In this document: positions 1 to 64,000 of the stretch, in pieces
How the letters are laid out: the number at the start of each line of letters is the position of its first letter
How positions within the stretch are numbered: position 1 is the stretch's first letter
Assembly (NCBI RefSeq): GCF_027627475.1
Contig: NZ_CP115484.1
Span: forward strand, 1,611,501-1,675,500
Direction of reading: 5' to 3'
Source: Paenibacillus sp. SYP-B4298
GTDB taxonomy: Bacteria > Bacillota > Bacilli > Paenibacillales > Paenibacillaceae
DNA: 64,000 bases
Notes under the pieces: model-generated
Told to the model about the DNA's origin: nothing
Seen by the model: the letters and a program-made list of their open reading frames with translations, nothing else
The model's database searches: none
Program-made: the position numbers and the translations under genes

Positions 1-1119
1 ATTGATATGGGCGTCGATTCGTTCAAGACCGATTTCGGCGAGCGTATACCGACCGATGTGGTCTATTATGACGGATCGGACCCGGTGAAGATGCACAACT
101 ACTATACCTTCTTGTATAACAAAGCGGTATTTGAACTGCTGGAGCGCAAGCTCGGGAAGAACGAGGCGATGCTGTTCGCCCGCTCTGCGACCGCTGGCGG
201 ACAGCAGTTCCCGGTGCACTGGGGCGGCGATTGCTCTGCCAACTATGATTCAATGGCGGAGACGCTGCGCGGCGGTCTGTCGCTCGGCCTGTCCGGCTTC
301 GGCTTCTGGAGCCATGACATCAGCGGCTTCGAGCATACGGCTCCGCCGGACATCTACAAGCGCTGGGTAGCCTTCGGGCTGCTGTCCTCTCACAGTCGCC
401 TGCATGGCAATCATTCGTATCGGGTGCCATGGCTGTTCGATGAGGAATCAGTGGACGTGCTGCGCTACTTCACACAGCTCAAATCGAAGCTGATGCCGTA
501 CCTGTTCGGCTCGGCTGTCGAAGCCACACAGTGGGGTGCGCCGATGATGCGGGCGATGGTGCTGGAGTTCGCACAGGACCCGACCTGTCACTATCTTGAC
601 CGTCAATATATGCTGGGCGACAGTCTGCTGGTCGCACCGATCTTCCGCGAGGATGGCCTCGTCACGTATTATGTGCCGCAAGGGACATGGACACATTTCA
701 TTACCGGTCGCAGGATCGAGGGTTGTTCCTGGCATACGGAGGAGCATGGCTATATGAGTCTGCCGCTGCTGGCCAGGCCGGGAAGTCTGATCGCTGTGGG
801 GCGTAATGATCAGAGGCCGGACTATGACTATGCCGATGGGGTAACCTTCCATCTGTTCGAGCTTGCAGATGGCCAGAGCGTGGTGAGCCGCGTTCCTAAT
901 CTGCAGGGCGAACGGGAGCTGCAGGTCACGGCCATGCGCAGCGGAAGCCGAATTGAGCTGCTTGCTGAAGGAAGCGGCAAGCCATGGCAGTTGATGCTGC
1001 GCGGCATCGAGCAGGTGAAGGGTGTGGAGGGGGCACAGATGTCAGCCACGAATCAGGGTGTGCTGGTGACTCCGACTGCTGCACAAGGCAAGGTAATTAT
1101 TTCACTGAAGACACTGTAG
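1..1119 (+). CDS. yicI: Alpha-xylosidase (GH31, YicI-like), 5' end missing
   Basis: C-terminal part of a glycoside hydrolase family 31 enzyme that removes terminal alpha-xylosyl residues from oligosaccharides such as isoprimeverose. The frame is open from base 1, so the true start lies upstream. The visible part begins at the catalytic region: FKTDFGE holds the nucleophile aspartate and HWGGDC the acid/base aspartate, followed by GFGFWSHDI and the beta-sandwich C-terminal domains. The spacing and wording of these motifs match YicI more closely than generic alpha-glucosidases. A strong terminator follows immediately, so this is the last gene of its transcript. Substrate is inferred from family resemblance; alpha-glucosidase is the alternative. 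Confidence 0.88.
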   Translation: MDMGVDSFKTDFGERIPTDVVYYDGSDPVKMHNYYTFLYNKAVFELLERKLGKNEAMLFARSATAGGQQFPVHWGGDCSANYDSMAETLRGGLSLGLSGFGFWSHDISGFEHTAPPDIYKRWVAFGLLSSHSRLHGNHSYRVPWLFDEESVDVLRYFTQLKSKLMPYLFGSAVEATQWGAPMMRAMVLEFAQDPTCHYLDRQYMLGDSLLVAPIFREDGLVTYYVPQGTWTHFITGRRIEGCSWHTEEHGYMSLPLLARPGSLIAVGRNDQRPDYDYADGVTFHLFELADGQSVVSRVPNLQGERELQVTAMRSGSRIELLAEGSGKPWQLMLRGIEQVKGVEGAQMSATNQGVLVTPTAAQGKVIISLKTL

Positions 1120-1132
1120 AGCGAGAACGTAC

Positions 1133-1182
1133 ATCCCCGGCATTTGCGGCTCAGGCCGCTCTCTGCTGCCGGGGATTTTTTT
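1133..1182 (+). terminator. Rho-independent terminator after the GH31 gene
   Basis: A perfect 10-bp stem (ATCCCCGGCA pairing with TGCCGGGGAT) encloses a 24-base loop and runs directly into seven T residues. Confidence 0.93.
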
Positions 1183-1441
1183 GCTTGGATGCACTTGCTA
1201 TTTTGCTGCTGCTCCTCCCCCTGGTTTTGGCCGCGGTAGTTTGCAACTCGCCGTCTTGCTATTGCAGGAATCTGCTGCTTCCATCGCGAACATGTTAACC
1301 ACAAGTTGTGAATGATGTAGAAAAACTCATATTTGCCGCATGAAAGCAATACACTAGTTGCCATAGGGCAGGCAGCGGAGTGCCTGGCGGGCGGGAAGCA
1401 CGCAACGGGGGAAGAGATGCTGGCAAGAACAGGAGGGCTTC

Positions 1442-2173
1442 ATGGAGAAACTGGCAATACTGTCTGATATTCATGGCAATCTGCCGGCATTGGAGGCCGT
1501 AATTGCGGACGTGGAGCGCCGTGGAATCAAGCGCATCATCTGCTTGGGAGATCTGGTCGGCAAGGGACCGGACTCGGACAAGGCAGTCGATCGCATCCGA
1601 TCGACATGCCAGACGGTTATTCGCGGCAATTGGGATGACTTCATGCCCAATCCGGCGGACAATGATATAGTGCGTTGGCATCGCGCCAGATTGGGAGAGG
1701 AGCGGCTCGACTACCTCAGGTCGCTGCCCTTTGCGCTGGAATTCCGTATGAGCGGCAAGCTGGTGAGGCTGTTCCATGCTTCGCCTCGCAGTGTGTACGA
1801 GCGTATCCAGCCATGGGATAGCGTAGAGAAGCGCCTGTCGCTGCTCGATCCATCGGAGAGGACGCCGAGCGCAGCCATATGCGATGTAGCAGGCTATGGA
1901 GATATTCATAATGCATATGTCCAGCATCTGTCTGGGAGAATGCTGTTCAACACCGGCAGTGTTGGTAACCCGCTGGACATGCCGCAAGCCTCTTACGCCA
2001 TTCTGGAGGGGGAGATGGATACGGAGGAATCAGCTCCGTTCAGCCTGCAATTGGCGCGTGTGCCATACCCTATCGAGCAGGCGGTTCAGGATGCAATCGA
2101 TGCGGACATGCCGGATCTGGAGCATTATGTGCAGGAGCTGCGGACTGCCAGGTATCGAGGGTTGAACAATTGA
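1442..2173 (+). CDS. Metallophosphoesterase family protein
   Basis: A 243-residue calcineurin-like phosphoesterase. The N-terminus shows the metal-binding signature in order: SDIHGN (residues 8-13), GDLVGKGPD near 36 and GNWDD near 62, followed by later His-containing segments (FHASPR, GDIHNAYV) that complete a two-metal site. The family hydrolyses phosphomono- or diesters; the substrate cannot be told from sequence. AGGAGGG lies seven bases before the ATG. The gene stands alone between a terminator and the glycogen cluster, and nothing links it to either. Confidence 0.85.
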   Translation: MEKLAILSDIHGNLPALEAVIADVERRGIKRIICLGDLVGKGPDSDKAVDRIRSTCQTVIRGNWDDFMPNPADNDIVRWHRARLGEERLDYLRSLPFALEFRMSGKLVRLFHASPRSVYERIQPWDSVEKRLSLLDPSERTPSAAICDVAGYGDIHNAYVQHLSGRMLFNTGSVGNPLDMPQASYAILEGEMDTEESAPFSLQLARVPYPIEQAVQDAIDADMPDLEHYVQELRTARYRGLNN

Positions 2174-2253
2174 CATGGAATTAACATTTGTTAAGGGGAT
2201 ATAAAAATTATAGTTGATTAATGTAATAAAATTTAACGTTCACTTAAAAAAAT

Positions 2254-2296
2254 ATCCACGCTAGTGGATGTCAACTTTCGAAATTCATAGTATAAT
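2254..2296 (+). promoter_or_regulatory. Candidate glg promoter with upstream palindrome
   Basis: The 573 bases between the phosphoesterase and glgB hold no convincing gene. The first 130 are strikingly AT-rich for this genome. They contain an inverted repeat ATCCAC-gcta-GTGGAT (2254-2269) and, 21 bases on, a consensus -10 TATAAT (2291-2296) with no good -35. A regulator bound at the palindrome could substitute for the -35. If this is the glg promoter, the leader is about 450 nt. An 11-base direct repeat (CATGAGAAGTC) occurs twice near 2570 and 2600. Confidence 0.35.
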
Positions 2297-2746
2297 TAGG
2301 GAAGAAACGAAAGGAATTGACGTAAAGCTACACCAACCTCACAGTATTCGGCATGAGCGTATTGTTTGCGAGTCTGTTCTTCTGCATTTGCCAGTTTTAC
2401 ACAAATCTCTATTGTTTAACCGTTGACGGCGTTGTGATCTCGGTGCCGTCCGGCTGGCAGCCTCTAATCTACACACTGCACGATACACGGGACGAAGCGA
2501 GTACAGTCCCCACAGTTATACGCTCGATTTTCTTCATCGTACCATTTTCCGCGGCATGGATGCCGCCTGACATGAGAAGTCCCTGATGAGAGTCCTCTGC
2601 ATGAGAAGTCTCTTGCGCGGTTAGCCACGGCTTGAATGAACCTGGCTGCCGCAGCCTCTGCTGCCTGGCGGATGACCAGGAGCCTGTAGACCTGTTCAAA
2701 GCTTGTGCGGCAGCATCCCGATTCTGGACAAGGAGGTGCTGCACAG

Positions 2747-4654
2747 ATGATAGACGCGCCGCAGGCAGGCTTGTCTATGGAAGATTTATATCTTTTTAAT
2801 GAAGGAAGCTTATATCACAGCTATCGCACGCTGGGCGCGCATATCATGGAAGTAGGCGGAGTAAAGGGGGTGCGGTTTGCTGTCTGGGCGCCTAATGCCC
2901 GGTCTGTCTGCGTAGCCGGGAGCTTCAATCAATGGCGCGGCGAGGTCAGCCGCATGGAGCCGATTGGAACAACCGGTGTCTGGTGGGCCTTTATCAAGGG
3001 CACTGGCGAGGGAAGCTTGTACAAGTATGAGATAGAGACGCATGATGGGAAACGGCTGCTCAAGTCCGACCCGTTCGCCTTCCATGCGGAGCGCAGGCCG
3101 GGTACGGCCTCTATTGTTATATCCTTGGCAGGCTATCAATGGAGAGACCATGAGTGGCTTGCCGGGCGGCCGCAGCAAGGGATATATAGCAAGCCGCTCC
3201 TTATCTATGAGGCTCATCTGGGCTCCTGGAAGATCAGAGGGGAGGAGGAGTTCTACACCTACGAGGAGCTGTCGGATGATCTGGTAACGTATGTGAAACA
3301 GATGGGCTATACCCATATCGAGCTGATGCCGATTACGGAGCATCCGTTGGATGCTTCCTGGGGTTATCAGGTGACGGGGTACTTCGCGCCAACGAGCCGG
3401 TATGGCCATCCGATCGGGTTGATGCGATTTATCGACTGTTGCCACCAGCAGGGGATCGGTGTCCTTCTCGATTGGGTGCCTGGCCATTTTTGCAAGGATG
3501 ATCATGGATTAAGAGAGTTCGACGGGACGCCGATCTATGAGGGGACGGATTGGAAGCGGGCGGAGAAGCCGCTGTGGGGGACGCTGGCTTTCGATTTCGG
3601 CCGGGCCGAGGTACAGAGCTTCCTGCTGTCGAGCGCCATGTACTGGATGGAGCTGTTTCATTTTGATGGACTGCGGGTCGATGCGGTGGCCAGTATGCTT
3701 GACTTGCACTTTGACAAGCCGCCTTCGATGTTCACGCTGAACAAGCAGGGTGGAAGAGATCATCTGGAGGCTATCGCTTTTTTGCAAAAGCTCAATGAGG
3801 TTGTCTTTCACTATTATCCGGACGCCCTGATGGTCGCAGAGGATTCCTCCTCCAGGCCAGGGGTGAGCGCTCCTACCTATACGGGCGGATTGGGCTTTAA
3901 TTTCAAGTGGAATATGGGCTGGATGAACGATATGCTGCGCTATATGGCGCTTGCACCCGAGGATCGCTGTCATCATCACGAACTCATTACGTTTTCTCTG
4001 CTGTATGCGTATAATGAAAATTTCGTACTGCCGCTCTCGCATGACGAGGTGGTGCACGGCAAAAGATCGTTGTTGAACAAAATGCCCGGCAGCTATGAGG
4101 ATAAATTTGCCCAGTTGCGGCTGTTCTTCGGCTACTGGATGACCCATCCCGGCAAAAAGCTGCTGTTCATGGGCGGCGAATGGGGACAGTTTGATGAGTG
4201 GAAGGATCGGGAGCAGCTTGATTGGATGGTGCTCGATTACAAGCTGCATCGCAGCTTGCATGGCTACACCCAGTCGCTGAACCACTTCTACCGCTCTGAG
4301 CAGGCATTATGGGAGCTGGACTGCGACCCGTCGGGCTTTGAGTGGATCGATGTGCACAATGCGGGGCAGAGCGTGGTTGCTTATGTACGGCGTGCGCGCA
4401 ATGCCCGGGAATACGTACTGGTGGTATGCAACTTCTCCGCCCGGATGATCGGGGAGTACCGGCTGGGTGTGCCGGAGGCAGCCAGCTACCGGATCGTGTT
4501 TCACAGTGATGAGAGTGGATTGGATTCGGTGTATAACGGAGCTTGCTACACTGCTGTTAATACAGGCTGGCATGGCCGTGAATATAGCATTTCTCTGCAG
4601 CTTCCGCCGTTTTGTTTTGTTGTCTTAAAGCCGCAGGCACAATCGGAGGAATAA
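2747..4654 (+). CDS. glgB: 1,4-alpha-glucan branching enzyme GlgB
   Basis: Makes alpha-1,6 branches in glycogen by transferring short alpha-1,4 chains. The 635-residue product has an N-terminal CBM48 domain (FAVWAPNARSVCVAGSFNQW), then a GH13 barrel with the conserved blocks DWVPGHF, GLRVDAVASML (nucleophile Asp), VAEDSS (acid/base Glu) and LPLSHDEVVHGK. The start is the ATG ten bases after AAGGAGG; a GTG 42 bases upstream is open but lacks this site. First gene of a glgB-glgC-glgD-glgA run, the usual bacillar order. Confidence 0.95.
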   Translation: MIDAPQAGLSMEDLYLFNEGSLYHSYRTLGAHIMEVGGVKGVRFAVWAPNARSVCVAGSFNQWRGEVSRMEPIGTTGVWWAFIKGTGEGSLYKYEIETHDGKRLLKSDPFAFHAERRPGTASIVISLAGYQWRDHEWLAGRPQQGIYSKPLLIYEAHLGSWKIRGEEEFYTYEELSDDLVTYVKQMGYTHIELMPITEHPLDASWGYQVTGYFAPTSRYGHPIGLMRFIDCCHQQGIGVLLDWVPGHFCKDDHGLREFDGTPIYEGTDWKRAEKPLWGTLAFDFGRAEVQSFLLSSAMYWMELFHFDGLRVDAVASMLDLHFDKPPSMFTLNKQGGRDHLEAIAFLQKLNEVVFHYYPDALMVAEDSSSRPGVSAPTYTGGLGFNFKWNMGWMNDMLRYMALAPEDRCHHHELITFSLLYAYNENFVLPLSHDEVVHGKRSLLNKMPGSYEDKFAQLRLFFGYWMTHPGKKLLFMGGEWGQFDEWKDREQLDWMVLDYKLHRSLHGYTQSLNHFYRSEQALWELDCDPSGFEWIDVHNAGQSVVAYVRRARNAREYVLVVCNFSARMIGEYRLGVPEAASYRIVFHSDESGLDSVYNGACYTAVNTGWHGREYSISLQLPPFCFVVLKPQAQSEE

Positions 4655-4676
4655 CCTCAACTAAGGAGTGGTGTCA

Positions 4677-5837
4677 ATGGTGCGTAAAGAAATGATGGCT
4701 ATGCTGTTGGCTGGCGGCGAAGGAAAAAGGCTGGGTGTGTTGACCAAGGATTTGGCAAAGCCGGCGGTTCATTTTGGCGGAAAATATCGGATTATTGACT
4801 TTACCCTTAGCAATTGTGTTCATTCGGGGATCGATACGGTCGGTGTGCTGACTCAGTACCAGCCGCTTGTGCTCAATCAGTATCTGGGCATCGGCAGTCC
4901 ATGGGGACTGGATCGCCGGGATGGGGGCATGTCCGTGCTGCCGCCTTATGTGAAGTCACGTGGAGGCTCATGGTACAAAGGAACCGCGAATGCAATCTAT
5001 CAGAATATGGGCTTTATTGATCGTTATGATCCTGAATATGTGCTGGTGATCTCCGGCGACCATATCTATAAAATGGACTATGATCTGATGCTGCAGCATC
5101 ACAAGCGCCAGGGGGCGGATGTGACCATCGCGGTGTTCGAGGTGCCGTGGAAGGAAGCGAGCCGCTTCGGTATTATGAGCGTCGATGATGAGGATCGAGT
5201 GGTCGAGTTTCAGGAAAAGCCGAAGGTGCCGACGAGCAATCTGGCATCGATGGGCGTCTATATTTTCTCCTGGTCGGTGCTGCAGCAATATCTGATACGG
5301 GATGAGGCGAACAAGTCGTCCAGCAATGATTTTGGCAAGGACATTATTCCGTCCATGCTGGCAGATGGGGTCAAGCTGAGCGCTTATGCCTTCAGCGGCT
5401 ACTGGAAGGATGTCGGCACGATCGAAAGCCTGTGGGAGGCCAATATGGACTTGCTGGAGGAGCACCCGCAGCTCGATCTGTATGAACGAGACTGGCGGAT
5501 TTTCTCTGTCAACCCGAATCGCCCCGCCCATTACATCTCGGATCAGGCAGAGGTTGCGGCCTCGCTCGTCTCCGAGGGCTGCTTCCTTGAGGGGGTTGTG
5601 AATCGCTCGGTGCTGTTCTACGGGGTTGAGGCGGCCCAAGGCTCTGTCATCAGTGAGTCCGTGGTGATGCCGGGAGCGAAGATCGGCAAGGGCGCCCGGC
5701 TGTTCCGTGCGATCATCGGAGAGGGGGCGGTCATCGGCGATCATGTGACGATCGGCTCCCCGGATAGTGAGGAAATTACGGTTGTTGCCAGCGACGAATA
5801 TGTGACGCCCAATCCGACCTTGATGGAGGTAGAGTAG
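4677..5837 (+). CDS. glgC: Glucose-1-phosphate adenylyltransferase catalytic subunit GlgC
   Basis: Forms ADP-glucose from glucose 1-phosphate and ATP, the committed step of glycogen synthesis. The 386-residue protein begins with an intact nucleotidyltransferase signature ([20 protein letters not shown]) and [14 protein letters not shown], and ends in a left-handed beta-helix repeat region. The start is the ATG eight bases after AAGGAG; an in-frame GTG nine bases upstream overlaps that site. It lies 22 bases after glgB, and its stop codon abuts the glgD start. The catalytic motif is complete here, in contrast to GlgD. Confidence 0.95.
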
Positions 5838-6953
5838 ATGAAGCATGATCAATTAATTGGCGTAATCAATCTGATCCACGAGCCGGATGAGCTGGAGGCG
5901 CTGACCGCTGGGCGCTGCCTGGCTACAGTACCGTTCGGCGCCCGCTATCGGCTGATTGATTTCACCCTCTCCAGCATGGTGAACTCCGGTATCTCCAAGG
6001 TGGCGGTATTCACGCATACGAAGTATCGCTCTCTCATGGACCATCTGGGGTCCGGGCGGCACTGGGATCTGCATCACCGGCAGAACGGGCTGTTCGTCCT
6101 GCCGCCAGTGGCCGACGATATGAGCGATCTGCGCAAGGGCGATCTGTACCAGTTTTTTCAACATCGCGATTACTTCCTCCGCTCGCAAGCAGAGTATGTA
6201 GTCGTTGCACGCAGCCATATGCTATGCAATATCGACTTCAAGGCTGTGCTTGCGGATCATATCGCCAGCGGGGCCGACATCACGGTCGTATGCAGCAAGG
6301 AGGGCGAGGGACAACTGGGCAAGGCGCGCAAGGTGAAGCTGGATGAGAGCGGCCGGGTCGTCGCCATGCAGGATCATTACGGGCGGCTCAAGAGCGATCT
6401 GATCTCTATGGAGATGTACGTCATGAAGAAGGAGCTGCTGCTGGAGCTGGTGGAGACCTCCTTGGCGGAGGGGCAGGATCATCTCGTGCGACATGCGATC
6501 ATGCTGCAGCTCGATCGGCTCCATGTGCGGGGCTATGTGTATGAAGGCTATCTGGGCGTGATCAATACGGTCGCCAGCTACTATGCCAACAGCATGAACC
6601 TGCTGAACCCGTCGGTATGGCGGGAGCTGTTCTTCACGCCGGGACCGATCTATACGAAGGTCAAGGATGAGCCTCCTGCCGCTTACATGGAGGGGGCGAA
6701 GACGGTCAACTCCCTCATTGCCAATGGCTGTGTCATTGAGGGGACGGTCATTAACAGCATCCTGTTCCGGGGCGTGCACGTCAACAAGGGTGCTGTTATT
6801 CGGAACAGCATCATTATGCAGAATGGCGAGATCGGCATCGGCAGCTCTGTCGATCATGTCATACTGGATAAGGAAGTCCACATTGAGGCCGGGCGCGACA
6901 TTCGCGGCGTGCATGACTCGCCGTTCATCGCCATCAAGCGCAAGGTCATCTGA
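5838..6953 (+). CDS. glgD: GlgD, regulatory subunit of glucose-1-phosphate adenylyltransferase
   Basis: A GlgC paralogue of 371 residues that in Bacillota forms a hetero-oligomer with GlgC and alters its activity. The N-terminus reads LIGVINLIHEPDELEALT where GlgC has the glycine-rich GxGxRL loop, so it lacks the nucleotide-binding signature. The later region TVPFGARYRLIDFTLSSM and the C-terminal beta-helix are conserved. The ATG follows the glgC stop with no gap and uses a ribosome-binding site inside glgC (GGAGG), which suggests translational coupling and balanced subunit amounts. Confidence 0.93.
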   Translation: MKHDQLIGVINLIHEPDELEALTAGRCLATVPFGARYRLIDFTLSSMVNSGISKVAVFTHTKYRSLMDHLGSGRHWDLHHRQNGLFVLPPVADDMSDLRKGDLYQFFQHRDYFLRSQAEYVVVARSHMLCNIDFKAVLADHIASGADITVVCSKEGEGQLGKARKVKLDESGRVVAMQDHYGRLKSDLISMEMYVMKKELLLELVETSLAEGQDHLVRHAIMLQLDRLHVRGYVYEGYLGVINTVASYYANSMNLLNPSVWRELFFTPGPIYTKVKDEPPAAYMEGAKTVNSLIANGCVIEGTVINSILFRGVHVNKGAVIRNSIIMQNGEIGIGSSVDHVILDKEVHIEAGRDIRGVHDSPFIAIKRKVI

Positions 6954-6961
6954 GCGCAGGC

Positions 6962-8545
6962 ATGAAGCTATTGTTCGCAGCCTCGGAGGCTGCCCCGCTC
7001 TGTTCCTCTGGCGGGCTGGGGGAGGTGCTCGGCTCCTTGCCTCCAGCGCTTGCGAAGCTCGCTGCAGGCGAGTCGTGTACGTCTGTGGGGGTCGCGGAGC
7101 GAAACGAAGGAACGATCTCGCTGGATAGAGAGGTGCTGACCGCTGCCAGGGTGGATGCCGGAGCGGCTCGCTGTGACGGAACGGAATCCGTCGCAAATGT
7201 CGATGTCCGGGTCATCCTGCCAGCTCATGCTGTCATTCCGCATGAGCTGCGCACGCCGCTTCGGACGCTGGCGCATGGCGAACTGGAGATAGCAGGCGAG
7301 TGTCAGCCGTGGCGTCTGCTGGAGGGCGAGCTTGCAGGTCTGCGCTGCTACCTGCTCGATAACGCCCATTACTTCGGGAGCGGCGAGCTGTATGGGTACG
7401 GGGATGGCGTGGAACGGTACGTGTTCTTCTGCCGGGCGGTCGTTGCTGCGCTGTCGCAGTTGGATTATGCCCCGGATATTGTCCATGTGCATGACTGGCA
7501 GACAGCGCTGCTGCCGCTGCTGCTGCGTCATGCCGGTCATCCCGCCCGCACGGTGCTGACGATTCATAATATGCGTTACCAGGGCAGGCTGAAGCAGGAG
7601 GAGCTGCTGCGATGGTTGAATAGGAGCGAGGCGGCTGCGGTTGCGGGGCTGCTGACCCGTCGCGGCGCCAGTGCCGGACTAAGCTGTCTGGAGCTTGGCC
7701 TGCGCTGCGCCGACAAGGTGACAACGGTCAGTCCGACCTATGCGCAGGCCTTGTCCGAGGAGCCTGAAGGAGCGGGGCTGTCCTCTGTGGTGAGGGAGCT
7801 GCCTGGCGCTATAGTCGGTATCTGCAATGGCATTGATACGTCGGCTTACGATCCGCTCCATGATCCGGTGCTGGCGCAGCCATATTCGTATGCGCAAGGT
7901 GCCGCGGGCGGCATAGGCAAGGCCAAGTGCAAGCTGGCGCTGCAGAGCAGGCTGGGGCTGTCCTGTGAAGCAGAGCGACCGTTGCTGGCCATCGTCTCGC
8001 GGCTTGCCGGGCAGAAGGGGCTTGATCTGGTGCTGACTGTGCTCGATCGGCTGGTTCAGCGCGGCTGTCAACTGGTCGTCATCGGAGAGGGAGAGCCTGT
8101 CTATGAGCAACTGCTGCTGCAGGCGGCAGAGCGCTACCGGCATGCGGTGGCTGTACATATTCCGTTTGATCGACAGTTGGCCAGGCAAGTCTATGCTGGC
8201 GCGGATGGTTTACTTATGCCTTCGCAATATGAGCCATGCGGGATCAGCCAACTGATTGGGCTGCGCTATGCCTCCGTGCCGATCGTTCATCTGACCGGAG
8301 GGCTGAGGGATACGATCACGCCCTATGACCGCCAGACGGGCAGGGGCAACGGCTTTGGCTTCGATACCTGGCATCCGGCTGCGTTGCTTGCTGCGGTGGA
8401 TGAGGCGCTCGCTGTCTATAGCGAGCCGCAGCTATGGCAGACGCTGCTGACGGAGACGGCCGCACAGGACTGGAGCTGGCAGCAGCCGGCACAGCAATAT
8501 ATGGCGCTATATAGTGAGCTGATGCCATCGATTAAGAGATCATAG
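6962..8545 (+). CDS. glgA: Glycogen synthase GlgA (GT5) with N-terminal insertion
   Basis: Elongates alpha-1,4-glucan from ADP-glucose. At 527 residues it is about 50 longer than the usual 475-480. The N-terminus is recognisable (MKLLFAASEAAPL, GGLGEVLGSLPPAL, then DVRVILPAH), but about 45 residues (roughly 35-79) separate the last two blocks, which are normally almost adjacent. The family lysine of KTGGL at position 15 is serine here (CSSGGLGE). The C-terminal half looks normal: VSRLAGQKGLDL, YEPCGISQL and LTGGLRDT are all present. It lies eight bases after glgD. Identity is clear; activity is uncertain because of the changed loop. Confidence 0.88.
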   Translation: MKLLFAASEAAPLCSSGGLGEVLGSLPPALAKLAAGESCTSVGVAERNEGTISLDREVLTAARVDAGAARCDGTESVANVDVRVILPAHAVIPHELRTPLRTLAHGELEIAGECQPWRLLEGELAGLRCYLLDNAHYFGSGELYGYGDGVERYVFFCRAVVAALSQLDYAPDIVHVHDWQTALLPLLLRHAGHPARTVLTIHNMRYQGRLKQEELLRWLNRSEAAAVAGLLTRRGASAGLSCLELGLRCADKVTTVSPTYAQALSEEPEGAGLSSVVRELPGAIVGICNGIDTSAYDPLHDPVLAQPYSYAQGAAGGIGKAKCKLALQSRLGLSCEAERPLLAIVSRLAGQKGLDLVLTVLDRLVQRGCQLVVIGEGEPVYEQLLLQAAERYRHAVAVHIPFDRQLARQVYAGADGLLMPSQYEPCGISQLIGLRYASVPIVHLTGGLRDTITPYDRQTGRGNGFGFDTWHPAALLAAVDEALAVYSEPQLWQTLLTETAAQDWSWQQPAQQYMALYSELMPSIKRS

Positions 8546-8625
8546 ATAGAATAGAGTTAGTGGAGATAGGATACCTGCTCGGATCGCATGTGTCCGATGC
8601 CTGGATTAAGAAGGGAGAGGGAGTA

Positions 8626-10587
8626 ATGGCCCGTCATCTTGCTGTCGGCAATGGGAAGCTGCTCGTCAATCTGGATAATCACAGTTATATTAGAGATATT
8701 TATTTTCCTTATGTCGGACAATTAAACCATGTTGGAGGCCAGCGCTGTCGATTCGGAGTGTGGGTGGACGGGAGCTTCTCCTGGCTGGATGACCCGGAAT
8801 GGACGTTTACGCTTGGATATATCGAGGATTCACTCGTAACGAATGTATCGGCATATAACAGCAAGCTGGAGATCGAGCTGCAGATTAATGAGGGCATCCA
8901 TCAGCGCGAATGTGTATTCATCAAGCGCGTGGTCGTCCGCAACAAGGCTCAGCATGAACGCGAGATTCGGCTGTTCTTCCATCAGGATCTAATGATTGAC
9001 GGAACCGAGGTCGGAGATACGGCGGCCTACTACCCGGAGAATCATACGTTATTCCACTACAAGCGCTCCTCCTATTTCATGTTCAACGGGTTCTCTGAGG
9101 AGGGCGGAATCTACCAATATTCCGCCGGGATCAAGCGTTTCGGCTTTGCCGAGGGGACGTGGAAGGACGCAGAGGACGGCGTGCTGATGTGCAATGCGAT
9201 CGCTCAAGGCTCCGTAGACAGTGTGTTCAGCCTGCGGGCGCGCGCAGCGGGCGGGCGGGAGCAGAGCTTCTACTATTGGATGTCCATCGGGAAAAATCTG
9301 GAGGAGGTCAAGTCGCTCAACCAGTACGTGCAGGAGAGCCACCCGGAGAAGCTGCTCAGCCGCATCGTTATTTATTGGAATCACTGGCTGCGCAGGGCGG
9401 GCTCTGACTTTGGCGATCTGCCTGCTGATGTCGTGCGCGCCTACAAGCAAAGCCTGCTGCTGGTACGGACGCAGATTGACGAGCGTGGCGCAATACTCGC
9501 TGCGAATGACACCGATATACTGCAATACAATCGCGACCATTACAGCTATATGTGGCCGCGGGACGGTGCGCTGATCGCAGATGCGATGTCGATGGCTGGC
9601 TATCAGAGTGTGATCGCTCCGTTCTTCCACTTCTGCGCCGATGCCCTGTCCCCTGAGGGCTATCTGTACCATAAGTACAATCCGGACGGAACCGTCGGCT
9701 CTAGCTGGCATCCATATATCGTACAGGGCAGCGAGCGCATTCCGCTGCAGGAGGATGAGACGGCGCTGGTGCTCTATGCTCTATGGCAAGATTATAACCG
9801 TCATCAGGTCATTGAGCTGCCGCAAGCGCTGCACAGCAATCTGATTCGCAAGGCTGCCAATTTCCTGAGCGAATATATTGAGCCGGAGCTGGGTCTGCCC
9901 AAGCCGAGCTATGATCTGTGGGAGGAGCGGTACGGCATATGGACGTATACAGTCGCTTCTGTCTACGGCGGCCTGATGGCCGCGGCCTTCTTCACGGAGC
10001 TGTTCGGGGACTATGAGCGCAGCGATCTGTACCGCGAGACGGCAGAGAAGATCAAGGAAGCGATGCTGGAGCATCTGTGGGATGAGCCATCCGGGCGATT
10101 CGCTCGCGGGCTAATCTGCAAGGATGGCGAATGGGTCAAGGATATGACGCTAGAGAGCAGCCTGTTCGGCATCTGGGAGTTCGGTGTTCTCCCCGTTGAG
10201 GACAGCCGGGTGCGTCAGACGGTTGAGGCGATTCGCCAGGGGCTGGCGGTCAAGACAGAGGTTGGCGGCATTGCCCGATATACGAATGACTATTACTTCC
10301 AGCAATCCGGTGAGATCGACAAGGTGCCGGGAAATCCATGGATTATCTGTACGCTGTGGGTAGCCTGGTTCGATATTGATTCAGCACAGTCGCTGGAGGA
10401 GCTGCAAGGGCCTAAGGAGACATTGCAGTGGGTGCTGCGGCATGCGCTGTCCAGCGGGGTATTGCCAGAGCAGCTGCATCCGCATGATGGCTCGCCGCTA
10501 TCTGTTGCCCCGCTGACGTGGTCGCACGCTACTTATGTGCAGTGTGTGTGCAAATATATTCGCAAATATAAGCAGCTCGTTCCTTGA
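8626..10587 (+). CDS. Glycoside hydrolase family 15 protein (glucoamylase-like)
   Basis: A 653-residue GH15 enzyme: an N-terminal beta-sandwich domain (from HLAVGNGKLLVNLDNH) and a C-terminal (alpha/alpha)6 barrel with the hallmark YMWPRDGALIADAM, then LWEERYGIWTYTVAS and ARYTNDYY. No signal peptide is visible, so the enzyme is probably cytoplasmic. The start is the ATG just after AGGGAGAGGG; an upstream in-frame GTG at 8560 has no such site. Its place after glgA suggests glycogen or maltodextrin breakdown to glucose. Some GH15 members are trehalases, which sequence alone cannot exclude. Confidence 0.88.
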   Translation: MARHLAVGNGKLLVNLDNHSYIRDIYFPYVGQLNHVGGQRCRFGVWVDGSFSWLDDPEWTFTLGYIEDSLVTNVSAYNSKLEIELQINEGIHQRECVFIKRVVVRNKAQHEREIRLFFHQDLMIDGTEVGDTAAYYPENHTLFHYKRSSYFMFNGFSEEGGIYQYSAGIKRFGFAEGTWKDAEDGVLMCNAIAQGSVDSVFSLRARAAGGREQSFYYWMSIGKNLEEVKSLNQYVQESHPEKLLSRIVIYWNHWLRRAGSDFGDLPADVVRAYKQSLLLVRTQIDERGAILAANDTDILQYNRDHYSYMWPRDGALIADAMSMAGYQSVIAPFFHFCADALSPEGYLYHKYNPDGTVGSSWHPYIVQGSERIPLQEDETALVLYALWQDYNRHQVIELPQALHSNLIRKAANFLSEYIEPELGLPKPSYDLWEERYGIWTYTVASVYGGLMAAAFFTELFGDYERSDLYRETAEKIKEAMLEHLWDEPSGRFARGLICKDGEWVKDMTLESSLFGIWEFGVLPVEDSRVRQTVEAIRQGLAVKTEVGGIARYTNDYYFQQSGEIDKVPGNPWIICTLWVAWFDIDSAQSLEELQGPKETLQWVLRHALSSGVLPEQLHPHDGSPLSVAPLTWSHATYVQCVCKYIRKYKQLVP

Positions 10588-10628
10588 AGCCTGTCGCGTG
10601 AGCGAAAGCTATAGAGGGACGCGCAATG

Positions 10629-10678
10629 GAGAAAGGGACGTCCGGGCAGCCTTGGAGGCAGCCGGATGTCCCTTTCTC
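10629..10678. repeat. Long inverted repeat after the GH15 gene
   Basis: A 17-bp stem (GAGAAAGGGAC-G-TCCGG pairing with CCGGA-T-GTCCCTTTCTC, one G-T pair) around a 16-base loop. It sits between the end of the glycogen cluster and the convergent YjcZ-type gene, where a terminator is expected, but neither strand has a T-run after the stem. It may act as a transcript-end stabiliser or a factor-assisted terminator. Confidence 0.7.
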
Positions 10679-10748
10679 ATGCTTCGTATTGCCGCTGATG
10701 CGGCTGGCGGCTGTACTACAGGGCACAGCGCGCCTGTTCACGCGGGTC

Positions 10749-10889
10749 TTACCAGATGCCGCAGCCTCTGAGGATGATGACCAGCAAGATGTAGAGTACC
10801 AGAATAGCGCCAGTGCTGGTCCACACGCCGCCTACTCCGCCTACAGGACCGCAACCTACGCCGCCAACACCGCCAACATTATATCCCAT
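10749..10889 (-). CDS. YjcZ-family sporulation peptide, 46 residues
   Basis: A micropeptide: MGYNVGGVGGVGCGPVGGVG, then GVWTSTGAILVLYILLVIIL and RGCGIW. The glycine/valine-rich head followed by one hydrophobic helix and a short Cys-containing tail is typical of the YjcZ family of small sporulation proteins. Translation is supported by AGGAGG nine bases before the ATG. A good sigma-K promoter lies about 50 bases upstream, indicating late expression in the mother cell and a probable place in the coat or outer forespore membrane. It is downstream of, and codirectional with, the gerP genes. The molecular role of the family is unknown. Confidence 0.9.
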   Translation of the reverse strand: MGYNVGGVGGVGCGPVGGVGGVWTSTGAILVLYILLVIILRGCGIW

Positions 10890-10937
10890 TTGTAAAAACC
10901 TCCTGAACGTTGATTGTGATGAATGCTATCACACAGC

Positions 10938-10964
10938 TAATATATGTAGGTCAGCACAAAATGT
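10938..10964 (-). promoter_or_regulatory. Sigma-K-type promoter for the YjcZ-family gene
   Basis: Read on the minus strand: AC, 16 bases, then CATATATTA, an exact match to the sigma-K pattern AC-N16/17-CATAnnnTA. The predicted start lies about 40 nt upstream of the ATG. Confidence 0.7.
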
Positions 10965-10993
10965 TATGGACAGTTGTACCGTAAGGGAAAAAG

Positions 10994-11455
10994 TCATACT
11001 CGCGGATAGATGATTGCGCCGGGAACGGTAGGACGCAATGGGGAGAATGGGTGCGCGATGGCGAATTGACGAATGTGCTTAATCCGCGCTTCAGCCTGAA
11101 CGCTGCAATTGCTGCCGATCTGAAGCAGGGAGGAGGCGCCAACACCGAGTGTGGAGATGGTGCCGACCCGAATGCAGGGCTGATGATGAATCCTCTCCAC
11201 CCATGTCGGCTCGCTGTCCTCTTGCGGTTCGCGAAAAAAAGGATAGTCGCATACATCAGGCAGCGACCGTGAAAACAACGGATAGGATTCAAAGAAGAGG
11301 CTGCCCTCCTGGGCATGATCGGTCTCGCGCTGGACAGCCAGCGCTCGCAGTGTCGGCGTGTAGTGGGAATGGTCGCCGATCTGGACAAAGCCCGATAGCG
11401 ATACGTTCGTAATCTGGAGGGCGGACACCTCCGAGGTTCTGACAGGGTTACGCAT
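10994..11455 (-). CDS. gerPE: Spore germination protein GerPE
   Basis: A 153-residue member of the GerPE family, part of the coat-associated GerP complex that lets germinants reach their receptors in the inner membrane. The sequence has the GerP-type short beta-rich blocks (ITNVSLSGFVQIGDHSHYTP and a second copy-like block TISTLGVGASSLLQIGSN). The ATG is eight bases past the gerPD stop and has a GGAGAG-type site upstream. Last gene of the gerP run; no gerPF follows. Assignment rests on order and the internal block pattern. Confidence 0.82.
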   Translation of the reverse strand: MRNPVRTSEVSALQITNVSLSGFVQIGDHSHYTPTLRALAVQRETDHAQEGSLFFESYPLFSRSLPDVCDYPFFREPQEDSEPTWVERIHHQPCIRVGTISTLGVGASSLLQIGSNCSVQAEARIKHIRQFAIAHPFSPLRPTVPGAIIYPRV

Positions 11456-11463
11456 ATGCGATC

Positions 11464-11685
11464 TCAGCTCTCCCCGCTCCCCTCTTCACCTTCGGCATTG
11501 TCAGCTCCCTCCGGGCTGCCCATCGGAACCAGCGGCCCGACAATGACCGATTCCGGCGGTGTGTCGAACATCGAGTACAGCGTGATGCACTCCGCATCTC
11601 CGATCTGCAGCATGGACGAGCTGGACACCCCGACCAGGCTGATGCTGCCTACGGATAAGTGATGGTTCTCAATATGAATCTTCAT
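11464..11685 (-). CDS. gerPD: Spore germination protein GerPD
   Basis: A 73-residue protein with the GerPD-type core MKIHIENHHLSVGSISLVGV followed by SSSSMLQIGD and an acidic, Gly/Glu-rich tail (EGEEGSGES). The start is the ATG five bases after GGAGGA; an upstream in-frame start would extend it into gerPC without a binding site. It overlaps the gerPC end by 17 bases, so translation is probably coupled. Its role in the coat is permeability to germinants, inferred from the family. Confidence 0.83.
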   Translation of the reverse strand: MKIHIENHHLSVGSISLVGVSSSSMLQIGDAECITLYSMFDTPPESVIVGPLVPMGSPEGADNAEGEEGSGES

Positions 11686-12622
11686 GCGGCTCCTCCTCTG
11701 ATGACGCTGCCTTGCCAAATGGTGTTACTCCCGAATGCTGCAGGCTGACCGGCTCCTCATCCGCCTCTGCGGGCGGACTAGCCGGAGCAGAGGCGGACGA
11801 AGCGGGCAGTTGAGGCAGTCGTCCGATATAGTTGGTGATGGCCATCTCCAAGTCGCGGATCGTCATCTGCGCCACCTGATCTGCCTGCTCGTCGATGGTG
11901 GTCGCGCCTCCTTCCTGCGAGGCCTTGGAAACTGCGGTCGTGTAATACTGGATGCGCGGGGATAACTGTCTGCGCATATCCTCGATAATCAGGCTCTGAT
12001 GATACGGGTCCAGGATGATGCCGCGATCGGCAGCGGCATGGCTCACAATCCCTGGGCCGGATACATTCAGATATTGGTTCACTCTGCGGTAAGCCTCGTT
12101 ATAGAGTGGCGATGGGGCAATGGCATCAGCCGGAGACGGAGAGGAGGCGGACGAGGCTGCGTCTGCCGCTTCCCCTGCAGACGCCGTATCGTCTGCTGCC
12201 GCTGCGGCTGGGGCGCCGGGAACCTGTAGCTGTTCAATACTGCTCTGCAGGTCGCTCTCTCCGGGCATCGCCATGCCGATGTGCAGCGTCCCGTCCAGGC
12301 GCTGCACCTTTAACTGGTCAAAATGGTATTCCAAACGTTCGATCGTATACGTGGGCTTGTCGGCCGCTTGCTTGACTTTCCCAAGCAATTCGGCAACGAG
12401 CTGCTGCTGTCGCTCTGCTTGCTGCTCCAGGCGCTCGATCTGTAGCCGTTGCTGAGCTTCCTGCTGCAGCAAGCGCTCCATCTGCTGCTGTTGTGCGGCG
12501 GCATGCTGCTGAAGGCGTTCGAGCTGCTGTTGCTGAAGCTTCACCTGGTGCTCGAGCTGCTGAGCCCAGTTGTACCATGGGTGGGGGGCGGGCACAAAGC
12601 CGGGTTGACGGGGCTGAGTCAT
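11669..12622 (-). CDS. gerPC: Spore germination protein GerPC, enlarged
   Basis: A 317-residue GerPC homologue, much longer than the roughly 200 residues of B. subtilis GerPC. The N-terminal ~90 residues form a glutamine-rich coiled coil (repeated QQLE/RLQQ). The conserved beta-rich middle (YTIERLEYHFDQLKVQRLDG, then LHIGMAMPG) follows. The extra length is a low-complexity Ala/Ser/Asp linker around residues 140-170 and an acidic Ala/Pro-rich tail. Start at the ATG after GGAGGGAG. Third gene of the operon. The coiled coil suggests self-association within the coat. Confidence 0.85.
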   Translation of the reverse strand: MTQPRQPGFVPAPHPWYNWAQQLEHQVKLQQQQLERLQQHAAAQQQQMERLLQQEAQQRLQIERLEQQAERQQQLVAELLGKVKQAADKPTYTIERLEYHFDQLKVQRLDGTLHIGMAMPGESDLQSSIEQLQVPGAPAAAAADDTASAGEAADAASSASSPSPADAIAPSPLYNEAYRRVNQYLNVSGPGIVSHAAADRGIILDPYHQSLIIEDMRRQLSPRIQYYTTAVSKASQEGGATTIDEQADQVAQMTIRDLEMAITNYIGRLPQLPASSASAPASPPAEADEEPVSLQHSGVTPFGKAASSEEEPHEDSY

Positions 12623-12637
12623 CCATCTCCCTCCTAG

Positions 12638-12841
12638 TCAGGTTGGATTGGGCAGCGGGACAAACGGGAGGGGAGATTCCCCTCCCAAAGCCGGAGCGGG
12701 CTCAGTGAAGCCTCCCGTGTTATACAACTGCGCCAAGGCTCGAATCGAGCCGGAGCTGCCTACCTGCAGCACCGAGGAGTTCGACACATTGTCTACTCTC
12801 ATCGAACCAATCGTAATATGCTGGTAGACCGTCCAGGTCAT
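12638..12841 (-). CDS. gerPB: Spore germination protein GerPB
   Basis: A 67-residue protein beginning MTWTVYQHITIGSMRVDNVS and containing SSVLQVGSSGSI, the GerPB pattern. Its ATG overlaps the TGA of gerPA by three bases (ATGA), indicating translational coupling. The C-terminus is proline-rich and ends in PFVPLPNPT. Function as a coat component of the GerP assembly is from the family. Confidence 0.85.
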   Translation of the reverse strand: MTWTVYQHITIGSMRVDNVSNSSVLQVGSSGSIRALAQLYNTGGFTEPAPALGGESPLPFVPLPNPT

Positions 12842-13077
12842 ATTGTATTCACTCCAGTCGCCAGCTCATTGTTTGTCGAGTCCTGAACATCTGGATCAAT
12901 CGTATTGGTCGAGCTGACAGCATTGTTGGCATTAGCCAGGCTGCCTGTCAGGAAGGAGCCTGAACCGGCATAGGTTTTGGAGACGCTGGAGGGGGACAAC
13001 TGAACGGCGTCGCCGAATTGAACCACCCCGCCAGAGCCTATACTGACGACATTCACGAAGCCGACGATGGCAGGCAT
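12838..13077 (-). CDS. gerPA: Spore germination protein GerPA (GerPA/GerPF family)
   Basis: A 79-residue protein starting MPAIVGFVNVVSIGSGGVVQ and then FGDAVQLSPSSVSKTYAGSG, the signature shared by GerPA and GerPF. First gene of the operon, hence called GerPA. The ATG follows AAGGAGAGG; a longer in-frame extension upstream lacks support. Because no second family member is present at the end of the cluster, this single copy may serve both the PA and PF roles. Confidence 0.88.
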   Translation of the reverse strand: MPAIVGFVNVVSIGSGGVVQFGDAVQLSPSSVSKTYAGSGSFLTGSLANANNAVSSTNTIDPDVQDSTNNELATGVNTI

Positions 13078-13201
13078 ATAGAAACCTCTCCTTTGGCTGC
13101 GGCAGATGGGCTGCGGCATCCGGGCGATTGCCGCGTGGTCGGCTGCCAGATAGACGCTCACATGTAATCCGCCGCGCTTCTCTTGTTAAAGCTGTGCTAT
13201 A

Positions 13202-13228
13202 CATTGTATGCGGCATTCGCCCAGATGT
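13202..13228 (-). promoter_or_regulatory. Sigma-K-like promoter for the gerP operon
   Basis: Minus strand: AC, 16 bases, then CATACAATG, one mismatch from CATAnnnTA. The spacing is the same as at the YjcZ-family gene. The leader to gerPA would be about 120 nt. gerP is a known mother-cell sigma-K operon in B. subtilis. The rest of the 300-base gap to the Hsp20-like gene shows nothing else clear. Confidence 0.5.
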
Positions 13229-13377
13229 TCCTGATGCGTGTCTGTACGACAGCGCGCGTTGCGCATCTCTTGCGCCGGGGCTTGCTGTCTTCTGTCCGCT
13301 GCGGGTGTTCAGTAGCGGCGCAGCCTTCAACAGCATACGATAGCTACAGGATCAGTGGTTGACGGGAGGGAGCATCT

Positions 13378-13833
13378 ATGGCAGAGCCGCCGAAGCAGGA
13401 GGGGCTGGATTTGGACTGGAGCGGACTGGCGCAGTGGATGGAGCAGTCCGGGATGCCCAAGGCGATGGAATTAATGAAGCAGCCGAAAATGATTGAAGGC
13501 TACGTCAAGGATATGATCAGCAACGCGGTGCCAACGGCAGGCGCATGGCCGATTATGAACAAGCAGCCGCGCTATAAATGCTTTGATACGCATCATTTTG
13601 TCTTCGTCAAGTTCAAGCTGGGCTCCAGCACGAAGCCGGAGGAGCTGCGGCTGTTCGTTCGTCCGGATCGAATCAAGCTAAGATTGCCGGGAGGCAAGCA
13701 TGAGGAGGTCGCCTTGCCCTGCATCGTGCTGCCGGATAGCTGCCGCGCCTTATGCAAGGAAGGCATTCTGCAAGTGAAGCTACGCAAGCGCCCCCTTACC
13801 ACAGAGTATAAGGAAGCGCCCATCCGATGGTAG
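13378..13833 (+). CDS. Hsp20/alpha-crystallin-like protein
   Basis: A 151-residue protein with a helical N-terminal half (residues 1-65, including WMEQSGMPKAMELMKQPKM) and a C-terminal beta-rich half (FDTHHFVFVKFKLG, ELRLFVRPDRIKLRLPGG, LPDSCRALCKEGILQVKLRK) that fits the alpha-crystallin domain. The canonical A-x-x-x-n-G-v-L motif is present in altered form as CKEGILQVKL. It may be a small heat-shock or spore-coat-associated protein; its position opposite gerP hints at a spore role but that is only inference. ATG preceded by GGGAGG. Confidence 0.6.
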   Translation: MAEPPKQEGLDLDWSGLAQWMEQSGMPKAMELMKQPKMIEGYVKDMISNAVPTAGAWPIMNKQPRYKCFDTHHFVFVKFKLGSSTKPEELRLFVRPDRIKLRLPGGKHEEVALPCIVLPDSCRALCKEGILQVKLRKRPLTTEYKEAPIRW

Positions 13834-13872
13834 ATGTACCGTGGTGGATGCCGCCCGCAGTCATCACATGCT

Positions 13873-13892
13873 ATGGTATGCGTACCATTTTT
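13873..13892 (+). terminator. Short terminator-like hairpin
   Basis: ATGGTA-tgcg-TACCAT followed by a run of five T. The stem is only 6 bp, so termination would be weak. Confidence 0.4.
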
Positions 13893-13903
13893 GTCTGGCA
13901 GGA

Positions 13904-13933
13904 CTGGCAACGGAGCCGAATATCCCTTATAAT
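13904..13933 (+). promoter_or_regulatory. Candidate sigma-A promoter
   Basis: CTGGCA, 18 bases, TATAAT. It lies 35 bases before the GTG of the small membrane protein gene. Confidence 0.45.
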
Positions 13934-13968
13934 CGGTATAGAAACCTTGGACTAAGGGAGTGTAGCTT

Positions 13969-14169
13969 GTGTCATTAGTGAACATTAGCGAGGTCACACC
14001 TGCCTTTTTCATTACAGCGGTTGTGTTCATTTTGCTATTTTTCGGTCTGCTCAGCTTTGGGATATTGAGAATGTTCCAATTGCGCTACAAGGACGGCTGG
14101 TTTTCCTTTTTGGGCGCGATCGTGAGCGGCGTCGTGTTCGGCGTCGTGCTGAATACCTGGTTTGTGTAG
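13969..14169 (+). CDS. Small membrane protein, two predicted helices
   Basis: A 66-residue protein I do not recognise. Two hydrophobic segments (about residues 10-34, AFFITAVVFILLFFGLLSFG; and 46-64, FLGAIVSGVVFGVVLNTWF) flank a short loop RMFQLRYKDGW. The GTG start is eight bases after AAGGGAG, and a promoter with consensus -10 lies just upstream, so the gene looks genuine and separately transcribed. No functional clue from neighbours. Confidence 0.65.
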   Translation: MSLVNISEVTPAFFITAVVFILLFFGLLSFGILRMFQLRYKDGWFSFLGAIVSGVVFGVVLNTWFV

Positions 14170-14216
14170 ACAAGCTGTCGGCTTACCCTGGCGTGCTCAG
14201 TGAAGCAGGCTCATTA

Positions 14217-14246
14217 GACGGCGCATGGCTTGGAAGCGGCGCCGTC
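14217..14246 (+). terminator. Possible terminator after the small membrane protein
   Basis: GACGGCGC pairs with GCGCCGTC across a 14-base loop; only a TTCT follows, so termination is uncertain. Confidence 0.35.
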
Positions 14247-14342
14247 TTCTGCTATAGAGCCGGCGGCTGCCAGATGAACGAGGCGATCTGCGGTGAAGCC
14301 TGGTGCGCGAGTTACAGTAAGGCTCTGGAAAGGATCATTACG

Positions 14343-14561
14343 ATGCAATTGGTATGGTTTGTTATCAATATATTTTTCGTTGCTTCGGCGATTGTGATGC
14401 TGTTTGCTCATCGCGGACTGACGGAGGCACAGCGTCAAGGGGCGCCTGCTGCACGGCTGATCAGGCTCAGACGGCTGAGGACAACGCTGCAGATTTTGAC
14501 CGCACTGCTGTTTGTAGCGATGGCGACAAGCTTTCTTATTAATATGAAGTTGAACGGGTGA
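14343..14561 (+). CDS. Small membrane protein upstream of yidD
   Basis: A 72-residue protein not recognised by me. It has an N-terminal helix (about residues 2-20, [20 protein letters not shown]), a basic arginine-rich loop (RLIRLRRLR) and a second helix near residues 50-66 ending in INMKLNG. Start is the ATG eight bases after AAAGGA. The frame is open for 50 codons upstream, but that part crosses the hairpin after the preceding gene and is not expected to be coding. It lies seven bases before yidD. Confidence 0.6.
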
Positions 14562-14568
14562 GTCCGCG

Positions 14569-14802
14569 ATGCGCAAGACGCTGCAGCTCCCAATTCATAT
14601 GTATCGCAAGTTTATTTCGCCGCTCAAGCCTCCTACGTGTCGTTTCTATCCCAGTTGCTCGGCTTATGCACTGGAGGCGCTGGAGAAGCATGGCGCGGTG
14701 AGGGGGACATGGCTCGCTGTGCGCCGGATCAGCAAGTGTCATCCCTTTCATCCTGGAGGGCTTGATCCGGTTCCAGAGCCTTCATCTGGCAGCCAGACTT
14801 GA
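14569..14802 (+). CDS. yidD: Membrane protein insertion efficiency factor YidD
   Basis: A 77-residue YidD protein. It has the family core: an N-terminal amphipathic helix ([15 protein letters not shown]), the cysteine motif [19 protein letters not shown], and [14 protein letters not shown]. YidD assists YidC-dependent insertion of inner-membrane proteins. The ORF ends inside the metG promoter (its TGA overlaps the -35 box). Confidence 0.93.
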
Positions 14803-14828
14803 CTTTGGATGGGGATTTCCGGTATATT
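14799..14828 (+). promoter_or_regulatory. Sigma-A promoter of metG
   Basis: TTGACT, 18 bases, TATATT; the -35 overlaps the yidD stop. Transcription would begin near 14835, just ahead of the T-box leader. Confidence 0.6.
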
Positions 14829-14859
14829 GTGTTCAAACAAGGTTAATTCATAATATGGA

Positions 14860-15134
14860 ATCCTGTGAACGGATGAGTACAGAACAGGACGCATCACAGA
14901 GAGCCGGGGGAGCTGGGAGCCGGCATGCGGAGGTTGTGGAAGATGGTCCGGGAGGAGTTGCGTTCGAGCTGCTGCAAGTGGGTGGCAAGGGCGCGACGCG
15001 ATCGCTGGCGATAATGGCGAAGCCGCACTGCAGCGGCAGCAAGAGCCGGTCTGGTGTGTATAACGCTGGGCTGGAATTTGGGTGGTACCGCGGAAGATCA
15101 AGCTTTCGTCCCAATCGGGATGAGGGCTTTTTTT
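14860..15134 (+). ncRNA. T-box riboswitch controlling metG
   Basis: A leader that senses uncharged tRNA and chooses between terminator and antiterminator. The diagnostic T-box sequence TGGGTGGTACCGCG is at 15079-15092, followed by the overlapping terminator. The stem I region carries an AGAGAG AG-box near 14898 and a GCTGGGAG block. ATG at 14943-14945 is the likely specifier codon, matching methionine and the downstream synthetase; that placement is inference. Start coordinate is approximate. Confidence 0.9.
15101..15134 (+). terminator. T-box regulatory terminator
   Basis: AGCTTTCGTCCC pairs with GGGATGAGGGCT (some G-U pairs) around AATC, followed by seven T. Formation would compete with the antiterminator that uses the T-box sequence just upstream. 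Confidence 0.92.
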
Positions 15135-15186
15135 GTGCGTTGTATGCTTTATATGGTTTCGTATGATTAACCACTTGGAGGGATGA

Positions 15187-17187
<2,001 letters not shown>

Positions 17188-17238
17188 GCTGTGGATATGA
17201 ACGACGCAGTAAGGATCAATCTATCATAACCTGCATAG

Positions 17239-17278
17239 AGACGGCCTTTTTCCTTAACTCAGGAGGAAGGCCGTTTCT
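17239..17278 (+). terminator. Terminator-like hairpin after metG
   Basis: AGACGGCCTTTTTCC pairs with GGAAGGCCGTTTCT around a short loop. The T-content lies mostly within the stem; downstream only scattered T occur. Confidence 0.55.
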
Positions 17279-17319
17279 ACGTTAATCAGCGCGAATCAGC
17301 ATAGCATGTACAATCATAT

Positions 17320-17373
17320 TTGACACCACAACTGCTTGCCTATATAATCATAACGTAATAGTTACGATTATGA
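17320..17373 (+). promoter_or_regulatory. Consensus sigma-A promoter with Zur-like operator
   Basis: TTGACA (17320-17325), 17 bases, TATAAT (17343-17348): an exact consensus promoter. Starting at the last base of the -10 is an inverted repeat, TCATAACGTAATAGTTACGATTATGA (in two pieces: TCATAACGTAA, TAG, TTACGATTATGA), with the core CGTAA-TAG-TTACG. This resembles the TCGTAAT-type Zur box of Bacillota and lies at the transcription start of a zinc importer, so zinc-dependent repression is expected. Confidence 0.8.
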
Positions 17374-17398
17374 GCGGACAGAATAGGAGTCGTATAAC

Positions 17399-18445
17399 AT
17401 GCATAATGAAACATCTTCTTCACGTAAGTATAAATGGCTCGGCAGCTTGCTGCTGACTGGAGCGGTGCTGGGGCTTGTGTTGGCAGGGTGCAGCAGCAAA
17501 GAGGAGAAGTCGGTTGAGGAGAACAAAGCAGCGAATGGGCGCATCAGTGTGGTTACCAGCTTTTATCCGATTTATTATCTAGCGTCGCAGATTGGCGGCG
17601 AGCAGGCCAATGTGATCAATCTCATTCCAGCCGGGGTGGAGCCGCATGACTGGACGCCCAAAAGCAAGGATCTGAGCGAAGCTGCCAAGGCAAATCTGTT
17701 CCTCTATAATGGAGCTGGACTTGAAGGCTGGGTGGATGATTTCCTGAAGGGACTTGGCAGTGACAAGTCCGTGCAAGCCTTCTCGGTCAGCGATGGCATC
17801 CCGTTCATTGAAGCGGATGGAAGCGAGCATGAGCATAGTCATGGACATAGTCACGAGGAGGAAGCAGACCATGGTCATGAGGGCGAAGCGGAGCATAGCC
17901 ACGACGAAGAACACTCGGACCTGAATGTCGATCCGCATACATGGGTCAGCCCGAAATCTGCGCTGGCGATGGCCAGCAATATTAAGAACATGATGGTCAA
18001 GGTAGACGAGGGGCATGCTGCGGCGTATGAAGCGAATTATGAGCAGTTGAAGGCCAAGCTGGAGTCGCTCGACCAATCGTTCACCGAGCAGCTTGGCAAG
18101 CTGCCACGCAAGGATATTGTTGTTTCTCACCAGGCATTCGGCTATTTGGCACGTGATTACGGTCTGAACCAAGTTGCCATTATGGGCCTGTCTCCCGATG
18201 CGGAGCCAAGAGCCCAGGATTTGCTGGAGATCTCGAAGTTTGTGAAGGAACACGGCGTTCGCTATATTTTCTTCGAGGAGCTGGTATCGAGCGCTCTGGC
18301 GGAGACACTGGCACGCGAGGCGAAGGTGGAGACGCTGGTATTGAATCCGATAGAGGGCCTTACGCCAGACCAGGAGCAGGCGGGAGAAGATTTCATCTCG
18401 CTTATGGAAAGCAATCTGCAGCATCTCGTTCAAGCGCTGCAATAG
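17399..18445 (+). CDS. znuA: Zinc ABC transporter substrate-binding lipoprotein ZnuA/AdcA
   Basis: Captures zinc outside the membrane. The 348-residue protein has a lipoprotein signal peptide ending in LVLAGC (lipobox Cys near 31), the SBP_9 fold (VVTSFYPIYYLASQIGG, AGVEPHDWTPK) and a His/Glu/Asp-rich loop (residues about 140-175, many HEHSHGH-type repeats), then NVDPHTWVSP. The histidine positions and the Zur-like operator favour zinc over manganese. First gene of an operon with the ATPase and permease. Start ATG with AGGAG upstream. Confidence 0.94.
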   Translation: MHNETSSSRKYKWLGSLLLTGAVLGLVLAGCSSKEEKSVEENKAANGRISVVTSFYPIYYLASQIGGEQANVINLIPAGVEPHDWTPKSKDLSEAAKANLFLYNGAGLEGWVDDFLKGLGSDKSVQAFSVSDGIPFIEADGSEHEHSHGHSHEEEADHGHEGEAEHSHDEEHSDLNVDPHTWVSPKSALAMASNIKNMMVKVDEGHAAAYEANYEQLKAKLESLDQSFTEQLGKLPRKDIVVSHQAFGYLARDYGLNQVAIMGLSPDAEPRAQDLLEISKFVKEHGVRYIFFEELVSSALAETLAREAKVETLVLNPIEGLTPDQEQAGEDFISLMESNLQHLVQALQ

Positions 18446-18460
18446 AGAGGGGAGATAGCT

Positions 18461-19237
18461 GTGGACTGCCATCGTGATATTGTGACGATACGCGATCTTT
18501 CATTCGCATATGATCAGCAGCAGGTGATCAAGGATCTGAATTTCTCGATTAAGGAGCGAGACTTTGTTGGGCTGATTGGCTCGAATGGAGCGGGCAAGAC
18601 GACGCTGCTGCGCATGATTGTCGGCTTGCTCAAGCCGGCTGAGGGCGAGGTTTCCTTGTTCGGCGAACCGGTATCCCGGTTTCGCCATTGGGAGCGGATC
18701 GGGTATGTGCCGCAAAAGAATGCCTTCAATCCGCTCTTTCCGGCTACCGTGCGCGAGGTCGTGCTGTCTGGCCTCTACTCCCGCAACAAGCTGTTCTCCC
18801 GAATCAGCAAGGAGGATATGCGCAAGGCTGAGGACGCGATGCATGCGATGAGCATCGAGGATCTTGCCGCCAAGCGCATCGGCCAACTGTCCGGCGGCCA
18901 GCAGCAGCGCGTATTTTTGGCGAAGGCGCTCATCAACAATCCGGCGCTGCTGATCCTGGATGAGCCGACAGTGGGTATTGATATAGAGACGCAGCAGGGC
19001 TTCTTCCATATGATCAAGCACATGCATCAGCATCATAATATTACGTTCCTTATGGTGTCGCATGATATGGAGATGATTCGTTCTTACCTGGGCGAGGAGC
19101 CGAAGCAGACGAATGGAAAGCTTAAATTCTATATCAAGCATTCCCATGATCTGGAGAATTGCGTGGAGAGCGACCTGACTCATTCCTTGCGGGATTTGCG
19201 CCAGTCGATGGATCGGTTGTCTCCCGTCGTTGGTTAG
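18461..19237 (+). CDS. znuC: Zinc ABC transporter ATP-binding protein
   Basis: A 258-residue ABC ATPase energising zinc import. Walker A GSNGAGKTT (near 39), signature LSGGQQQR (near 146), Walker B LLILDEP and the switch His in MVSHD are all present. GTG start follows GGGGAG, 16 bases after znuA. The C-terminal extension after the H-loop (about 50 residues) is typical of the metal-importer subgroup. Confidence 0.93.
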   Translation: MDCHRDIVTIRDLSFAYDQQQVIKDLNFSIKERDFVGLIGSNGAGKTTLLRMIVGLLKPAEGEVSLFGEPVSRFRHWERIGYVPQKNAFNPLFPATVREVVLSGLYSRNKLFSRISKEDMRKAEDAMHAMSIEDLAAKRIGQLSGGQQQRVFLAKALINNPALLILDEPTVGIDIETQQGFFHMIKHMHQHHNITFLMVSHDMEMIRSYLGEEPKQTNGKLKFYIKHSHDLENCVESDLTHSLRDLRQSMDRLSPVVG

Positions 19238-19307
19238 AAAATAACGTTCATTCGTGGTCTTGTCTGACCTGCAAGGACATAATGTATACTATGGTGCGGA
19301 ACAGAGT

Positions 19308-19332
19308 GCTGCCCCCTTAAGCTTGGGGCAGC
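19308..19332 (+). repeat. Hairpin between znuC and znuB
   Basis: GCTGCCCC pairs with GGGGCAGC across a 9-base loop in the 122-base gap. No T-run follows. A possible -10 (TATACT, 19285-19290) lies just upstream with a poor -35. The element could adjust permease levels relative to the other subunits. Confidence 0.5.
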
Positions 19333-19359
19333 CGTGGACGCTTGAAGGAAGGGCTAACC

Positions 19360-20163
19360 TTGGAAATTATACAAACGGAATTTTTTCAGCGAGCCTTGAT
19401 CGGAGGGTTGCTGATCGGAATTACGGCTCCTCTGATGGGGCTGTTTCTTGTGTTGCGGCGATTATCGATGATTGGGGATACGCTGGCGCATGTGTCCATT
19501 GCTGGCGTGGCGCTTGGGTTTCTGATCGGAATCTATCCGATCGGGGTCGGCTTGCTGTTTGCGCTGGGAGCTGCCTTTGCGATTGAGAAGCTGCGCAAAG
19601 CCTACAAGACGTATGCGGAATTATCCATTGCGATCATTATGTCGGGTGGAGTAGCGCTCGCCTCGTTGTTGTTCACGATGGGGCGCGGCTTCAATGTCAA
19701 TGTGACCGGTTATTTGTTCGGCAGCATCTATACGCTTGGCAATGAAGATCTTGTGGTGATCGCAGTGGTGACGGTTGTGGTGCTGGCTGCTGTGGTGCTG
19801 CACTATAAGGAACTGTTCCTGCTGACCTTTGATGAGGATGCGGCGGCGGTCAACGGTTTGCCAGTACGCTATTTTAATATTATGATAAGTATATTGACCG
19901 CCTTAGTCATTAGCGCTTCGATCAAGATCGTCGGTGCGTTGCTGATCTCTGCCCTGTTGACCATACCAGCGGCATGTAGTCTGATCATTGCGCGCAGCTT
20001 TAAACAGACGATCATCACAGTCGTTGCTGTCGCGGAGCTGGCCGTGATGTCCGGCCTGCTAATCGCCGGTGTATGGAATCTGGCACCTGGCGGCACCATC
20101 GTCATGCTGCTTATTTGCATGCTGATGATTTTGCTGCTGGTCAAACGCGGTTTCAAAATATGA
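19360..20163 (+). CDS. znuB: Zinc ABC transporter permease
   Basis: A 267-residue ABC-3 family permease with eight or so hydrophobic segments and the conserved features GGLLIGITAPLMGLFLVLRR, GDTLAHVSIAG and the EAA-like loop. The chosen start is TTG, six bases after AAGGAAGGG; a TTG 18 bases upstream would overlap this site. It completes the importer with ZnuA and ZnuC, although a 122-base gap with a hairpin separates it from znuC. Confidence 0.92.
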   Translation: MEIIQTEFFQRALIGGLLIGITAPLMGLFLVLRRLSMIGDTLAHVSIAGVALGFLIGIYPIGVGLLFALGAAFAIEKLRKAYKTYAELSIAIIMSGGVALASLLFTMGRGFNVNVTGYLFGSIYTLGNEDLVVIAVVTVVVLAAVVLHYKELFLLTFDEDAAAVNGLPVRYFNIMISILTALVISASIKIVGALLISALLTIPAACSLIIARSFKQTIITVVAVAELAVMSGLLIAGVWNLAPGGTIVMLLICMLMILLLVKRGFKI

Positions 20164-20182
20164 TGCGAAAGTAGGCTGCTCT

Positions 20183-20890
20183 ATGGATGTTACGGTTTGG
20201 ATGGCGTTTGCCGGAGGAGTCGCTTCATTTGTCTCGCCGTGCTGCCTGCCCTTATATCCTTCTTATCTGTCGTACATAACAGGCATTTCGGTGAAGGATA
20301 TAAAGGCAGACCATCGGACCTCAGAGGTGCGAATCCGTACAATGGCTCACACCTTCTTTTTTATGCTCGGATTTTCATTCGTGTTCTTCTCGCTCGGCTA
20401 CGGAACAAGTCTGTTTGCCGACTTCTTCAGCAATTATCAGGAATTGATCCGCCAGATTTCAGCGATTTTCATCGTGCTGCTCGGTCTATTCCTGCTTGGC
20501 ATCTTCCAACCGCAACTGCTGATGAAGGAGCGCAAGCTGGATTTGCGAATGAAGAAATCAGGCTATGTCGCTTCCTTTATATTCGGTATCGGCTTCTCTG
20601 CAGGCTGGTCGCCTTGCGTTGGCCCGATCCTGGCGGCGATATTGCTGCTCGGCACAACACAGCCTGGAGCATGGTTTCAGTTGACCGCTGCTTATTCGCT
20701 CGGCTTTGCAATTCCATTCTTCGTGCTCGCGTTCTTCATTGGCTCGACCCGCTGGATGCTGAAATACTCCAATGCCATCATGAAGGTCGGAGGTGCACTG
20801 ATGATCGTCATGGGAATTCTGCTGTTCACGGATCAGATGACCAAAATTACGATCTGGCTCAATCAGTTCGCTCCGTCCAACCTGGGCTAG
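20183..20890 (+). CDS. ccdA: Cytochrome c biogenesis protein CcdA
   Basis: A 235-residue polytopic membrane protein that carries reducing equivalents from cytoplasmic thioredoxin across the membrane, for heme attachment to cytochrome c and for spore maturation thiol exchange. Six hydrophobic segments; the two redox cysteines are in SPCCLPLYPSYL (near 20) and GWSPCVGPIL (near 145). Length equals B. subtilis CcdA. It lies 19 bases after znuB; a functional link with zinc import is not evident. Confidence 0.92.
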   Translation: MDVTVWMAFAGGVASFVSPCCLPLYPSYLSYITGISVKDIKADHRTSEVRIRTMAHTFFFMLGFSFVFFSLGYGTSLFADFFSNYQELIRQISAIFIVLLGLFLLGIFQPQLLMKERKLDLRMKKSGYVASFIFGIGFSAGWSPCVGPILAAILLLGTTQPGAWFQLTAAYSLGFAIPFFVLAFFIGSTRWMLKYSNAIMKVGGALMIVMGILLFTDQMTKITIWLNQFAPSNLG

Positions 20891-20941
20891 AGCCACGGGC
20901 ACCCGGTATGTGCCGCTCGGGTGGCACGAGCCGCAGGGCGG

Positions 20942-22015
20942 TTACGTGAAGTAATCGATCGTGCTTTCTGGAAAATGCTCGAAGATGCGCTCCGACAAGT
21001 ACATGCGGAGCGCTTCTGCTTTTTCATCGGGATAGACATATTTGCCCTGACCCCAGCGACCCCATTTGTATTTGCGCTGCTCAATGTCCATCTCCAGCTT
21101 GGTGCGGGGATAACGTCTTTCAATGGTGCTCTTCGCTGTCTTGGTGAAGCGATGCTGAATCAGCTCAAAGGTGAGCTGAGTGCGCGCCTCCGGCGGGAGT
21201 GCTGCGGCCAGCGCCTCAATTAACTCTCCGTAGCCTTGTTCCCAGTCGTCATGCCATATAATCGGGGCGATGATAAAGCCGAGCGGGTAGCCGGCCTTGG
21301 CAATTTTGCCAGCCGCTTCGATCCGTTCCTCAAAGCTGGAGGTGGCGGGCTCGAAATGCTTGATCACATATTTGCTGTTGACACTAAATCGAATGCGAGT
21401 GTGCCCTTGATGGTTTAGATCGAGCAGTGAATCGACATGATGGAACTTGGTGACGAATCGCAGCCGGCCATACTCTTGATCGGCCATGAAGTTTATCAGC
21501 TCTTCGAGACTGCCGGTAATCGGCTCGAGCCCCACAGGATCAGACGTACAGGCGGCCTCGAAGCGAGTTATATCTGGCTTGCGCTCCTCAATGTAGCGCT
21601 GTGCGGCCTCCATAATCTCTGTGGTATTGACGTACACGCGAATGTAGGGCTTGGCGCCAAGCGTCGTTTGCAGATAACAGTAATGACAGTGACCCATACA
21701 GCCTGTCGCAATCGGGATGGCATATTCCGCGGAAGGCTTGGACGTATCGAACTTCAACGTCTTGCGAACACCGACGACAAGCGTTCGCTTGGCGATCTTA
21801 TATTGCTCTAGCTCACTGTCGCCAGGAAAGTTGGTTATCCGATTGTGCGAGGTGGTCATCCGCAGCGGAATGCCCTGATCCTGCGCCCATTGGTATATCC
21901 GCTTTCCTTTTTCGTATTCCAATGCACCTGGTTCAAAATAGACAAGCTCGGGAACGAAGGACGGACGAGGCGCGCGCAGACGTTTCTTCGGCGGCTCTGT
22001 AACCGTAGTTTCCAT
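20942..22015 (-). CDS. splB: Spore photoproduct lyase
   Basis: Radical-SAM enzyme that reverts the UV photoproduct 5-thyminyl-5,6-dihydrothymine in spore DNA during germination. The 357-residue protein has the CX3CX2C cluster motif (TGCMGHCHYCYLQ) and the family block FEAACTSDPVGLEP, which carries the cysteine thought to donate hydrogen. Start is the ATG 11 bases after AAGGAGG; the frame is open 29 codons further upstream. No splA is seen upstream. It converges with ccdA across 51 bases. Confidence 0.94.
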   Translation of the reverse strand: METTVTEPPKKRLRAPRPSFVPELVYFEPGALEYEKGKRIYQWAQDQGIPLRMTTSHNRITNFPGDSELEQYKIAKRTLVVGVRKTLKFDTSKPSAEYAIPIATGCMGHCHYCYLQTTLGAKPYIRVYVNTTEIMEAAQRYIEERKPDITRFEAACTSDPVGLEPITGSLEELINFMADQEYGRLRFVTKFHHVDSLLDLNHQGHTRIRFSVNSKYVIKHFEPATSSFEERIEAAGKIAKAGYPLGFIIAPIIWHDDWEQGYGELIEALAAALPPEARTQLTFELIQHRFTKTAKSTIERRYPRTKLEMDIEQRKYKWGRWGQGKYVYPDEKAEALRMYLSERIFEHFPESTIDYFT

Positions 22016-22233
22016 TATTGCAGCAACCTCCTTGATCATGTGGATGTGGATAAATACAAGGATTAGTGTGCCCGCATACACAGCAAAACAAAGCAAAAGC
22101 ATAGGTGGTGGAAAGTAGCAGCGGTGCCCTAAAAATCCCCGCGAAAGTTGCGGAGCAGGTACAAGTCATTGTATGATACTATAGAAGCTGCTGCCTTTTT
22201 GCAGGAAATGAAGCAGGTTAGGGGGATCTTTCA

Positions 22234-22656
22234 ATGCCTACGCCGAGCATGGAAGACTATTTGGAGAGGATATACAAACTTATCGACGAAAAAGGATACG
22301 CTCGCGTCTCTGACATCGCCGAAGGCTTGGAGGTACATCCCTCATCCGTTACGAAGATGATCCAGAAGCTGGATAAGGATAATTATCTCATTTATGAGAA
22401 ATATCGCGGACTTGTACTCACAAATAAAGGCAAGAAGATGGGGAAAAGGCTGGTTGACCGCCATCATTTGCTGGAGCAGTTTCTGACAGTGATTGGCGTT
22501 CAAGAAGAAAATATATATCAGGACGTAGAGGGAATTGAGCACCATCTGAGCTGGGATTCGATTACCTGCATCGAGACGTTGGTAGAATATTTTCGCAGAG
22601 ATGAAAGCAGACTGCAGGAGCTGGCCGCAGTACGCCAAGAGCTTGAGAGCGAGTAA
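22234..22656 (+). CDS. mntR: Manganese-dependent transcriptional regulator MntR
   Basis: DtxR-family repressor of manganese uptake. The 140-residue sequence is very close to B. subtilis Mnt[13 protein letters not shown] with metal ligand Asp8, the winged-helix segment [20 protein letters not shown], and EGIEHHLSW carrying the Glu-Glu-His ligand set. Asp8 is the residue associated with manganese selectivity. Start ATG follows AGGGGGA. It is monocistronic, ending at a hairpin terminator. Confidence 0.96.
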
Positions 22657-22672
22657 ACGGATGAACAGCATG

Positions 22673-22711
22673 AGCAGCAGTGTGGGGAACGATCCCTGTA
22701 CTGCTGCTTTT
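22673..22711 (+). terminator. Terminator of mntR
   Basis: AGCAGCAGT pairs with ACTGCTGCT, with an inner GGGGAACGATCCC hairpin, followed by a short T-run (TTTTG). Confidence 0.7.
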
Positions 22712-22838
22712 GTGTTGAATTAGGATGAGGTCGAAATCCATTTCTCCCTGCATACACATTAGTAATTGTGCTTAGATGAGGCTGCAAGCTCGCCCGCTAG
22801 CCACAAGCTTGCAGCTTAGAGGGGGAGGCAGATTCCGA

Positions 22839-23768
22839 TTGCACATTAATGCGGTATTTGAAGGTGGCGGCATGAAGGGCATCTCATTGGTAGGAGCTGT
22901 CCATGCGGCAGAGCGGCACGGCATTCGCTTCCATCGTCTGGCAGGGACATCCGCAGGCGGAATCGTAGCGGCGCTATTGGCAGCGGGGTATACAGCATCA
23001 GAGATGAAGCCGATCATTCAGGCGACCTCGTTCGCTGCACTTATGCAGCGTCCCAGAGGGTTTAGAATAAAATGGGTAGGTTCAGCGGCACGCTTGCTGA
23101 TTCGCAAGGGGCTCTATTCTGGCGATGGTCTGGAGCAGTGGATTAGAAAGCTGCTGGCTGCCAAAGGGGTTGTTACGTTCGACGACCTGCCTCGTTATAA
23201 GCTTAAGCTTATCGCCTCGGATATTACCAATGGCAAGCTCCTCGTCCTTCCTGATGATATATCGTATTATGGCATTGCCCCCAAGGAGCTGGAGGTAGCC
23301 AGGGCAATTCGTATGAGTACCAGCATCCCGTTTTTTTTTGATCCGGTACAGATCAAGGGGGATGGCTTCAAGAGCAGAATCAAAGGACTGCGGCCGCAGC
23401 GCAAAAATGCTTTTGTCGTGGATGGGGGCTTGCTCAGTAATTTTCCACTCTGGCTGTTTGACGAGCAGCATTGCAAGGCGTGCGGGGAGGAGGCTTTGCC
23501 CGCTGTGGGCTTTCAGATGGTAGGCAAAAACGACACCGAGCCGCGGATGATCCGCGGCCCGGTGTCGATGCTTCAAGCGATGATCGAGACGATGTTGCTG
23601 GCTCATGACCAGCGCTACATTGAAAAAGGAGACCGGGAACGCACGATCAAAATCCCGACGCTTGGCGTGCGCACTACGCAATTTCACTTGTCCCAGCAGC
23701 GGAGCGAGGAATTGTTTCATTCCGGTGTCGCCGCTGCAGAACAGTTCTTTGCTTCCTATCGGCCTTAA
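22839..23768 (+). CDS. Patatin-like phospholipase family protein
   Basis: A lipid acyl hydrolase of the patatin fold with a Ser-Asp dyad. The motifs are complete: oxyanion loop EGGGMKG, nucleophile elbow GTSAGG, and catalytic DGG (VVDGGLLSNFP). I place the start at TTG (product 309 residues, beginning M-HINAVFEGGG), ten bases after AGGGGGAGG. An ATG 63 bases upstream is in frame but has no clear site and adds residues not expected before the beta strand. The gene overlaps the convergent downstream gene by four bases. Substrate unknown. Confidence 0.85.
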   Translation: MHINAVFEGGGMKGISLVGAVHAAERHGIRFHRLAGTSAGGIVAALLAAGYTASEMKPIIQATSFAALMQRPRGFRIKWVGSAARLLIRKGLYSGDGLEQWIRKLLAAKGVVTFDDLPRYKLKLIASDITNGKLLVLPDDISYYGIAPKELEVARAIRMSTSIPFFFDPVQIKGDGFKSRIKGLRPQRKNAFVVDGGLLSNFPLWLFDEQHCKACGEEALPAVGFQMVGKNDTEPRMIRGPVSMLQAMIETMLLAHDQRYIEKGDRERTIKIPTLGVRTTQFHLSQQRSEELFHSGVAAAEQFFASYRP

Positions 23769-24064
23769 TGATATTTAGGAAGGTCATCCTGATTGTCGTC
23801 CTTGCCGCCCTCGATGACGCGGAAGGGGATATTTTTGCGAGATGTCTTGCTCCTATGGCTGGGAGAGCTCGTCGCTCTGGGTCTGGCAGAGACGCCGGGG
23901 CGACCCTGCGTGCCATTGCGCCGAAGAGGCTTAGGCGGAAATTTGTACAGCAGGAATATTGCGCCGAGCACCACAATCGGGATGACATATTGATCCAAAT
24001 TCGCGGCAAGGCCAATCGCAGCCAGTACAATGATGACAATCAAGGCAGGACTCATCTTCCTCAT
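23765..24064 (-). CDS. Small membrane protein with basic tail
   Basis: A 99-residue protein I do not recognise. Two hydrophobic segments near the N-terminus (residues about 4-20 ALIVIIVLAAIGLAANL, and 26-40 IPIVVLGAIFLLYKF) are followed by a basic, Ser/Arg/Pro-rich cytoplasmic tail of about 55 residues. The start is the ATG seven bases after AAGGAG; another ATG six bases upstream is too close to that site. It lies 15 bases downstream of yqhQ and is probably co-transcribed with it. Confidence 0.65.
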   Translation of the reverse strand: MRKMSPALIVIIVLAAIGLAANLDQYVIPIVVLGAIFLLYKFPPKPLRRNGTQGRPGVSARPRATSSPSHRSKTSRKNIPFRVIEGGKDDNQDDLPKYH

Positions 24065-24079
24065 AGCCATTCTCCTTTC

Positions 24080-25069
24080 TTAGCTGGCGGAGCGGCTGGT
24101 TGTGGCCGCGGTCGCCATTTGGCGGTCAAGCTCTCTCATCCGGTTGAAGGAAGCGATCGATACTTCGACCTGTTCGTCCGTCGGTTCCTTGGTCGTCAGC
24201 TTCTGCAGCCACAGACCAGGGTAGCCCAGCACACGCAGCACAGGTGTATCGCGCAGCATATTAGTAAAGCGCAGTGCCTCATATGAAGCGCCCAGCACGA
24301 CTGGCAGCAGCAACACCCGTATATAGACCCGCTCCCATAACGAATCCCATGTGAAGAACGAATAGATAATGACGCCTAATATGACGGACAGCACGATGAA
24401 GCTGCTGCCGCAACGGTAATGCAGGGTGCTGAACTTTTGCACATTCTTCACTGTCAGCTCCAAGCCTGCTTCATAGGCGCTGATGACTTTGTGCTCGGCT
24501 CCATGATATTGGAATAGCCGTTTGATGAGCGGTGTCATCGAGATCAGGTACAGGTAGACGAGCAAAAATACAATTTTGATCAGCCCTTCAATCAGATTAT
24601 GCATGATGACATTGTCAAATGCGTTCTGAAATAGCAGCTCCTCTACAATGGCGGGCGTCACGGTGAAAATCAGCTTGCCGAAAATAAACGAGATGATGCC
24701 GGCGATCGCTACGCCAAAGATCATCGACAGGCTAAGTCCTGACTTTTCCTCCTTCTTGGGTTTGGCCGGAGCCTCAGGGTTGGTGTTGGCCTCTTCCGCG
24801 CTCTCGTCCTCAGCGTAGGCTTCAAAAGAGTAGTTCAAGTGCTGCGAGCCCTTGGCGCTCGATTCGATAATGCCCACCACGCCGCGCAATAATGGAATTT
24901 TCTTCAGCTTCTGTACCCATGGCTTGGTCGTTTTGGGCACCTCGTAGAAGGTAATTTCATTATTCTTGCGCCGCACCGCGGTTACATTGACATGCTGTCC
25001 GGCAAACATCACGCCCTCAATGACGGCTTGTCCCCCATAAATATTTTGTTTCTGCGACAGGATGCTCAC
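24080..25069 (-). CDS. yqhQ: DUF1385 membrane protein YqhQ
   Basis: A 329-residue multi-pass membrane protein of the DUF1385 family. The N-terminus has the family start YGGQAVIEGVMFAGQ, and the central region has YHGAEHKVISAYE, a conserved His/Glu cluster that suggests metal binding. Predicted helices lie near 115-140, 155-180 and 215-260. A charged, Glu/Ala/Pro-rich stretch (85-110) is probably cytoplasmic. Molecular function is unknown; it is divergent from yqhR, as in B. subtilis. Confidence 0.9.
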   Translation of the reverse strand: MSILSQKQNIYGGQAVIEGVMFAGQHVNVTAVRRKNNEITFYEVPKTTKPWVQKLKKIPLLRGVVGIIESSAKGSQHLNYSFEAYAEDESAEEANTNPEAPAKPKKEEKSGLSLSMIFGVAIAGIISFIFGKLIFTVTPAIVEELLFQNAFDNVIMHNLIEGLIKIVFLLVYLYLISMTPLIKRLFQYHGAEHKVISAYEAGLELTVKNVQKFSTLHYRCGSSFIVLSVILGVIIYSFFTWDSLWERVYIRVLLLPVVLGASYEALRFTNMLRDTPVLRVLGYPGLWLQKLTTKEPTDEQVEVSIASFNRMRELDRQMATAATTSRSAS

Positions 25070-25236
25070 CTTCCCTTAACAATTTCTGCGGTTATCCGCC
25101 TAATCATTCCTTCTTCTATTGTACTTGATATTGATGCAGGATGCCAATGGTCTTATGCAGCGCGGGCGATAGGTTGGATAGACGTCAACGCTTGGAGCAT
25201 AATAAGTTCAAATTGTTAGAAAGGATGAAATGAGCT

Positions 25237-25734
25237 GTGGCGCACGCAACGACTTCACCCTATGAGGGGCATCAGACTAACCGCTGGCTGTATGGCTTGA
25301 ACATCGGTTTTTTTGCCGGGCTGATCGGTGGACTATTTCACTGGCTGCTCTATGGCATCCACTTTACCACCGTCCTGCCAGGCTTTATGCTGGACATCTT
25401 CATGAAGCAGAGCTTCCTCGTATCGTATTGGGGCATTGCTGCCGGAATAGCCGCTTTTATCGTCTTTTCGATCGGGGCTGCATACCTGTACCTGCTCACT
25501 CTCGGGCAATATCGGGGACCATGGCCGGGCTTGCTCTATGGCTTGTTCTGGTGGGCTGTTATCTATCTTGGTGTAGGCCCGTGGTGGGGGATGGTGAAGC
25601 CCTTTCGCCTGCTGGGGTGGAATTCCATTACGACAGAATGTTGCTTTTATTTGATATGGGGGCTGTTTATCGGCTATTCCATCGCCTTTGAGTTTCATGA
25701 CGAAGCCTCGCGGGAGCCTGTTCACGCCAGCTAA
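25237..25734 (+). CDS. yqhR: YqhR-like membrane protein
   Basis: A 165-residue protein with four hydrophobic segments (beginning NIGFFAGLIGGLFHWLLYGI) and tryptophan-rich loops (WPGLLYGLFWWAVIYLGVGPWWGM). Its place between yqhQ and aroQ and its length match YqhR. GTG start after AAAGGATG. Role unknown. The 167-base gap to yqhQ must hold divergent promoters, none clear to me. Confidence 0.82.
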   Translation: MAHATTSPYEGHQTNRWLYGLNIGFFAGLIGGLFHWLLYGIHFTTVLPGFMLDIFMKQSFLVSYWGIAAGIAAFIVFSIGAAYLYLLTLGQYRGPWPGLLYGLFWWAVIYLGVGPWWGMVKPFRLLGWNSITTECCFYLIWGLFIGYSIAFEFHDEASREPVHAS

Positions 25735-25830
25735 GGAAACACTTCTCAAATGTCTTTGTTTTGTGGTAAAATGTCAAAGAACTTTGCAGAGGTGAGAACT
25801 TGCGCTCCTGCATATAAGGGAGGTTCTCGC

Positions 25831-26274
25831 ATGACGAGAATAGTTGTCATCAATGGCCCGAATCTGAATATGCTTGGCATTCGTGAGCCGCAAGTATACG
25901 GCACAGTGACGCTTGCTGATATAGAGCAGTCACTGCGGGATAGTGCAACGGGGCAGCAGGTGGAGCTGGAGTTTTTCCAGTCTAACCACGAAGGCGCACT
26001 GATCGACAGAATCCATGCTGCGTTCGGTCAGGAAGACGGCATATTGATTAATCCTGGAGCTTATACCCATTACAGCTATGCGCTGCGTGATGCGCTTAGC
26101 GGTGTCGGCCTCCCGGTGGTTGAGGTGCATCTATCCAATATACATAAGCGTGAAGCCTTCCGTCATGTATCCGTCATCGCGCCTGTAGCGCTCGGCCAGA
26201 TTGCCGGATTTGGCCCGCTCGGCTATGAGTTGGGGCTCACCGCTCTGTTGCAGCATATCCGAAAGGGAGGCTAA
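25831..26274 (+). CDS. aroQ: 3-dehydroquinate dehydratase, type II
   Basis: Shikimate-pathway enzyme converting 3-dehydroquinate to 3-dehydroshikimate. The 147-residue protein has the type II signatures: [16 protein letters not shown] with the catalytic Tyr, [28 protein letters not shown] and [14 protein letters not shown]. Start is the ATG eight bases after AAGGGAGG; the upstream 27 open codons are not needed. Corresponds to yqhS. Confidence 0.95.
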
Positions 26275-26279
26275 TAACG

Positions 26280-27353
26280 ATGGAGAAGCGTGTACAACTG
26301 CTCAGGGAGCACATGCACAAGGAAGGGCTGGAGGCTGTGCTCGTCAGTCATCCAGTGAATCGACGCTATCTGAGCGGCTTCACAGGCTCGGCAGGCTATC
26401 TGCTCATCACAGAGGATAAGAACTGGCTGCTGACCGACTTTCGCTATATGACCCAGGCTCCTGCACAGGCGAAGGCCTTTGAAGTCGTCGAGCATGGGCC
26501 AAGCTTCATGAATACCGTCAAGCAATTGCTTGACGATGCGGGGATTGGCCGTGTGGGCTTTGAGCCACAGACTGTCGTCTACAGTGACTATCAGGCGTGG
26601 GCGGAGACGCTCGGATCGATTGCTCTAGTGCCGGCCCCGCCGATGATCGAGCAATTGCGGATGATCAAGGATGAATCCGAGATTGCGATTATGCAGGACG
26701 CAGCGAATCTGGCAGATGAAACCTTCCGTCACATTACGAATCTGCTGCGGCCTGGCATCTCGGAAGCGGATATTGCCCTTGAGATGGAGGTCTTCATGCG
26801 TTCTCGCGGGGCGGCCTCGTCCTCCTTCGAGACGATCGTTGCCTCGGGTGAGCGCTCTGCTCTCCCGCATGGCGTAGCTAGCGGGCGAATTATTCAAGCG
26901 GAGGAATTCGTCAAGCTTGACTTTGGCGCCTACTACAACGGATATTGCTCTGATCTGACGCGCACGGTCTATATCGGCACACAACCGACGGCCAAGCACC
27001 AGGAGATCTATGCGATTGTGCTCGAGGCGCAGATGTATGCGCTGGAGCATATTCGTCCAGGGATGACAGGTAAGGAAGCGGATGCCTTGACGAGAGATAT
27101 TATAACGCGGTATGGTTATGGAGATTGCTTCGGACACGGTACAGGCCATGGCCTGGGGATGGAGATTCACGAATCGCCACGGCTGTCGAAGCTTAGCGAC
27201 ACAGTTTTAACACCCGGCATGACGGTGACGGTTGAGCCCGGCATTTATCTCCCCGGCTTCGGCGGAGTGCGTATCGAGGATGATGTTGTCATTACGGATA
27301 ACGGGATTAAAATATTAACCTCTTCTCCGAAGCATTTTATGATGCTGTCGTAG
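26280..27353 (+). CDS. M24 family Xaa-Pro peptidase (YqhT-like)
   Basis: A 357-residue metallopeptidase that removes residues next to proline. The creatinase-like N-terminal domain (1-125) is followed by a pita-bread domain with all metal ligands in sequence: DFGAYYNGYCSDLTRT (two Asp), GHGTGHGLGMEIHE (His), TVEPGIYL and GVRIEDD (two Glu). ATG five bases after the aroQ stop, with AAAGGGAGG inside the aroQ end. Xaa-Pro dipeptidase and aminopeptidase cannot be separated with certainty. Confidence 0.92.
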   Translation: MEKRVQLLREHMHKEGLEAVLVSHPVNRRYLSGFTGSAGYLLITEDKNWLLTDFRYMTQAPAQAKAFEVVEHGPSFMNTVKQLLDDAGIGRVGFEPQTVVYSDYQAWAETLGSIALVPAPPMIEQLRMIKDESEIAIMQDAANLADETFRHITNLLRPGISEADIALEMEVFMRSRGAASSSFETIVASGERSALPHGVASGRIIQAEEFVKLDFGAYYNGYCSDLTRTVYIGTQPTAKHQEIYAIVLEAQMYALEHIRPGMTGKEADALTRDIITRYGYGDCFGHGTGHGLGMEIHESPRLSKLSDTVLTPGMTVTVEPGIYLPGFGGVRIEDDVVITDNGIKILTSSPKHFMMLS

Positions 27354-27389
27354 TGAAGGAAGACATGTATAAAATGGAGGGTTTTCAAC

Positions 27390-27947
27390 GTGATCTCAGT
27401 TAACGATTTCAAAACAGGCTTGACCGTCGAAGTAGACGGCGACATCTTTACCGTATTGGACTTTCAGCACGTAAAGCCAGGCAAAGGTGCGGCGTTCGTG
27501 CGCTCCAAGCTGAAAAACCTGCGCAACGGCAATACCGTTGAGAAAACATTCCGTGCGGGCGAGACGATCGGCCGTGCGATTATCGAGAACCGCGAGGTAC
27601 AGTACCTGTACAACTCCGGTAACGAGTACACGTTCATGGATAACGAAACCTATGACCAGTTCAACCTGGAGAAGAAGCAACTGGAATGGGAGATCAACTT
27701 CCTGAAAGAAAACATGAACGTCAATATCGCTAGCTACCAAGGCGAAATTATCGGCATCACGATTCCGAACAGCGTAGAGCTGAAGGTGATTGAGACCGAG
27801 CCAGGAATCAAGGGCAACACCGCTACTGGCGCGACGAAAAACGCGAAGGTCGAGACTGGACTGAATGTTCAGGTTCCGCTGTTCATTAATGAAGACGATG
27901 TGCTGTTGATCGATACACGCGAAGGAAAATACATCTCCCGCGCTTAG
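27390..27947 (+). CDS. efp: Elongation factor P
   Basis: Relieves ribosome stalling at polyproline stretches. The 185-residue protein begins [20 protein letters not shown], continues [20 protein letters not shown] (the loop residue is Lys32-type, in KPGKGAAF) and has the usual three beta-barrel domains ending in the signature [15 protein letters not shown] start with GGAGG upstream. Terminator follows immediately. Confidence 0.97.
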
Positions 27948-27975
27948 CTTGTGGAGAGGTTGAAAGAAACGGATG

Positions 27976-28011
27976 ACCTGCATGGCCAGATGAGGCTGTG
28001 CAGGTTTTTTT
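27976..28011 (+). terminator. Terminator of efp
   Basis: ACCTGCATGGCC pairs with GGCTGTGCAGGT around six bases, followed by seven T. Confidence 0.9.
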
Positions 28012-28092
28012 GCCAAAAAAACAGAACATTAGTTCCTGTAAAACAGAAAATAGGATATAATTGCATAAAGAGATGGTAGAAGGAGAAGCTCG

Positions 28093-29115
28093 ATGACCAA
28101 TCCAAACAGAAAAACTGTTCGTCATGCTCATGACCGGGGTTATAAGCATTTGTTGTCCAGTAAGTCATTATTTATGCAATTGTTACGTTCATTTGTCCGA
28201 CGGGGATGGGTTGAACATATTGATGAAGCTGGTATGATAAGAGTAGATAAATCCTTTGTGCTGCCAGATTTCAGCGGTAAGGAATCCGATCTGATTTATC
28301 GGGTGAAGATTAAAGGCAAGGATGTTATATTTTATATATTAATGGAGTTCCAGTCCACAGTGGACGCCTTGATGCCGTGGCGCCTGCTGCAATATCAGGT
28401 GGAGATATGGAGGCACGAGCTGAAGGATCGGGGACAGAAGGAGCGTAATCGTGGTGACTTCAAACTACCGGTCATCGTTCCCATCGTGCTGTATAACGGT
28501 TCATCAGCCTGGAGCGCACCGCTATCCTTCCGCGAACTGCTGGCAGAGGAGCCGTTGTTTCATGAAGAGCAACTGCTGAATTTTTCCTATTTTTTGTTGG
28601 ATATTAGGCGCTATCAGCCGGAAGCTCTCGAGAAGCTATCAAATATGATTGGATCTGTGTTTTTGATTGAGCAGCATTCCAACCTGTCTGTTGCAGATTT
28701 AATTGAACTGTTCCGTAAGCTGGCACCGGTCATAGATAACACAGCTCAGGAGCAGCGGGAGCAGTTTGCGCTATGGTTGGAGCACATTATGCTGCGGTTC
28801 GGAACGGTCAAAGAGCAGGAACAGATGATCAAAAAGATGGTGTCGCAAATTCAGAGGAAGGGATTGAATGCGATGATTTCTAATTTTGAACGTAATTTGG
28901 AATGGCTGCAGCAGCAGAGTATTGAGAAGGGGATTGCACAAGGCTTGGAGCAAGGTAAAGAACAAGGGATAGAACAAGGTCGGGCAAGAGGTTTGGAGCA
29001 AGCGGCAATAAATATGCTCAAAGAGGGGCTTGACCTGCAGCTTGTTGCCAAGGTAACGGGTCTGTCCGAGCATCGGATCAAGGTATTGAAGCGTCATCTA
29101 GATGGGAAGAAATAA
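28093..29115 (+). CDS. Rpn family recombination-promoting nuclease/putative transposase
   Basis: A 340-residue PD-(D/E)XK nuclease of the Rpn (YhgA-like) family. The N-terminal nuclease domain shows HAHDRGYKHLLSSK, the acidic residue in SDLIYRV and the E-x-Q of LMEFQSTVD. The C-terminus carries a glycine/glutamine/glutamate repeat (about residues 276-305: EKGIAQGLEQGKEQGIEQG and on) and a helix-turn-helix-like end (LVAKVTGLSEHRIKVLK). Own -10 (TATAAT 28056-28061). It stands in the block that interrupts the efp-yqhV neighbourhood, with terminators on both sides, which fits acquisition by transfer. No terminal repeats seen. Confidence 0.88.
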   Translation: MTNPNRKTVRHAHDRGYKHLLSSKSLFMQLLRSFVRRGWVEHIDEAGMIRVDKSFVLPDFSGKESDLIYRVKIKGKDVIFYILMEFQSTVDALMPWRLLQYQVEIWRHELKDRGQKERNRGDFKLPVIVPIVLYNGSSAWSAPLSFRELLAEEPLFHEEQLLNFSYFLLDIRRYQPEALEKLSNMIGSVFLIEQHSNLSVADLIELFRKLAPVIDNTAQEQREQFALWLEHIMLRFGTVKEQEQMIKKMVSQIQRKGLNAMISNFERNLEWLQQQSIEKGIAQGLEQGKEQGIEQGRARGLEQAAINMLKEGLDLQLVAKVTGLSEHRIKVLKRHLDGKK

Positions 29116-29123
29116 TGAACGAA

Positions 29124-29194
29124 GATGGTTGCGCGCGTACTTTAGAATTGCGGCTGTGGGTGCCGATTTCTAGGACGCGCGCATCATCTTTTTT
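29124..29194 (+). terminator. Terminator of the Rpn gene
   Basis: GATGgttGCGCGCGT pairs with ACGCGCGCatCATC, with an inner CGGC/GCCG hairpin in the loop, followed by six T. Confidence 0.85.
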
Positions 29195-29265
29195 AATGCT
29201 CACCTCGGGCAGTTATGCTATAATAAATTATTGTATGTTAAAGTAAAGGTTAGGAGTGAACGGCG

Positions 29266-30519
29266 TTGTCATTAATAGTGATGAAGTTCGGTGGAAGCTC
29301 TGTCGGTACCCCGGAGAGAATGCAGCGGGTGGCCAAACGAATTATAGAGAGACAGCAGGAAGGTCACCGAATCGTGGTCGTCGTCTCTGCAATGGGAGAT
29401 ACGACAGATGATCTAATCGATCAATCCAAGCAGCTTAACCCGAATCCGCCTGCGCGTGAGATGGATATGCTTCTGACGACAGGGGAACAGATTTCGATTG
29501 CTCTACTCTCGATGACGATCCATCATCTAGGTGGCACGTCGATTTCTTATACAGGCTGGCAGGCCGGATTTGTAACGGATGACAATCATGCCAAGGCTCG
29601 CATTCAGGATATACAGCCGGACCGGATTTTAAAGGCGCTGGATAACGGGAATATTGTCGTAGTAGCCGGCTTCCAGGCGATGACGGAGTCAGGCGAGATT
29701 ACGACATTGGGGCGTGGCGGCTCTGATACGACAGCCGTAGCGCTGGCGGCAGCCATCGAGGCGGACATGTGCGAGATTTATACCGATGTGGATGGTGTCT
29801 ATTCGACAGACCCGCGCGTCGTGAAGAATGCTCGCAAGCTGAATGAAATCTCTTACGATGAAATGCTAGAGCTGGCCCATCTGGGAGCAGCGGTGCTTCA
29901 TCCGCGAGCGGTGGAGTATGCTAAGCATAACAATGTATGTCTCGTAGTGCGCTCAAGCTTTACGTATAATGAAGGAACGTTTGTGAAGGAGGAAGCGATT
30001 ATGGAGCAGGGCGTAGTCGTCCGCGGCATTGCATTCGATAAAAATGTGGCTCGTATCAGCATTCAGGGAGTAGAGGATGTACCGGGCGTATTGGCCAACG
30101 TATTCGGTTCTCTGGCTCAAAAGGGAATCGATGTCGATATTATCGTTCAGAGCGGTGTATCTGACGGCAAGACAGACTTCTCGTTCACGGTGTCCGGAGA
30201 TGACAAGGATGGGGCGATCGCAGTGCTTGAGAGCATTCGCGAGGTTGTGCCATATCGCGAGGTCAGCTCGGAGGGTGGACTCGTTAAAGTCTCGATCGTC
30301 GGTGCAGGCATGGTCAGCAATCCTGGAGTTGCGGCAACAATGTTTGATGCGATCTCCAAGCTTGGGGTGAGCATCAAGATGGTAAGCACCTCCGAAATCA
30401 AAGTATCCTGCGTGATTGCTGCCGAGCAGTTGCAGGAGGTTGTCCGTGCGCTCCACACCGCTTATGGCTTGGATACGGATCAACAAGTATTTGTTGGCGG
30501 TCCACAGGATCGCAGGTAG
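29266..30519 (+). CDS. lysC: Aspartate kinase (lysC-type)
   Basis: Phosphorylates aspartate, the first step toward lysine, threonine, methionine and the spore dipicolinate precursor. The 417-residue protein starts MSLIVMKFGGSSVGTPERM (kinase motif KFGGSSV), has TTLGRGGSDTTAVALA and two C-terminal ACT domains (from VARISIQGVEDVPGVLANV). TTG start seven bases after TAGGAG; -10 TATAAT at 29219-29224. No lysine riboswitch is visible in the 150-base leader, unlike B. subtilis lysC. An internal start for the beta subunit is described separately. B. subtilis dapG is the alternative homologue. Confidence 0.93.
   Translation: MSLIVMKFGGSSVGTPERMQRVAKRIIERQQEGHRIVVVVSAMGDTTDDLIDQSKQLNPNPPAREMDMLLTTGEQISIALLSMTIHHLGGTSISYTGWQAGFVTDDNHAKARIQDIQPDRILKALDNGNIVVVAGFQAMTESGEITTLGRGGSDTTAVALAAAIEADMCEIYTDVDGVYSTDPRVVKNARKLNEISYDEMLELAHLGAAVLHPRAVEYAKHNNVCLVVRSSFTYNEGTFVKEEAIMEQGVVVRGIAFDKNVARISIQGVEDVPGVLANVFGSLAQKGIDVDIIVQSGVSDGKTDFSFTVSGDDKDGAIAVLESIREVVPYREVSSEGGLVKVSIVGAGMVSNPGVAATMFDAISKLGVSIKMVSTSEIKVSCVIAAEQLQEVVRALHTAYGLDTDQQVFVGGPQDRR
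30001..30519 (+). CDS. lysC: Aspartokinase beta subunit from internal in-frame start
   Basis: An ATG at codon 246 of lysC is preceded by AAGGAGG (29986-29992) at the ideal spacing of eight bases. Translation from it would give a 172-residue protein made of the two ACT domains. B. subtilis aspartokinase II is known to be made as alpha and beta subunits from overlapping in-frame starts at this same region, so the arrangement is probably conserved. What I see is the site and frame; use is inferred. Confidence 0.65.
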   Translation: MEQGVVVRGIAFDKNVARISIQGVEDVPGVLANVFGSLAQKGIDVDIIVQSGVSDGKTDFSFTVSGDDKDGAIAVLESIREVVPYREVSSEGGLVKVSIVGAGMVSNPGVAATMFDAISKLGVSIKMVSTSEIKVSCVIAAEQLQEVVRALHTAYGLDTDQQVFVGGPQDRR

Positions 30520-30535
30520 ATAGATTACAATAAGA

Positions 30536-30586
30536 AGAGCGTGCGATCGCCAAAAACCTTGAGGTTTTGGCATCCACGCTTTTTTG
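30536..30586 (+). terminator. Terminator of lysC
   Basis: AGCGTG and GCCAAAA on the left pair with TTTTGGC and CACGCT on the right, followed by six T. Confidence 0.85.
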
Positions 30587-30619
30587 ATAGTAAGGCTTAT
30601 CTTATATCCCTTATATCAC

Positions 30620-31084
30620 TCACCCGAGCCGCTCGCTGATTAAGGCGAACACTTTGAATAAGATCGCTGTAATTCCTGCTGCCATGAGGGGACCGACGGG
30701 AACGCCACGAAAGAACACAATACCGAGGATCGAACCAATCACCAGTCCAACGATGAGCTGCGGGTCCAGCTTCAGCAGCTCCAGTCCTTTGCCATTGACA
30801 TAAGTGGCGATCGCTCCTCCTGTCAGAGCTAGCCATCCTGGCCAGGAGCTTAATGCTTGGGCAATCTCCTTGGGGGCGATCCGGCCGGAGGCGAAAGGAA
30901 CCAGCACGCTAAATGTAAGGAACAGCAAGCCTAGCTCCAGTCCCCGACGCTCTATGGCAGGTAAGTACCTGTCAAGGTGAACGAGCTTGACAATGAGCAG
31001 GACACAGGCTGCCGTTGCTATAATTGGAGATCGTCCTGCTATCCCGATAATAATTAATCCGACAAGGATAATGTCTCCGGTCAT
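30620..31084 (-). CDS. DUF441 family membrane protein
   Basis: A 154-residue integral membrane protein with four hydrophobic segments, matching the length and start ([20 protein letters not shown]) of the DUF441 family, including B. subtilis YtwI. The start is the ATG after GGAGAG; 14 codons of open frame upstream are not needed. Function unknown. It lies 85 bases downstream of the phosphosulfolactate synthase gene on the same strand, possibly co-transcribed. Confidence 0.88.
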
Positions 31085-31169
31085 ACTGCGTTCTCTCCGT
31101 TCCGTGGCATAGATGGATGTTTCCACTGTTCAATCTATGCCAAGCGGGCCAAGCTTATGCAGTTAGCCG

Positions 31170-32039
31170 CTAGATCATATACATGATCGCTTCGTGTGCT
31201 GCTGGCGCCTTATCCTTAGGAAAGGTATCGGAGCGCAAGCCGCGTCTTAGCGCCTCCAGTGCGATGGCATCGGAAGGCTGAATATTGCCAAGATGGACAT
31301 TAGAGCCGAGTGCTGTAATCAGATCAACCTGCTGCGACTTCAGCGGCGCTTCCCACAGCAGTCGGTGCTGTGGAAGCCTGGCGTTGATCTGCTCGAGCAT
31401 GGCATGCCGGCAGCACCCCTGCTGGTCGAACAGTCCGACATCAATGCCCGATTCGCGCGCTTCGATAATAACCATTTCTGCTCCTGCCTCCATGTCCAGC
31501 TCCGCTGTTCGCACCAACTCCTGCAGCTCAATCTGCGAGCCGCTCACCTTCTTGCCATATTCGGTGAAGATGCGTAAGCCGCGCCGCAGCCCTTCCTCAA
31601 TCAATTCGTCACGCCGCTGCCGCGACAGCTCAATCGTGCCGTCCGACACTTCGACCGCGTTAAAGCCAAGCCGCTCTAGTGTGTCAAAATAGGAAGGAAC
31701 AACATCGAGCTGTACTGCTGCTTCAAGCAGAGTTCCCCCAGTCATCATATCAATGCCATAGTGGCGAGCAAGCGCCGTCTTATACAATAGCAACTCGTCA
31801 GAATATAGAACGGATGTTCCGAATCCTAGCTTGATACAGTCCACGTAGGGAGAAGCCGTCTCCAAAAAATCAGTGAAGGCTGATCGGCCCAGCCCCTTGT
31901 CAATGACCATCGTAATGCCTCTGGCAGCCATATGCTGCCCCCGTTCTTGTACGGTCATGCTTCGGTTGCGCAAGCCCCGCTCTCCGACTGGATCGCTCAA
32001 ACGCATATCCCACATGTTGCCTTTCACCATCAAGTTCAT
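31170..32039 (-). CDS. Phosphosulfolactate synthase (ComA family)
   Basis: Adds sulfite to phosphoenolpyruvate to give (2R)-phospho-3-sulfolactate. In Bacillus this leads to sulfolactate stored in spores (YitD); in archaea it leads to coenzyme M. The 289-residue TIM-barrel protein has TMVIDKGLG, YVDCIKLGFGTS, TEYGKKVSG and VIIEARESG segments of the family. Start ATG about nine bases after TAAGGGG. The later pathway genes are not in the window, so the use of the product here is inferred from the sporulating lifestyle. Confidence 0.88.
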   Translation of the reverse strand: MNLMVKGNMWDMRLSDPVGERGLRNRSMTVQERGQHMAARGITMVIDKGLGRSAFTDFLETASPYVDCIKLGFGTSVLYSDELLLYKTALARHYGIDMMTGGTLLEAAVQLDVVPSYFDTLERLGFNAVEVSDGTIELSRQRRDELIEEGLRRGLRIFTEYGKKVSGSQIELQELVRTAELDMEAGAEMVIIEARESGIDVGLFDQQGCCRHAMLEQINARLPQHRLLWEAPLKSQQVDLITALGSNVHLGNIQPSDAIALEALRRGLRSDTFPKDKAPAAHEAIMYMI

Positions 32040-32198
32040 ATGCCCATGCCCCTTACTTCGCAAGTGTTGAGGATGGAAAACTTCCAACCATGACTTTACT
32101 ATATGCCAGAGAGTCTGGGCGGGTGTCATCATGCCTAAAATCAGACAAGCCTGCATATAGATAGAGCATCATCTGATTGCCGGAAAGGAGCGCAGACA

Positions 32199-32465
32199 AT
32201 GCTCAACAAAATTGTGATGGGAATGGCTTCGCTGAGGCTGTTCTCAGGCAGTCTGGAAATCATCGCGGCAATTATCATGCTGCGGCTTAACCAGATTGAC
32301 AAGGCGCTGGTCGTGAATTCGTCACTGGCGCTAGTGGGTCCGCTTATTCTGATCTCGACAACAACACTGGGCTTGGTCGGCTTATCTGACAAGCTGTCAC
32401 TGGATAAATTCGTATGGGTGCTGGCTGGAGTGGCCTGTCTGATGATCGGCATTTTGAAGAAATAG
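32199..32465 (+). CDS. yqhV: YqhV-like DUF2619 membrane protein
   Basis: An 88-residue protein with three hydrophobic segments (residues about 12-32, 40-60 and 70-86). In B. subtilis yqhV lies between efp and spoIIIAA; here the spoIIIAA side is conserved but the efp side is displaced by about 4 kb. AAAGGAG is placed well before the ATG. Role unknown; possibly linked to sporulation by position. Confidence 0.85.
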   Translation: MLNKIVMGMASLRLFSGSLEIIAAIIMLRLNQIDKALVVNSSLALVGPLILISTTTLGLVGLSDKLSLDKFVWVLAGVACLMIGILKK

Positions 32466-32482
32466 GGGGCTCAGGTAGCTTG

Positions 32483-32511
32483 GCATAATCTATGGACAGG
32501 TTTCATAGAAT
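32483..32511 (+). promoter_or_regulatory. Sigma-E-like promoter of the spoIIIA operon
   Basis: GCATAAT, 14 bases, CATAGAAT. This fits the sigma-E pattern (KMATATT-N14/15-CATACAMT) with one mismatch in each box. B. subtilis spoIIIA is known to be mother-cell sigma-E dependent. Confidence 0.65.
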
Positions 32512-32553
32512 GAGATAAGCAAGAGCAAGGACATACATCCGGGAGGGCTGAGG

Positions 32554-33576
32554 ATGATGAACCGCATCATGCATCTGCTGCCGCAGGAGCTGGCTGGAAT
32601 AATCGCGCAGTTGCCAATGAGCAGCATGCGGGAGCTGGAGGAGATTCGCATTCGACAGGACAGGCCGCTGGAGGTTGGCTTCGGGGGGAGGTTCCAGTTC
32701 GCTGGAGCGGACGGCTCCTTGCATTCCAGACCCGAGCTGGCTTACAGGCCGGATCAGACCGTATGCAGCAAGCTGCTGGAGAGGATTACGAACCACTCCT
32801 TGTATGCGATGGAGGAGGAGCTCAAGCGAGGATATATAACGGTAGCCGGGGGGCACCGAATTGGTCTGGCCGGACGAACGATTCTGAATCAAGGGGAAGT
32901 CAAAGCGATTCGTGAGATTGGCGGCTTCAATATCCGGATTGCCAGAGAAATTCACGGCGCTTGCGCAGGTTTGCTGCCGAAGCTGCTCGATTGGCCACGC
33001 AAAACGTTGCTGCCGACGCTTCTCATCGGGCCGCCGCAGCAAGGCAAGACGACCGTGATTCGCGATCTGGCACGCTGCATCAGCGCTGGAAGCTGGGAGC
33101 ATCCGGCCGCAGCCTCTTGGCCGGGGCGCAAGGTTGGCGTTGTCGACGAGCGTTCGGAGATTGCCGCGAGTGTGCGCGGTGTTCCGTCCTTCGATCTGGG
33201 ACCGCGCGCAGATGTGATGGATGCCTGCCCGAAGGCGGAGGGGATGATGATGCTGCTGCGGTCGATGTCTCCGGAAGTCATCGTGGTGGACGAGATCGGG
33301 CGGCAGGAAGACGCAGAGGCCGTGAGGGAGGCCGCGCATGCCGGTGTATGTGTTGTTGCGACCGCTCACGCCTATGATCTGGAGGATGCAAGAGGGCGCC
33401 CTGTACTGCGTTCACTGATTGATGAAGGTGTATTTGCCGCAGCAGCAAGACTGCGCAAGTCTCAGGCGGGCATTGAATTCGACGTCATCTCGCTGCGCAG
33501 AGCGGGGGCGCCTGCAGCCAGAGAGCCAACGCTGTCGGAACAGAAGCAAGCGATCGCCAGAGGACAGCCGCGATGA
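32554..33576 (+). CDS. spoIIIAA: Stage III sporulation protein AA (ATPase)
   Basis: Type II/IV secretion-like ATPase of the channel that links mother cell and forespore. The 340-residue protein has a Walker A GPPQQGKTT (about residue 156), a Walker-B-like VIVVDEIG, and the N-terminal region expected for SpoIIIAA. GGGAGGG is six bases before the first of two adjacent ATGs. First gene of the complete eight-gene operon; overlaps spoIIIAB by four bases. Confidence 0.95.
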   Translation: MMNRIMHLLPQELAGIIAQLPMSSMRELEEIRIRQDRPLEVGFGGRFQFAGADGSLHSRPELAYRPDQTVCSKLLERITNHSLYAMEEELKRGYITVAGGHRIGLAGRTILNQGEVKAIREIGGFNIRIAREIHGACAGLLPKLLDWPRKTLLPTLLIGPPQQGKTTVIRDLARCISAGSWEHPAAASWPGRKVGVVDERSEIAASVRGVPSFDLGPRADVMDACPKAEGMMMLLRSMSPEVIVVDEIGRQEDAEAVREAAHAGVCVVATAHAYDLEDARGRPVLRSLIDEGVFAAAARLRKSQAGIEFDVISLRRAGAPAAREPTLSEQKQAIARGQPR

Positions 33577-34091
33577 TCAAGCTCGCCGGCGCGCTGCTGG
33601 TGCTGTTCGCAGGCACGATGATCGGCTTCTATCAAGCGGGTCGCTTCGCGGCTAGACCACGTCAGCTTGCACAGCTTGCCTATGTGCTGCAGCGATTAGA
33701 GACGGAGATTAGCTACGGATATACACCGTTGCCAGAGGCGTTGCTGCGTGCGGCCGAGTCAGGCGTGGAGCCCGTCGCTGGCGTACTGCGAGAAGCAGCG
33801 CGCAGACTGGCTGAGCAGCCCGATTCATCATTTAGAGAGAGCTGGGAAGCTGCGGTCACCGATCGATGGGGCGACACGGCGATGCGTTCCAACGAACAGA
33901 CCATCGTGCTGCGGCTCGGCCCGGTTCTGGGCATTAGCGACCGGGAGGATCAGATGAAGCATTTGCGGTTGGCGCTGCTGCAACTGAAATCAGAGGAAGA
34001 GGCGGCGCGGGAAGACCAGACGAGGTATGAGAAGATGAGCAAGAGCCTTGGCCTGCTCTTGGCTGCGCTGATCGTCATTCTGATGATGTAA
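33573..34091 (+). CDS. spoIIIAB: Stage III sporulation protein AB
   Basis: A 172-residue membrane protein with helices at each end (residues about 3-20 and 155-171) and a cytoplasmic helical domain similar to type II secretion GspF-like proteins. ATGA overlap with spoIIIAA indicates coupling. The sequence FYQAGRFAARPRQLAQLAYV and the pattern LETEISYGYTPLPEAL are typical of SpoIIIAB. Confidence 0.93.
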   Translation: MIKLAGALLVLFAGTMIGFYQAGRFAARPRQLAQLAYVLQRLETEISYGYTPLPEALLRAAESGVEPVAGVLREAARRLAEQPDSSFRESWEAAVTDRWGDTAMRSNEQTIVLRLGPVLGISDREDQMKHLRLALLQLKSEEEAAREDQTRYEKMSKSLGLLLAALIVILMM

Positions 34092-34106
34092 TGGGGTGCC
34101 GGAATA

Positions 34107-34310
34107 ATGAACATGGATGTCAGCGCTATTTTTCAGATTGCGGGTATCGGAATTATTATTGCAATGATTCACACGGTGCTCAAGCAGATGGGCAAGGAGG
34201 ATATGGCCCATTGGGTAACGGTAATCGGATTTGTCGTGGTGCTGTTTATGGTTGTTCGTCTTCTCAATGAGCTGTTCCAAGAAATCAAGACGATCTTTCT
34301 GTTCCAGTAG
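34107..34310 (+). CDS. spoIIIAC: Stage III sporulation protein AC
   Basis: A 67-residue protein with two membrane helices: VSAIFQIAGIGIIIAMIHTV and WVTVIGFVVVLFMVVRLLNE. Length and helix pattern equal SpoIIIAC. Component of the mother-cell membrane part of the feeding channel. Separated from spoIIIAB by 15 bases. Confidence 0.94.
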   Translation: MNMDVSAIFQIAGIGIIIAMIHTVLKQMGKEDMAHWVTVIGFVVVLFMVVRLLNELFQEIKTIFLFQ

Positions 34311-34346
34311 CCTAGCAAGCTTGAATCTGCACTGAGGTGACCCAGC

Positions 34347-34742
34347 ATGGAAATGATCCAGATTGTCGGACTCGGCCTGATCGCCACGATTCTCATCCTT
34401 GTTGTTCGCGAGCAAAAGCCGATCTTCGCTTTCGTGCTGGCTGCTTTTACCGGCGTCTACCTGTTTCTGTTTCTAATCGGCAAAATCGATACGGTCATCA
34501 CGATGATTGAGCATCTGGCCAATCGCTCCGGTATACCCGGCATCTACATGGCGACGGTGTTGAAGATTATCGGTATTGCCTATATCGCTGAATTTGGTGC
34601 ACAGATTGTGCGCGATGCTGGACAGGAGAGCATTGCCGCCAAGATCGAGTTTGCCGGGAAGGTGCTTATTCTTGTGATGGCGGTGCCGATCATCAGTGTC
34701 ATCGTGGAGACGGTGTTGAATCTGCTTCCGGCGGGAGGATAG
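34347..34742 (+). CDS. spoIIIAD: Stage III sporulation protein AD
   Basis: A 131-residue membrane protein related to SpoIIIAC, with four hydrophobic segments including MEMIQIVGLGLIATILILVV and the family segment IYMATVLKIIGIAYIAEFGA. ATG with GAGGTGAC upstream. It is directly followed by spoIIIAE (1-base gap). Confidence 0.94.
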   Translation: MEMIQIVGLGLIATILILVVREQKPIFAFVLAAFTGVYLFLFLIGKIDTVITMIEHLANRSGIPGIYMATVLKIIGIAYIAEFGAQIVRDAGQESIAAKIEFAGKVLILVMAVPIISVIVETVLNLLPAGG

Positions 34743-34743
34743 C

Positions 34744-35988
34744 ATGATGAGTCGCAAATTAACGTGCAAGCTACTCCTCTGCGTCTGGATTCTCGCAATC
34801 GCTCTATCTGCTTGGTGCGTGTATGCGGTCGAGGCGGCGCCAGCTTCTGTTCCCCAAGGCGGGGGACAAGCGGAGCGAGGGGAGCTGGAGCAATCGGCGG
34901 ATCGGCTGGTGAAGGAGCAGTTGCGCATGATTGAGACGGGCTCGGTTGAGACCTACTGGACAGAGCTGGTTACTGAATACGGCGGTTATTTTCCCGGGGG
35001 GGAAATGCCGAGCTTCATGGAGCTGGTTCAAGCCGGAGGCGGCGGTATCAGACTGGTAGATATGCTCAAGGCGCTGCTTCGCTATATACTGCATGAGGTG
35101 TTATACAACGGCAAGCTGCTGGCTGCTGTCGTCCTGCTGACCGTGTTCAGTATGATACTGGAAACCATGCAGACGGCCTTTGAACGCAAGGCGGTAAGCA
35201 AGGTCGCCTATGCTGTATCTTACATGGTGCTGATTATTCTAGCCGTGAACAGCTTCTATGTCGCCATCGGTTATGCGAAGGATGCGATTAACGGCATGAT
35301 TCAGTTCATGATGGCGATGATTCCGCTGCTGCTGACCTTGCTTGCATCCATGGGCAATATTGTCACCGTCTCGGTCATGCATCCGCTCATTATTTTCATG
35401 ATTCATACGGTAGGAACACTCATTCATGCGATCGTCTTTCCACTGCTGTTCTTCTCTGCGGTACTGCATATTGCTAGCGCCATTAGTGACCGCTTCAAGG
35501 TGACCCAGCTTGCGGACTTGATCCGCAAATGTGCGGTGGGGCTGCTAGGAGTGCTGCTGACGGTATTCCTTGGCGTAATCTCCGTGCAGGGTGCCAGCGG
35601 CGGCGTAACCGACGGCATTACACTCAAGACAGCCAAATTCATTACAGGCAACTTTGTCCCGGTCGTCGGAAGGGCGTTCTCCGATGCGGCGGATACGGTG
35701 ATGTCGGCCTCGCTGCTCGTCAAAAATGCAGTTGGTATTGCGGGTGTCGTAATTCTGCTCTTTCTCTGTGCCTTCCCTGCCGTCAAAATACTGGCGCTCG
35801 CCCTGATCTACAATGTATGCGCGGCAGTGCTGCAGCCGCTCGGAGACAGCCCGATTATCGACTGTCTGGAGACGATCGGCAAGACGATGATCTATGTATT
35901 TGCAGCGCTGGCGGCAGTGGGGCTGATGTTCTTCCTGGCCGTTACGATCATATTGACAGCCGGCAACGCTGCCGTCATGCTCCGTTAG
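34744..35988 (+). CDS. spoIIIAE: Stage III sporulation protein AE
   Basis: A 414-residue polytopic membrane protein with an N-terminal signal-like segment (KLLLCVWILAIALSAWCVYA), an extracytoplasmic domain of about 90 residues and then seven or so helices (from ILHEVLYNGKLLAAVVLLTV). It is the largest membrane part of the SpoIIIA complex. The stop TAG is in the same frame as spoIIIAF and is followed by 42 bases without an ATG, GTG or TTG, which matters for the next gene. Confidence 0.94.
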   Translation: MMSRKLTCKLLLCVWILAIALSAWCVYAVEAAPASVPQGGGQAERGELEQSADRLVKEQLRMIETGSVETYWTELVTEYGGYFPGGEMPSFMELVQAGGGGIRLVDMLKALLRYILHEVLYNGKLLAAVVLLTVFSMILETMQTAFERKAVSKVAYAVSYMVLIILAVNSFYVAIGYAKDAINGMIQFMMAMIPLLLTLLASMGNIVTVSVMHPLIIFMIHTVGTLIHAIVFPLLFFSAVLHIASAISDRFKVTQLADLIRKCAVGLLGVLLTVFLGVISVQGASGGVTDGITLKTAKFITGNFVPVVGRAFSDAADTVMSASLLVKNAVGIAGVVILLFLCAFPAVKILALALIYNVCAAVLQPLGDSPIIDCLETIGKTMIYVFAALAAVGLMFFLAVTIILTAGNAAVMLR

Positions 35989-36030
35989 CGGAAGTGGACA
36001 GCAGGCTGGCAGGGAAGGGGGAGCAGAACG

Positions 36031-36753
36031 CTGGAGTGGCTATCGGATTGGCTGAGGCAGATTATCGCCGTTATCCTGCTGGCGGGCATCATCGACCTGC
36101 TGTTGCCGAGCAACGCATACCAGCGCTATGTCCGGCTCGTGATCGGTCTCATTATATTGCTGACGCTGCTCTCCCCTATTCTGCGTCTGTTGCAGGGGGA
36201 CTTCGAGACGAGACTTGCCGGCAGCCTGGGAGACTGGATGAGCGTCAAGCCAACAGCAGCAGAGGTGACGCGCATTGAAGAGCAGGCAGCATCGCTTCAG
36301 CAGCAGCGTGCCCAGCAGGCAGCTTCCTTGGCGAAGATCAGGCTGGAGGAGGAGATGCGAACGGAATTAGAACGGGTCACAGGGCTGGCGATTGCCTCCT
36401 TGACGGTCGTGCTGGAGCAGGATGGGGAAGCAAGATGGCGCGTTCGCACTGTGGAGGCGGTGCTGGATGAGGAGAGGGCAACACCTCACAGCGGTGATGA
36501 TGTGGAACCGGTCGCTCCGGTAACAATCGAGGTATCCGCTGCGATCGAGCCGGAGCCCATCGCCCCAGTGGGCGAAGACAGGGCCCAAGAACGCGAGCGG
36601 CTGAAGTCTGTTGATGCTCAGCGCGAAGAGGCGGATGTGGGGGAGTCTTTGCCATCCGGTGACAGTCGGTATCAGGCGATCGCGGCTGCATTGTCTGCCG
36701 GATATGCGGTGGCGCCGGAGGCGGTGCGCGTCTATGCGAGGACTGGCAAATGA
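36031..36753 (+). CDS. spoIIIAF: Stage III sporulation protein AF, non-standard start
   Basis: SpoIIIAF has two N-terminal helices and a soluble domain in the intermembrane space. Homology to LTEWLTTIVLFILFAIVIDM-type starts requires the segment LEWLSDWLRQIIAVILLAGI, then IDLLLPSN, encoded from about 36031. In that frame no ATG, GTG or TTG occurs between the spoIIIAE stop and 36103. CTG at 36031 follows AAGGGGGAG at a spacing of about eight bases and is my proposed start (240 residues); ATT at 36061 is another option. Starting at TTG 36103 would delete the first helix. The C-terminal third has an Ala/Pro/Glu-rich linker. Exact start uncertain. Confidence 0.8.
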   Translation: MEWLSDWLRQIIAVILLAGIIDLLLPSNAYQRYVRLVIGLIILLTLLSPILRLLQGDFETRLAGSLGDWMSVKPTAAEVTRIEEQAASLQQQRAQQAASLAKIRLEEEMRTELERVTGLAIASLTVVLEQDGEARWRVRTVEAVLDEERATPHSGDDVEPVAPVTIEVSAAIEPEPIAPVGEDRAQERERLKSVDAQREEADVGESLPSGDSRYQAIAAALSAGYAVAPEAVRVYARTGK

Positions 36754-36811
36754 AACGTCAGGCTTCGCGGACAGTCTGGAGAGGGCAGCAGGGTAAGGAG
36801 GGAGAAGTCCG

Positions 36812-37447
36812 ATGGCGAATTGGCTGAGCCGCATCGAATCGATGCTTGGGCAAGGGCCGTCAGGCCCCAAAAGAGTGCGAACGATGCGCTGGCTGCTGCT
36901 GATTGGAGCGGCGGGCATCGGCTTGATGATCGTGAATTCATTTCTAACGATGCGGCAGGTAGAGCCGACCGCCCACGCTCCACAGACAGCGCCTGAGGCT
37001 CGGGAGACGTTGCTTGGACACGGGGACGAACCCGACTCCGTCTTTGAAGCGTTGGAACGACCATTGGAAAATCGACTGAAGGACATATTGGAGAAAATTG
37101 TGGGGGTCGGTACGGTTGATGTACTCGTCACGATTGATTCTACAGAAGAGACGGTCGTCAAGCAGAATGAGAAGCAATCCCAGCAACTGACCGAGGAGAC
37201 CGACCGCGGTGGGGGCAAACGGCATATTACCTCGACGACGCGTGACGGCCAGGTTGTTATCTACGAGGTATCTGGAGAGCAGACCCCGCTTGTAACCAAA
37301 AAAATCAAGCCGCAAATTCGCGGCATCCTGATCGTCGCTCTGGGGGCAGAGAATCAGACAGTGCGACAGCTCATTATGGAGGCAGTAAAGAAAGGCTACA
37401 GTGTGCCGGCGCATCGAATCTCTGTCGTCCCCCGGAAGCAGCCATAA
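36812..37447 (+). CDS. spoIIIAG: Stage III sporulation protein AG
   Basis: A 211-residue bitopic protein: one helix (MRWLLLIGAAGIGLMIVNSF, about residues 26-47) followed by an intermembrane-space domain that forms a large ring in B. subtilis. The ring-building region includes RLKDILEKIVGVGTVDVLVTI and the end KGYSVPAHRISVVPRK. ATG after AGGAGGGAG; the gene lies 58 bases past spoIIIAF. Confidence 0.94.
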   Translation: MANWLSRIESMLGQGPSGPKRVRTMRWLLLIGAAGIGLMIVNSFLTMRQVEPTAHAPQTAPEARETLLGHGDEPDSVFEALERPLENRLKDILEKIVGVGTVDVLVTIDSTEETVVKQNEKQSQQLTEETDRGGGKRHITSTTRDGQVVIYEVSGEQTPLVTKKIKPQIRGILIVALGAENQTVRQLIMEAVKKGYSVPAHRISVVPRKQP

Positions 37448-37486
37448 GCAGAAACTATGATCTAAATATGAAAGGATGAATGGTCC

Positions 37487-38098
37487 ATGAATTCCAAAAG
37501 ACAAACGGTATGGCTCGTATCGATGTTAAGCTTGATGGTTATTTTGTCCGCTTATTATCTGTTTACAGAGGATGGAAGCTCCAAGTCTCCTGCGGGGCAG
37601 GCACAGACAGCGGGACTGGACAGCAGTAGCGGTGACACCCAGCAAGTCGTTGTAAATGAGACCGAGCTTGGCGGTCAAGCGGCGCTGTCGGAGGAGGATT
37701 TGAAGGTGATTCAAAAGTTTGAAGAGGAAGAAAGCCGCGCCGTATCCTCTTCTGACTATTTCATGGAGCAGCAGTTCAAGCGGGCGGAAGCTGTACAGAC
37801 AGAATATGACCGTCTGATGGGCATTGTATCGGATACGACCAACACGGGCGCTGAGGAAGCGAGCAGTGCTATGGAGCAGGTAGAGAAGCTGGAGCAGCAT
37901 GAGGAAAAGATCAGCGAGCTGGAGAGCAGTCTGCGCGATGAGTTCAAAAATGTCGTTGTCTCTCAGGAGAAGGACAGCTATAAAGTAGTTGTGGATGGGG
38001 AAAAGTTGGAAAGAAGCCAGGCCGACAGCATTATCCAGCTCGTGATGAATACGCTGGAGGTGGGCGCGGATCGGGTAACCGTGCAACTTCACCATTGA
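37487..38098 (+). CDS. spoIIIAH: Stage III sporulation protein AH
   Basis: A 203-residue bitopic protein; an N-terminal helix (TVWLVSMLSLMVILSAYYLF) and a C-terminal ring-building domain (VVVSQEKDSYKVVVDGEKLE, then QADSIIQLVMN). SpoIIIAH meets forespore SpoIIQ across the intermembrane space. A Glu/Ser-rich coiled linker lies between (residues 60-150). AAAGGATG before the ATG. Last gene of the operon. Confidence 0.94.
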   Translation: MNSKRQTVWLVSMLSLMVILSAYYLFTEDGSSKSPAGQAQTAGLDSSSGDTQQVVVNETELGGQAALSEEDLKVIQKFEEEESRAVSSSDYFMEQQFKRAEAVQTEYDRLMGIVSDTTNTGAEEASSAMEQVEKLEQHEEKISELESSLRDEFKNVVVSQEKDSYKVVVDGEKLERSQADSIIQLVMNTLEVGADRVTVQLHH

Positions 38099-38136
38099 TT
38101 CGGTGTGCCGGCTGGTTATGAGTGATGCTCCTCCAT

Positions 38137-38182
38137 CGTCTGTCTATGCCGCTGTACCGCGGCATTAGACAGGCGTTTTTTA
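38137..38182 (+). terminator. Terminator of the spoIIIA operon
   Basis: CGTCTGTCTATGCCGC pairs with GCGGCATTAGACAGGCG around TGTACC, followed by six T. Confidence 0.93.
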
Positions 38183-38263
38183 TATTTAGTTGGCAACTAG
38201 CAATTTCAATTCGACTATCGAAGAGACTTTACACATCAGCCTGTACACGTTATCAAAATAGAG

Positions 38264-38293
38264 TTAGGATAAATATTTCGATTATGATATAAT
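38264..38293 (+). promoter_or_regulatory. Promoter of accBC with flanking inverted repeat
   Basis: TTAGGA, 18 bases, TATAAT. The boxes are framed by GTTAG (about 38262) and CTAAC (about 38294-38300), a possible operator. It resembles but does not match the FapR palindrome. Confidence 0.5.
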
Positions 38294-38355
38294 ACTAACG
38301 TTATCCAAATAAAGATCGCGACAGGTTCAACAATGTTAAGGAGTGAATACTATCC

Positions 38356-38847
38356 ATGTTCAAATTGAGCGAGATTAAAGAGCTGATTAAACTAGTTGAT
38401 CAGACCTCTGTACAAGAGCTCGAAATTGAAAATGAAGGGACGCGCCTGCTTATTCGCAAACCGGGCAAGACCGAAGTGGTGAATGTACAGACAGCCTCGG
38501 TTCCTCATACATATTCGCCTGTTGCCATGCCTCAGGCGTCACCAGCCCCGGCTGTACAGCCTGAAGCGTCAGCACCAGCAGCTCCGGCCTCTCCGGCAGC
38601 AAGCGGGCTTCATCAGATTGTTTCCCCTATGGTTGGCACTTTCTACCGTTCGCCGTCCCCGGACGCAGCGCCTTTCGTGAATACCGGAGACCGCGTAAGC
38701 GAGAAGTCGGTTGTATGCATTCTTGAAGCAATGAAGCTAATGAACGAGCTGGAAGCAGATGTCCGTGGCGAGATCGTCGAGGTTCTAGTTGAGAACGGAC
38801 AGCTTGTGGAGTTCGGACAACCGTTGTTCCTGGTCAAGCCGGAATAA
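38356..38847 (+). CDS. accB: Biotin carboxyl carrier protein AccB
   Basis: Carries the biotin of acetyl-CoA carboxylase, which makes malonyl-CoA for fatty acids. The 163-residue protein has a helical N-terminus, an Ala/Pro linker (about residues 55-85) and a biotinyl domain with the attachment lysine in [17 protein letters not shown] before the ATG. It lies just after the spoIIIA operon, as in B. subtilis, and is followed by accC. Confidence 0.96.
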
Positions 38848-38873
38848 TGGCTTCAAGAAAGGAGCATTGAAGG

Positions 38874-40232
<1,359 letters not shown>

Positions 40233-40263
40233 GAACGGCGCGGAAATTGACAACGGTACAAGT

Positions 40264-40292
40264 TTGTCATAAATCTCGCCAAATGTTATAGT
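40264..40292 (+). promoter_or_regulatory. Sigma-A promoter of the Asp23-family gene
   Basis: TTGTCA, 17 bases, TATAGT. A second TTGACA at 40247-40252 has no matching -10. Confidence 0.6.
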
Positions 40293-40370
40293 ATAGAAAT
40301 AAGATTGCGGATCGATGCTTAACCATCAGACAGCGAGGGCATTCGCAACTTTACGGAGGTGAACATTCAG

Positions 40371-40784
40371 ATGAGTACAATTGCAGCCGATTACGAGAAG
40401 ACAGACATGGGTACCATCCAGATCGCTCCTGAGGTCATTGAGGTGATCGCAGGCCTGGCAACGATCGAGGTACAAGGTGTTGCGGGGATGAGCGGTGGGC
40501 TGGCAGGTGGAATCGCCGAGCTGCTGGGCCGCAAAAACTTGTCCAAGGGTGTCAAGGTTGAGGTTGGCCAGCGTGAAGCGGCAGTCGATGTATCGATTAT
40601 CGTGGAGTATGGCAATCGTATTCCTGAGATTGCAGCCGAGATTCAGCGCAATGTGAAGCGCTCGATCGAGATGATGACGGGGCTGCATGTTGTGGAAGTG
40701 AATGTGCATATTCATGATGTGCATTTCAAGTCTGCAGAGAAGCCTAGCGAGGAAGAAGACCTTCAATCCAATCGTGTGAAGTAA
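40371..40784 (+). CDS. yqhY: Asp23/Gls24 family protein (YqhY-like)
   Basis: A 137-residue member of the Asp23/Gls24 envelope-stress family: MGTIQIAPEVIEVIAGLATI, EVQGVAGMSGG and DVSIIVEYGNRIPEIA blocks are present. In B. subtilis yqhY is next to accBC and its loss disturbs acetyl-CoA carboxylase activity, which fits the position here. Start is the ATG about ten bases after GGAGG; a GTG 12 bases upstream is an alternative. It has its own promoter and terminator. Confidence 0.92.
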   Translation: MSTIAADYEKTDMGTIQIAPEVIEVIAGLATIEVQGVAGMSGGLAGGIAELLGRKNLSKGVKVEVGQREAAVDVSIIVEYGNRIPEIAAEIQRNVKRSIEMMTGLHVVEVNVHIHDVHFKSAEKPSEEEDLQSNRVK

Positions 40785-40803
40785 GGAATGTGTGAATAGA
40801 GAT

Positions 40804-40847
40804 TCCCCCTTGCGTTAGCCATCGCGCTCGGCGCAAGGGGGCTTTTT
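40804..40847 (+). terminator. Terminator after the Asp23-family gene
   Basis: CCCCCTTGCG pairs exactly with CGCAAGGGGG across a 17-base loop, then CTTTTT. Confidence 0.92.
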
Positions 40848-40908
40848 ACCGCTTGACAGCTTATAGGCCTGATGACAAAGCTGGAGGCTCGTGAAGGGAG
40901 ACGTAACC

Positions 40909-41466
40909 GTGGTAAAAATTATGGATAGGCTTCTGCTTTTCGTGTATAGCCTTATCATAGGTATTTTGTCCGTGTTCGCCTTGAGCATGGGGGCTGGGTG
41001 GGTGCATGAGGAATTGGCGGGCACATGGCTGGATGCGTTGTACAGCGAGCTGCCGTTGCAGATAACCGTCATTTCCGTAGCGGTCATCCTGTTTTTGATC
41101 AGCTTTCGTCTATTTTATATTTCCGTCAAACGGGGCAATGCGTCCAGTCCTTCCATCGACCAGCGGACAGATTTTGGCGATATACGTATCTCCATGGAGA
41201 CGGTGGAGAACCTGTCCCTGAAGGCAGCCGGCAAGCAAAAGGGAGTACGCGAGCTAAAGGCGCGCATTCGGGTTCTGGAATCTGGTCTTGAGATTACACT
41301 GCGTGCTGTGGTCGACGGAGAGAGCTCGATCCCGGCATTAACAGAGGAGATTCAGCGTAGCGTCAAGGAGCATGTGGAGGATATTACAGGCATTCCGGTT
41401 ACCTCGGTCACCGTATTTGTAGCGAATATTATTCAGACCCAAACCTTCAAAAGTCGCGTGGAATAG
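40909..41466 (+). CDS. amaP: Alkaline shock response membrane anchor protein AmaP
   Basis: A 185-residue protein with two N-terminal membrane helices (LLLFVYSLIIGILSVFALSM and ITVISVAVILFLISFRLFYI) and a C-terminal Asp23-like domain (SMETVENLSLKAAGKQKG, then ELKARI and VTSVTVFVANI). AmaP anchors Asp23 to the membrane in Staphylococcus; here it probably anchors the preceding family member. GTG start eight or nine bases after AAGGGA; a GTG at 40891 is an alternative. Confidence 0.88.
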   Translation: MVKIMDRLLLFVYSLIIGILSVFALSMGAGWVHEELAGTWLDALYSELPLQITVISVAVILFLISFRLFYISVKRGNASSPSIDQRTDFGDIRISMETVENLSLKAAGKQKGVRELKARIRVLESGLEITLRAVVDGESSIPALTEEIQRSVKEHVEDITGIPVTSVTVFVANIIQTQTFKSRVE

Positions 41467-41480
41467 AGGTGGATCAGCCG

Positions 41481-41714
41481 ATGTGGAGGGAGCTATGGAC
41501 AGTTTACGGCGGGCGAATAACTGGCGTCGCCGCCGCATTGTTTCTAGGATTTATCTATCTATTCGCCGGTTTCTGGGATATGCTGTTTGTTGCATTGCTT
41601 CTATGGATTGGCTATTACGTCGGCAAGCAACGGGATCTCTCGGCAGATCCGTTCCAGATGTGGCAGCAGCTTGTAGATTGGCTGCAGCGTCGCTGGCGTA
41701 TGTTCAGAAGGTAG
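41481..41714 (+). CDS. DUF2273 membrane protein
   Basis: A 77-residue protein with two helices (GGRITGVAAALFLGFIYLFA, FWDMLFVALLLWIGYYVGKQ) of the DUF2273 family, which commonly follows amaP in Asp23 operons. ATG about eight bases after AGAGGTGG; a GTG 12 bases upstream is also in frame. It lies 14 bases after amaP. Role unknown, assumed part of the membrane anchor. Confidence 0.85.
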   Translation: MWRELWTVYGGRITGVAAALFLGFIYLFAGFWDMLFVALLLWIGYYVGKQRDLSADPFQMWQQLVDWLQRRWRMFRR

Positions 41715-41901
41715 CCGAGCTGCGAAGCATTGCTATGGCATGCATGATGTCTCAATGTTTCTACCCTGTGCTTTCCTCCGTTCGCCGGACATAACGGCTG
41801 GCCGCTGTTCGGGGCAGGGAGGAGATCATAGGTTTTTCTGTATTATTGTTGTTTTAACATTGAAGGGTCGGCAATTGACCGGGCGATAATGAGGAGGATT
41901 C

Positions 41902-42348
41902 ATGAAACGTAGATTGGCACGTGAGATTGCAATTCAGAGCTTGTATCAAATGGAAATGAATGAGGTGGCCGCAGAAGAAGCGGTTAACATGCTGCTTCAG
42001 GAAGCACGAGAGGAAAATGAGATTGATGCGGCGGCGGAGGACATCAAGGGAATCGAGGAATTCGTCCGGCAGTTGGTTAACGGGGTGGCAGGCAACCGCC
42101 AGGCCATAGATGATATGCTGCAGCAGTATTTGACAGGCTGGCAGGTGGACAGGCTCTCTCGGGTTGATCGGCAGGTGCTGCGACTGGCCTGCTATGAGCT
42201 CGTCTACACCAGCGATGTTCCGCCCAAGGCGATTATTAATGAGGCGATAGAGCTTGCTAAGCTGTTTGGCACGGATGAATCCGGCAAGTTCGTTAATGGT
42301 GTGTTGGGCAGGCTGTTGAAAGCATTGGATGAATTGAAGCAAAGATAA
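41902..42348 (+). CDS. nusB: Transcription antitermination factor NusB
   Basis: A 148-residue all-helical protein that, with NusE, promotes antitermination of rRNA operons. Family blocks: [19 protein letters not shown] at the start, [17 protein letters not shown], and [16 protein letters not shown] with [23 protein letters not shown] after GGAGGA. First gene of the nusB-folD-xseA-xseB-ispA run. The 187-base gap before it shows no clear terminator. Confidence 0.96.
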
Positions 42349-42376
42349 TTCGTATAAGAATGGGAGCGATAGAGAG

Positions 42377-43237
42377 ATGACAGCACAGCGTATTGATGGC
42401 AAACAGATCTCCGAGTTGGTTCGTCAGGAGGTAAGCGAGCAGACTAGCAGACTGAAGGAGCGGGGCGTCACACCTGGACTAGCCGTCGTGCTGGTAGGCG
42501 AGGACCCGGCGTCCAAAGTATATGTGGGCAGCAAGGAGAAGGCATGCCAGCAGATGGGGTTTTATTCCGAGGTGCATCGCCTGCCTGAGCAGACAACGGA
42601 GCAGGATTTGCTGGCGCTGATTGACCGGTTGAATGCCCAGAGCTCGATTCACGGTATTCTGGTACAGTTGCCTCTGCCGCGTCATATTAACGAGAAGGCA
42701 GTCATCGATGCGATCAGTGTGGACAAGGATGTGGATGGCTTCCATCCGGTAAGCACCGGCAATCTGATGATTGGTGATGACAGTCTGCTGCCATGCACGC
42801 CTGCGGGCTGTATTGAATTAATTAAAAGAACGGGAACAGAAATTGCTGGAAAGCATGCGGTTGTAATCGGACGGAGCAATATTGTCGGCAAACCGGTCGC
42901 CATGCTGCTGCTGCGTGAGAATGCGACAGTGACGATCTGCCATTCCAGAACGGCCAATATGAAGGAACTGACGAAGCAGGCGGATATTCTCGTCGTAGCG
43001 ATCGGCAAAGCGAATGCCATCGATAGCAGCTATGTGAAGCCTGGCGCTGTCGTCATTGATGTCGGCATTAACCGTCTGGATACGGGAAAGCTGGCAGGCG
43101 ATGTTGACTTTGCGAGCGCTCAGGAGGTTGCTGGCTACATTACGCCTGTTCCAGGTGGGGTCGGCCCGATGACAATCACGATGCTGATGAACAATACGCT
43201 TACCGCAGCGAAGCGCATCCACGGAATCGAGGAGTGA
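42377..43237 (+). CDS. folD: Methylenetetrahydrofolate dehydrogenase/cyclohydrolase FolD
   Basis: Bifunctional enzyme interconverting 5,10-methylene- and 10-formyl-tetrahydrofolate with NADP. The 286-residue protein has [18 protein letters not shown] (catalytic Lys), [24 protein letters not shown] and [15 protein letters not shown] start; the stop overlaps the xseA region. Length is typical. Confidence 0.97.
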
Positions 43238-43242
43238 TGGGA

Positions 43243-44589
43243 ATGGCGCAGCATCCGCGCATTTATTCCATCAAGGAAGTTAGCCGCTATATGAAGCTGA
43301 AGCTGGAGTCGGACACGGTGCTGTCCGACATCTGGCTGCGCGGGGAGTTGTCTAACTTTACGCATCATTCCAGCGGCCATATGTACTTCACGTTAAAGGA
43401 CGCAGCGAGTCGGATCAAATGCGTCATGTTTGCCTCCCACAACCAGCGTCTGCCCTTTATCCCCAAGGAGGGGATGAAGGTGATGGCGCGTGGAAGCGTA
43501 TCCGTCTATGAACGGGACGGCAACTATCAATTCTATGCTCATGCCATGCAGCCGGATGGCATCGGCAGTCTCTATCTTGCCTATGAGCAGTTGAAGAGGA
43601 CGCTGGAGGCCGAAGGATTGTTTGCGCCAGAGCGCAAGAAGCAGATTCCGCTATATCCGAAGGCGATCGGAGTTGTAACATCCCCCACGGGAGCTGCTGT
43701 GAGGGATATTTTGATTACCCTGGAACGGCGCTATCCTTCGGTGCCGGTTGTCGTTGTACCTGTGCTGGTGCAGGGGGCACAGGCGGCCCCTTCGATTGTG
43801 CGCGCGCTCCATTTGTTGAATCTTCTTGGCGAGGTCGACGTATTAATTGTTGGCAGAGGCGGCGGGTCGCTTGAGGAGCTATGGGCGTTCAATGAAGAGT
43901 CGGTGGCTCGCGCCATCGCGGCATCTGTTATTCCGGTCATCTCTGCTGTAGGACATGAGACGGATTATACGATTGCCGACTTTGTGGCCGATCTTAGGGC
44001 GCCAACTCCTACGGCTGCTGCCGAGCTAGCTGTGCAGCACAGGCAAGAGCTGAAGCAGCAAGTGCAGCGCCTGGAGCAGCGCCTGCAGCAGGCGCTTCAA
44101 CGACGGCTGCTGCACAGTCGGGAGCGGCTGGAACGCGCACGCAGCTCGCGTATGTTAAGGCAGCCGCAGCGTATGCTGCTGGAGCCGACGCAACGCGCCG
44201 ACAGGCTGCGCGCCGAGCTGCTTGGGCAAATGGCGAGGCTGCAGGAGCGCACGGTGCAGCGATATAAGCAACTGCAGACGAGGCTTGGCGCGATGCAGCC
44301 TGACGAGCAGCTCAAATATGCCGATGCAAGGCGTCGCAATGCGCAGCAGCGGCTAACCCAGGCGATGCTCGCCCAGCTTCGCTCGGGCAGACAGGAGCTG
44401 AGCAGCCGTGTGCGTTCGCTGGATGCACTGAGTCCGCTCAAGGTGATGTCGCGCGGTTATAGCTTGTTGTATCAAGAGGGGGGCAAGCTTGTCCGATCGG
44501 TTGAGGATACCGCAGTCGGCGAGACGGTACAGGTGCTCCTCGCAGATGGAAGCCTGGATTGTACAGTAATCAATAAGGAGAGGAGCTGA
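43243..44589 (+). CDS. xseA: Exodeoxyribonuclease VII large subunit
   Basis: Large subunit of the single-strand exonuclease. The 448-residue protein has an N-terminal OB-fold ([37 protein letters not shown]), the catalytic region with [32 protein letters not shown] and [10 protein letters not shown], and a long coiled-coil arm rich in Gln/Arg/Leu. The start is the ATG eight bases after AGGAG; earlier starts at 43234 and 43237 are too close. It begins a few bases past folD. Confidence 0.96.
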
Positions 44590-44593
44590 AGTG

Positions 44594-44845
44594 ATGGCTA
44601 CATCTGAGGAGCAGCTCAGCTTTGAGCAGGCGATGGAGAAGCTGGAGCAGATCGTCGTCCGTCTGGAAAACGGCGATGTGCCGCTGGAGACGGCCATTGA
44701 ACTGTTTCAAGAAGGTATGCAGTTGTCGCGGCTATGCGGAGGCAAGCTGGAGCAAATCGAGCGCCAGGTTGAATTATTAATCGAGACAGAGCAGGGGCTG
44801 GAGCGCAACCCTTTTTACCCTGTCCAAGAGGAAAAAGGAGAATAG
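44594..44845 (+). CDS. xseB: Exodeoxyribonuclease VII small subunit
   Basis: An 83-residue helical protein with [20 protein letters not shown] and [20 protein letters not shown], the pattern of XseB, which wraps the arm of XseA. ATG about eight bases after AGGAG; a GTG three bases upstream is possible. Ends three bases before ispA. Confidence 0.96.
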
Positions 44846-44848
44846 TGC

Positions 44849-45766
44849 ATGGCCAGATCCGAGCTTGATATTGTACAGTATTTGAATGAACAGGCACAGC
44901 ATGTGGAGAAGACGCTGCGCCATATCGTTCCCGAGCAATGGGATATTCCCGTGAAGCTGCGGGAGTCGATGAATTATTCCCTGGAGGCAGGCGGCAAGCG
45001 TATCCGCCCGATATTGGTCATCGCTGCTGCAGAAGCGGTAGGTCATGATCCAGCCGCAGCGGATAGCGCGTATCCTGTCGCAGCGGCGATCGAGCTTATT
45101 CATACGTATTCCCTTATTCATGATGACCTGCCGGCAATGGATAACGATGATTACCGTCGGGGCAAGCCAACCAATCATAAGGTGTACGGGGAGGCCATGG
45201 CGATACTGGCCGGAGATGCGATGCTTACTCATGCCTTCTATTGTATCTCTCTAGCTGCCAAGAACAGTCGGGTCAGTGCAGAGACGGCGCTAGCCATCGT
45301 AGAGGATCTTTCTGTGCTAGCTGGGGCGGCAGGGATGGTCGGCGGCCAGGTGGCCGATATTTTAGGCGAGCAGGGCATTACGACATTAGAGCAACTCCAA
45401 TATATTCATCTGCATAAGACAAGTGATCTGATCGCCTTCTCGTTGAAGGCCGGGGGTCGGATAGCTGGAGCAAGTGAGGAGCAACTGGAGGCGCTGTTCG
45501 AATTTGGCCGTGGAATCGGTCTGGCCTTCCAGATTCAAGATGACATTCTGGATCTGATAGGAGATGAACAGAAGCTGGGCAAGAAGACCAATAGCGACGT
45601 GGAGCAAAGCAAGGTGACCTATCCGTATTTGCTGGGCCTTGAGGCAAGCCAGGCGGAAGTGGCCAGGCTGACGGAGGCTGCAAAGCAGCGGCTGTTATCT
45701 GCGGGGCTGGCGTATCCGAATCGATTGCTTGCGCTTGCTGATTATCTGGTAGGGAGAGATCGTTAG
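44849..45766 (+). CDS. ispA: Farnesyl diphosphate synthase family protein
   Basis: Condenses isopentenyl diphosphate with allylic diphosphates. The 305-residue all-helical enzyme has the first aspartate-rich motif in HDDLPAMDNDDYRRG, GDAMLTHAF, and the second in QIQDDILDLIGDE. The residues before the first motif (TYSLI) fit farnesyl chain length. ATG follows AAAAAGGAG. Isoprenoid precursor supply comes from the dxs gene just downstream. Confidence 0.94.
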   Translation: MARSELDIVQYLNEQAQHVEKTLRHIVPEQWDIPVKLRESMNYSLEAGGKRIRPILVIAAAEAVGHDPAAADSAYPVAAAIELIHTYSLIHDDLPAMDNDDYRRGKPTNHKVYGEAMAILAGDAMLTHAFYCISLAAKNSRVSAETALAIVEDLSVLAGAAGMVGGQVADILGEQGITTLEQLQYIHLHKTSDLIAFSLKAGGRIAGASEEQLEALFEFGRGIGLAFQIQDDILDLIGDEQKLGKKTNSDVEQSKVTYPYLLGLEASQAEVARLTEAAKQRLLSAGLAYPNRLLALADYLVGRDR

Positions 45767-45774
45767 TCGGCTTG

Positions 45775-45974
45775 CGGGTCTAGCAGGGCGTGCCAGAAAA
45801 CTCTGAACAGATCAGATTTTGGCCGAATTTTCGTTCCAGGCAAGGCGCTTTTTCCAAGGTGTACCGGGGGTGCGTCAACAAAAGGCAACGCAGCAAGGAG
45901 CGAAGAAAGCAATGAGAGATGCACTTAGATGGGTTTTCAGACACGACCTAAGGCTGCTGCAGGAAGACAGCAGC
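45775..45974. other. Intergenic stretch without a gene, repeat-like
   Basis: The 303-base gap between ispA and dxs contains no supported gene on either strand. From about 45790 to 45920 the sequence has alternating G/C- and A/T-rich words with partial inverted complementarity, unlike the flanking leaders. It may be a dispersed intergenic repeat; a single copy in the window cannot show this. The dxs promoter lies at its right end. Confidence 0.35.
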
Positions 45975-46003
45975 TTGGGATTATGTAGGCGGCATGCTAT
46001 AAT
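45975..46003 (+). promoter_or_regulatory. Sigma-A promoter of dxs
   Basis: TTGGGA, 17 bases, TATAAT; the transcript would have a leader of about 60 nt. Confidence 0.65.
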
Positions 46004-46069
46004 AATGACAATCGTGTGATGTTTAATTGGACAACAAGTGTTTTCAGTCCAAGAAAGTGAGGAAAACAC

Positions 46070-47971
46070 GTGCTGATTGAGAATATTAATGATCCGAATG
46101 ATTTGAAGCAGTTGAGTATGGAGCAGTTGCCGCAATTAGCAGAGGAGATTCGGCAGTTCCTGATTGAGAAGCTGTCCAGCACAGGCGGGCATCTGGCACC
46201 AAATCTTGGTGTGGTGGAGCTGACATTGATTCTGCATTATTTGTACAACAGTCCAGAAGACAAAATCATATTTGACGTAGGCCACCAGTCTTATGTTCAC
46301 AAAATATTGACGGGTCGCCGCGACCGGTTCGATACATTACGCAAATTTAAAGGGTTGTGTGGATTCGTCAAGCGCGCGGAGAGCGAGCATGATGTGTGGG
46401 AGGCTGGCCACAGCAGCACGTCGCTGTCCGCCGCAATCGGCATGGCCATGGCTCGTGACTTCAAGGGCGAGAGCAACAAGGTCATAGCTGTGATCGGGGA
46501 CGGCGCCTTGACAGGCGGGATGGCTCTGGAGGCGCTCAATCACATCGGTCACGAGAAGCGTGATTTAATTGTGGTGCTTAACGATAACGAGATGTCCATT
46601 GCTCCCAACGTAGGAGCGATTCATAATTATTTGGGGCGTATTCGCTCTGACAAGCACTATCAGAAGGCCAAGGATGAGCTCCAGCACTTCCTTAACAAGA
46701 TTCCTGCGATCGGCGGCAAGCTGGCCAAGACAGCAGAACGGGTCAAGGATAGTCTGAAATATATGGTCGTTTCGGGAATGCTGTTTGAGGAGTTCGGTCT
46801 GACTTATCTGGGGCCTGTTGATGGTCATGACCTGGAGAAGCTGGCTGAGGTATTCCAACAGGCCAACAATGTAAGCGGCCCTGTACTGGTTCATATCCTC
46901 ACAACCAAGGGTAAAGGGTATCAGCCTGCAGAAGCGGATTCTCATAAGTGGCATGGCATTAGTCCGTACAAGATGGAGTCTGGTCAACTGCTTAAAGCAG
47001 TCGGTCCGCCTATGTATACCGAGGTTTTCAGCGAAGCGCTCATCGAGCTGGCAGCAGTTGACAAGCGAATTGTAGCCGTTACCCCTGCGATGCCAGGCGG
47101 ATCAGGGCTAGTCAAGTTCTCGGAGCTGTACCCAGGCAGGATGATTGATGTGGGCATTGCCGAGCAGCATGCGGCAACAATGTCTGCTGCGCTGGCGATG
47201 GAGGGACTCAAACCGGTGTTCGCGGTCTATTCCACGTTCTTGCAGCGTGCTTATGATCAGGTAGTGCATGATATTTGCCGTCAAAATCTGAATGTCATCT
47301 TTGCTATTGATCGCGCGGGCTTTGTAGGCGCCGACGGTGAAACCCATCATGGTGTCTATGACATTCCGTTCCTTCGTCATATACCGAATCTTGTGCTCAT
47401 GATGCCGAAGGACGAAAATGAACTTCGTCATATGATGAAGACTGCGGTGGACTATAATGACGGCCCGATCGCTGTGCGCTATCCGCGTGTTAATGGCAGA
47501 GGTGTGGATATAGATGCACAGATGAAGCCTATTCCGATCGGATCGTGGGAGACGCTTCGCGATGGCGAATCCGCAGTAATTATTACGTTGGGACCGATGA
47601 TCCAGGTTGCGGAGGAGGCAGCGGAGCTGCTGAAGCGGGATGGCCTGTCGGTGAAGATTGTCAACGCTCGATTCATTAAACCGCTGGATGAGGAGATGCT
47701 GGTGGCGCTAGCGAAGGAGACGCCTCATATGTTGGTGCTGGAGGAAGGCGCCGTCCTGGGAGGCCTTGGGAGCGCCGTACTGGAGTTCTATTCCTTGCGC
47801 GGCATGGATGAGCCGATCGTGCGGTTGATGGGGATTCCAGATGAATTCATCGAGCACGGCTCCATCAAGGAGCAGAGACAGGAGACCGGGCTCACTGCTG
47901 AACATGTTGCTGCAGAAATTGTAGACCTGATGCGCGGCCTAAGACACAATATTAGAATGCAAAGAGGGTAG
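46070..47971 (+). CDS. dxs: 1-deoxy-D-xylulose-5-phosphate synthase
   Basis: Thiamine-diphosphate enzyme joining pyruvate and glyceraldehyde 3-phosphate, the first step of the MEP isoprenoid pathway. The 633-residue protein has [32 protein letters not shown], the cofactor motif [20 protein letters not shown] with LNDNEMSI, and [15 protein letters not shown] in the pyrimidine-binding domain. GTG start after GTGAGGA. It is followed by tlyA after eight bases. Confidence 0.96.
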
Positions 47972-47979
47972 ATCACAGC

Positions 47980-48804
47980 ATGGGTGCAGCAAGCAAAGAG
48001 CGTATCGATGTGCTCCTGGTAGAGCAAGGCTTCTATGACAGCCGCGTCAAAGCAAAGGCTGCTCTGATGGCTGGTCTTGTCCTAGTGGATGGCGAGCGGA
48101 TCGAAAAGAGCGGTACGAAGGTGCCTCGAGACGCAGGTATTGTAGTAAAGGGCGCGCTGCATCCTTATGTAAGCCGCGGGGGCTTGAAGCTGGAGAAGGC
48201 GATCAGACATTTCGGGCTTGACCTGGCAGGCTTGACAATGCTCGATATTGGCGCCTCAACCGGGGGCTTCACGGATTGCGCGCTGCAGCACGGGGCGACC
48301 TACGTGTACGCGATTGATGTAGGATATAATCAATTGGATTGGTCCATCCGGCAGGACGAGCGAGTCAATGTAATGGAACGAACGAACTTCCGCTACACGA
48401 AGCCGGAGGATCTTACAGGGCCTGCGCCTGATTTTGCAACCATTGATGTCTCATTTATATCGTTGCGAATTATTCTGCCTGCATTGGCCGGATTGCTTAG
48501 CGATGGAGCCGGGGTGATTGCGCTGATCAAGCCTCAATTCGAGGCTGGAAGAGAAAAAGTCGGGAAATCTGGTGTTGTCAGAGAGCAGGCCGTTCATAAG
48601 GAAGTTCTTCATCAGGTGCTGGGATTTGCGTCAGAGCTGGGCTTTGGGCTCCAAGGCTTGACGTTCTCGCCTATTACCGGTGGAGAGGGCAATATTGAAT
48701 TTCTAGCTTATATGAAATGGTTGCCAGAGCAGCAGCATGCCGCTCCAGAGGATGCGTTCATTGATGGCATCGTTATGGAGGCAGCGGCAACCTTCAAAGG
48801 TTAA
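47980..48804 (+). CDS. tlyA: TlyA-family rRNA (cytidine-2'-O)-methyltransferase
   Basis: A 274-residue protein with an N-terminal S4 RNA-binding domain (ERIDVLLVEQGFYDSRVKAK) and an FtsJ-like SAM methyltransferase domain (MLDIGASTGGFTDCALQHG for SAM binding; KPQFEAGREKVGKSGVVR). The K-D-K-E residues are in expected places. Corresponds to yqxC. It stands between dxs and argR, the usual order; an extra gene follows it here. Confidence 0.92.
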   Translation: MGAASKERIDVLLVEQGFYDSRVKAKAALMAGLVLVDGERIEKSGTKVPRDAGIVVKGALHPYVSRGGLKLEKAIRHFGLDLAGLTMLDIGASTGGFTDCALQHGATYVYAIDVGYNQLDWSIRQDERVNVMERTNFRYTKPEDLTGPAPDFATIDVSFISLRIILPALAGLLSDGAGVIALIKPQFEAGREKVGKSGVVREQAVHKEVLHQVLGFASELGFGLQGLTFSPITGGEGNIEFLAYMKWLPEQQHAAPEDAFIDGIVMEAAATFKG

Positions 48805-48820
48805 AATCAAGTCATTGAGG

Positions 48821-48904
48821 AAAGAGTAAAACTTAAATAAGGCAGCTTCTGACCGTTCCGATGGACGATAAGAAGACAGGCCCAAAAAGTTTGCTCTTTT
48901 TTTA
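48821..48904 (+). terminator. Terminator-like structure after tlyA
   Basis: AGAGTAAAACTT near 48823 pairs imperfectly with AAGTTTGCTCT near 48887-48897, enclosing a branched loop, followed by a run of T ending near 48903. Confidence 0.55.
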
Positions 48905-49085
48905 TTTTGCTCTAGCCAAGCGCCGAACTTTTTGATAAACTGTGTTTACAAACAAGTGTTCGCTTTGGGCATCGTTGTATGGGAGGACACTGCCTTTGTA
49001 TTGAATTCCTCAGCATTAACAGGAGAAACAAGGTCTGTTGCCGAATTAATTGGGGTATAATGCCTGTAATTCGTGCACAGGGGGA

Positions 49086-49559
49086 ATGGTGCAATTGGGT
49101 AAATATGGAGACTTATTTATCATGATTGTTGCCGGAGGACTGCTTCTTATTTGGCTATACCGCGGATTTTACCGCTGGCTTCATTCGCCGGCCGGCCACC
49201 GAACGCTGCTGTTGCAGAATGGACGGGAATTACAGCCGGATGATGAATGTATTCAATATTTGGAGGCTGAAGGCTACACTGTCCGATCAAGCAAGCACCG
49301 GATACCGGTTGATATTGATGTGGATGGGCAGTCGATGCAGAGCCGGCTCTTTATTGATTACATGGCAGAGAAGGACGGTAAATCATACGTGGTGAAAACC
49401 GCCAGAGAGAAGCGCCCGGTGGAATGGACCGGAGCAGCCATCCGTGATCGTTTTTTGATATTCGCGCTGCTGGTACCCTATTGTGAGGGTGTATTGTATG
49501 TGGATGTCAAGGAACAATCGATACGTACCATCTTGTTCACCATTGCTGAAGAGGCATAA
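49086..49559 (+). CDS. Membrane-anchored protein of unknown function, nuclease-like motif
   Basis: About 157 residues. One N-terminal helix (LFIMIVAGGLLLIWLYRGFY, roughly 9-28) is followed by a soluble domain. In it, SRLFIDYMAEKDGKSYVVKT resembles the D-x(n)-(E)xK core of PD-(D/E)XK nucleases, but the acidic residue before the lysine is replaced by valine; the following region (WTGAAIRDRFLIFALLVPY, GVLYVDVK) also fits such a fold. I see no match to a named family. Starts are ambiguous: ATG 49086, GTG 49089 or TTG 49095, all near GGGGGA. It ends where the argR leader begins, so co-transcription is likely. Confidence 0.65.
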   Translation: MVQLGKYGDLFIMIVAGGLLLIWLYRGFYRWLHSPAGHRTLLLQNGRELQPDDECIQYLEAEGYTVRSSKHRIPVDIDVDGQSMQSRLFIDYMAEKDGKSYVVKTAREKRPVEWTGAAIRDRFLIFALLVPYCEGVLYVDVKEQSIRTILFTIAEEA

Positions 49560-49582
49560 TGGGAATTCAATTAGGAGGTTTT

Positions 49583-50032
49583 ATGAAGGGTATCCGCCAT
49601 ATCAAGATCAGAGAGATTATATCGAATGACATTATCGAAACCCAGGACGAACTGGTCGAAGCGCTGCGCAAAGCGGGCTATCAGGTGACCCAAGCGACCG
49701 TGTCAAGAGACATTCGCGAGCTGCAGCTAATCAAGGTGCAGACAGAGGACGGGAGCTACAAATATTCACTACCGACAGAGCAGCGCTACAATCCGATTCA
49801 TAAGCTGCGCCGCGCTATGCTCGATCATTATGTGCATATTGATTATACAGATAATTTAGTCGTTATGAAGTGCTTGCCCGGAACAGCTAATGCCATCTGT
49901 GTCCTGCTGGACAACATGGAATGGACAGAAGTGATGGGCACCATCTGCGGGGACGATACGATCTTAATTATTTGCCGGACGAAGAAGAACAGTGAGGATA
50001 TTGTAAGTCGCCTCACGTCTTTGCTCAATTAA
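49583..50032 (+). CDS. argR: Arginine repressor ArgR (AhrC)
   Basis: Arginine-sensing regulator of arginine metabolism; also a cofactor in some recombination systems. The 149-residue protein has a winged helix N-terminal domain (TQATVSRDIRELQLIKV) and a C-terminal arginine-binding hexamer domain (GTANAICVLLDNMEW, then GTICGDDTILIICR). ATG four bases after TTAGGAGG; a longer in-frame start at 49559 overlaps the preceding stop. It precedes recN, as in B. subtilis. Confidence 0.95.
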   Translation: MKGIRHIKIREIISNDIIETQDELVEALRKAGYQVTQATVSRDIRELQLIKVQTEDGSYKYSLPTEQRYNPIHKLRRAMLDHYVHIDYTDNLVVMKCLPGTANAICVLLDNMEWTEVMGTICGDDTILIICRTKKNSEDIVSRLTSLLN

Positions 50033-50049
50033 CAAGGAGGTACATCGAC

Positions 50050-51753
50050 ATGCTTCGAGAACTGTCTATTCGCAATTTGGCTGTTATTGAATCAACCGTT
50101 GTCAATTTTTACAAAGGATTTCATGTGCTGACTGGTGAGACCGGGGCAGGGAAGTCTATATTAATTGATGCGCTTGGCCTTGTCATCGGAGGGCGCGGAG
50201 CGGCTGATATGATACGTCACGGATGTGAACGGGCGGAGATCGAAGCGATGTTTGATCTTCCGGCGATGCACCCGGTATGGGAGAAGCTATCCAAATATGG
50301 CATACCGGCTAACCCCGAGGAGCTACTGGTGATCCGAAGGGAGCTGTCGGTTCAGGGCAAGAGTGTCAGTCGTGTCAACGGCCAGATTGTGAACTTAGCC
50401 GCTCTGCGGGAAATCGGCGAGCATCTGGTCAATCTGCATGGTCAGCATGAACATCAATCGCTGCTCAAGCCGGAACAGCATCTGGAGTGGCTGGATATAT
50501 ACGCAGGGATACCGCTGTTGGAGAAGAAGACCCAGTATCGAGAGGTATTCCGCAATTATCAGCAGGTGAAGGCGAAGCTGCGTGAACTGGAGGAGAACTC
50601 GCGGCAAAACTTTCAAATGCTTGATCTATACCGGTTTCAGATGGAGGAGATTCGAGCGGCGAAGCTCAAGCCAGGCGAGGATGAAGCATTGGCTGAAGAG
50701 AAGCGGAAATTGACGCATGCAGAGCGAAGGATGGATTATGCTTCGGAATCATACTCCCTTCTCTATAACGGTGGAGGGCTGGATGCAATCAGCAAAGCGA
50801 TTCATAAGCTTGAGGAGATTCAGGCTTATGACCCTGCGGAGCTTGACCCGCTGCTGGAGCAGCTTCGTTCCGCTTTTTATCAAGCTGAGGATGCTGCATT
50901 CCAGCTTCGCAATTATCGTGATCTCATTGAATCCAATCCGGAGCAACTGGATGCTATTGAGGAACGACTGGACTTGATTCATACTTTAAAGCGTAAATAC
51001 GGAGAGACGATTCCTGAAATTATAGATTATCTGAACAAAATTACGTATGAAGTAGACAAGCTTGAGAACCGTGATGAGCATCTGGGTCGATTGCGGGATG
51101 AAGCGGCACAGTTGCAACAGAAGGCGCTGAAGCTTGCACTGAAGCTGTCTGAGCTTCGTCGGCATGCTGCTGGCCGATTGTCCGAATCGGTGGAGGCTGA
51201 GCTGAAGCAGCTTCATATGGAGCGCACCGTGTTCCGTATCGAGCTGAATCAGCAATACGACAGTAATGAAGAATATCGTTTGAGCTTGCAAGGAATCGAT
51301 GAGGCAGTTTTCGTCATTTCGCCCAATCCGGGCGAGCCGCTCAAGCCCTTGCATAAGATTGCCTCTGGTGGAGAGATGTCACGGATTATGCTGGCGATGA
51401 AGGCTATTTTTGCTCAGTTGGACCAGGTGCCTGTACTTATCTTTGATGAGGTGGATACAGGAGTGAGCGGACGGGCTGCACAGGCAATTGCGGAGAAGAT
51501 GTCCCAGTTATCCAAGCAATGCCAGGTGTTTTCGATTACGCATCTGCCTCAGGTTGCTTGCATGGCTGATCATCATTATGAGATCAAGAAGCAGATCAAG
51601 GGAGAGCGAACAGCTACCTCCGTCACTCCGCTGCAGCTTAACAATCGAATTGAAGAGCTTGCTCGAATGCTTGGAGGGGTTGAAGTGACAGAGAAAACAC
51701 GTCACCATGCACAGGAAATGCTTGATTTGGCCCATCGTAAAAAAGGGGCGTAA
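50050..51753 (+). CDS. recN: DNA repair protein RecN
   Basis: SMC-like ATPase acting early at double-strand breaks. The 567-residue protein has Walker A GETGAGKSILIDAL (near 30), a long coiled-coil middle and the C-terminal signature GGEMSRIMLAMK with Walker B VLIFDEVDTGVSG. ATG after AAGGAGG, 17 bases past argR. No LexA box in the gap. Confidence 0.96.
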   Translation: MLRELSIRNLAVIESTVVNFYKGFHVLTGETGAGKSILIDALGLVIGGRGAADMIRHGCERAEIEAMFDLPAMHPVWEKLSKYGIPANPEELLVIRRELSVQGKSVSRVNGQIVNLAALREIGEHLVNLHGQHEHQSLLKPEQHLEWLDIYAGIPLLEKKTQYREVFRNYQQVKAKLRELEENSRQNFQMLDLYRFQMEEIRAAKLKPGEDEALAEEKRKLTHAERRMDYASESYSLLYNGGGLDAISKAIHKLEEIQAYDPAELDPLLEQLRSAFYQAEDAAFQLRNYRDLIESNPEQLDAIEERLDLIHTLKRKYGETIPEIIDYLNKITYEVDKLENRDEHLGRLRDEAAQLQQKALKLALKLSELRRHAAGRLSESVEAELKQLHMERTVFRIELNQQYDSNEEYRLSLQGIDEAVFVISPNPGEPLKPLHKIASGGEMSRIMLAMKAIFAQLDQVPVLIFDEVDTGVSGRAAQAIAEKMSQLSKQCQVFSITHLPQVACMADHHYEIKKQIKGERTATSVTPLQLNNRIEELARMLGGVEVTEKTRHHAQEMLDLAHRKKGA

Positions 51754-51869
51754 TTCACACCATACAGGGAATGTTTTATAAGTCATAAAAGCAAAGGCTC
51801 ACGGTTACCTTATAGGTACGCCATTGGCGATACCCGTCAGATGATGGACCATAGGGAGCGTGAAAATCA

Positions 51870-53192
51870 TTGAACAACCGTAAGCAATGGTTTGGCCTTA
51901 TTCTCTCACTCATCGTGTGTATGATCGGCGTTTCAGCCCCTTTCCAACATTATGCCGCTTTCCCTAGCGAGCTTAGAATGTTTTCGGGACAGCAAACAAA
52001 ACTCGATTATGCGATGCCTGTTCATGCCCGCTTATCCTTAACCCATCCAGAGCTGGTGAAAATAAATGGTTCGGCTCAACAGCATGTAGATGTTGATATG
52101 AATCAGCCCATTTCACTCGAACCTCTACAGAGCGGACAAGGGAAAATGACACTGAAGCTGTTCGGTTCGATTCCAGTCAAAACGGTTCATGTACAAGTGA
52201 TGCCGGAATTAAGGGTAATACCAGGTGGTCAGACCATCGGGGTCAAGGTGAAATCTGCAGGCATCATGGTTGTGGGGCATCATCAGGTGGCTACAGCATC
52301 AGATCATAAAACTTCACCTGGCGAAGAAGCGGATGTGAAGCTGGGTGATCTGATTGTGGATATTAATGGTCAACACATTAATGAAGTCAGCAAGGTTGCT
52401 TCAATTGTGGAGCAAGCCGGCAAAGCAAAGGCCCCATTGAAGCTTCGCATCAAGCGCAACAATCAAATGATTGAAAGATCCATCACACCAGCCTTTGATA
52501 CAGAGGATCAAGCATGGAGACTCGGTCTATATATTCGTGATTCTGCTGCTGGTGTCGGTACATTAACTTTTTATGCTCCCACACAAGGAGTATATGGAGC
52601 ATTGGGGCATGTCATTACCGATATGGACACTCAGACCGCGATTGAAGTTGAGGATGGGCAAGTGTTGCAGTCCAGTGTAACCTCCATTAATAAGAGCCAG
52701 CACGGCGAACCTGGGGAAAAAAGAGCGCATTTTCTAAAAGAAGGCAAAGTGCTCGGCAATGTTGTACGCAACACTCCCTTTGGAATATTTGGCGATATGA
52801 AGAGCACTCCGACGCATGGTTATAGCAACAAGCCGATTCCGGTCGCCTTTGCCGAAGAGGTTAAAGAAGGTCCGGCAGAGATATTGACTGTAATTGGCGG
52901 TCAAAAGGTGGAGAAATTTCAAATTGAAATTGTCCATGTCACCAAGCAAACGTCACCCGCAACGAAAGGAATGGTCATCAAAATTACGGATAAGCGTCTA
53001 ATTGATAATACAGGCGGTATTGTGCAAGGGATGTCGGGAAGCCCAATACTTCAAAATGGTAAGCTTGTTGGTGCGGTAACTCATGTATTCGTAAATGACC
53101 CGACTTCTGGATACGGTTGTTTCATCGAATGGATGCTGCAGGATGCAGGCGTGCTGGTGAAACGGAAGGACTCTGATCTTAAGGCGGGTTAA
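51870..53192 (+). CDS. spoIVB: SpoIVB serine peptidase
   Basis: Forespore-secreted signalling protease that triggers pro-sigma-K processing in the mother cell. The 440-residue protein has an N-terminal membrane segment (WFGLILSLIVCMIGVSAPF), a PDZ domain (around IGVKVKSAGIMVVGHHQVA and DLIVDINGQHI), and the S55 peptidase domain with GALGHVITDMD (catalytic His) and GMSGSPI (catalytic Ser). TTG start after AGGGAG. Precedes spo0A as in B. subtilis. Confidence 0.95.
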   Translation: MNNRKQWFGLILSLIVCMIGVSAPFQHYAAFPSELRMFSGQQTKLDYAMPVHARLSLTHPELVKINGSAQQHVDVDMNQPISLEPLQSGQGKMTLKLFGSIPVKTVHVQVMPELRVIPGGQTIGVKVKSAGIMVVGHHQVATASDHKTSPGEEADVKLGDLIVDINGQHINEVSKVASIVEQAGKAKAPLKLRIKRNNQMIERSITPAFDTEDQAWRLGLYIRDSAAGVGTLTFYAPTQGVYGALGHVITDMDTQTAIEVEDGQVLQSSVTSINKSQHGEPGEKRAHFLKEGKVLGNVVRNTPFGIFGDMKSTPTHGYSNKPIPVAFAEEVKEGPAEILTVIGGQKVEKFQIEIVHVTKQTSPATKGMVIKITDKRLIDNTGGIVQGMSGSPILQNGKLVGAVTHVFVNDPTSGYGCFIEWMLQDAGVLVKRKDSDLKAG

Positions 53193-53210
53193 CACGCCTT
53201 AAGATTTTTT
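53176..53210 (+). terminator. Terminator of spoIVB
   Basis: ATCTTAAGGCG pairs exactly with CGCCTTAAGAT across eight bases, followed by T. The left arm lies within the spoIVB coding end. Confidence 0.92.
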
Positions 53211-53248
53211 GTTAGATCGCTTATATACGGCAAAGTCTCTCTTCACTT

Positions 53249-53377
53249 TGTCGAAAATTTACGAAATGCTGCGAATGGTGTGGTTTAGTGTAGTAAAATT
53301 TTTATTATACTGGATTCCTCAAAAAAAATAAAGAAAAATAATTTTCGACAGAAGGATTTTATAGGTCGATGTCGAAA
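53249..53377 (+). promoter_or_regulatory. spo0A control region: 0A boxes and sigma-H-like promoter
   Basis: Three exact TGTCGAA sites (Spo0A boxes): 53249-53255, 53344-53350 (reverse strand) and 53370-53376. A sigma-H-like promoter GAAGGATTT (53351-53359), 11 bases, GTCGAAA (53371-53377) overlaps the third site. A vegetative -10 TATACT is at 53306-53311, with a weak -35. This two-promoter layout with autoregulatory boxes resembles spo0A of B. subtilis. Confidence 0.7.
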
Positions 53378-53440
53378 ATATTATGACAGGAAAAGGAATT
53401 GACCATTTTGGGAGATTTGAGTTAAAGGGAGGACCACACA

Positions 53441-54256
53441 TTGCAAAAAGTTGAAGTGTTGTTGGCCGATGATAATCGCGAGTTCACTAATCTGTTATCT
53501 GAGTACATTTCTGAGCAGAGCGATATGGAGGTTATTGGGGTTGCTTACAACGGCGAAGAAGTGCTGCGCCATCTGGAGGAGTCGCATAAGGCGCCTGATG
53601 TCTTGATTCTGGATATTATTATGCCGCATCTAGACGGACTTGGTGTATTGGAACGGCTTAGAGAGATGAATCTCTCCCCTATGCCCAAGATTATTATGCT
53701 GACTGCATTCGGACAAGAAAACATTACTCAGAAGGCAGTTCAGCTCGGAGCATCCTACTACATACTGAAACCCTTTGACATGGAAATTTTGGCCAATCGT
53801 ATTCGTCAATTGGTCGGGACTTCTGTGGTCACCTCTTCAAGCAGCTACGGCGGCTCTGCTGTCAGTAGCATGAAATCTAATGTTGTTCCTATAGCCAAAG
53901 GCAAAAACCTGGACGCAAATATTACAAGCATCATTCATGAGATTGGTGTACCTGCTCATATTAAAGGCTACCAATATTTGCGGGAAGCGATTACGATGGT
54001 GTACAACAATATTGAGATTCTTGGCGCAATTACAAAAACGCTGTACCCGGCGATTGCCGAGAAATTCAAAACAACGCCAAGCCGCGTCGAACGCGCCATC
54101 CGTCACGCGATTGAGGTTGCCTGGACGCGCGGCAATATTGACAGCATCAGCCATCTGTTTGGCTACACGATCAACATCAGCAAATCTAAGCCAACCAATA
54201 GCGAATTTATCGCGATGGTTGCAGACAAGCTGAGAATTGAGCATAAGGTGTCGTGA
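53441..54256 (+). CDS. spo0A: Sporulation master regulator Spo0A
   Basis: Phosphorelay response regulator that starts sporulation. The 271-residue protein has a receiver domain (LLADDNREF; phospho-acceptor Asp58 in [13 protein letters not shown]; Thr in MLTAFGQ; Lys in LKPFD) and a C-terminal DNA-binding domain with [20 protein letters not shown], the helix-turn-helix, ending in [11 protein letters not shown]. The start is TTG, eight bases after AAAGGGAGG. Followed by a strong terminator. Confidence 0.97.
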
Positions 54257-54289
54257 AGGAGTAAGGATTAAAAGAAGCAAACTGAAAAT

Positions 54290-54340
54290 ACCGCTTGTTT
54301 ATGGGTTCCCTTAGGAGCTGATAAACAAGCGGTGTTTTTT
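54290..54340 (+). terminator. Terminator of spo0A
   Basis: ACCGCTTGTTTAT pairs exactly with ATAAACAAGCGGT, followed by GTTTTTT. Confidence 0.94.
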
Positions 54341-54413
54341 CAAATGTAAAGAGGCAATAAGGGAACGTTCCGCAGGAATGACCAGTAGATGCCCTCCATG
54401 GCAAGCGATTCAT

Positions 54414-54716
54414 TTAGGACTGATGCTGCCTCGGCGGACGAGGCTTCTTCTTGCGAAAGCGAGGGGCTACATAGTTGTGTTTGCGGTCACGGAAGAAGAT
54501 CCATCCTCCGATAAAGCCAACACCGGCAAGAAACAATACGAGTCCAATTACGAATGATCCCCATGCAAAGGCAGGCATAACAGCATTGCTCTCGTCGCCA
54601 AAGCCAGAAAAGTATGCAAAAACGGCATCTTTCATTTTCAGAAAACCAAAGGTAGCCGCTGCTCCAGGAATAACGAGCAGCAGGACGGCTATAAACCGTG
54701 CGATTATTATTTTCAT
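54414..54716 (-). CDS. DUF2627 membrane protein (YqzF-like)
   Basis: A 100-residue protein with two helices (RFIAVLLLVIPGAAATFGFL and GSFVIGLVLFLAGVGFIGGW) and a basic C-terminal tail (RKKKPRPPRQ). The family DUF2627 lies near the bkd genes in B. subtilis too (yqzF). Function unknown. It is divergent from lpd, with 174 bases between. Confidence 0.82.
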   Translation of the reverse strand: MKIIIARFIAVLLLVIPGAAATFGFLKMKDAVFAYFSGFGDESNAVMPAFAWGSFVIGLVLFLAGVGFIGGWIFFRDRKHNYVAPRFRKKKPRPPRQHQS

Positions 54717-54822
54717 CTACGTTCTTCCTCCAACCACTTGCATTGATGCATAATTAATTACAATGATAACCTGTCCCGCGGCTGTTTGTCTATGGAGGGG
54801 CTTGGTGGTGATGAAGGTGCGG

Positions 54823-54852
54823 TTTACGCTAGGGAGCAAAAACAGTTACAAT
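54823..54852 (+). promoter_or_regulatory. Promoter candidate of lpd
   Basis: TTTACG, 18 bases, TACAAT. It lies about 40 bases before the ATG. Confidence 0.45.
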
Positions 54853-54890
54853 AGACAGAGGACTTAGGGACATCAATTGGAGGTAATCGG

Positions 54891-56315
54891 ATGACGATTG
54901 AAGTAGATATGGCCGTATTGGGCGGCGGGCCAGGAGGATACACGGCTGCCATTCGGGCGTCACAGCTTGGGAAGAAGGTGGCGATCATTGAAATGGGCAA
55001 GCTTGGAGGCACCTGCCTCCACCGTGGCTGTATACCAAGCAAGGCACTGCTGCGCAGCGCGGAGGTGTACCACACGGTAAAGGAAGCGGATCAGTATGGC
55101 GTGAGCACAAGTGAGGTGGTGCTTCGATACGAGACGGTGCAGCAGCGGAAGCGGCAGACCGTAGACGGGCTGTATTCAGGCTTGCAGTACCTGATGCGCA
55201 AGCATGGGATCGAGGTTGTTCAGGGTAAGGGGAGAATTATCGGCCCCTCCATCTTCTCTCCGCGAAGCGGCGCGGTAGCGGTAGAGCTGGAGAATGGAGA
55301 GATGGAGACGGTAGTGTCTACAAATCTGATCATTGCTACGGGCTCAAGAACGCGTCATCTACCTGGCCTGGAACCGGATGGGCGTGCGATTCTGTCCAGT
55401 GACGAGGCACTGGAGCTGGAGGAGCTTCCGGGGACGATGCTGATTGTTGGCGGAGGAGTTATTGGAGTGGAGTGGGCCTCCATGATGAATGATTTCGGCG
55501 TCGAGGTGACGATGGTCGAAGCGGCAGCTCGCCTTCTGCCAGGGGAGGACGCGGATATTTCTACTGAACTGGAGCGATTGCTGCGCAAGCGCGGTGTGCG
55601 CATCTTGACGGGTGTCAAGCTCGACGCCTCGTCCCGACAATATACCGAAGAAGGCAAATTGTCCATTAGTGCGGATACTTCAGATGGCCCGGTATTGCTG
55701 GAGGCGGACAAGCTGCTCGTGTCTGTAGGCAGAGAAGCAAATGCCGACCAGATCGGTCTTGAAAACACCGATGTGCAGCTTAACGGAGGATTTATCAAGG
55801 TGAACGCCATGCTGCAAACGACGGAACCGCATATTTATGCGATCGGTGATGTCATCGGCGGCCTTCAGTTGGCACATGTGGCAGCTCATGAAGGGATTAT
55901 TGCGGCTGAGCACGCCTGTGGCCTGAAGCCTGCGGCGTTCTCTGCGACGCTGGTGCCACGTTGCGTCTATTCCCGGCCTGAGATCGCGTCTGTCGGCTGG
56001 ACGGAGCATGAAGCGCGCCAGCAAGGACGAAACGTGCGTATCGGTAAAATTCCGTTCTCTGCACTCGGCAAAGCGAGGGTGCTTGGCGAGCAGGAAGGCT
56101 TTGTGAAGGTAATTGCCGATAGCCAGACGAAGGATGTGCTGGGGGTACATATGATTGGACCGCATGCAACGGATCTCATCGCGGAGGCTGCGCTTGCCAA
56201 GGTGCTTGAGGCAACGCCGTGGGAGATTGGACAGACCATTCATCCGCATCCGACCTTGTCGGAGGCGCTTAGTGAAGCCGCCTTGGCGGTAGATGGAGAA
56301 TCATTTGTCATCTAG
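54891..56315 (+). CDS. lpdV: Dihydrolipoyl dehydrogenase (E3)
   Basis: FAD enzyme that reoxidises dihydrolipoamide in the branched-chain 2-oxoacid dehydrogenase complex. The 474-residue protein has an FAD-binding start (VLGGGPGGYTAAIRASQLG), the redox disulfide in GGTCLHRGCIPSKALL, the NAD-binding GGGVIGVEWASMM and the C-terminal His-Glu pair (HPHPTLSEAL). ATG after TTGGAGG. It precedes the bkd genes but has its own candidate promoter, and a FapR-like site separates it from bkdAA. Confidence 0.95.
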   Translation: MTIEVDMAVLGGGPGGYTAAIRASQLGKKVAIIEMGKLGGTCLHRGCIPSKALLRSAEVYHTVKEADQYGVSTSEVVLRYETVQQRKRQTVDGLYSGLQYLMRKHGIEVVQGKGRIIGPSIFSPRSGAVAVELENGEMETVVSTNLIIATGSRTRHLPGLEPDGRAILSSDEALELEELPGTMLIVGGGVIGVEWASMMNDFGVEVTMVEAAARLLPGEDADISTELERLLRKRGVRILTGVKLDASSRQYTEEGKLSISADTSDGPVLLEADKLLVSVGREANADQIGLENTDVQLNGGFIKVNAMLQTTEPHIYAIGDVIGGLQLAHVAAHEGIIAAEHACGLKPAAFSATLVPRCVYSRPEIASVGWTEHEARQQGRNVRIGKIPFSALGKARVLGEQEGFVKVIADSQTKDVLGVHMIGPHATDLIAEAALAKVLEATPWEIGQTIHPHPTLSEALSEAALAVDGESFVI

Positions 56316-56366
56316 GAGCCGTTTGCTGTCCGCAGGGGTGCTGTTTCTTTTTTCACGGAAACACGT

Positions 56367-56404
56367 TATAATTGGTTTAACCAAGTCTTAGTACCAGGTT
56401 ATAA
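56367..56404 (+). promoter_or_regulatory. bkdAA promoter with FapR-like operator
   Basis: A -10 TATAAT lies at 56367-56372 (weak -35). Starting about nine bases past the expected start site is TTAGTACCAGGTTATAA (56388-56404), which agrees at 15 of 17 positions with the perfect palindrome TTAGTACCAGGTACTAA characteristic of FapR sites. A repressor bound there would block early elongation. Confidence 0.6.
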
Positions 56405-56469
56405 CACCTGTATTTGGGACAAATCTTGAAGCACGGCTGTGCTTCACTAATCGGTTAGGAGGCTGCTCC

Positions 56470-57501
56470 ATGACATATTCCGGATCGGTAGGCCAAACCT
56501 TCAGGCATCATGAGCTTGGACTTAGCGATGAGCAGGTTATAGAGATGTATACGATGATGCAGACAGCAAGGGCATTTGACGAGCGCTGTATGCTGCTTCA
56601 GCGAGCTGGCAAAATCAACTTTCACGTATCGGGTATCGGACAAGAGGCGACGCAGGTGGCTGCCGCCTTCGCTCTCGATCGTGCCCAGGATTATTTCCTG
56701 CCCTATTACCGTGACTACGGGTTCGTGTTGTCCGTAGGTATGACGCTGCGGGAATTAATGCTATCTGTATTTGCCAAGGCGGAGGATCCCAATAGCGGTG
56801 GTCGCCAGATGCCAGGTCATTTTGGCAGCAAGCGGCTGCGTATTGTTACGGGCTCCAGCCCGGTGACGACACAGGTTCCGCATGCCGTTGGTTTCGCACT
56901 TGCTGCGAAGATGAAGAAACAATCCTTTGTGTCCTTCGTGACATTCGGGGATGGATCGAGCAACCAGGGCGATTTTCATGAAGGGTGCAACTTCGCTGGT
57001 GTACACAAGCTGCCGGTAATTTTTATGTGTGAGAACAACCGATATGCGATCTCTACCCCATTCAGCCAGCAGAGCGCCGGCAAGATCAGCGATCGTGCTC
57101 TTGGTTATGGATTTCCAGGCGTAGAGGTTGACGGTAACGATGTGCTGGAGGTATATCGTGTCGTTAAGGAAGCGCGCGAACGGGCAGTTAATGGCGAAGG
57201 GCCGACCTTGATTGATGCGCTGACGTATCGCTTGTCGCCGCACTCCACCTCTGATAACGATCTGGCATACCGGACGAAGGAGGAGGTTGACACGTACCGG
57301 GGACGGGATGGTCTACCGCATTTCAAGCAATACCTGATGGATTGCGGCATCTGGAGCGAGGAGCAGGATGAGGGGCTGCGCAAGCTGCTTCGTGAACAAC
57401 TGGATGATGCGACAAGCTATGGCGACAAGGCGCCATTCCCGGCTCCTGAGGATACGCTGCGCCATGTATATGCCGACTCGGATGGTGAAAGGGGACTTTA
57501 A
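56470..57501 (+). CDS. bkdAA: Branched-chain 2-oxoacid dehydrogenase E1 alpha
   Basis: Decarboxylates 2-oxoisovalerate and related acids. The 343-residue protein has the thiamine-diphosphate motif GDGSSNQGDFHEGCNFAGVH ending near CENNRYAIS, and RQMPGHFGSKRL. Products become branched acyl-CoA primers for fatty acid synthesis. ATG after TTAGGAGG. Next to bkdAB (3-base gap). Confidence 0.95.
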   Translation: MTYSGSVGQTFRHHELGLSDEQVIEMYTMMQTARAFDERCMLLQRAGKINFHVSGIGQEATQVAAAFALDRAQDYFLPYYRDYGFVLSVGMTLRELMLSVFAKAEDPNSGGRQMPGHFGSKRLRIVTGSSPVTTQVPHAVGFALAAKMKKQSFVSFVTFGDGSSNQGDFHEGCNFAGVHKLPVIFMCENNRYAISTPFSQQSAGKISDRALGYGFPGVEVDGNDVLEVYRVVKEARERAVNGEGPTLIDALTYRLSPHSTSDNDLAYRTKEEVDTYRGRDGLPHFKQYLMDCGIWSEEQDEGLRKLLREQLDDATSYGDKAPFPAPEDTLRHVYADSDGERGL

Positions 57502-57504
57502 GCG

Positions 57505-58491
57505 ATGGCTGTCATGGAATATATTGATGCAATCCGGCTGGCGATGAAGGAAGAGATGGAGCGGGATGGGGATGTATTTGTGCTAGGGGAGGACGTAGGT
57601 CGCAAAGGTGGCGTCTTCACCACGACCAAGGGGCTGATGGAGCAGTTCGGAGAGCAGCGGGTGCTGGATACGCCGCTTGCGGAATCGGCGATCGCCGGTG
57701 TAGCGATCGGCGCTGCAATGTACGGCATGAAGCCCATTGCCGAGATGCAGTATTCGGATTTTATGTTCCCTGCTACCAACCAGATCATTAGCGAGGCGGC
57801 CAAAATCCGTTATCGCTCCAACAACGACTGGTCCTGTCCGCTAGTGATTCGCGCTCCGATCGGCGGCGGCATCTTCGGCGGCCTCTATCACTCTCAGTGC
57901 ACCGAATCGGTCTTCTTTGGCACTCCCGGCTTGAAGATCGTTGCACCGTATTCAGCTTACGACGCCAAGGGGCTGCTGAAGGCTGCTGTTCGCGATCCTG
58001 ACCCGGTTCTGTTCTTCGAGCATAAGAAATGCTACAAGCTCGTTACCGGCGAGGTGCCCGAGGATGACTATATTGTACCGATCGGCAAGGCTAATGTGCT
58101 GCGTGAGGGTGAAGACATTACGGTAATCGGCTACAGCCTGCCGCTGCATTATGTGATGGAGGCGGCAGCGGAGCTGGAGCAGGAGGAAGGCATCCGGGCT
58201 CATGTGCTCGATCTGCGCACGCTGCAGCCGCTGGATACGGATGCGATTCGCGAGGCAGTGCGCAAGACAGGCAAGGTGTTGATTGTACATGAGGATAACA
58301 AGACGGGTGGCATCGGCGCGGAGGTAGCGGCGATTATAGCTGAAGAGCTGCTCTATGAGCTGGATGCGCCGATTGCGAGGCTGTGCGGTCCGGATGTGCC
58401 GGCTATGCCGATCAACCCGCCTAGCGAGAAGTTTTTTATGTTGAACAAGGCAAAGGCAAAAGAGGCCATGCGCAATTTGGCTTTGTATTAA
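57505..58491 (+). CDS. bkdAB: Branched-chain 2-oxoacid dehydrogenase E1 beta
   Basis: Partner of E1 alpha. The 328-residue protein starts AVMEYIDAIRLAMKEEMERD and has VLGEDVGRKGGVF, TPLAESAIAGVAIGAAM and FPATNQIISEAAKIR segments plus the C-terminal transketolase domain (LDLRTLQPLDTDAI). It lies three bases after bkdAA. A 171-base gap follows before E2. Confidence 0.95.
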   Translation: MAVMEYIDAIRLAMKEEMERDGDVFVLGEDVGRKGGVFTTTKGLMEQFGEQRVLDTPLAESAIAGVAIGAAMYGMKPIAEMQYSDFMFPATNQIISEAAKIRYRSNNDWSCPLVIRAPIGGGIFGGLYHSQCTESVFFGTPGLKIVAPYSAYDAKGLLKAAVRDPDPVLFFEHKKCYKLVTGEVPEDDYIVPIGKANVLREGEDITVIGYSLPLHYVMEAAAELEQEEGIRAHVLDLRTLQPLDTDAIREAVRKTGKVLIVHEDNKTGGIGAEVAAIIAEELLYELDAPIARLCGPDVPAMPINPPSEKFFMLNKAKAKEAMRNLALY

Positions 58492-58519
58492 TCAAGCAGA
58501 GCGGCGCATCCCCCTTGCT

Positions 58520-58568
58520 GAAGTCTGCTGCTTGCCAGGACATCTATTATGGCGCAAGCTGGGACTTC
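58520..58568 (+). repeat. Large imperfect hairpin between bkdAB and bkdB
   Basis: GAAGTC (58520-58525) and GCTTGCC pair with GGC-GCAAGC and GACTTC (58563-58568), loop of about 14 bases. There is no T-run. The structure could stabilise or process the mRNA between E1 and E2. Confidence 0.5.
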
Positions 58569-58662
58569 ACGGCATGCTATTGCTCCTCTCCGTTCAGACG
58601 GGCAGGAGGTGCCGAACCAGGGCCATGCGATCGTTTAGCTGAGGGTTAGGGGATGAAGGGTT

Positions 58663-59970
58663 TTGAGTAAAATCGTTGAAATTATTATGCCGCAATTGGC
58701 GGAGTCGCTCGTCTCGGCAACTATTAATCGGTGGTTGAAGCAGCCTGGCGATCAGGTGGACATGTATGAGCCGATCTGTGATTTGCTGACGGATAAGGTG
58801 AACGCCGAGCTTCCATCTACCGTCTCCGGGACGCTCGTCAAAATATTGGTCGGCAATGGAGAAAAGGTGGATGTGGGAACACCCATCTGTCTAATTGAAT
58901 CGACGAACGCGGATGCTGGCTCGGACACGGCCGGGAATGGTCAACAAGACAGTGGTGCGGAGCAAGCTAGTGTCAGTGAAGCTGCTTCATCTGAGGATCG
59001 CAGCATGCGGGGAAGATTCTCTCCGGCTGTGCAGCAGCTCGCTGCGGAGCATCGGATTGATCTGAATCAGGTGGAGGGCACCGGACTTGGGGGGCGAATC
59101 ACCCGCAAGGATGTGCTCGCTTATGTAGCCTCGGGCAAAAAAGACGCAGGTTTAGCACAGCAGACACCTTCAACGGGACCTGATCCGAGACTTGCCGTGC
59201 GCACAAGTGGCCTTCACCTGGCGGAGACGCCCAAAATTCCGCATATCGAGATTGAGCATTCTATACCGGGGCGGGGCGAATATTTCATCGATGTGACGCC
59301 GATGCGCAATAGTATTGCGCGTAATATGCGCCAAAGTGTGTCAGAGATTCCTCACGCGTGGACGATGATTGAGGTGGACGTCACGAATATTGTCGTGCTG
59401 CGCAACAAGCTGAAGGAGGAGTTCCTGAAGCGTGAAGGAGTCAACCTGACCTATCTGGCCTTTTTGATGAAGGCTGTCGTGAATGCAATCAAGGATTTCC
59501 CGATTATGAATTCGGTCTGGGCGGTCGATAAAATTATCGTCAAGCGCGACATCAATATCTCGCTGGCCGTTGGTACTGAGGATTCTGTGCTTACCCCAGT
59601 CATCAAAAACGCCGACCAGAAAAATATTGCCGGCCTCGCGCGGGAAATTGATGAGCTGGCACGTAAAACGAGAGAAGGCAAGCTGACGCTGAGCGACATG
59701 CAGGGAGGCACCTTTACCGTCAACAATACCGGCTCCTTTGGTTCCATTCTGTCTTATCCGATCATTAATTATCCGCAGGCAGCGATTGTAACGTTTGAGT
59801 CGATTGTGAAGCGTCCGGTCGTTATTGATGATATGATCGCGGTGCGTTCGATGGCTAATATTTGTCTCTCGCTGGATCATCGCATTTTGGATGGAGTCAT
59901 CTGCGGCCGTTTCCTCCAGCGTGTGAAGGATAATCTGGAGAGCTATAATTCGGAGACGAAGCTGTACTAG
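58663..59970 (+). CDS. bkdB: Branched-chain 2-oxoacid dehydrogenase E2
   Basis: Dihydrolipoamide acyltransferase core of the complex. The 435-residue protein has a lipoyl domain (DLLTDKVNAELPS, lipoylated Lys near 43), a peripheral-subunit-binding domain (FSPAVQQLAAEHRIDLNQVE with TGLGGRITRKDVLAY) and a catalytic domain with the DHRILDGVICG motif. Linkers are rich in Ser/Ala/Gly. TTG start after AGGGGATGAAGGG. Stop TAG is followed directly by the lipB region. Confidence 0.95.
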   Translation: MSKIVEIIMPQLAESLVSATINRWLKQPGDQVDMYEPICDLLTDKVNAELPSTVSGTLVKILVGNGEKVDVGTPICLIESTNADAGSDTAGNGQQDSGAEQASVSEAASSEDRSMRGRFSPAVQQLAAEHRIDLNQVEGTGLGGRITRKDVLAYVASGKKDAGLAQQTPSTGPDPRLAVRTSGLHLAETPKIPHIEIEHSIPGRGEYFIDVTPMRNSIARNMRQSVSEIPHAWTMIEVDVTNIVVLRNKLKEEFLKREGVNLTYLAFLMKAVVNAIKDFPIMNSVWAVDKIIVKRDINISLAVGTEDSVLTPVIKNADQKNIAGLAREIDELARKTREGKLTLSDMQGGTFTVNNTGSFGSILSYPIINYPQAAIVTFESIVKRPVVIDDMIAVRSMANICLSLDHRILDGVICGRFLQRVKDNLESYNSETKLY

Positions 59971-60006
59971 ATGCGCGGTAATCAACACGAAGGGCGGGAG
60001 AATGAG

Positions 60007-60711
60007 GTGGATAGCGAACGGGCGCTCGATGCGCGATATATGGCAACGGTCGATTATGGCGAGGCCTGGGAGCTACAAAAGGCGATGGTCAAGGAGATTG
60101 ATAACGGGCAGCGCAAGGAGACGCTGCTGCTGCTGGAGCACCCGCCGACGTATACGATTGGCTCGCAGCAGCATCCCGAGCATCTGCTCTTAAGCGAGGA
60201 GGAGCTGAAGCGGCAGGGCATCGCTCTGTATAAAATCGACAGAGGCGGCGATATTACATATCATGGTCCCGGTCAGCTCGTTGGTTACCCCTTGCTGTAC
60301 CTTGATGCTGCAGGTCTTGACCTGCACGGCTACCTGCGCACACTGGAGCAGGTGCTGATTGACTGGCTGGGCGGCTATGGTGTGCAGGGCGGGCGCAAGC
60401 CAGAATATACCGGCGTATGGGTAGGAGATCAGAAGATCGCCGCCATCGGCATCAAATTCAACAAGTGCCGTCATCGCCGCGGCTTTGTGGCAAGCCATGG
60501 GTTTGCGTTAAACCTGAAAGCCGGGATCGCCGCAGAGGGCTTCCGCGGCATCGTCCCTTGCGGTATACAGACCTATGGAGTGACCTCGTTCGCAGATTTG
60601 ACAGGTCAGCCTATGCCGCTGGAGCAGGCGGCTGCGGAGCTGCTGCCCCACTTTTGCCGCCATTTTGGATTTGAGCCAGCGGAGCTTGTCCACACCGTAC
60701 ATCGGACATAA
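60007..60711 (+). CDS. lipB: Octanoyltransferase LipB
   Basis: Transfers octanoyl groups from acyl carrier protein to lipoyl domains, so it serves the E2 encoded just upstream. The 234-residue product has the family blocks LLLEHPPTYTIGSQ, RGGDITYHGPGQLVGYPLL, KIAAIGIKFNKCRHRRGFVASHG and the catalytic Cys in GIVPCGI. The start is probably GTG 60007, about eight bases after GGGAGAA; ATG 59971, right at the bkdB stop, is an in-frame alternative (246 residues) without a good site. Confidence 0.9.
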   Translation: MDSERALDARYMATVDYGEAWELQKAMVKEIDNGQRKETLLLLEHPPTYTIGSQQHPEHLLLSEEELKRQGIALYKIDRGGDITYHGPGQLVGYPLLYLDAAGLDLHGYLRTLEQVLIDWLGGYGVQGGRKPEYTGVWVGDQKIAAIGIKFNKCRHRRGFVASHGFALNLKAGIAAEGFRGIVPCGIQTYGVTSFADLTGQPMPLEQAAAELLPHFCRHFGFEPAELVHTVHRT

Positions 60712-60760
60712 GAACGGTGCTTGCCTGGCAAATGACTGCCTGCAAGCGGTCGCTGTGAGC

Positions 60761-60859
60761 CTAGTAGAAGATTAAGCCAAGACTCATGACAAGTGTAGAT
60801 AGCAGCATGGAGGCAATGATCAGGTAGACCACGATTTTCACCCATTTGTTGTTTTGCAT
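60761..60859 (-). CDS. prli42: Prli42-type stressosome membrane micropeptide
   Basis: A 32-residue protein: QNNKWVKIVVYLIIASMLLS then TLVMSLGLIFY. The short charged head (KWVKIVVYL) and the single hydrophobic helix with SMLLSTLVMSLG match the Prli42 family. Prli42 in Listeria tethers the stressosome through RsbR. AAAGGAG is nine bases before the ATG. Located between convergent lipB and divergent peptidase gene. No stressosome genes are in the window. Confidence 0.8.
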   Translation of the reverse strand: MQNNKWVKIVVYLIIASMLLSTLVMSLGLIFY

Positions 60860-60936
60860 TGCTGCGGTCTCCTTTCGGTTAAAATAAAGGCGTCGAATAC
60901 TATTGTATACGATGCAGGTGGATGGAGGAAAGTCGG

Positions 60937-62076
60937 ATGATTTCACAATCACGTTTGGTGGAGGAGTTTATGGAGCTTGTCCGCGTCGATAGCGAGACGC
61001 TTCATGAGCAGGAGATATGCCGGGTGTTGAAGGAGAAGTTCAGCAGCCTGGGCTTGCAGGTGGAGGAAGATGATACGACGAAGGTAACAGGACATGGGGC
61101 AGGCAATCTCATTATCAAGCTGGAAGCGAGTGGCGCAGACGCAGCGCCGACCATTTTCTTCACTTCCCATATGGACACCGTAACACCAGGGCGGGGCATC
61201 AAGCCGCAGCTTGATGATGACGGCTATATCCGCAGCGATGGCACGACGATTCTGGGCAGCGACGACAAGGCTGGCATTGCCGCTATGCTGGAGGCGATCC
61301 GGGTCATTCAGGAGCAGAAGCTGACGCATGGGCCGGTGCAGTTCATCATTACTGTGGGCGAGGAGGCCGGTCTGAACGGCGCCCGGGCGCTCGACCCTCA
61401 GAAACTGGAGGCTGTGTATGGCTATGCGCTCGATTCGAATGGCAAGATTGGCGATATTGCGGTCGCAGCGCCAACTCAGGCCAAAATTACGATGCAGGTT
61501 ATCGGGAAGTCCGCTCATGCCGGAGTGAATCCCGAGGATGGGATCAGCGCCATCCAGGTAGCCGCCAAAGCTATCTCGCGCATGTCGCTCGGCAGAATCG
61601 ACAAGGAGACGACGGCCAATATCGGACGGTTCGAAGGCGGCGGGGCAACGAATATTGTCTGTGATCATGTTCGCCTGGATGCAGAGGCGCGCAGCATCGT
61701 ACAGGAAAAGCTGGATAAGCAGATCGAATCGATGAAGCAGGCGCTGGAGAGCGCTGCGAGCGACTATGGCGCACAATCAGTGTTCGAGAGCGAGATCATC
61801 TATCCGGCGTTCAGCTTCTCAGATGGCGACGAGGTTGTTGAGCTGGCGAAAAAAGCGATTGCGCAAATTGGAGAGACTCCGCGGCTATTCCCTTCTGGCG
61901 GCGGCAGCGACGCCAACATTTTTAATGGCTTTGGCGTGCCGACAGTGAATCTGGCTGTAGGCTATGAGCATATCCATACGACGAAGGAACAGATCAAGGC
62001 AGAGGATCTGGCGAAGACGGCTAGGCTTGTCGTGGAGCTGATCGTGGAGGCTGGGCGCTCAACCCGCCAGCCGTAG
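60937..62076 (+). CDS. M20 family peptidase (PepT-like)
   Basis: A 379-residue di-zinc peptidase. Metal ligands in order: TSHMDTVTPG (His, Asp), GSDDKAGIAAML (Asp), GEEAGLNG (catalytic and ligand Glu), LDSNGKIG (Asp) and a C-terminal His in VGYEHIHTT. Close to the YqjE tripeptidase-like group found near bkd in B. subtilis. The ATG follows GGAGGAAAG; an ATG 15 bases upstream is in frame. Substrate unproven. Confidence 0.9.
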   Translation: MISQSRLVEEFMELVRVDSETLHEQEICRVLKEKFSSLGLQVEEDDTTKVTGHGAGNLIIKLEASGADAAPTIFFTSHMDTVTPGRGIKPQLDDDGYIRSDGTTILGSDDKAGIAAMLEAIRVIQEQKLTHGPVQFIITVGEEAGLNGARALDPQKLEAVYGYALDSNGKIGDIAVAAPTQAKITMQVIGKSAHAGVNPEDGISAIQVAAKAISRMSLGRIDKETTANIGRFEGGGATNIVCDHVRLDAEARSIVQEKLDKQIESMKQALESAASDYGAQSVFESEIIYPAFSFSDGDEVVELAKKAIAQIGETPRLFPSGGGSDANIFNGFGVPTVNLAVGYEHIHTTKEQIKAEDLAKTARLVVELIVEAGRSTRQP

Positions 62077-62199
62077 ACGTCAGAAGACATGCTAGGCAGG
62101 AGCATAGCAACAGCTAATTGACTGCTATCAGCGGATAGGCTCAGAGCCTCTGGCGCCATGCAGCCTGTGGCAATGAGAACATAGAGAATGCTTTTGCGG

Positions 62200-62244
62200 A
62201 AGAACCGCAGTGAATGGCGCAAGCGCCTTAGCTGTGGTTCTTTT
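62200..62244 (+). terminator. Terminator-like hairpin after the peptidase gene
   Basis: AAGAACCGCAG pairs with CTGTGGTTCTT, with an inner GGCGC-aa-GCGCC hairpin, followed by TTTT. The remaining bases between this hairpin and recA hold only the control elements listed. Confidence 0.7.
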
Positions 62245-62288
62245 CGCTGCCGTCTGCTGCGGCGAATTCATGCCCGCCACAAAAAAAA

Positions 62289-62302
62289 CGAATGTATGTT
62301 CG
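62289..62302 (+). promoter_or_regulatory. SOS (LexA/DinR) box of recA
   Basis: CGAATGTATGTTCG matches the bacillar SOS box CGAAC-N4-GTTCG at all but one base. It lies just upstream of the recA -35. Confidence 0.85.
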
Positions 62303-62311
62303 AAAAAAAGC

Positions 62312-62340
62312 TTGGCAAAGGGACGCAAACAAGGTAAAAT
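62312..62340 (+). promoter_or_regulatory. Sigma-A promoter of recA
   Basis: TTGGCA, 17 bases, TAAAAT. The SOS box ends ten bases upstream of the -35. Confidence 0.65.
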
Positions 62341-62371
62341 TAAATTATAAACAGTGAAGGATGTGAGTTGC

Positions 62372-63430
62372 TTGTCAGATCGTCGCGCAGCGCTTGAGAT
62401 GGCATTACGCCAGATAGAGAAACAATTCGGTAAAGGCTCCATTATGAAGCTCGGTGAGAATGCAGGCATGCAAGTGGAGACCGTCCCTAGCGGTTCGCTT
62501 GCTCTTGATATTGCACTTGGAATCGGCGGGTATCCTCGCGGCCGAATTATCGAAGTGTACGGACCGGAGTCTTCCGGTAAGACAACGGTGGCTTTGCATG
62601 CGATTGCTGAGGTTCAGCGTATTGGCGGACAGGCTGCCTTTATCGATGCCGAGCACGCCCTTGATCCGCTCTATGCGAGCAAGCTGGGCATTAACATTGA
62701 CGAACTGCTGCTATCGCAGCCAGACACCGGAGAACAGGCGCTTGAGATCGCCGAGGCGCTGGTACGCAGCGGTGCAGTTGATATTATCGTTATTGACTCC
62801 GTAGCGGCGCTCGTACCGAAAGCGGAGATTGAGGGTGAGATGGGGGATTCCCATGTAGGCTTGCAGGCTCGCTTGATGTCGCAGGCGCTGCGCAAGCTGT
62901 CCGGCGCAATCAACAAGTCGAAGACGATTGCGATCTTCATTAACCAGTTGCGGGAGAAGGTCGGCGTTATGTTCGGCAATCCGGAGACAACGCCGGGCGG
63001 ACGGGCCTTGAAGTTCTACTCCAGCGTCCGGCTGGATGTGCGCCGCATAGAGACGCTGAAGCAAGGGAATGACATGGTCGGCAACCGTACCCGAATTAAG
63101 GTCGTCAAGAACAAGGTGGCGCCTCCATTCAAGCAAGCGGAGATCGACATTATGTATGGCGAGGGCATCTCGCGCGAAGGCAGCCTCATCGATATTGGCA
63201 CCGAGATGGATATTGTCCAGAAGAGCGGCGCATGGTTTTCCTACAGTGGCGAGCGCCTTGGGCAAGGACGCGAGAATGCGAAGCAATATTTGAAGGATCA
63301 TCCTGAAGTAGCGGCGACGATCGAGCGTGAGGTTCGGAATGCGAGCAGCCTAGCTGCCGCGGCGGTTCCAGCAGACAAGCTGGGAGGCAATACGGAGGAT
63401 GAGGACGAGGAAGATCTGGCATTTGAATAG
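62372..63430 (+). CDS. recA: Recombinase RecA
   Basis: Strand-exchange protein and SOS co-protease. The 352-residue protein has Walker [13 protein letters not shown] (near 65), the loop L1/L2 regions [15 protein letters not shown] and [20 protein letters not shown], and an acidic C-terminus ([11 protein letters not shown]). The start is TTG (product starts [20 protein letters not shown]), preceded by AAGGATGTGAG; the frame is open from GTG 62354. LexA control is expected. Confidence 0.97.
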
Positions 63431-63484
63431 GATATAGCATCATAAGCGCATTGTGCCCTGTGGCATTGCATGCGTTAGGCTGGG

Positions 63485-63512
63485 AAAGCACCTGCGGAGC
63501 AAGGTGCTTTTT
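63485..63512 (+). terminator. Terminator of recA
   Basis: AAAGCACCT pairs with AGGTGCTTT around GCGGAGCA-type loop, ending in a run of T. recX would then depend on readthrough or its own promoter. Confidence 0.8.
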
Positions 63513-63545
63513 CCGCGTTAGAGCTATGGAAAGGGATGAGGCAGT

Positions 63546-64000
63546 ATGAGACAGGACGGGGAAGGTGAGCAGCCGCTCTATCTCATTGTCAGCGTGCGGA
63601 GGGACAAACAGCGCAAAGGGCGCTATCTGCTCTACACGGCCGGCAGAGAGGAGCCATTGCTCTCGGTGCATGAGGATATTCTGGTGCAATATAAGCTGCT
63701 CAAGGGAGTGGAGGTCACTCAGGCGGAGCTTGAGGACATTATCCGCACAGACAGCAGGCAGACGGCCTATGCGATGGCAATCGCTTATCTTGGGGTAAAG
63801 CCGCGTACTCGGAAGGAGATCGAGCGATACCTGAAGCGCAAGGAGCTGGATGCTGAGCTGATTGAGCAGGTGGCTGACCGGCTGGAGCAAGAGCGCATCA
63901 TCGACGACAGGGAGTATGCCCGCATGTATGCTAGCCAGCGACTGCGCAATCATGCCAAGGGGAGGCTGGCGATCCGTCAGGAGCTGCAGCAGCGGGGAGT
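63546..64000 (+). CDS. recX: Regulatory protein RecX, 3' end missing
   Basis: Modulates RecA filaments by direct contact. The 151 visible residues include the helical RecX repeats (TAYAMAIAYLGVKPRTRKEI, LEQERIIDDREYARMYASQR, then KGRLAIRQELQQRG); the gene runs off the window. ATG with AAAGGGATGAGG upstream. An N-terminal extension of about 60 residues before the first repeat is present, as in Bacillota RecX. It follows recA, which supports the call. Confidence 0.93.
   Translation, partial: MRQDGEGEQPLYLIVSVRRDKQRKGRYLLYTAGREEPLLSVHEDILVQYKLLKGVEVTQAELEDIIRTDSRQTAYAMAIAYLGVKPRTRKEIERYLKRKELDAELIEQVADRLEQERIIDDREYARMYASQRLRNHAKGRLAIRQELQQRG

Follow-up and report, generated by a model that had tools for sequence, protein, structure and literature searches.

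The right part of the window, by which we mean the whole stretch of DNA analysed here (64,000 nucleotides of Paenibacillus sp. SYP-B4298), carries recN, spoIVB, spo0A, lpd, bkdAA, bkdAB, bkdB, lipB and recA as well as a peptidase-T-like gene, all of them on the plus strand. The lpd gene ends at position 56315 and bkdAA starts at 56470. The 154-bp gap between them holds, in this order, a TATAAT box, the predicted FapR operator TTAGTACCAGGTTATAA, an AGGAGG motif and the ATG of bkdAA. The features of this region are as follows:

54891-56315, plus strand: lpd, E3 (dihydrolipoyl dehydrogenase), upstream of the operator
56344-56351, plus strand: T-rich tract TTTCTTTT at -35 distance, a poor match to a -35 element (sequence)
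56367-56372, plus strand: TATAAT, -10 box of the presumed bkdAA promoter, 15 nt before the operator
56388-56404, plus strand: predicted FapR-type operator TTAGTACCAGGTTATAA (sequence match)
56457-56462, plus strand: AGGAGG, ribosome-binding site of bkdAA (sequence)
56470-57501, plus strand: bkdAA, putative E1 alpha of a branched-chain 2-oxo acid dehydrogenase
57505-58491, plus strand: bkdAB, E1 beta
58663-59970, plus strand: bkdB, E2 with lipoyl, E3-binding and catalytic domains
59971-60711, plus strand: lipB, lipoyl(octanoyl) transferase, abutting the bkdB stop

The genes for E1 alpha, E1 beta, E2 and E3 adjoin one another, which is the gene content of a 2-oxo acid dehydrogenase operon. Since lpd lies upstream of the operator, it is not under the operator. 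No promoter or terminator was listed in the 171-bp gap between bkdAB and bkdB, and the transcription unit behind the operator appears to comprise bkdAA, bkdAB and bkdB and probably also lipB. E1 alpha is closer to 1um9 (274 bits) and human BCKDH (235) than to bacterial PDH (223), and it stays under the cut-off of the PDH E1 alpha model (334.5 vs 411.35). Models named for PDH fit E1 beta better: it exceeds the cut-off of an NCBIfam subfamily model that bears the name of pyruvate dehydrogenase (333.1 vs 321), and its top relative of solved structure carries a pyruvate dehydrogenase label. E2 (bkdB) remained under every cut-off among the models applied. A second E1-type gene, 43% identical, is located elsewhere in the genome; loci representing this second gene (L023-L026, 41-43% identical) were excluded from all counts. 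The likeness of E1 alpha, the gene order and the presence of the second E1-type gene together suggest a complex for branched-chain substrates and not one specific to pyruvate, with the E1 beta matches as evidence to the contrary.

The sequence-only reading had placed a FapR-like site just past a TATAAT box and had counted 15 of 17 positions in agreement with a perfect palindrome. This description was borne out, with the site at 56388-56404 and a spacing of 15 nt: the operator shows two mismatches to TTAGTACCWGGTACTAA, both of which are deviations from the palindrome in the right half-site. It is a 17-bp inverted repeat of the TTAGTACC type, as is characteristic of FapR operators. In the whole 64-kb window, TTAGTACCAGGTTATAA is the sole match to TTAGTACCWGGTACTAA at up to three mismatches, and dinucleotide-shuffled windows contained on average 0.02 matches at the same threshold. 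A scoring matrix built from 31 FapR-type sites, with bkd sites excluded from training, gave the operator a score of 23.0 (maximum 28.6), and the runner-up position in the 64-kb window scored 10.1. We also asked whether the palindrome TTGGTTTAACCAA (56372-56384) forms a second operator and rejected this, as it is not preserved among relatives.

Both the regulator and further sites, which the sequence-only reading had proposed to look for in the full genome, are present. The 6.26-Mb one-contig genome encodes a single FapR-family match, scoring 268.5 bits against a cut-off of 183. This protein is similar to FapR proteins of solved structure, which we take to be those of B. subtilis and S. aureus. 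In an alignment with S. aureus FapR it is identical at all eight positions checked, namely Lys10, Arg13, Gln41, Arg56, Arg110, Gly111, Asn119 and Leu132. According to the available parts of the structural description, Lys10, Arg13, Gln41 and Arg56 contact DNA in S. aureus FapR, Arg110, Gly111 and Asn119 contact malonyl-CoA, and Leu132 was used to block the ligand tunnel (PMC3536700). The conservation of these residues suggests that the protein can read the motif and take up malonyl-CoA.

Scanning the 6.26 Mb with TTAGTACCWGGTNNTAA and allowing one mismatch yields seven rows, which fall at five places: upstream of fabH, of fabI and of fapR-plsX-fabH, in the gap that separates fabF from a divergent regulator gene, and upstream of bkdAA. 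The pattern read backwards gave no match in the genome at the same threshold. The site at the fapR promoter, TTAGTACCAGGTGATAA (L009 3527-3543), shares the asymmetry of the bkdAA site and is likewise off the palindrome at two positions. The presence of the motif at the promoter of fapR itself is in line with a FapR operator. Five weaker genome matches whose surroundings were inspected (L011-L015), out of a larger number that includes ten other places with three mismatches, all fall within reading frames of at least 208 aa and were discarded.

Within L010 2598-3610 (G000:C1 6108597-6109609), the site between fabF and the divergent gene overlaps a promoter (TTACAA, 17 nt, TATAAT) at its TATAAT. 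This promoter points away from fabF and toward the gene for a 284-aa regulator, which contains an MmyB-like ligand-binding domain (PF17765, 147 bits). FapR may control this regulator, fabF or both.

We found that the site is kept upstream of bkdAA far beyond this strain. Within the genus, it precedes the bkdAA orthologue at up to one mismatch in 7/7 genomes. In a larger set of relatives, mostly Paenibacillus (the best 80 of 564 found), 79 carry the site within 350 bp upstream of bkdAA at up to two mismatches, 54 of them exactly, 22 with one mismatch and 3 with two, and the backwards pattern at up to two mismatches is found upstream of bkdAA in none of the 80. In P. tepidiphilus (L105), an exact copy lies 414 bp upstream of bkdAA, which brings the total to 80/80 among the best 80 of 564, with one displaced; conservation in relatives, another check named by the sequence-only reading, could thus be confirmed. 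In this locus, repeated sequence at about 3570-4000 separates the operator from bkdAA. With the bkd-free matrix, the top match of the entire fetched locus was this site in 80/80 relatives. Loci available for part of the 148 and 149 genomes searched gave a similar result: 58/58 oriented loci carry the site with two mismatches at most, and in other families of the order it precedes bkdAA in 36/40 loci; these two sets overlap with the 80 relatives and are not independent. The motif is similarly general at fapR promoters in the order (27/27 at up to three mismatches, 26/27 at up to two).

In an anchored profile of the 74 loci in plus orientation, 11 of the 17 columns of the site show no variation, an invariance that is partly built in, the sites having been chosen by likeness to the pattern. 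Columns flanking the site mostly remain below 0.5 bit, exceptions being the T-rich tract, the -10 region and the bases that immediately precede the site. Every relative with a strong site belongs to one order, which would fit a functionless chance match retained by common ancestry. We consider this explanation extremely unlikely, as the core is kept despite diverged flanks, the distance between operator and bkdAA varies from 19 to 171 bp among relatives (414 in L105), 5/80 relatives hold the operator in the opposite orientation, and only 0.02 matches are expected in the window.

Directly before the operator, at 56382-56387, lies a CAAGTC/CAAGTA element that is largely kept at bkdAA of the relatives (L027-L106) and is missing at the fapR operator of the same genome. 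This element may coincide with the start point or provide a second contact. The bkdAA leader also contains a perfect 8-bp hairpin at 56427-56446, TGAAGCAC-GGCT-GTGCTTCA, with no T run behind it, which was not seen in the nearest relative, L027.

The TATAAT box has a weak -35 hexamer (TTTCTT, 17-nt spacing) and is not among the calls of a simple promoter scan, both of which speak against a strong promoter. Its position relative to the operator is well kept: 78/80 relatives, as opposed to 0/80 control windows, have an exact TATAAT no more than 35 bp before the operator, and the spacing between the two is 15-19 nt in 73 of the 78 relatives having TATAAT. With a distance of 15 nt after the TATAAT, the operator lies within or just downstream of the presumed promoter, as is typical of FapR operators. 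No convincing terminator was found between lpd and bkdAA, and the fold of the gap is ordinary (z -0.44). For this reason, FapR might act mainly as a roadblock to read-through from lpd and not as a repressor at a bkdAA promoter of its own. This alternative, which could also operate alongside promoter repression, has to be taken seriously, and the position of the operator downstream of the presumed start point fits such a role. However, the TATAAT box that accompanies the operator in nearly all relatives and in none of the control windows argues for a promoter of its own, and we regard the roadblock as the main function as rather unlikely compared with repression at the bkdAA promoter. A sigma-54 promoter of the B. 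subtilis bkd type, with its -12/-24 consensus, was sought in the lpd-bkdAA gap and not found, and it was rejected for the gap only; in the window, the sigma-54 consensus at up to one mismatch has 4 matches versus 6.8 expected.

The distribution of fapR in the order bears on the identity of the protein that binds. A fapR gene is present in 145/149 genomes and missing in G149, G154, G157 and G171, which belong to four families; these are small drafts of 40-240 contigs, in which a missing fapR may be an assembly gap. No site with three or fewer mismatches was found in these four genomes over the approximately 6 kb upstream of bkdAA (3.5 kb in G171). In the same comparison, 36/38 fapR-bearing genomes have the site versus 0/4 of those lacking fapR, and the chance that all four fall among the six site-less genomes is about 1 in 7,500 (hypergeometric, kinship ignored). 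G161 has fapR and a degenerate site with three mismatches. In G151 (L280), fapR is present and no site with fewer than four mismatches was found in the 6 kb upstream of bkdAA; the fapR promoter of this genome does hold the motif, which makes it the one clear exception. Likeness of a motif alone does not prove which protein binds, and a different regulator with a near-identical operator might in principle use the site. This is very unlikely in view of the single FapR-family match in the genome, the occurrence of the motif at the fapR promoter and at lipid genes, and the four fapR-less genomes without the site.

The arrangement resembles the B. subtilis fap regulon as described in the available parts of two reports, in which one malonyl-CoA-sensing repressor acts on fatty acid and phospholipid synthesis genes through a 17-bp inverted repeat in or just downstream of the promoter (PMC5052256, PMC4525379). 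Unlike here, where bkd carries a FapR-type site, bkd lies outside the fap regulon in B. subtilis and is described, in the part of the report available, as SigL- and BkdR-dependent (PMC4525379), with CodY and TnrA as additional regulators according to the accessible part of another (PMC2743287). Such layered control could mean that FapR binds with a slight effect on bkd while another regulator, e.g. CodY, dominates. This seems distinctly unlikely to us, since the site is near-invariant across the order amid diverged flanks, which points to steady selection. The situation also differs from S. aureus NCTC 8325, where the lpd (bkd) operon was judged in silico to be an unlikely FapR target in the part of the study available (PMC6099573). 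For FapR of Exiguobacterium antarcticum B7, the available parts of the description name no bkd target. As a malonyl-CoA sensor for lipid synthesis FapR is a textbook case, and the regulon lists consulted start at FabH. We found no earlier report of FapR control of bkd in the open-access literature searched by title and start of abstract; RegPrecise was outside this search, and an earlier prediction may exist.

These observations point to a mechanism in which FapR dimers would bind the operator just 3' of the -10 box of the bkdAA promoter. If transcription starts some 7 nt downstream of the -10 box, bound FapR would extend from about +9 to about +25 and, while malonyl-CoA is low, keep RNA polymerase from initiating or from passing. 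A rise in malonyl-CoA would lead to its binding by FapR and to the release of FapR from the DNA, upon which bkdAA, bkdAB, bkdB and probably lipB would be expressed alongside the genes for FabH, FabI, PlsX and probably FabF. In such a circuit, one feed-forward signal would set both the supply of branched acyl-CoA primers and chain elongation, since the same malonyl-CoA signal would act on the bkd and the fab genes, and this would be general in the order. We infer the individual steps, i.e. binding, repression, the response to malonyl-CoA, the extent of the operon and the substrate specificity, and the coupling of bkd to malonyl-CoA in particular would follow from the identity of FapR and its conserved ligand residues.

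Overall, we put the probability at about 0.86 that FapR represses bkdAA-bkdAB-bkdB, and probably lipB, at low malonyl-CoA and that branched primer supply is part of the FapR regulon across the order. On the strength of the sequence comparisons, bkdAA appears to be a new and well-supported target of a known regulator, order-wide and not confined to one strain.

Membrane fatty acids in Paenibacillus are mainly branched, and the primer must therefore come from the branched-chain dehydrogenase. With bkd under FapR, a single signal would govern primer supply as well as chain initiation, elongation and the entry into phospholipids, and the matching of primer and malonyl-CoA in such cells becomes directly testable. 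We predict that fatty acid synthesis inhibitors induce bkd through FapR in Paenibacillus. The locus would also represent a clear case of the same operon under different regulators in related lineages.

Outside the order, the picture is more varied. In 39 loci of other Bacilli, each of at least 600 bases, no site at up to two mismatches was found in the last 600 bp before bkdAA (0/39). In a second order (that of G279), a FapR match is present in 14/14 genomes, 13 of them over the cut-off, and the fapR promoter holds the motif at up to two mismatches in 13/14 and at three in 1/14. The run of genes leading to bkdAA is headed in this order by lpd or by a gene of 362-410 aa, which, judging by its length and start, is presumably bcd. 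Among the 11 operons with enough sequence, for which the starts of the first genes were chosen by hand, 7 have the top matrix match of the entire locus no more than 240 bp upstream of their first gene, and in these 7 no other part of the respective locus scores as high; in the other 4/11 nothing was found at the operon head. The seven scores (22.6, 13.7, 11.5, 10.2, 5.3, 4.3 and 4.3, the last two being one site in two relatives) are mostly weaker than those of the first order. Stray matrix matches reach up to 17.4 bits within 9 kb in other loci at class level, so that position, not strength, supports all of the second-order sites but the first.

These data suggest, short of proof, that the control of bkd by FapR predates the order. 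A broader possibility, which we put forward tentatively and at somewhat less than even odds, is that a FapR-run branched primer supply is an old wiring common to both orders, exerted at the head of a bcd-lpd-bkd operon in the second order and at an internal promoter behind lpd in the first. In these lineages the complex would then be a lipid-synthesis enzyme with its level set by malonyl-CoA and not, as described for B. subtilis, by amino-acid supply, and malonyl-CoA would help to set membrane branching and fluidity.

Some matches outside the order lie far from any bkdAA promoter. Two loci (L230 and L261) show matches with two and three mismatches about 1.8 kb before bkdAA, within a frame of 363-375 aa that immediately precedes the lpd frame, and these were taken as chance. 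The backwards pattern itself sometimes reaches two mismatches in long stretches (L237, L284), and a match at two mismatches far from a promoter therefore means little. A further match from outside the order, TTAATACCAAGTAGTAA in G306 (L241 2650-2666; 17.4 bits), is located 6.3 kb before bkdAA, where a 365-aa frame ends and a 371-aa frame begins 51 bp further on.
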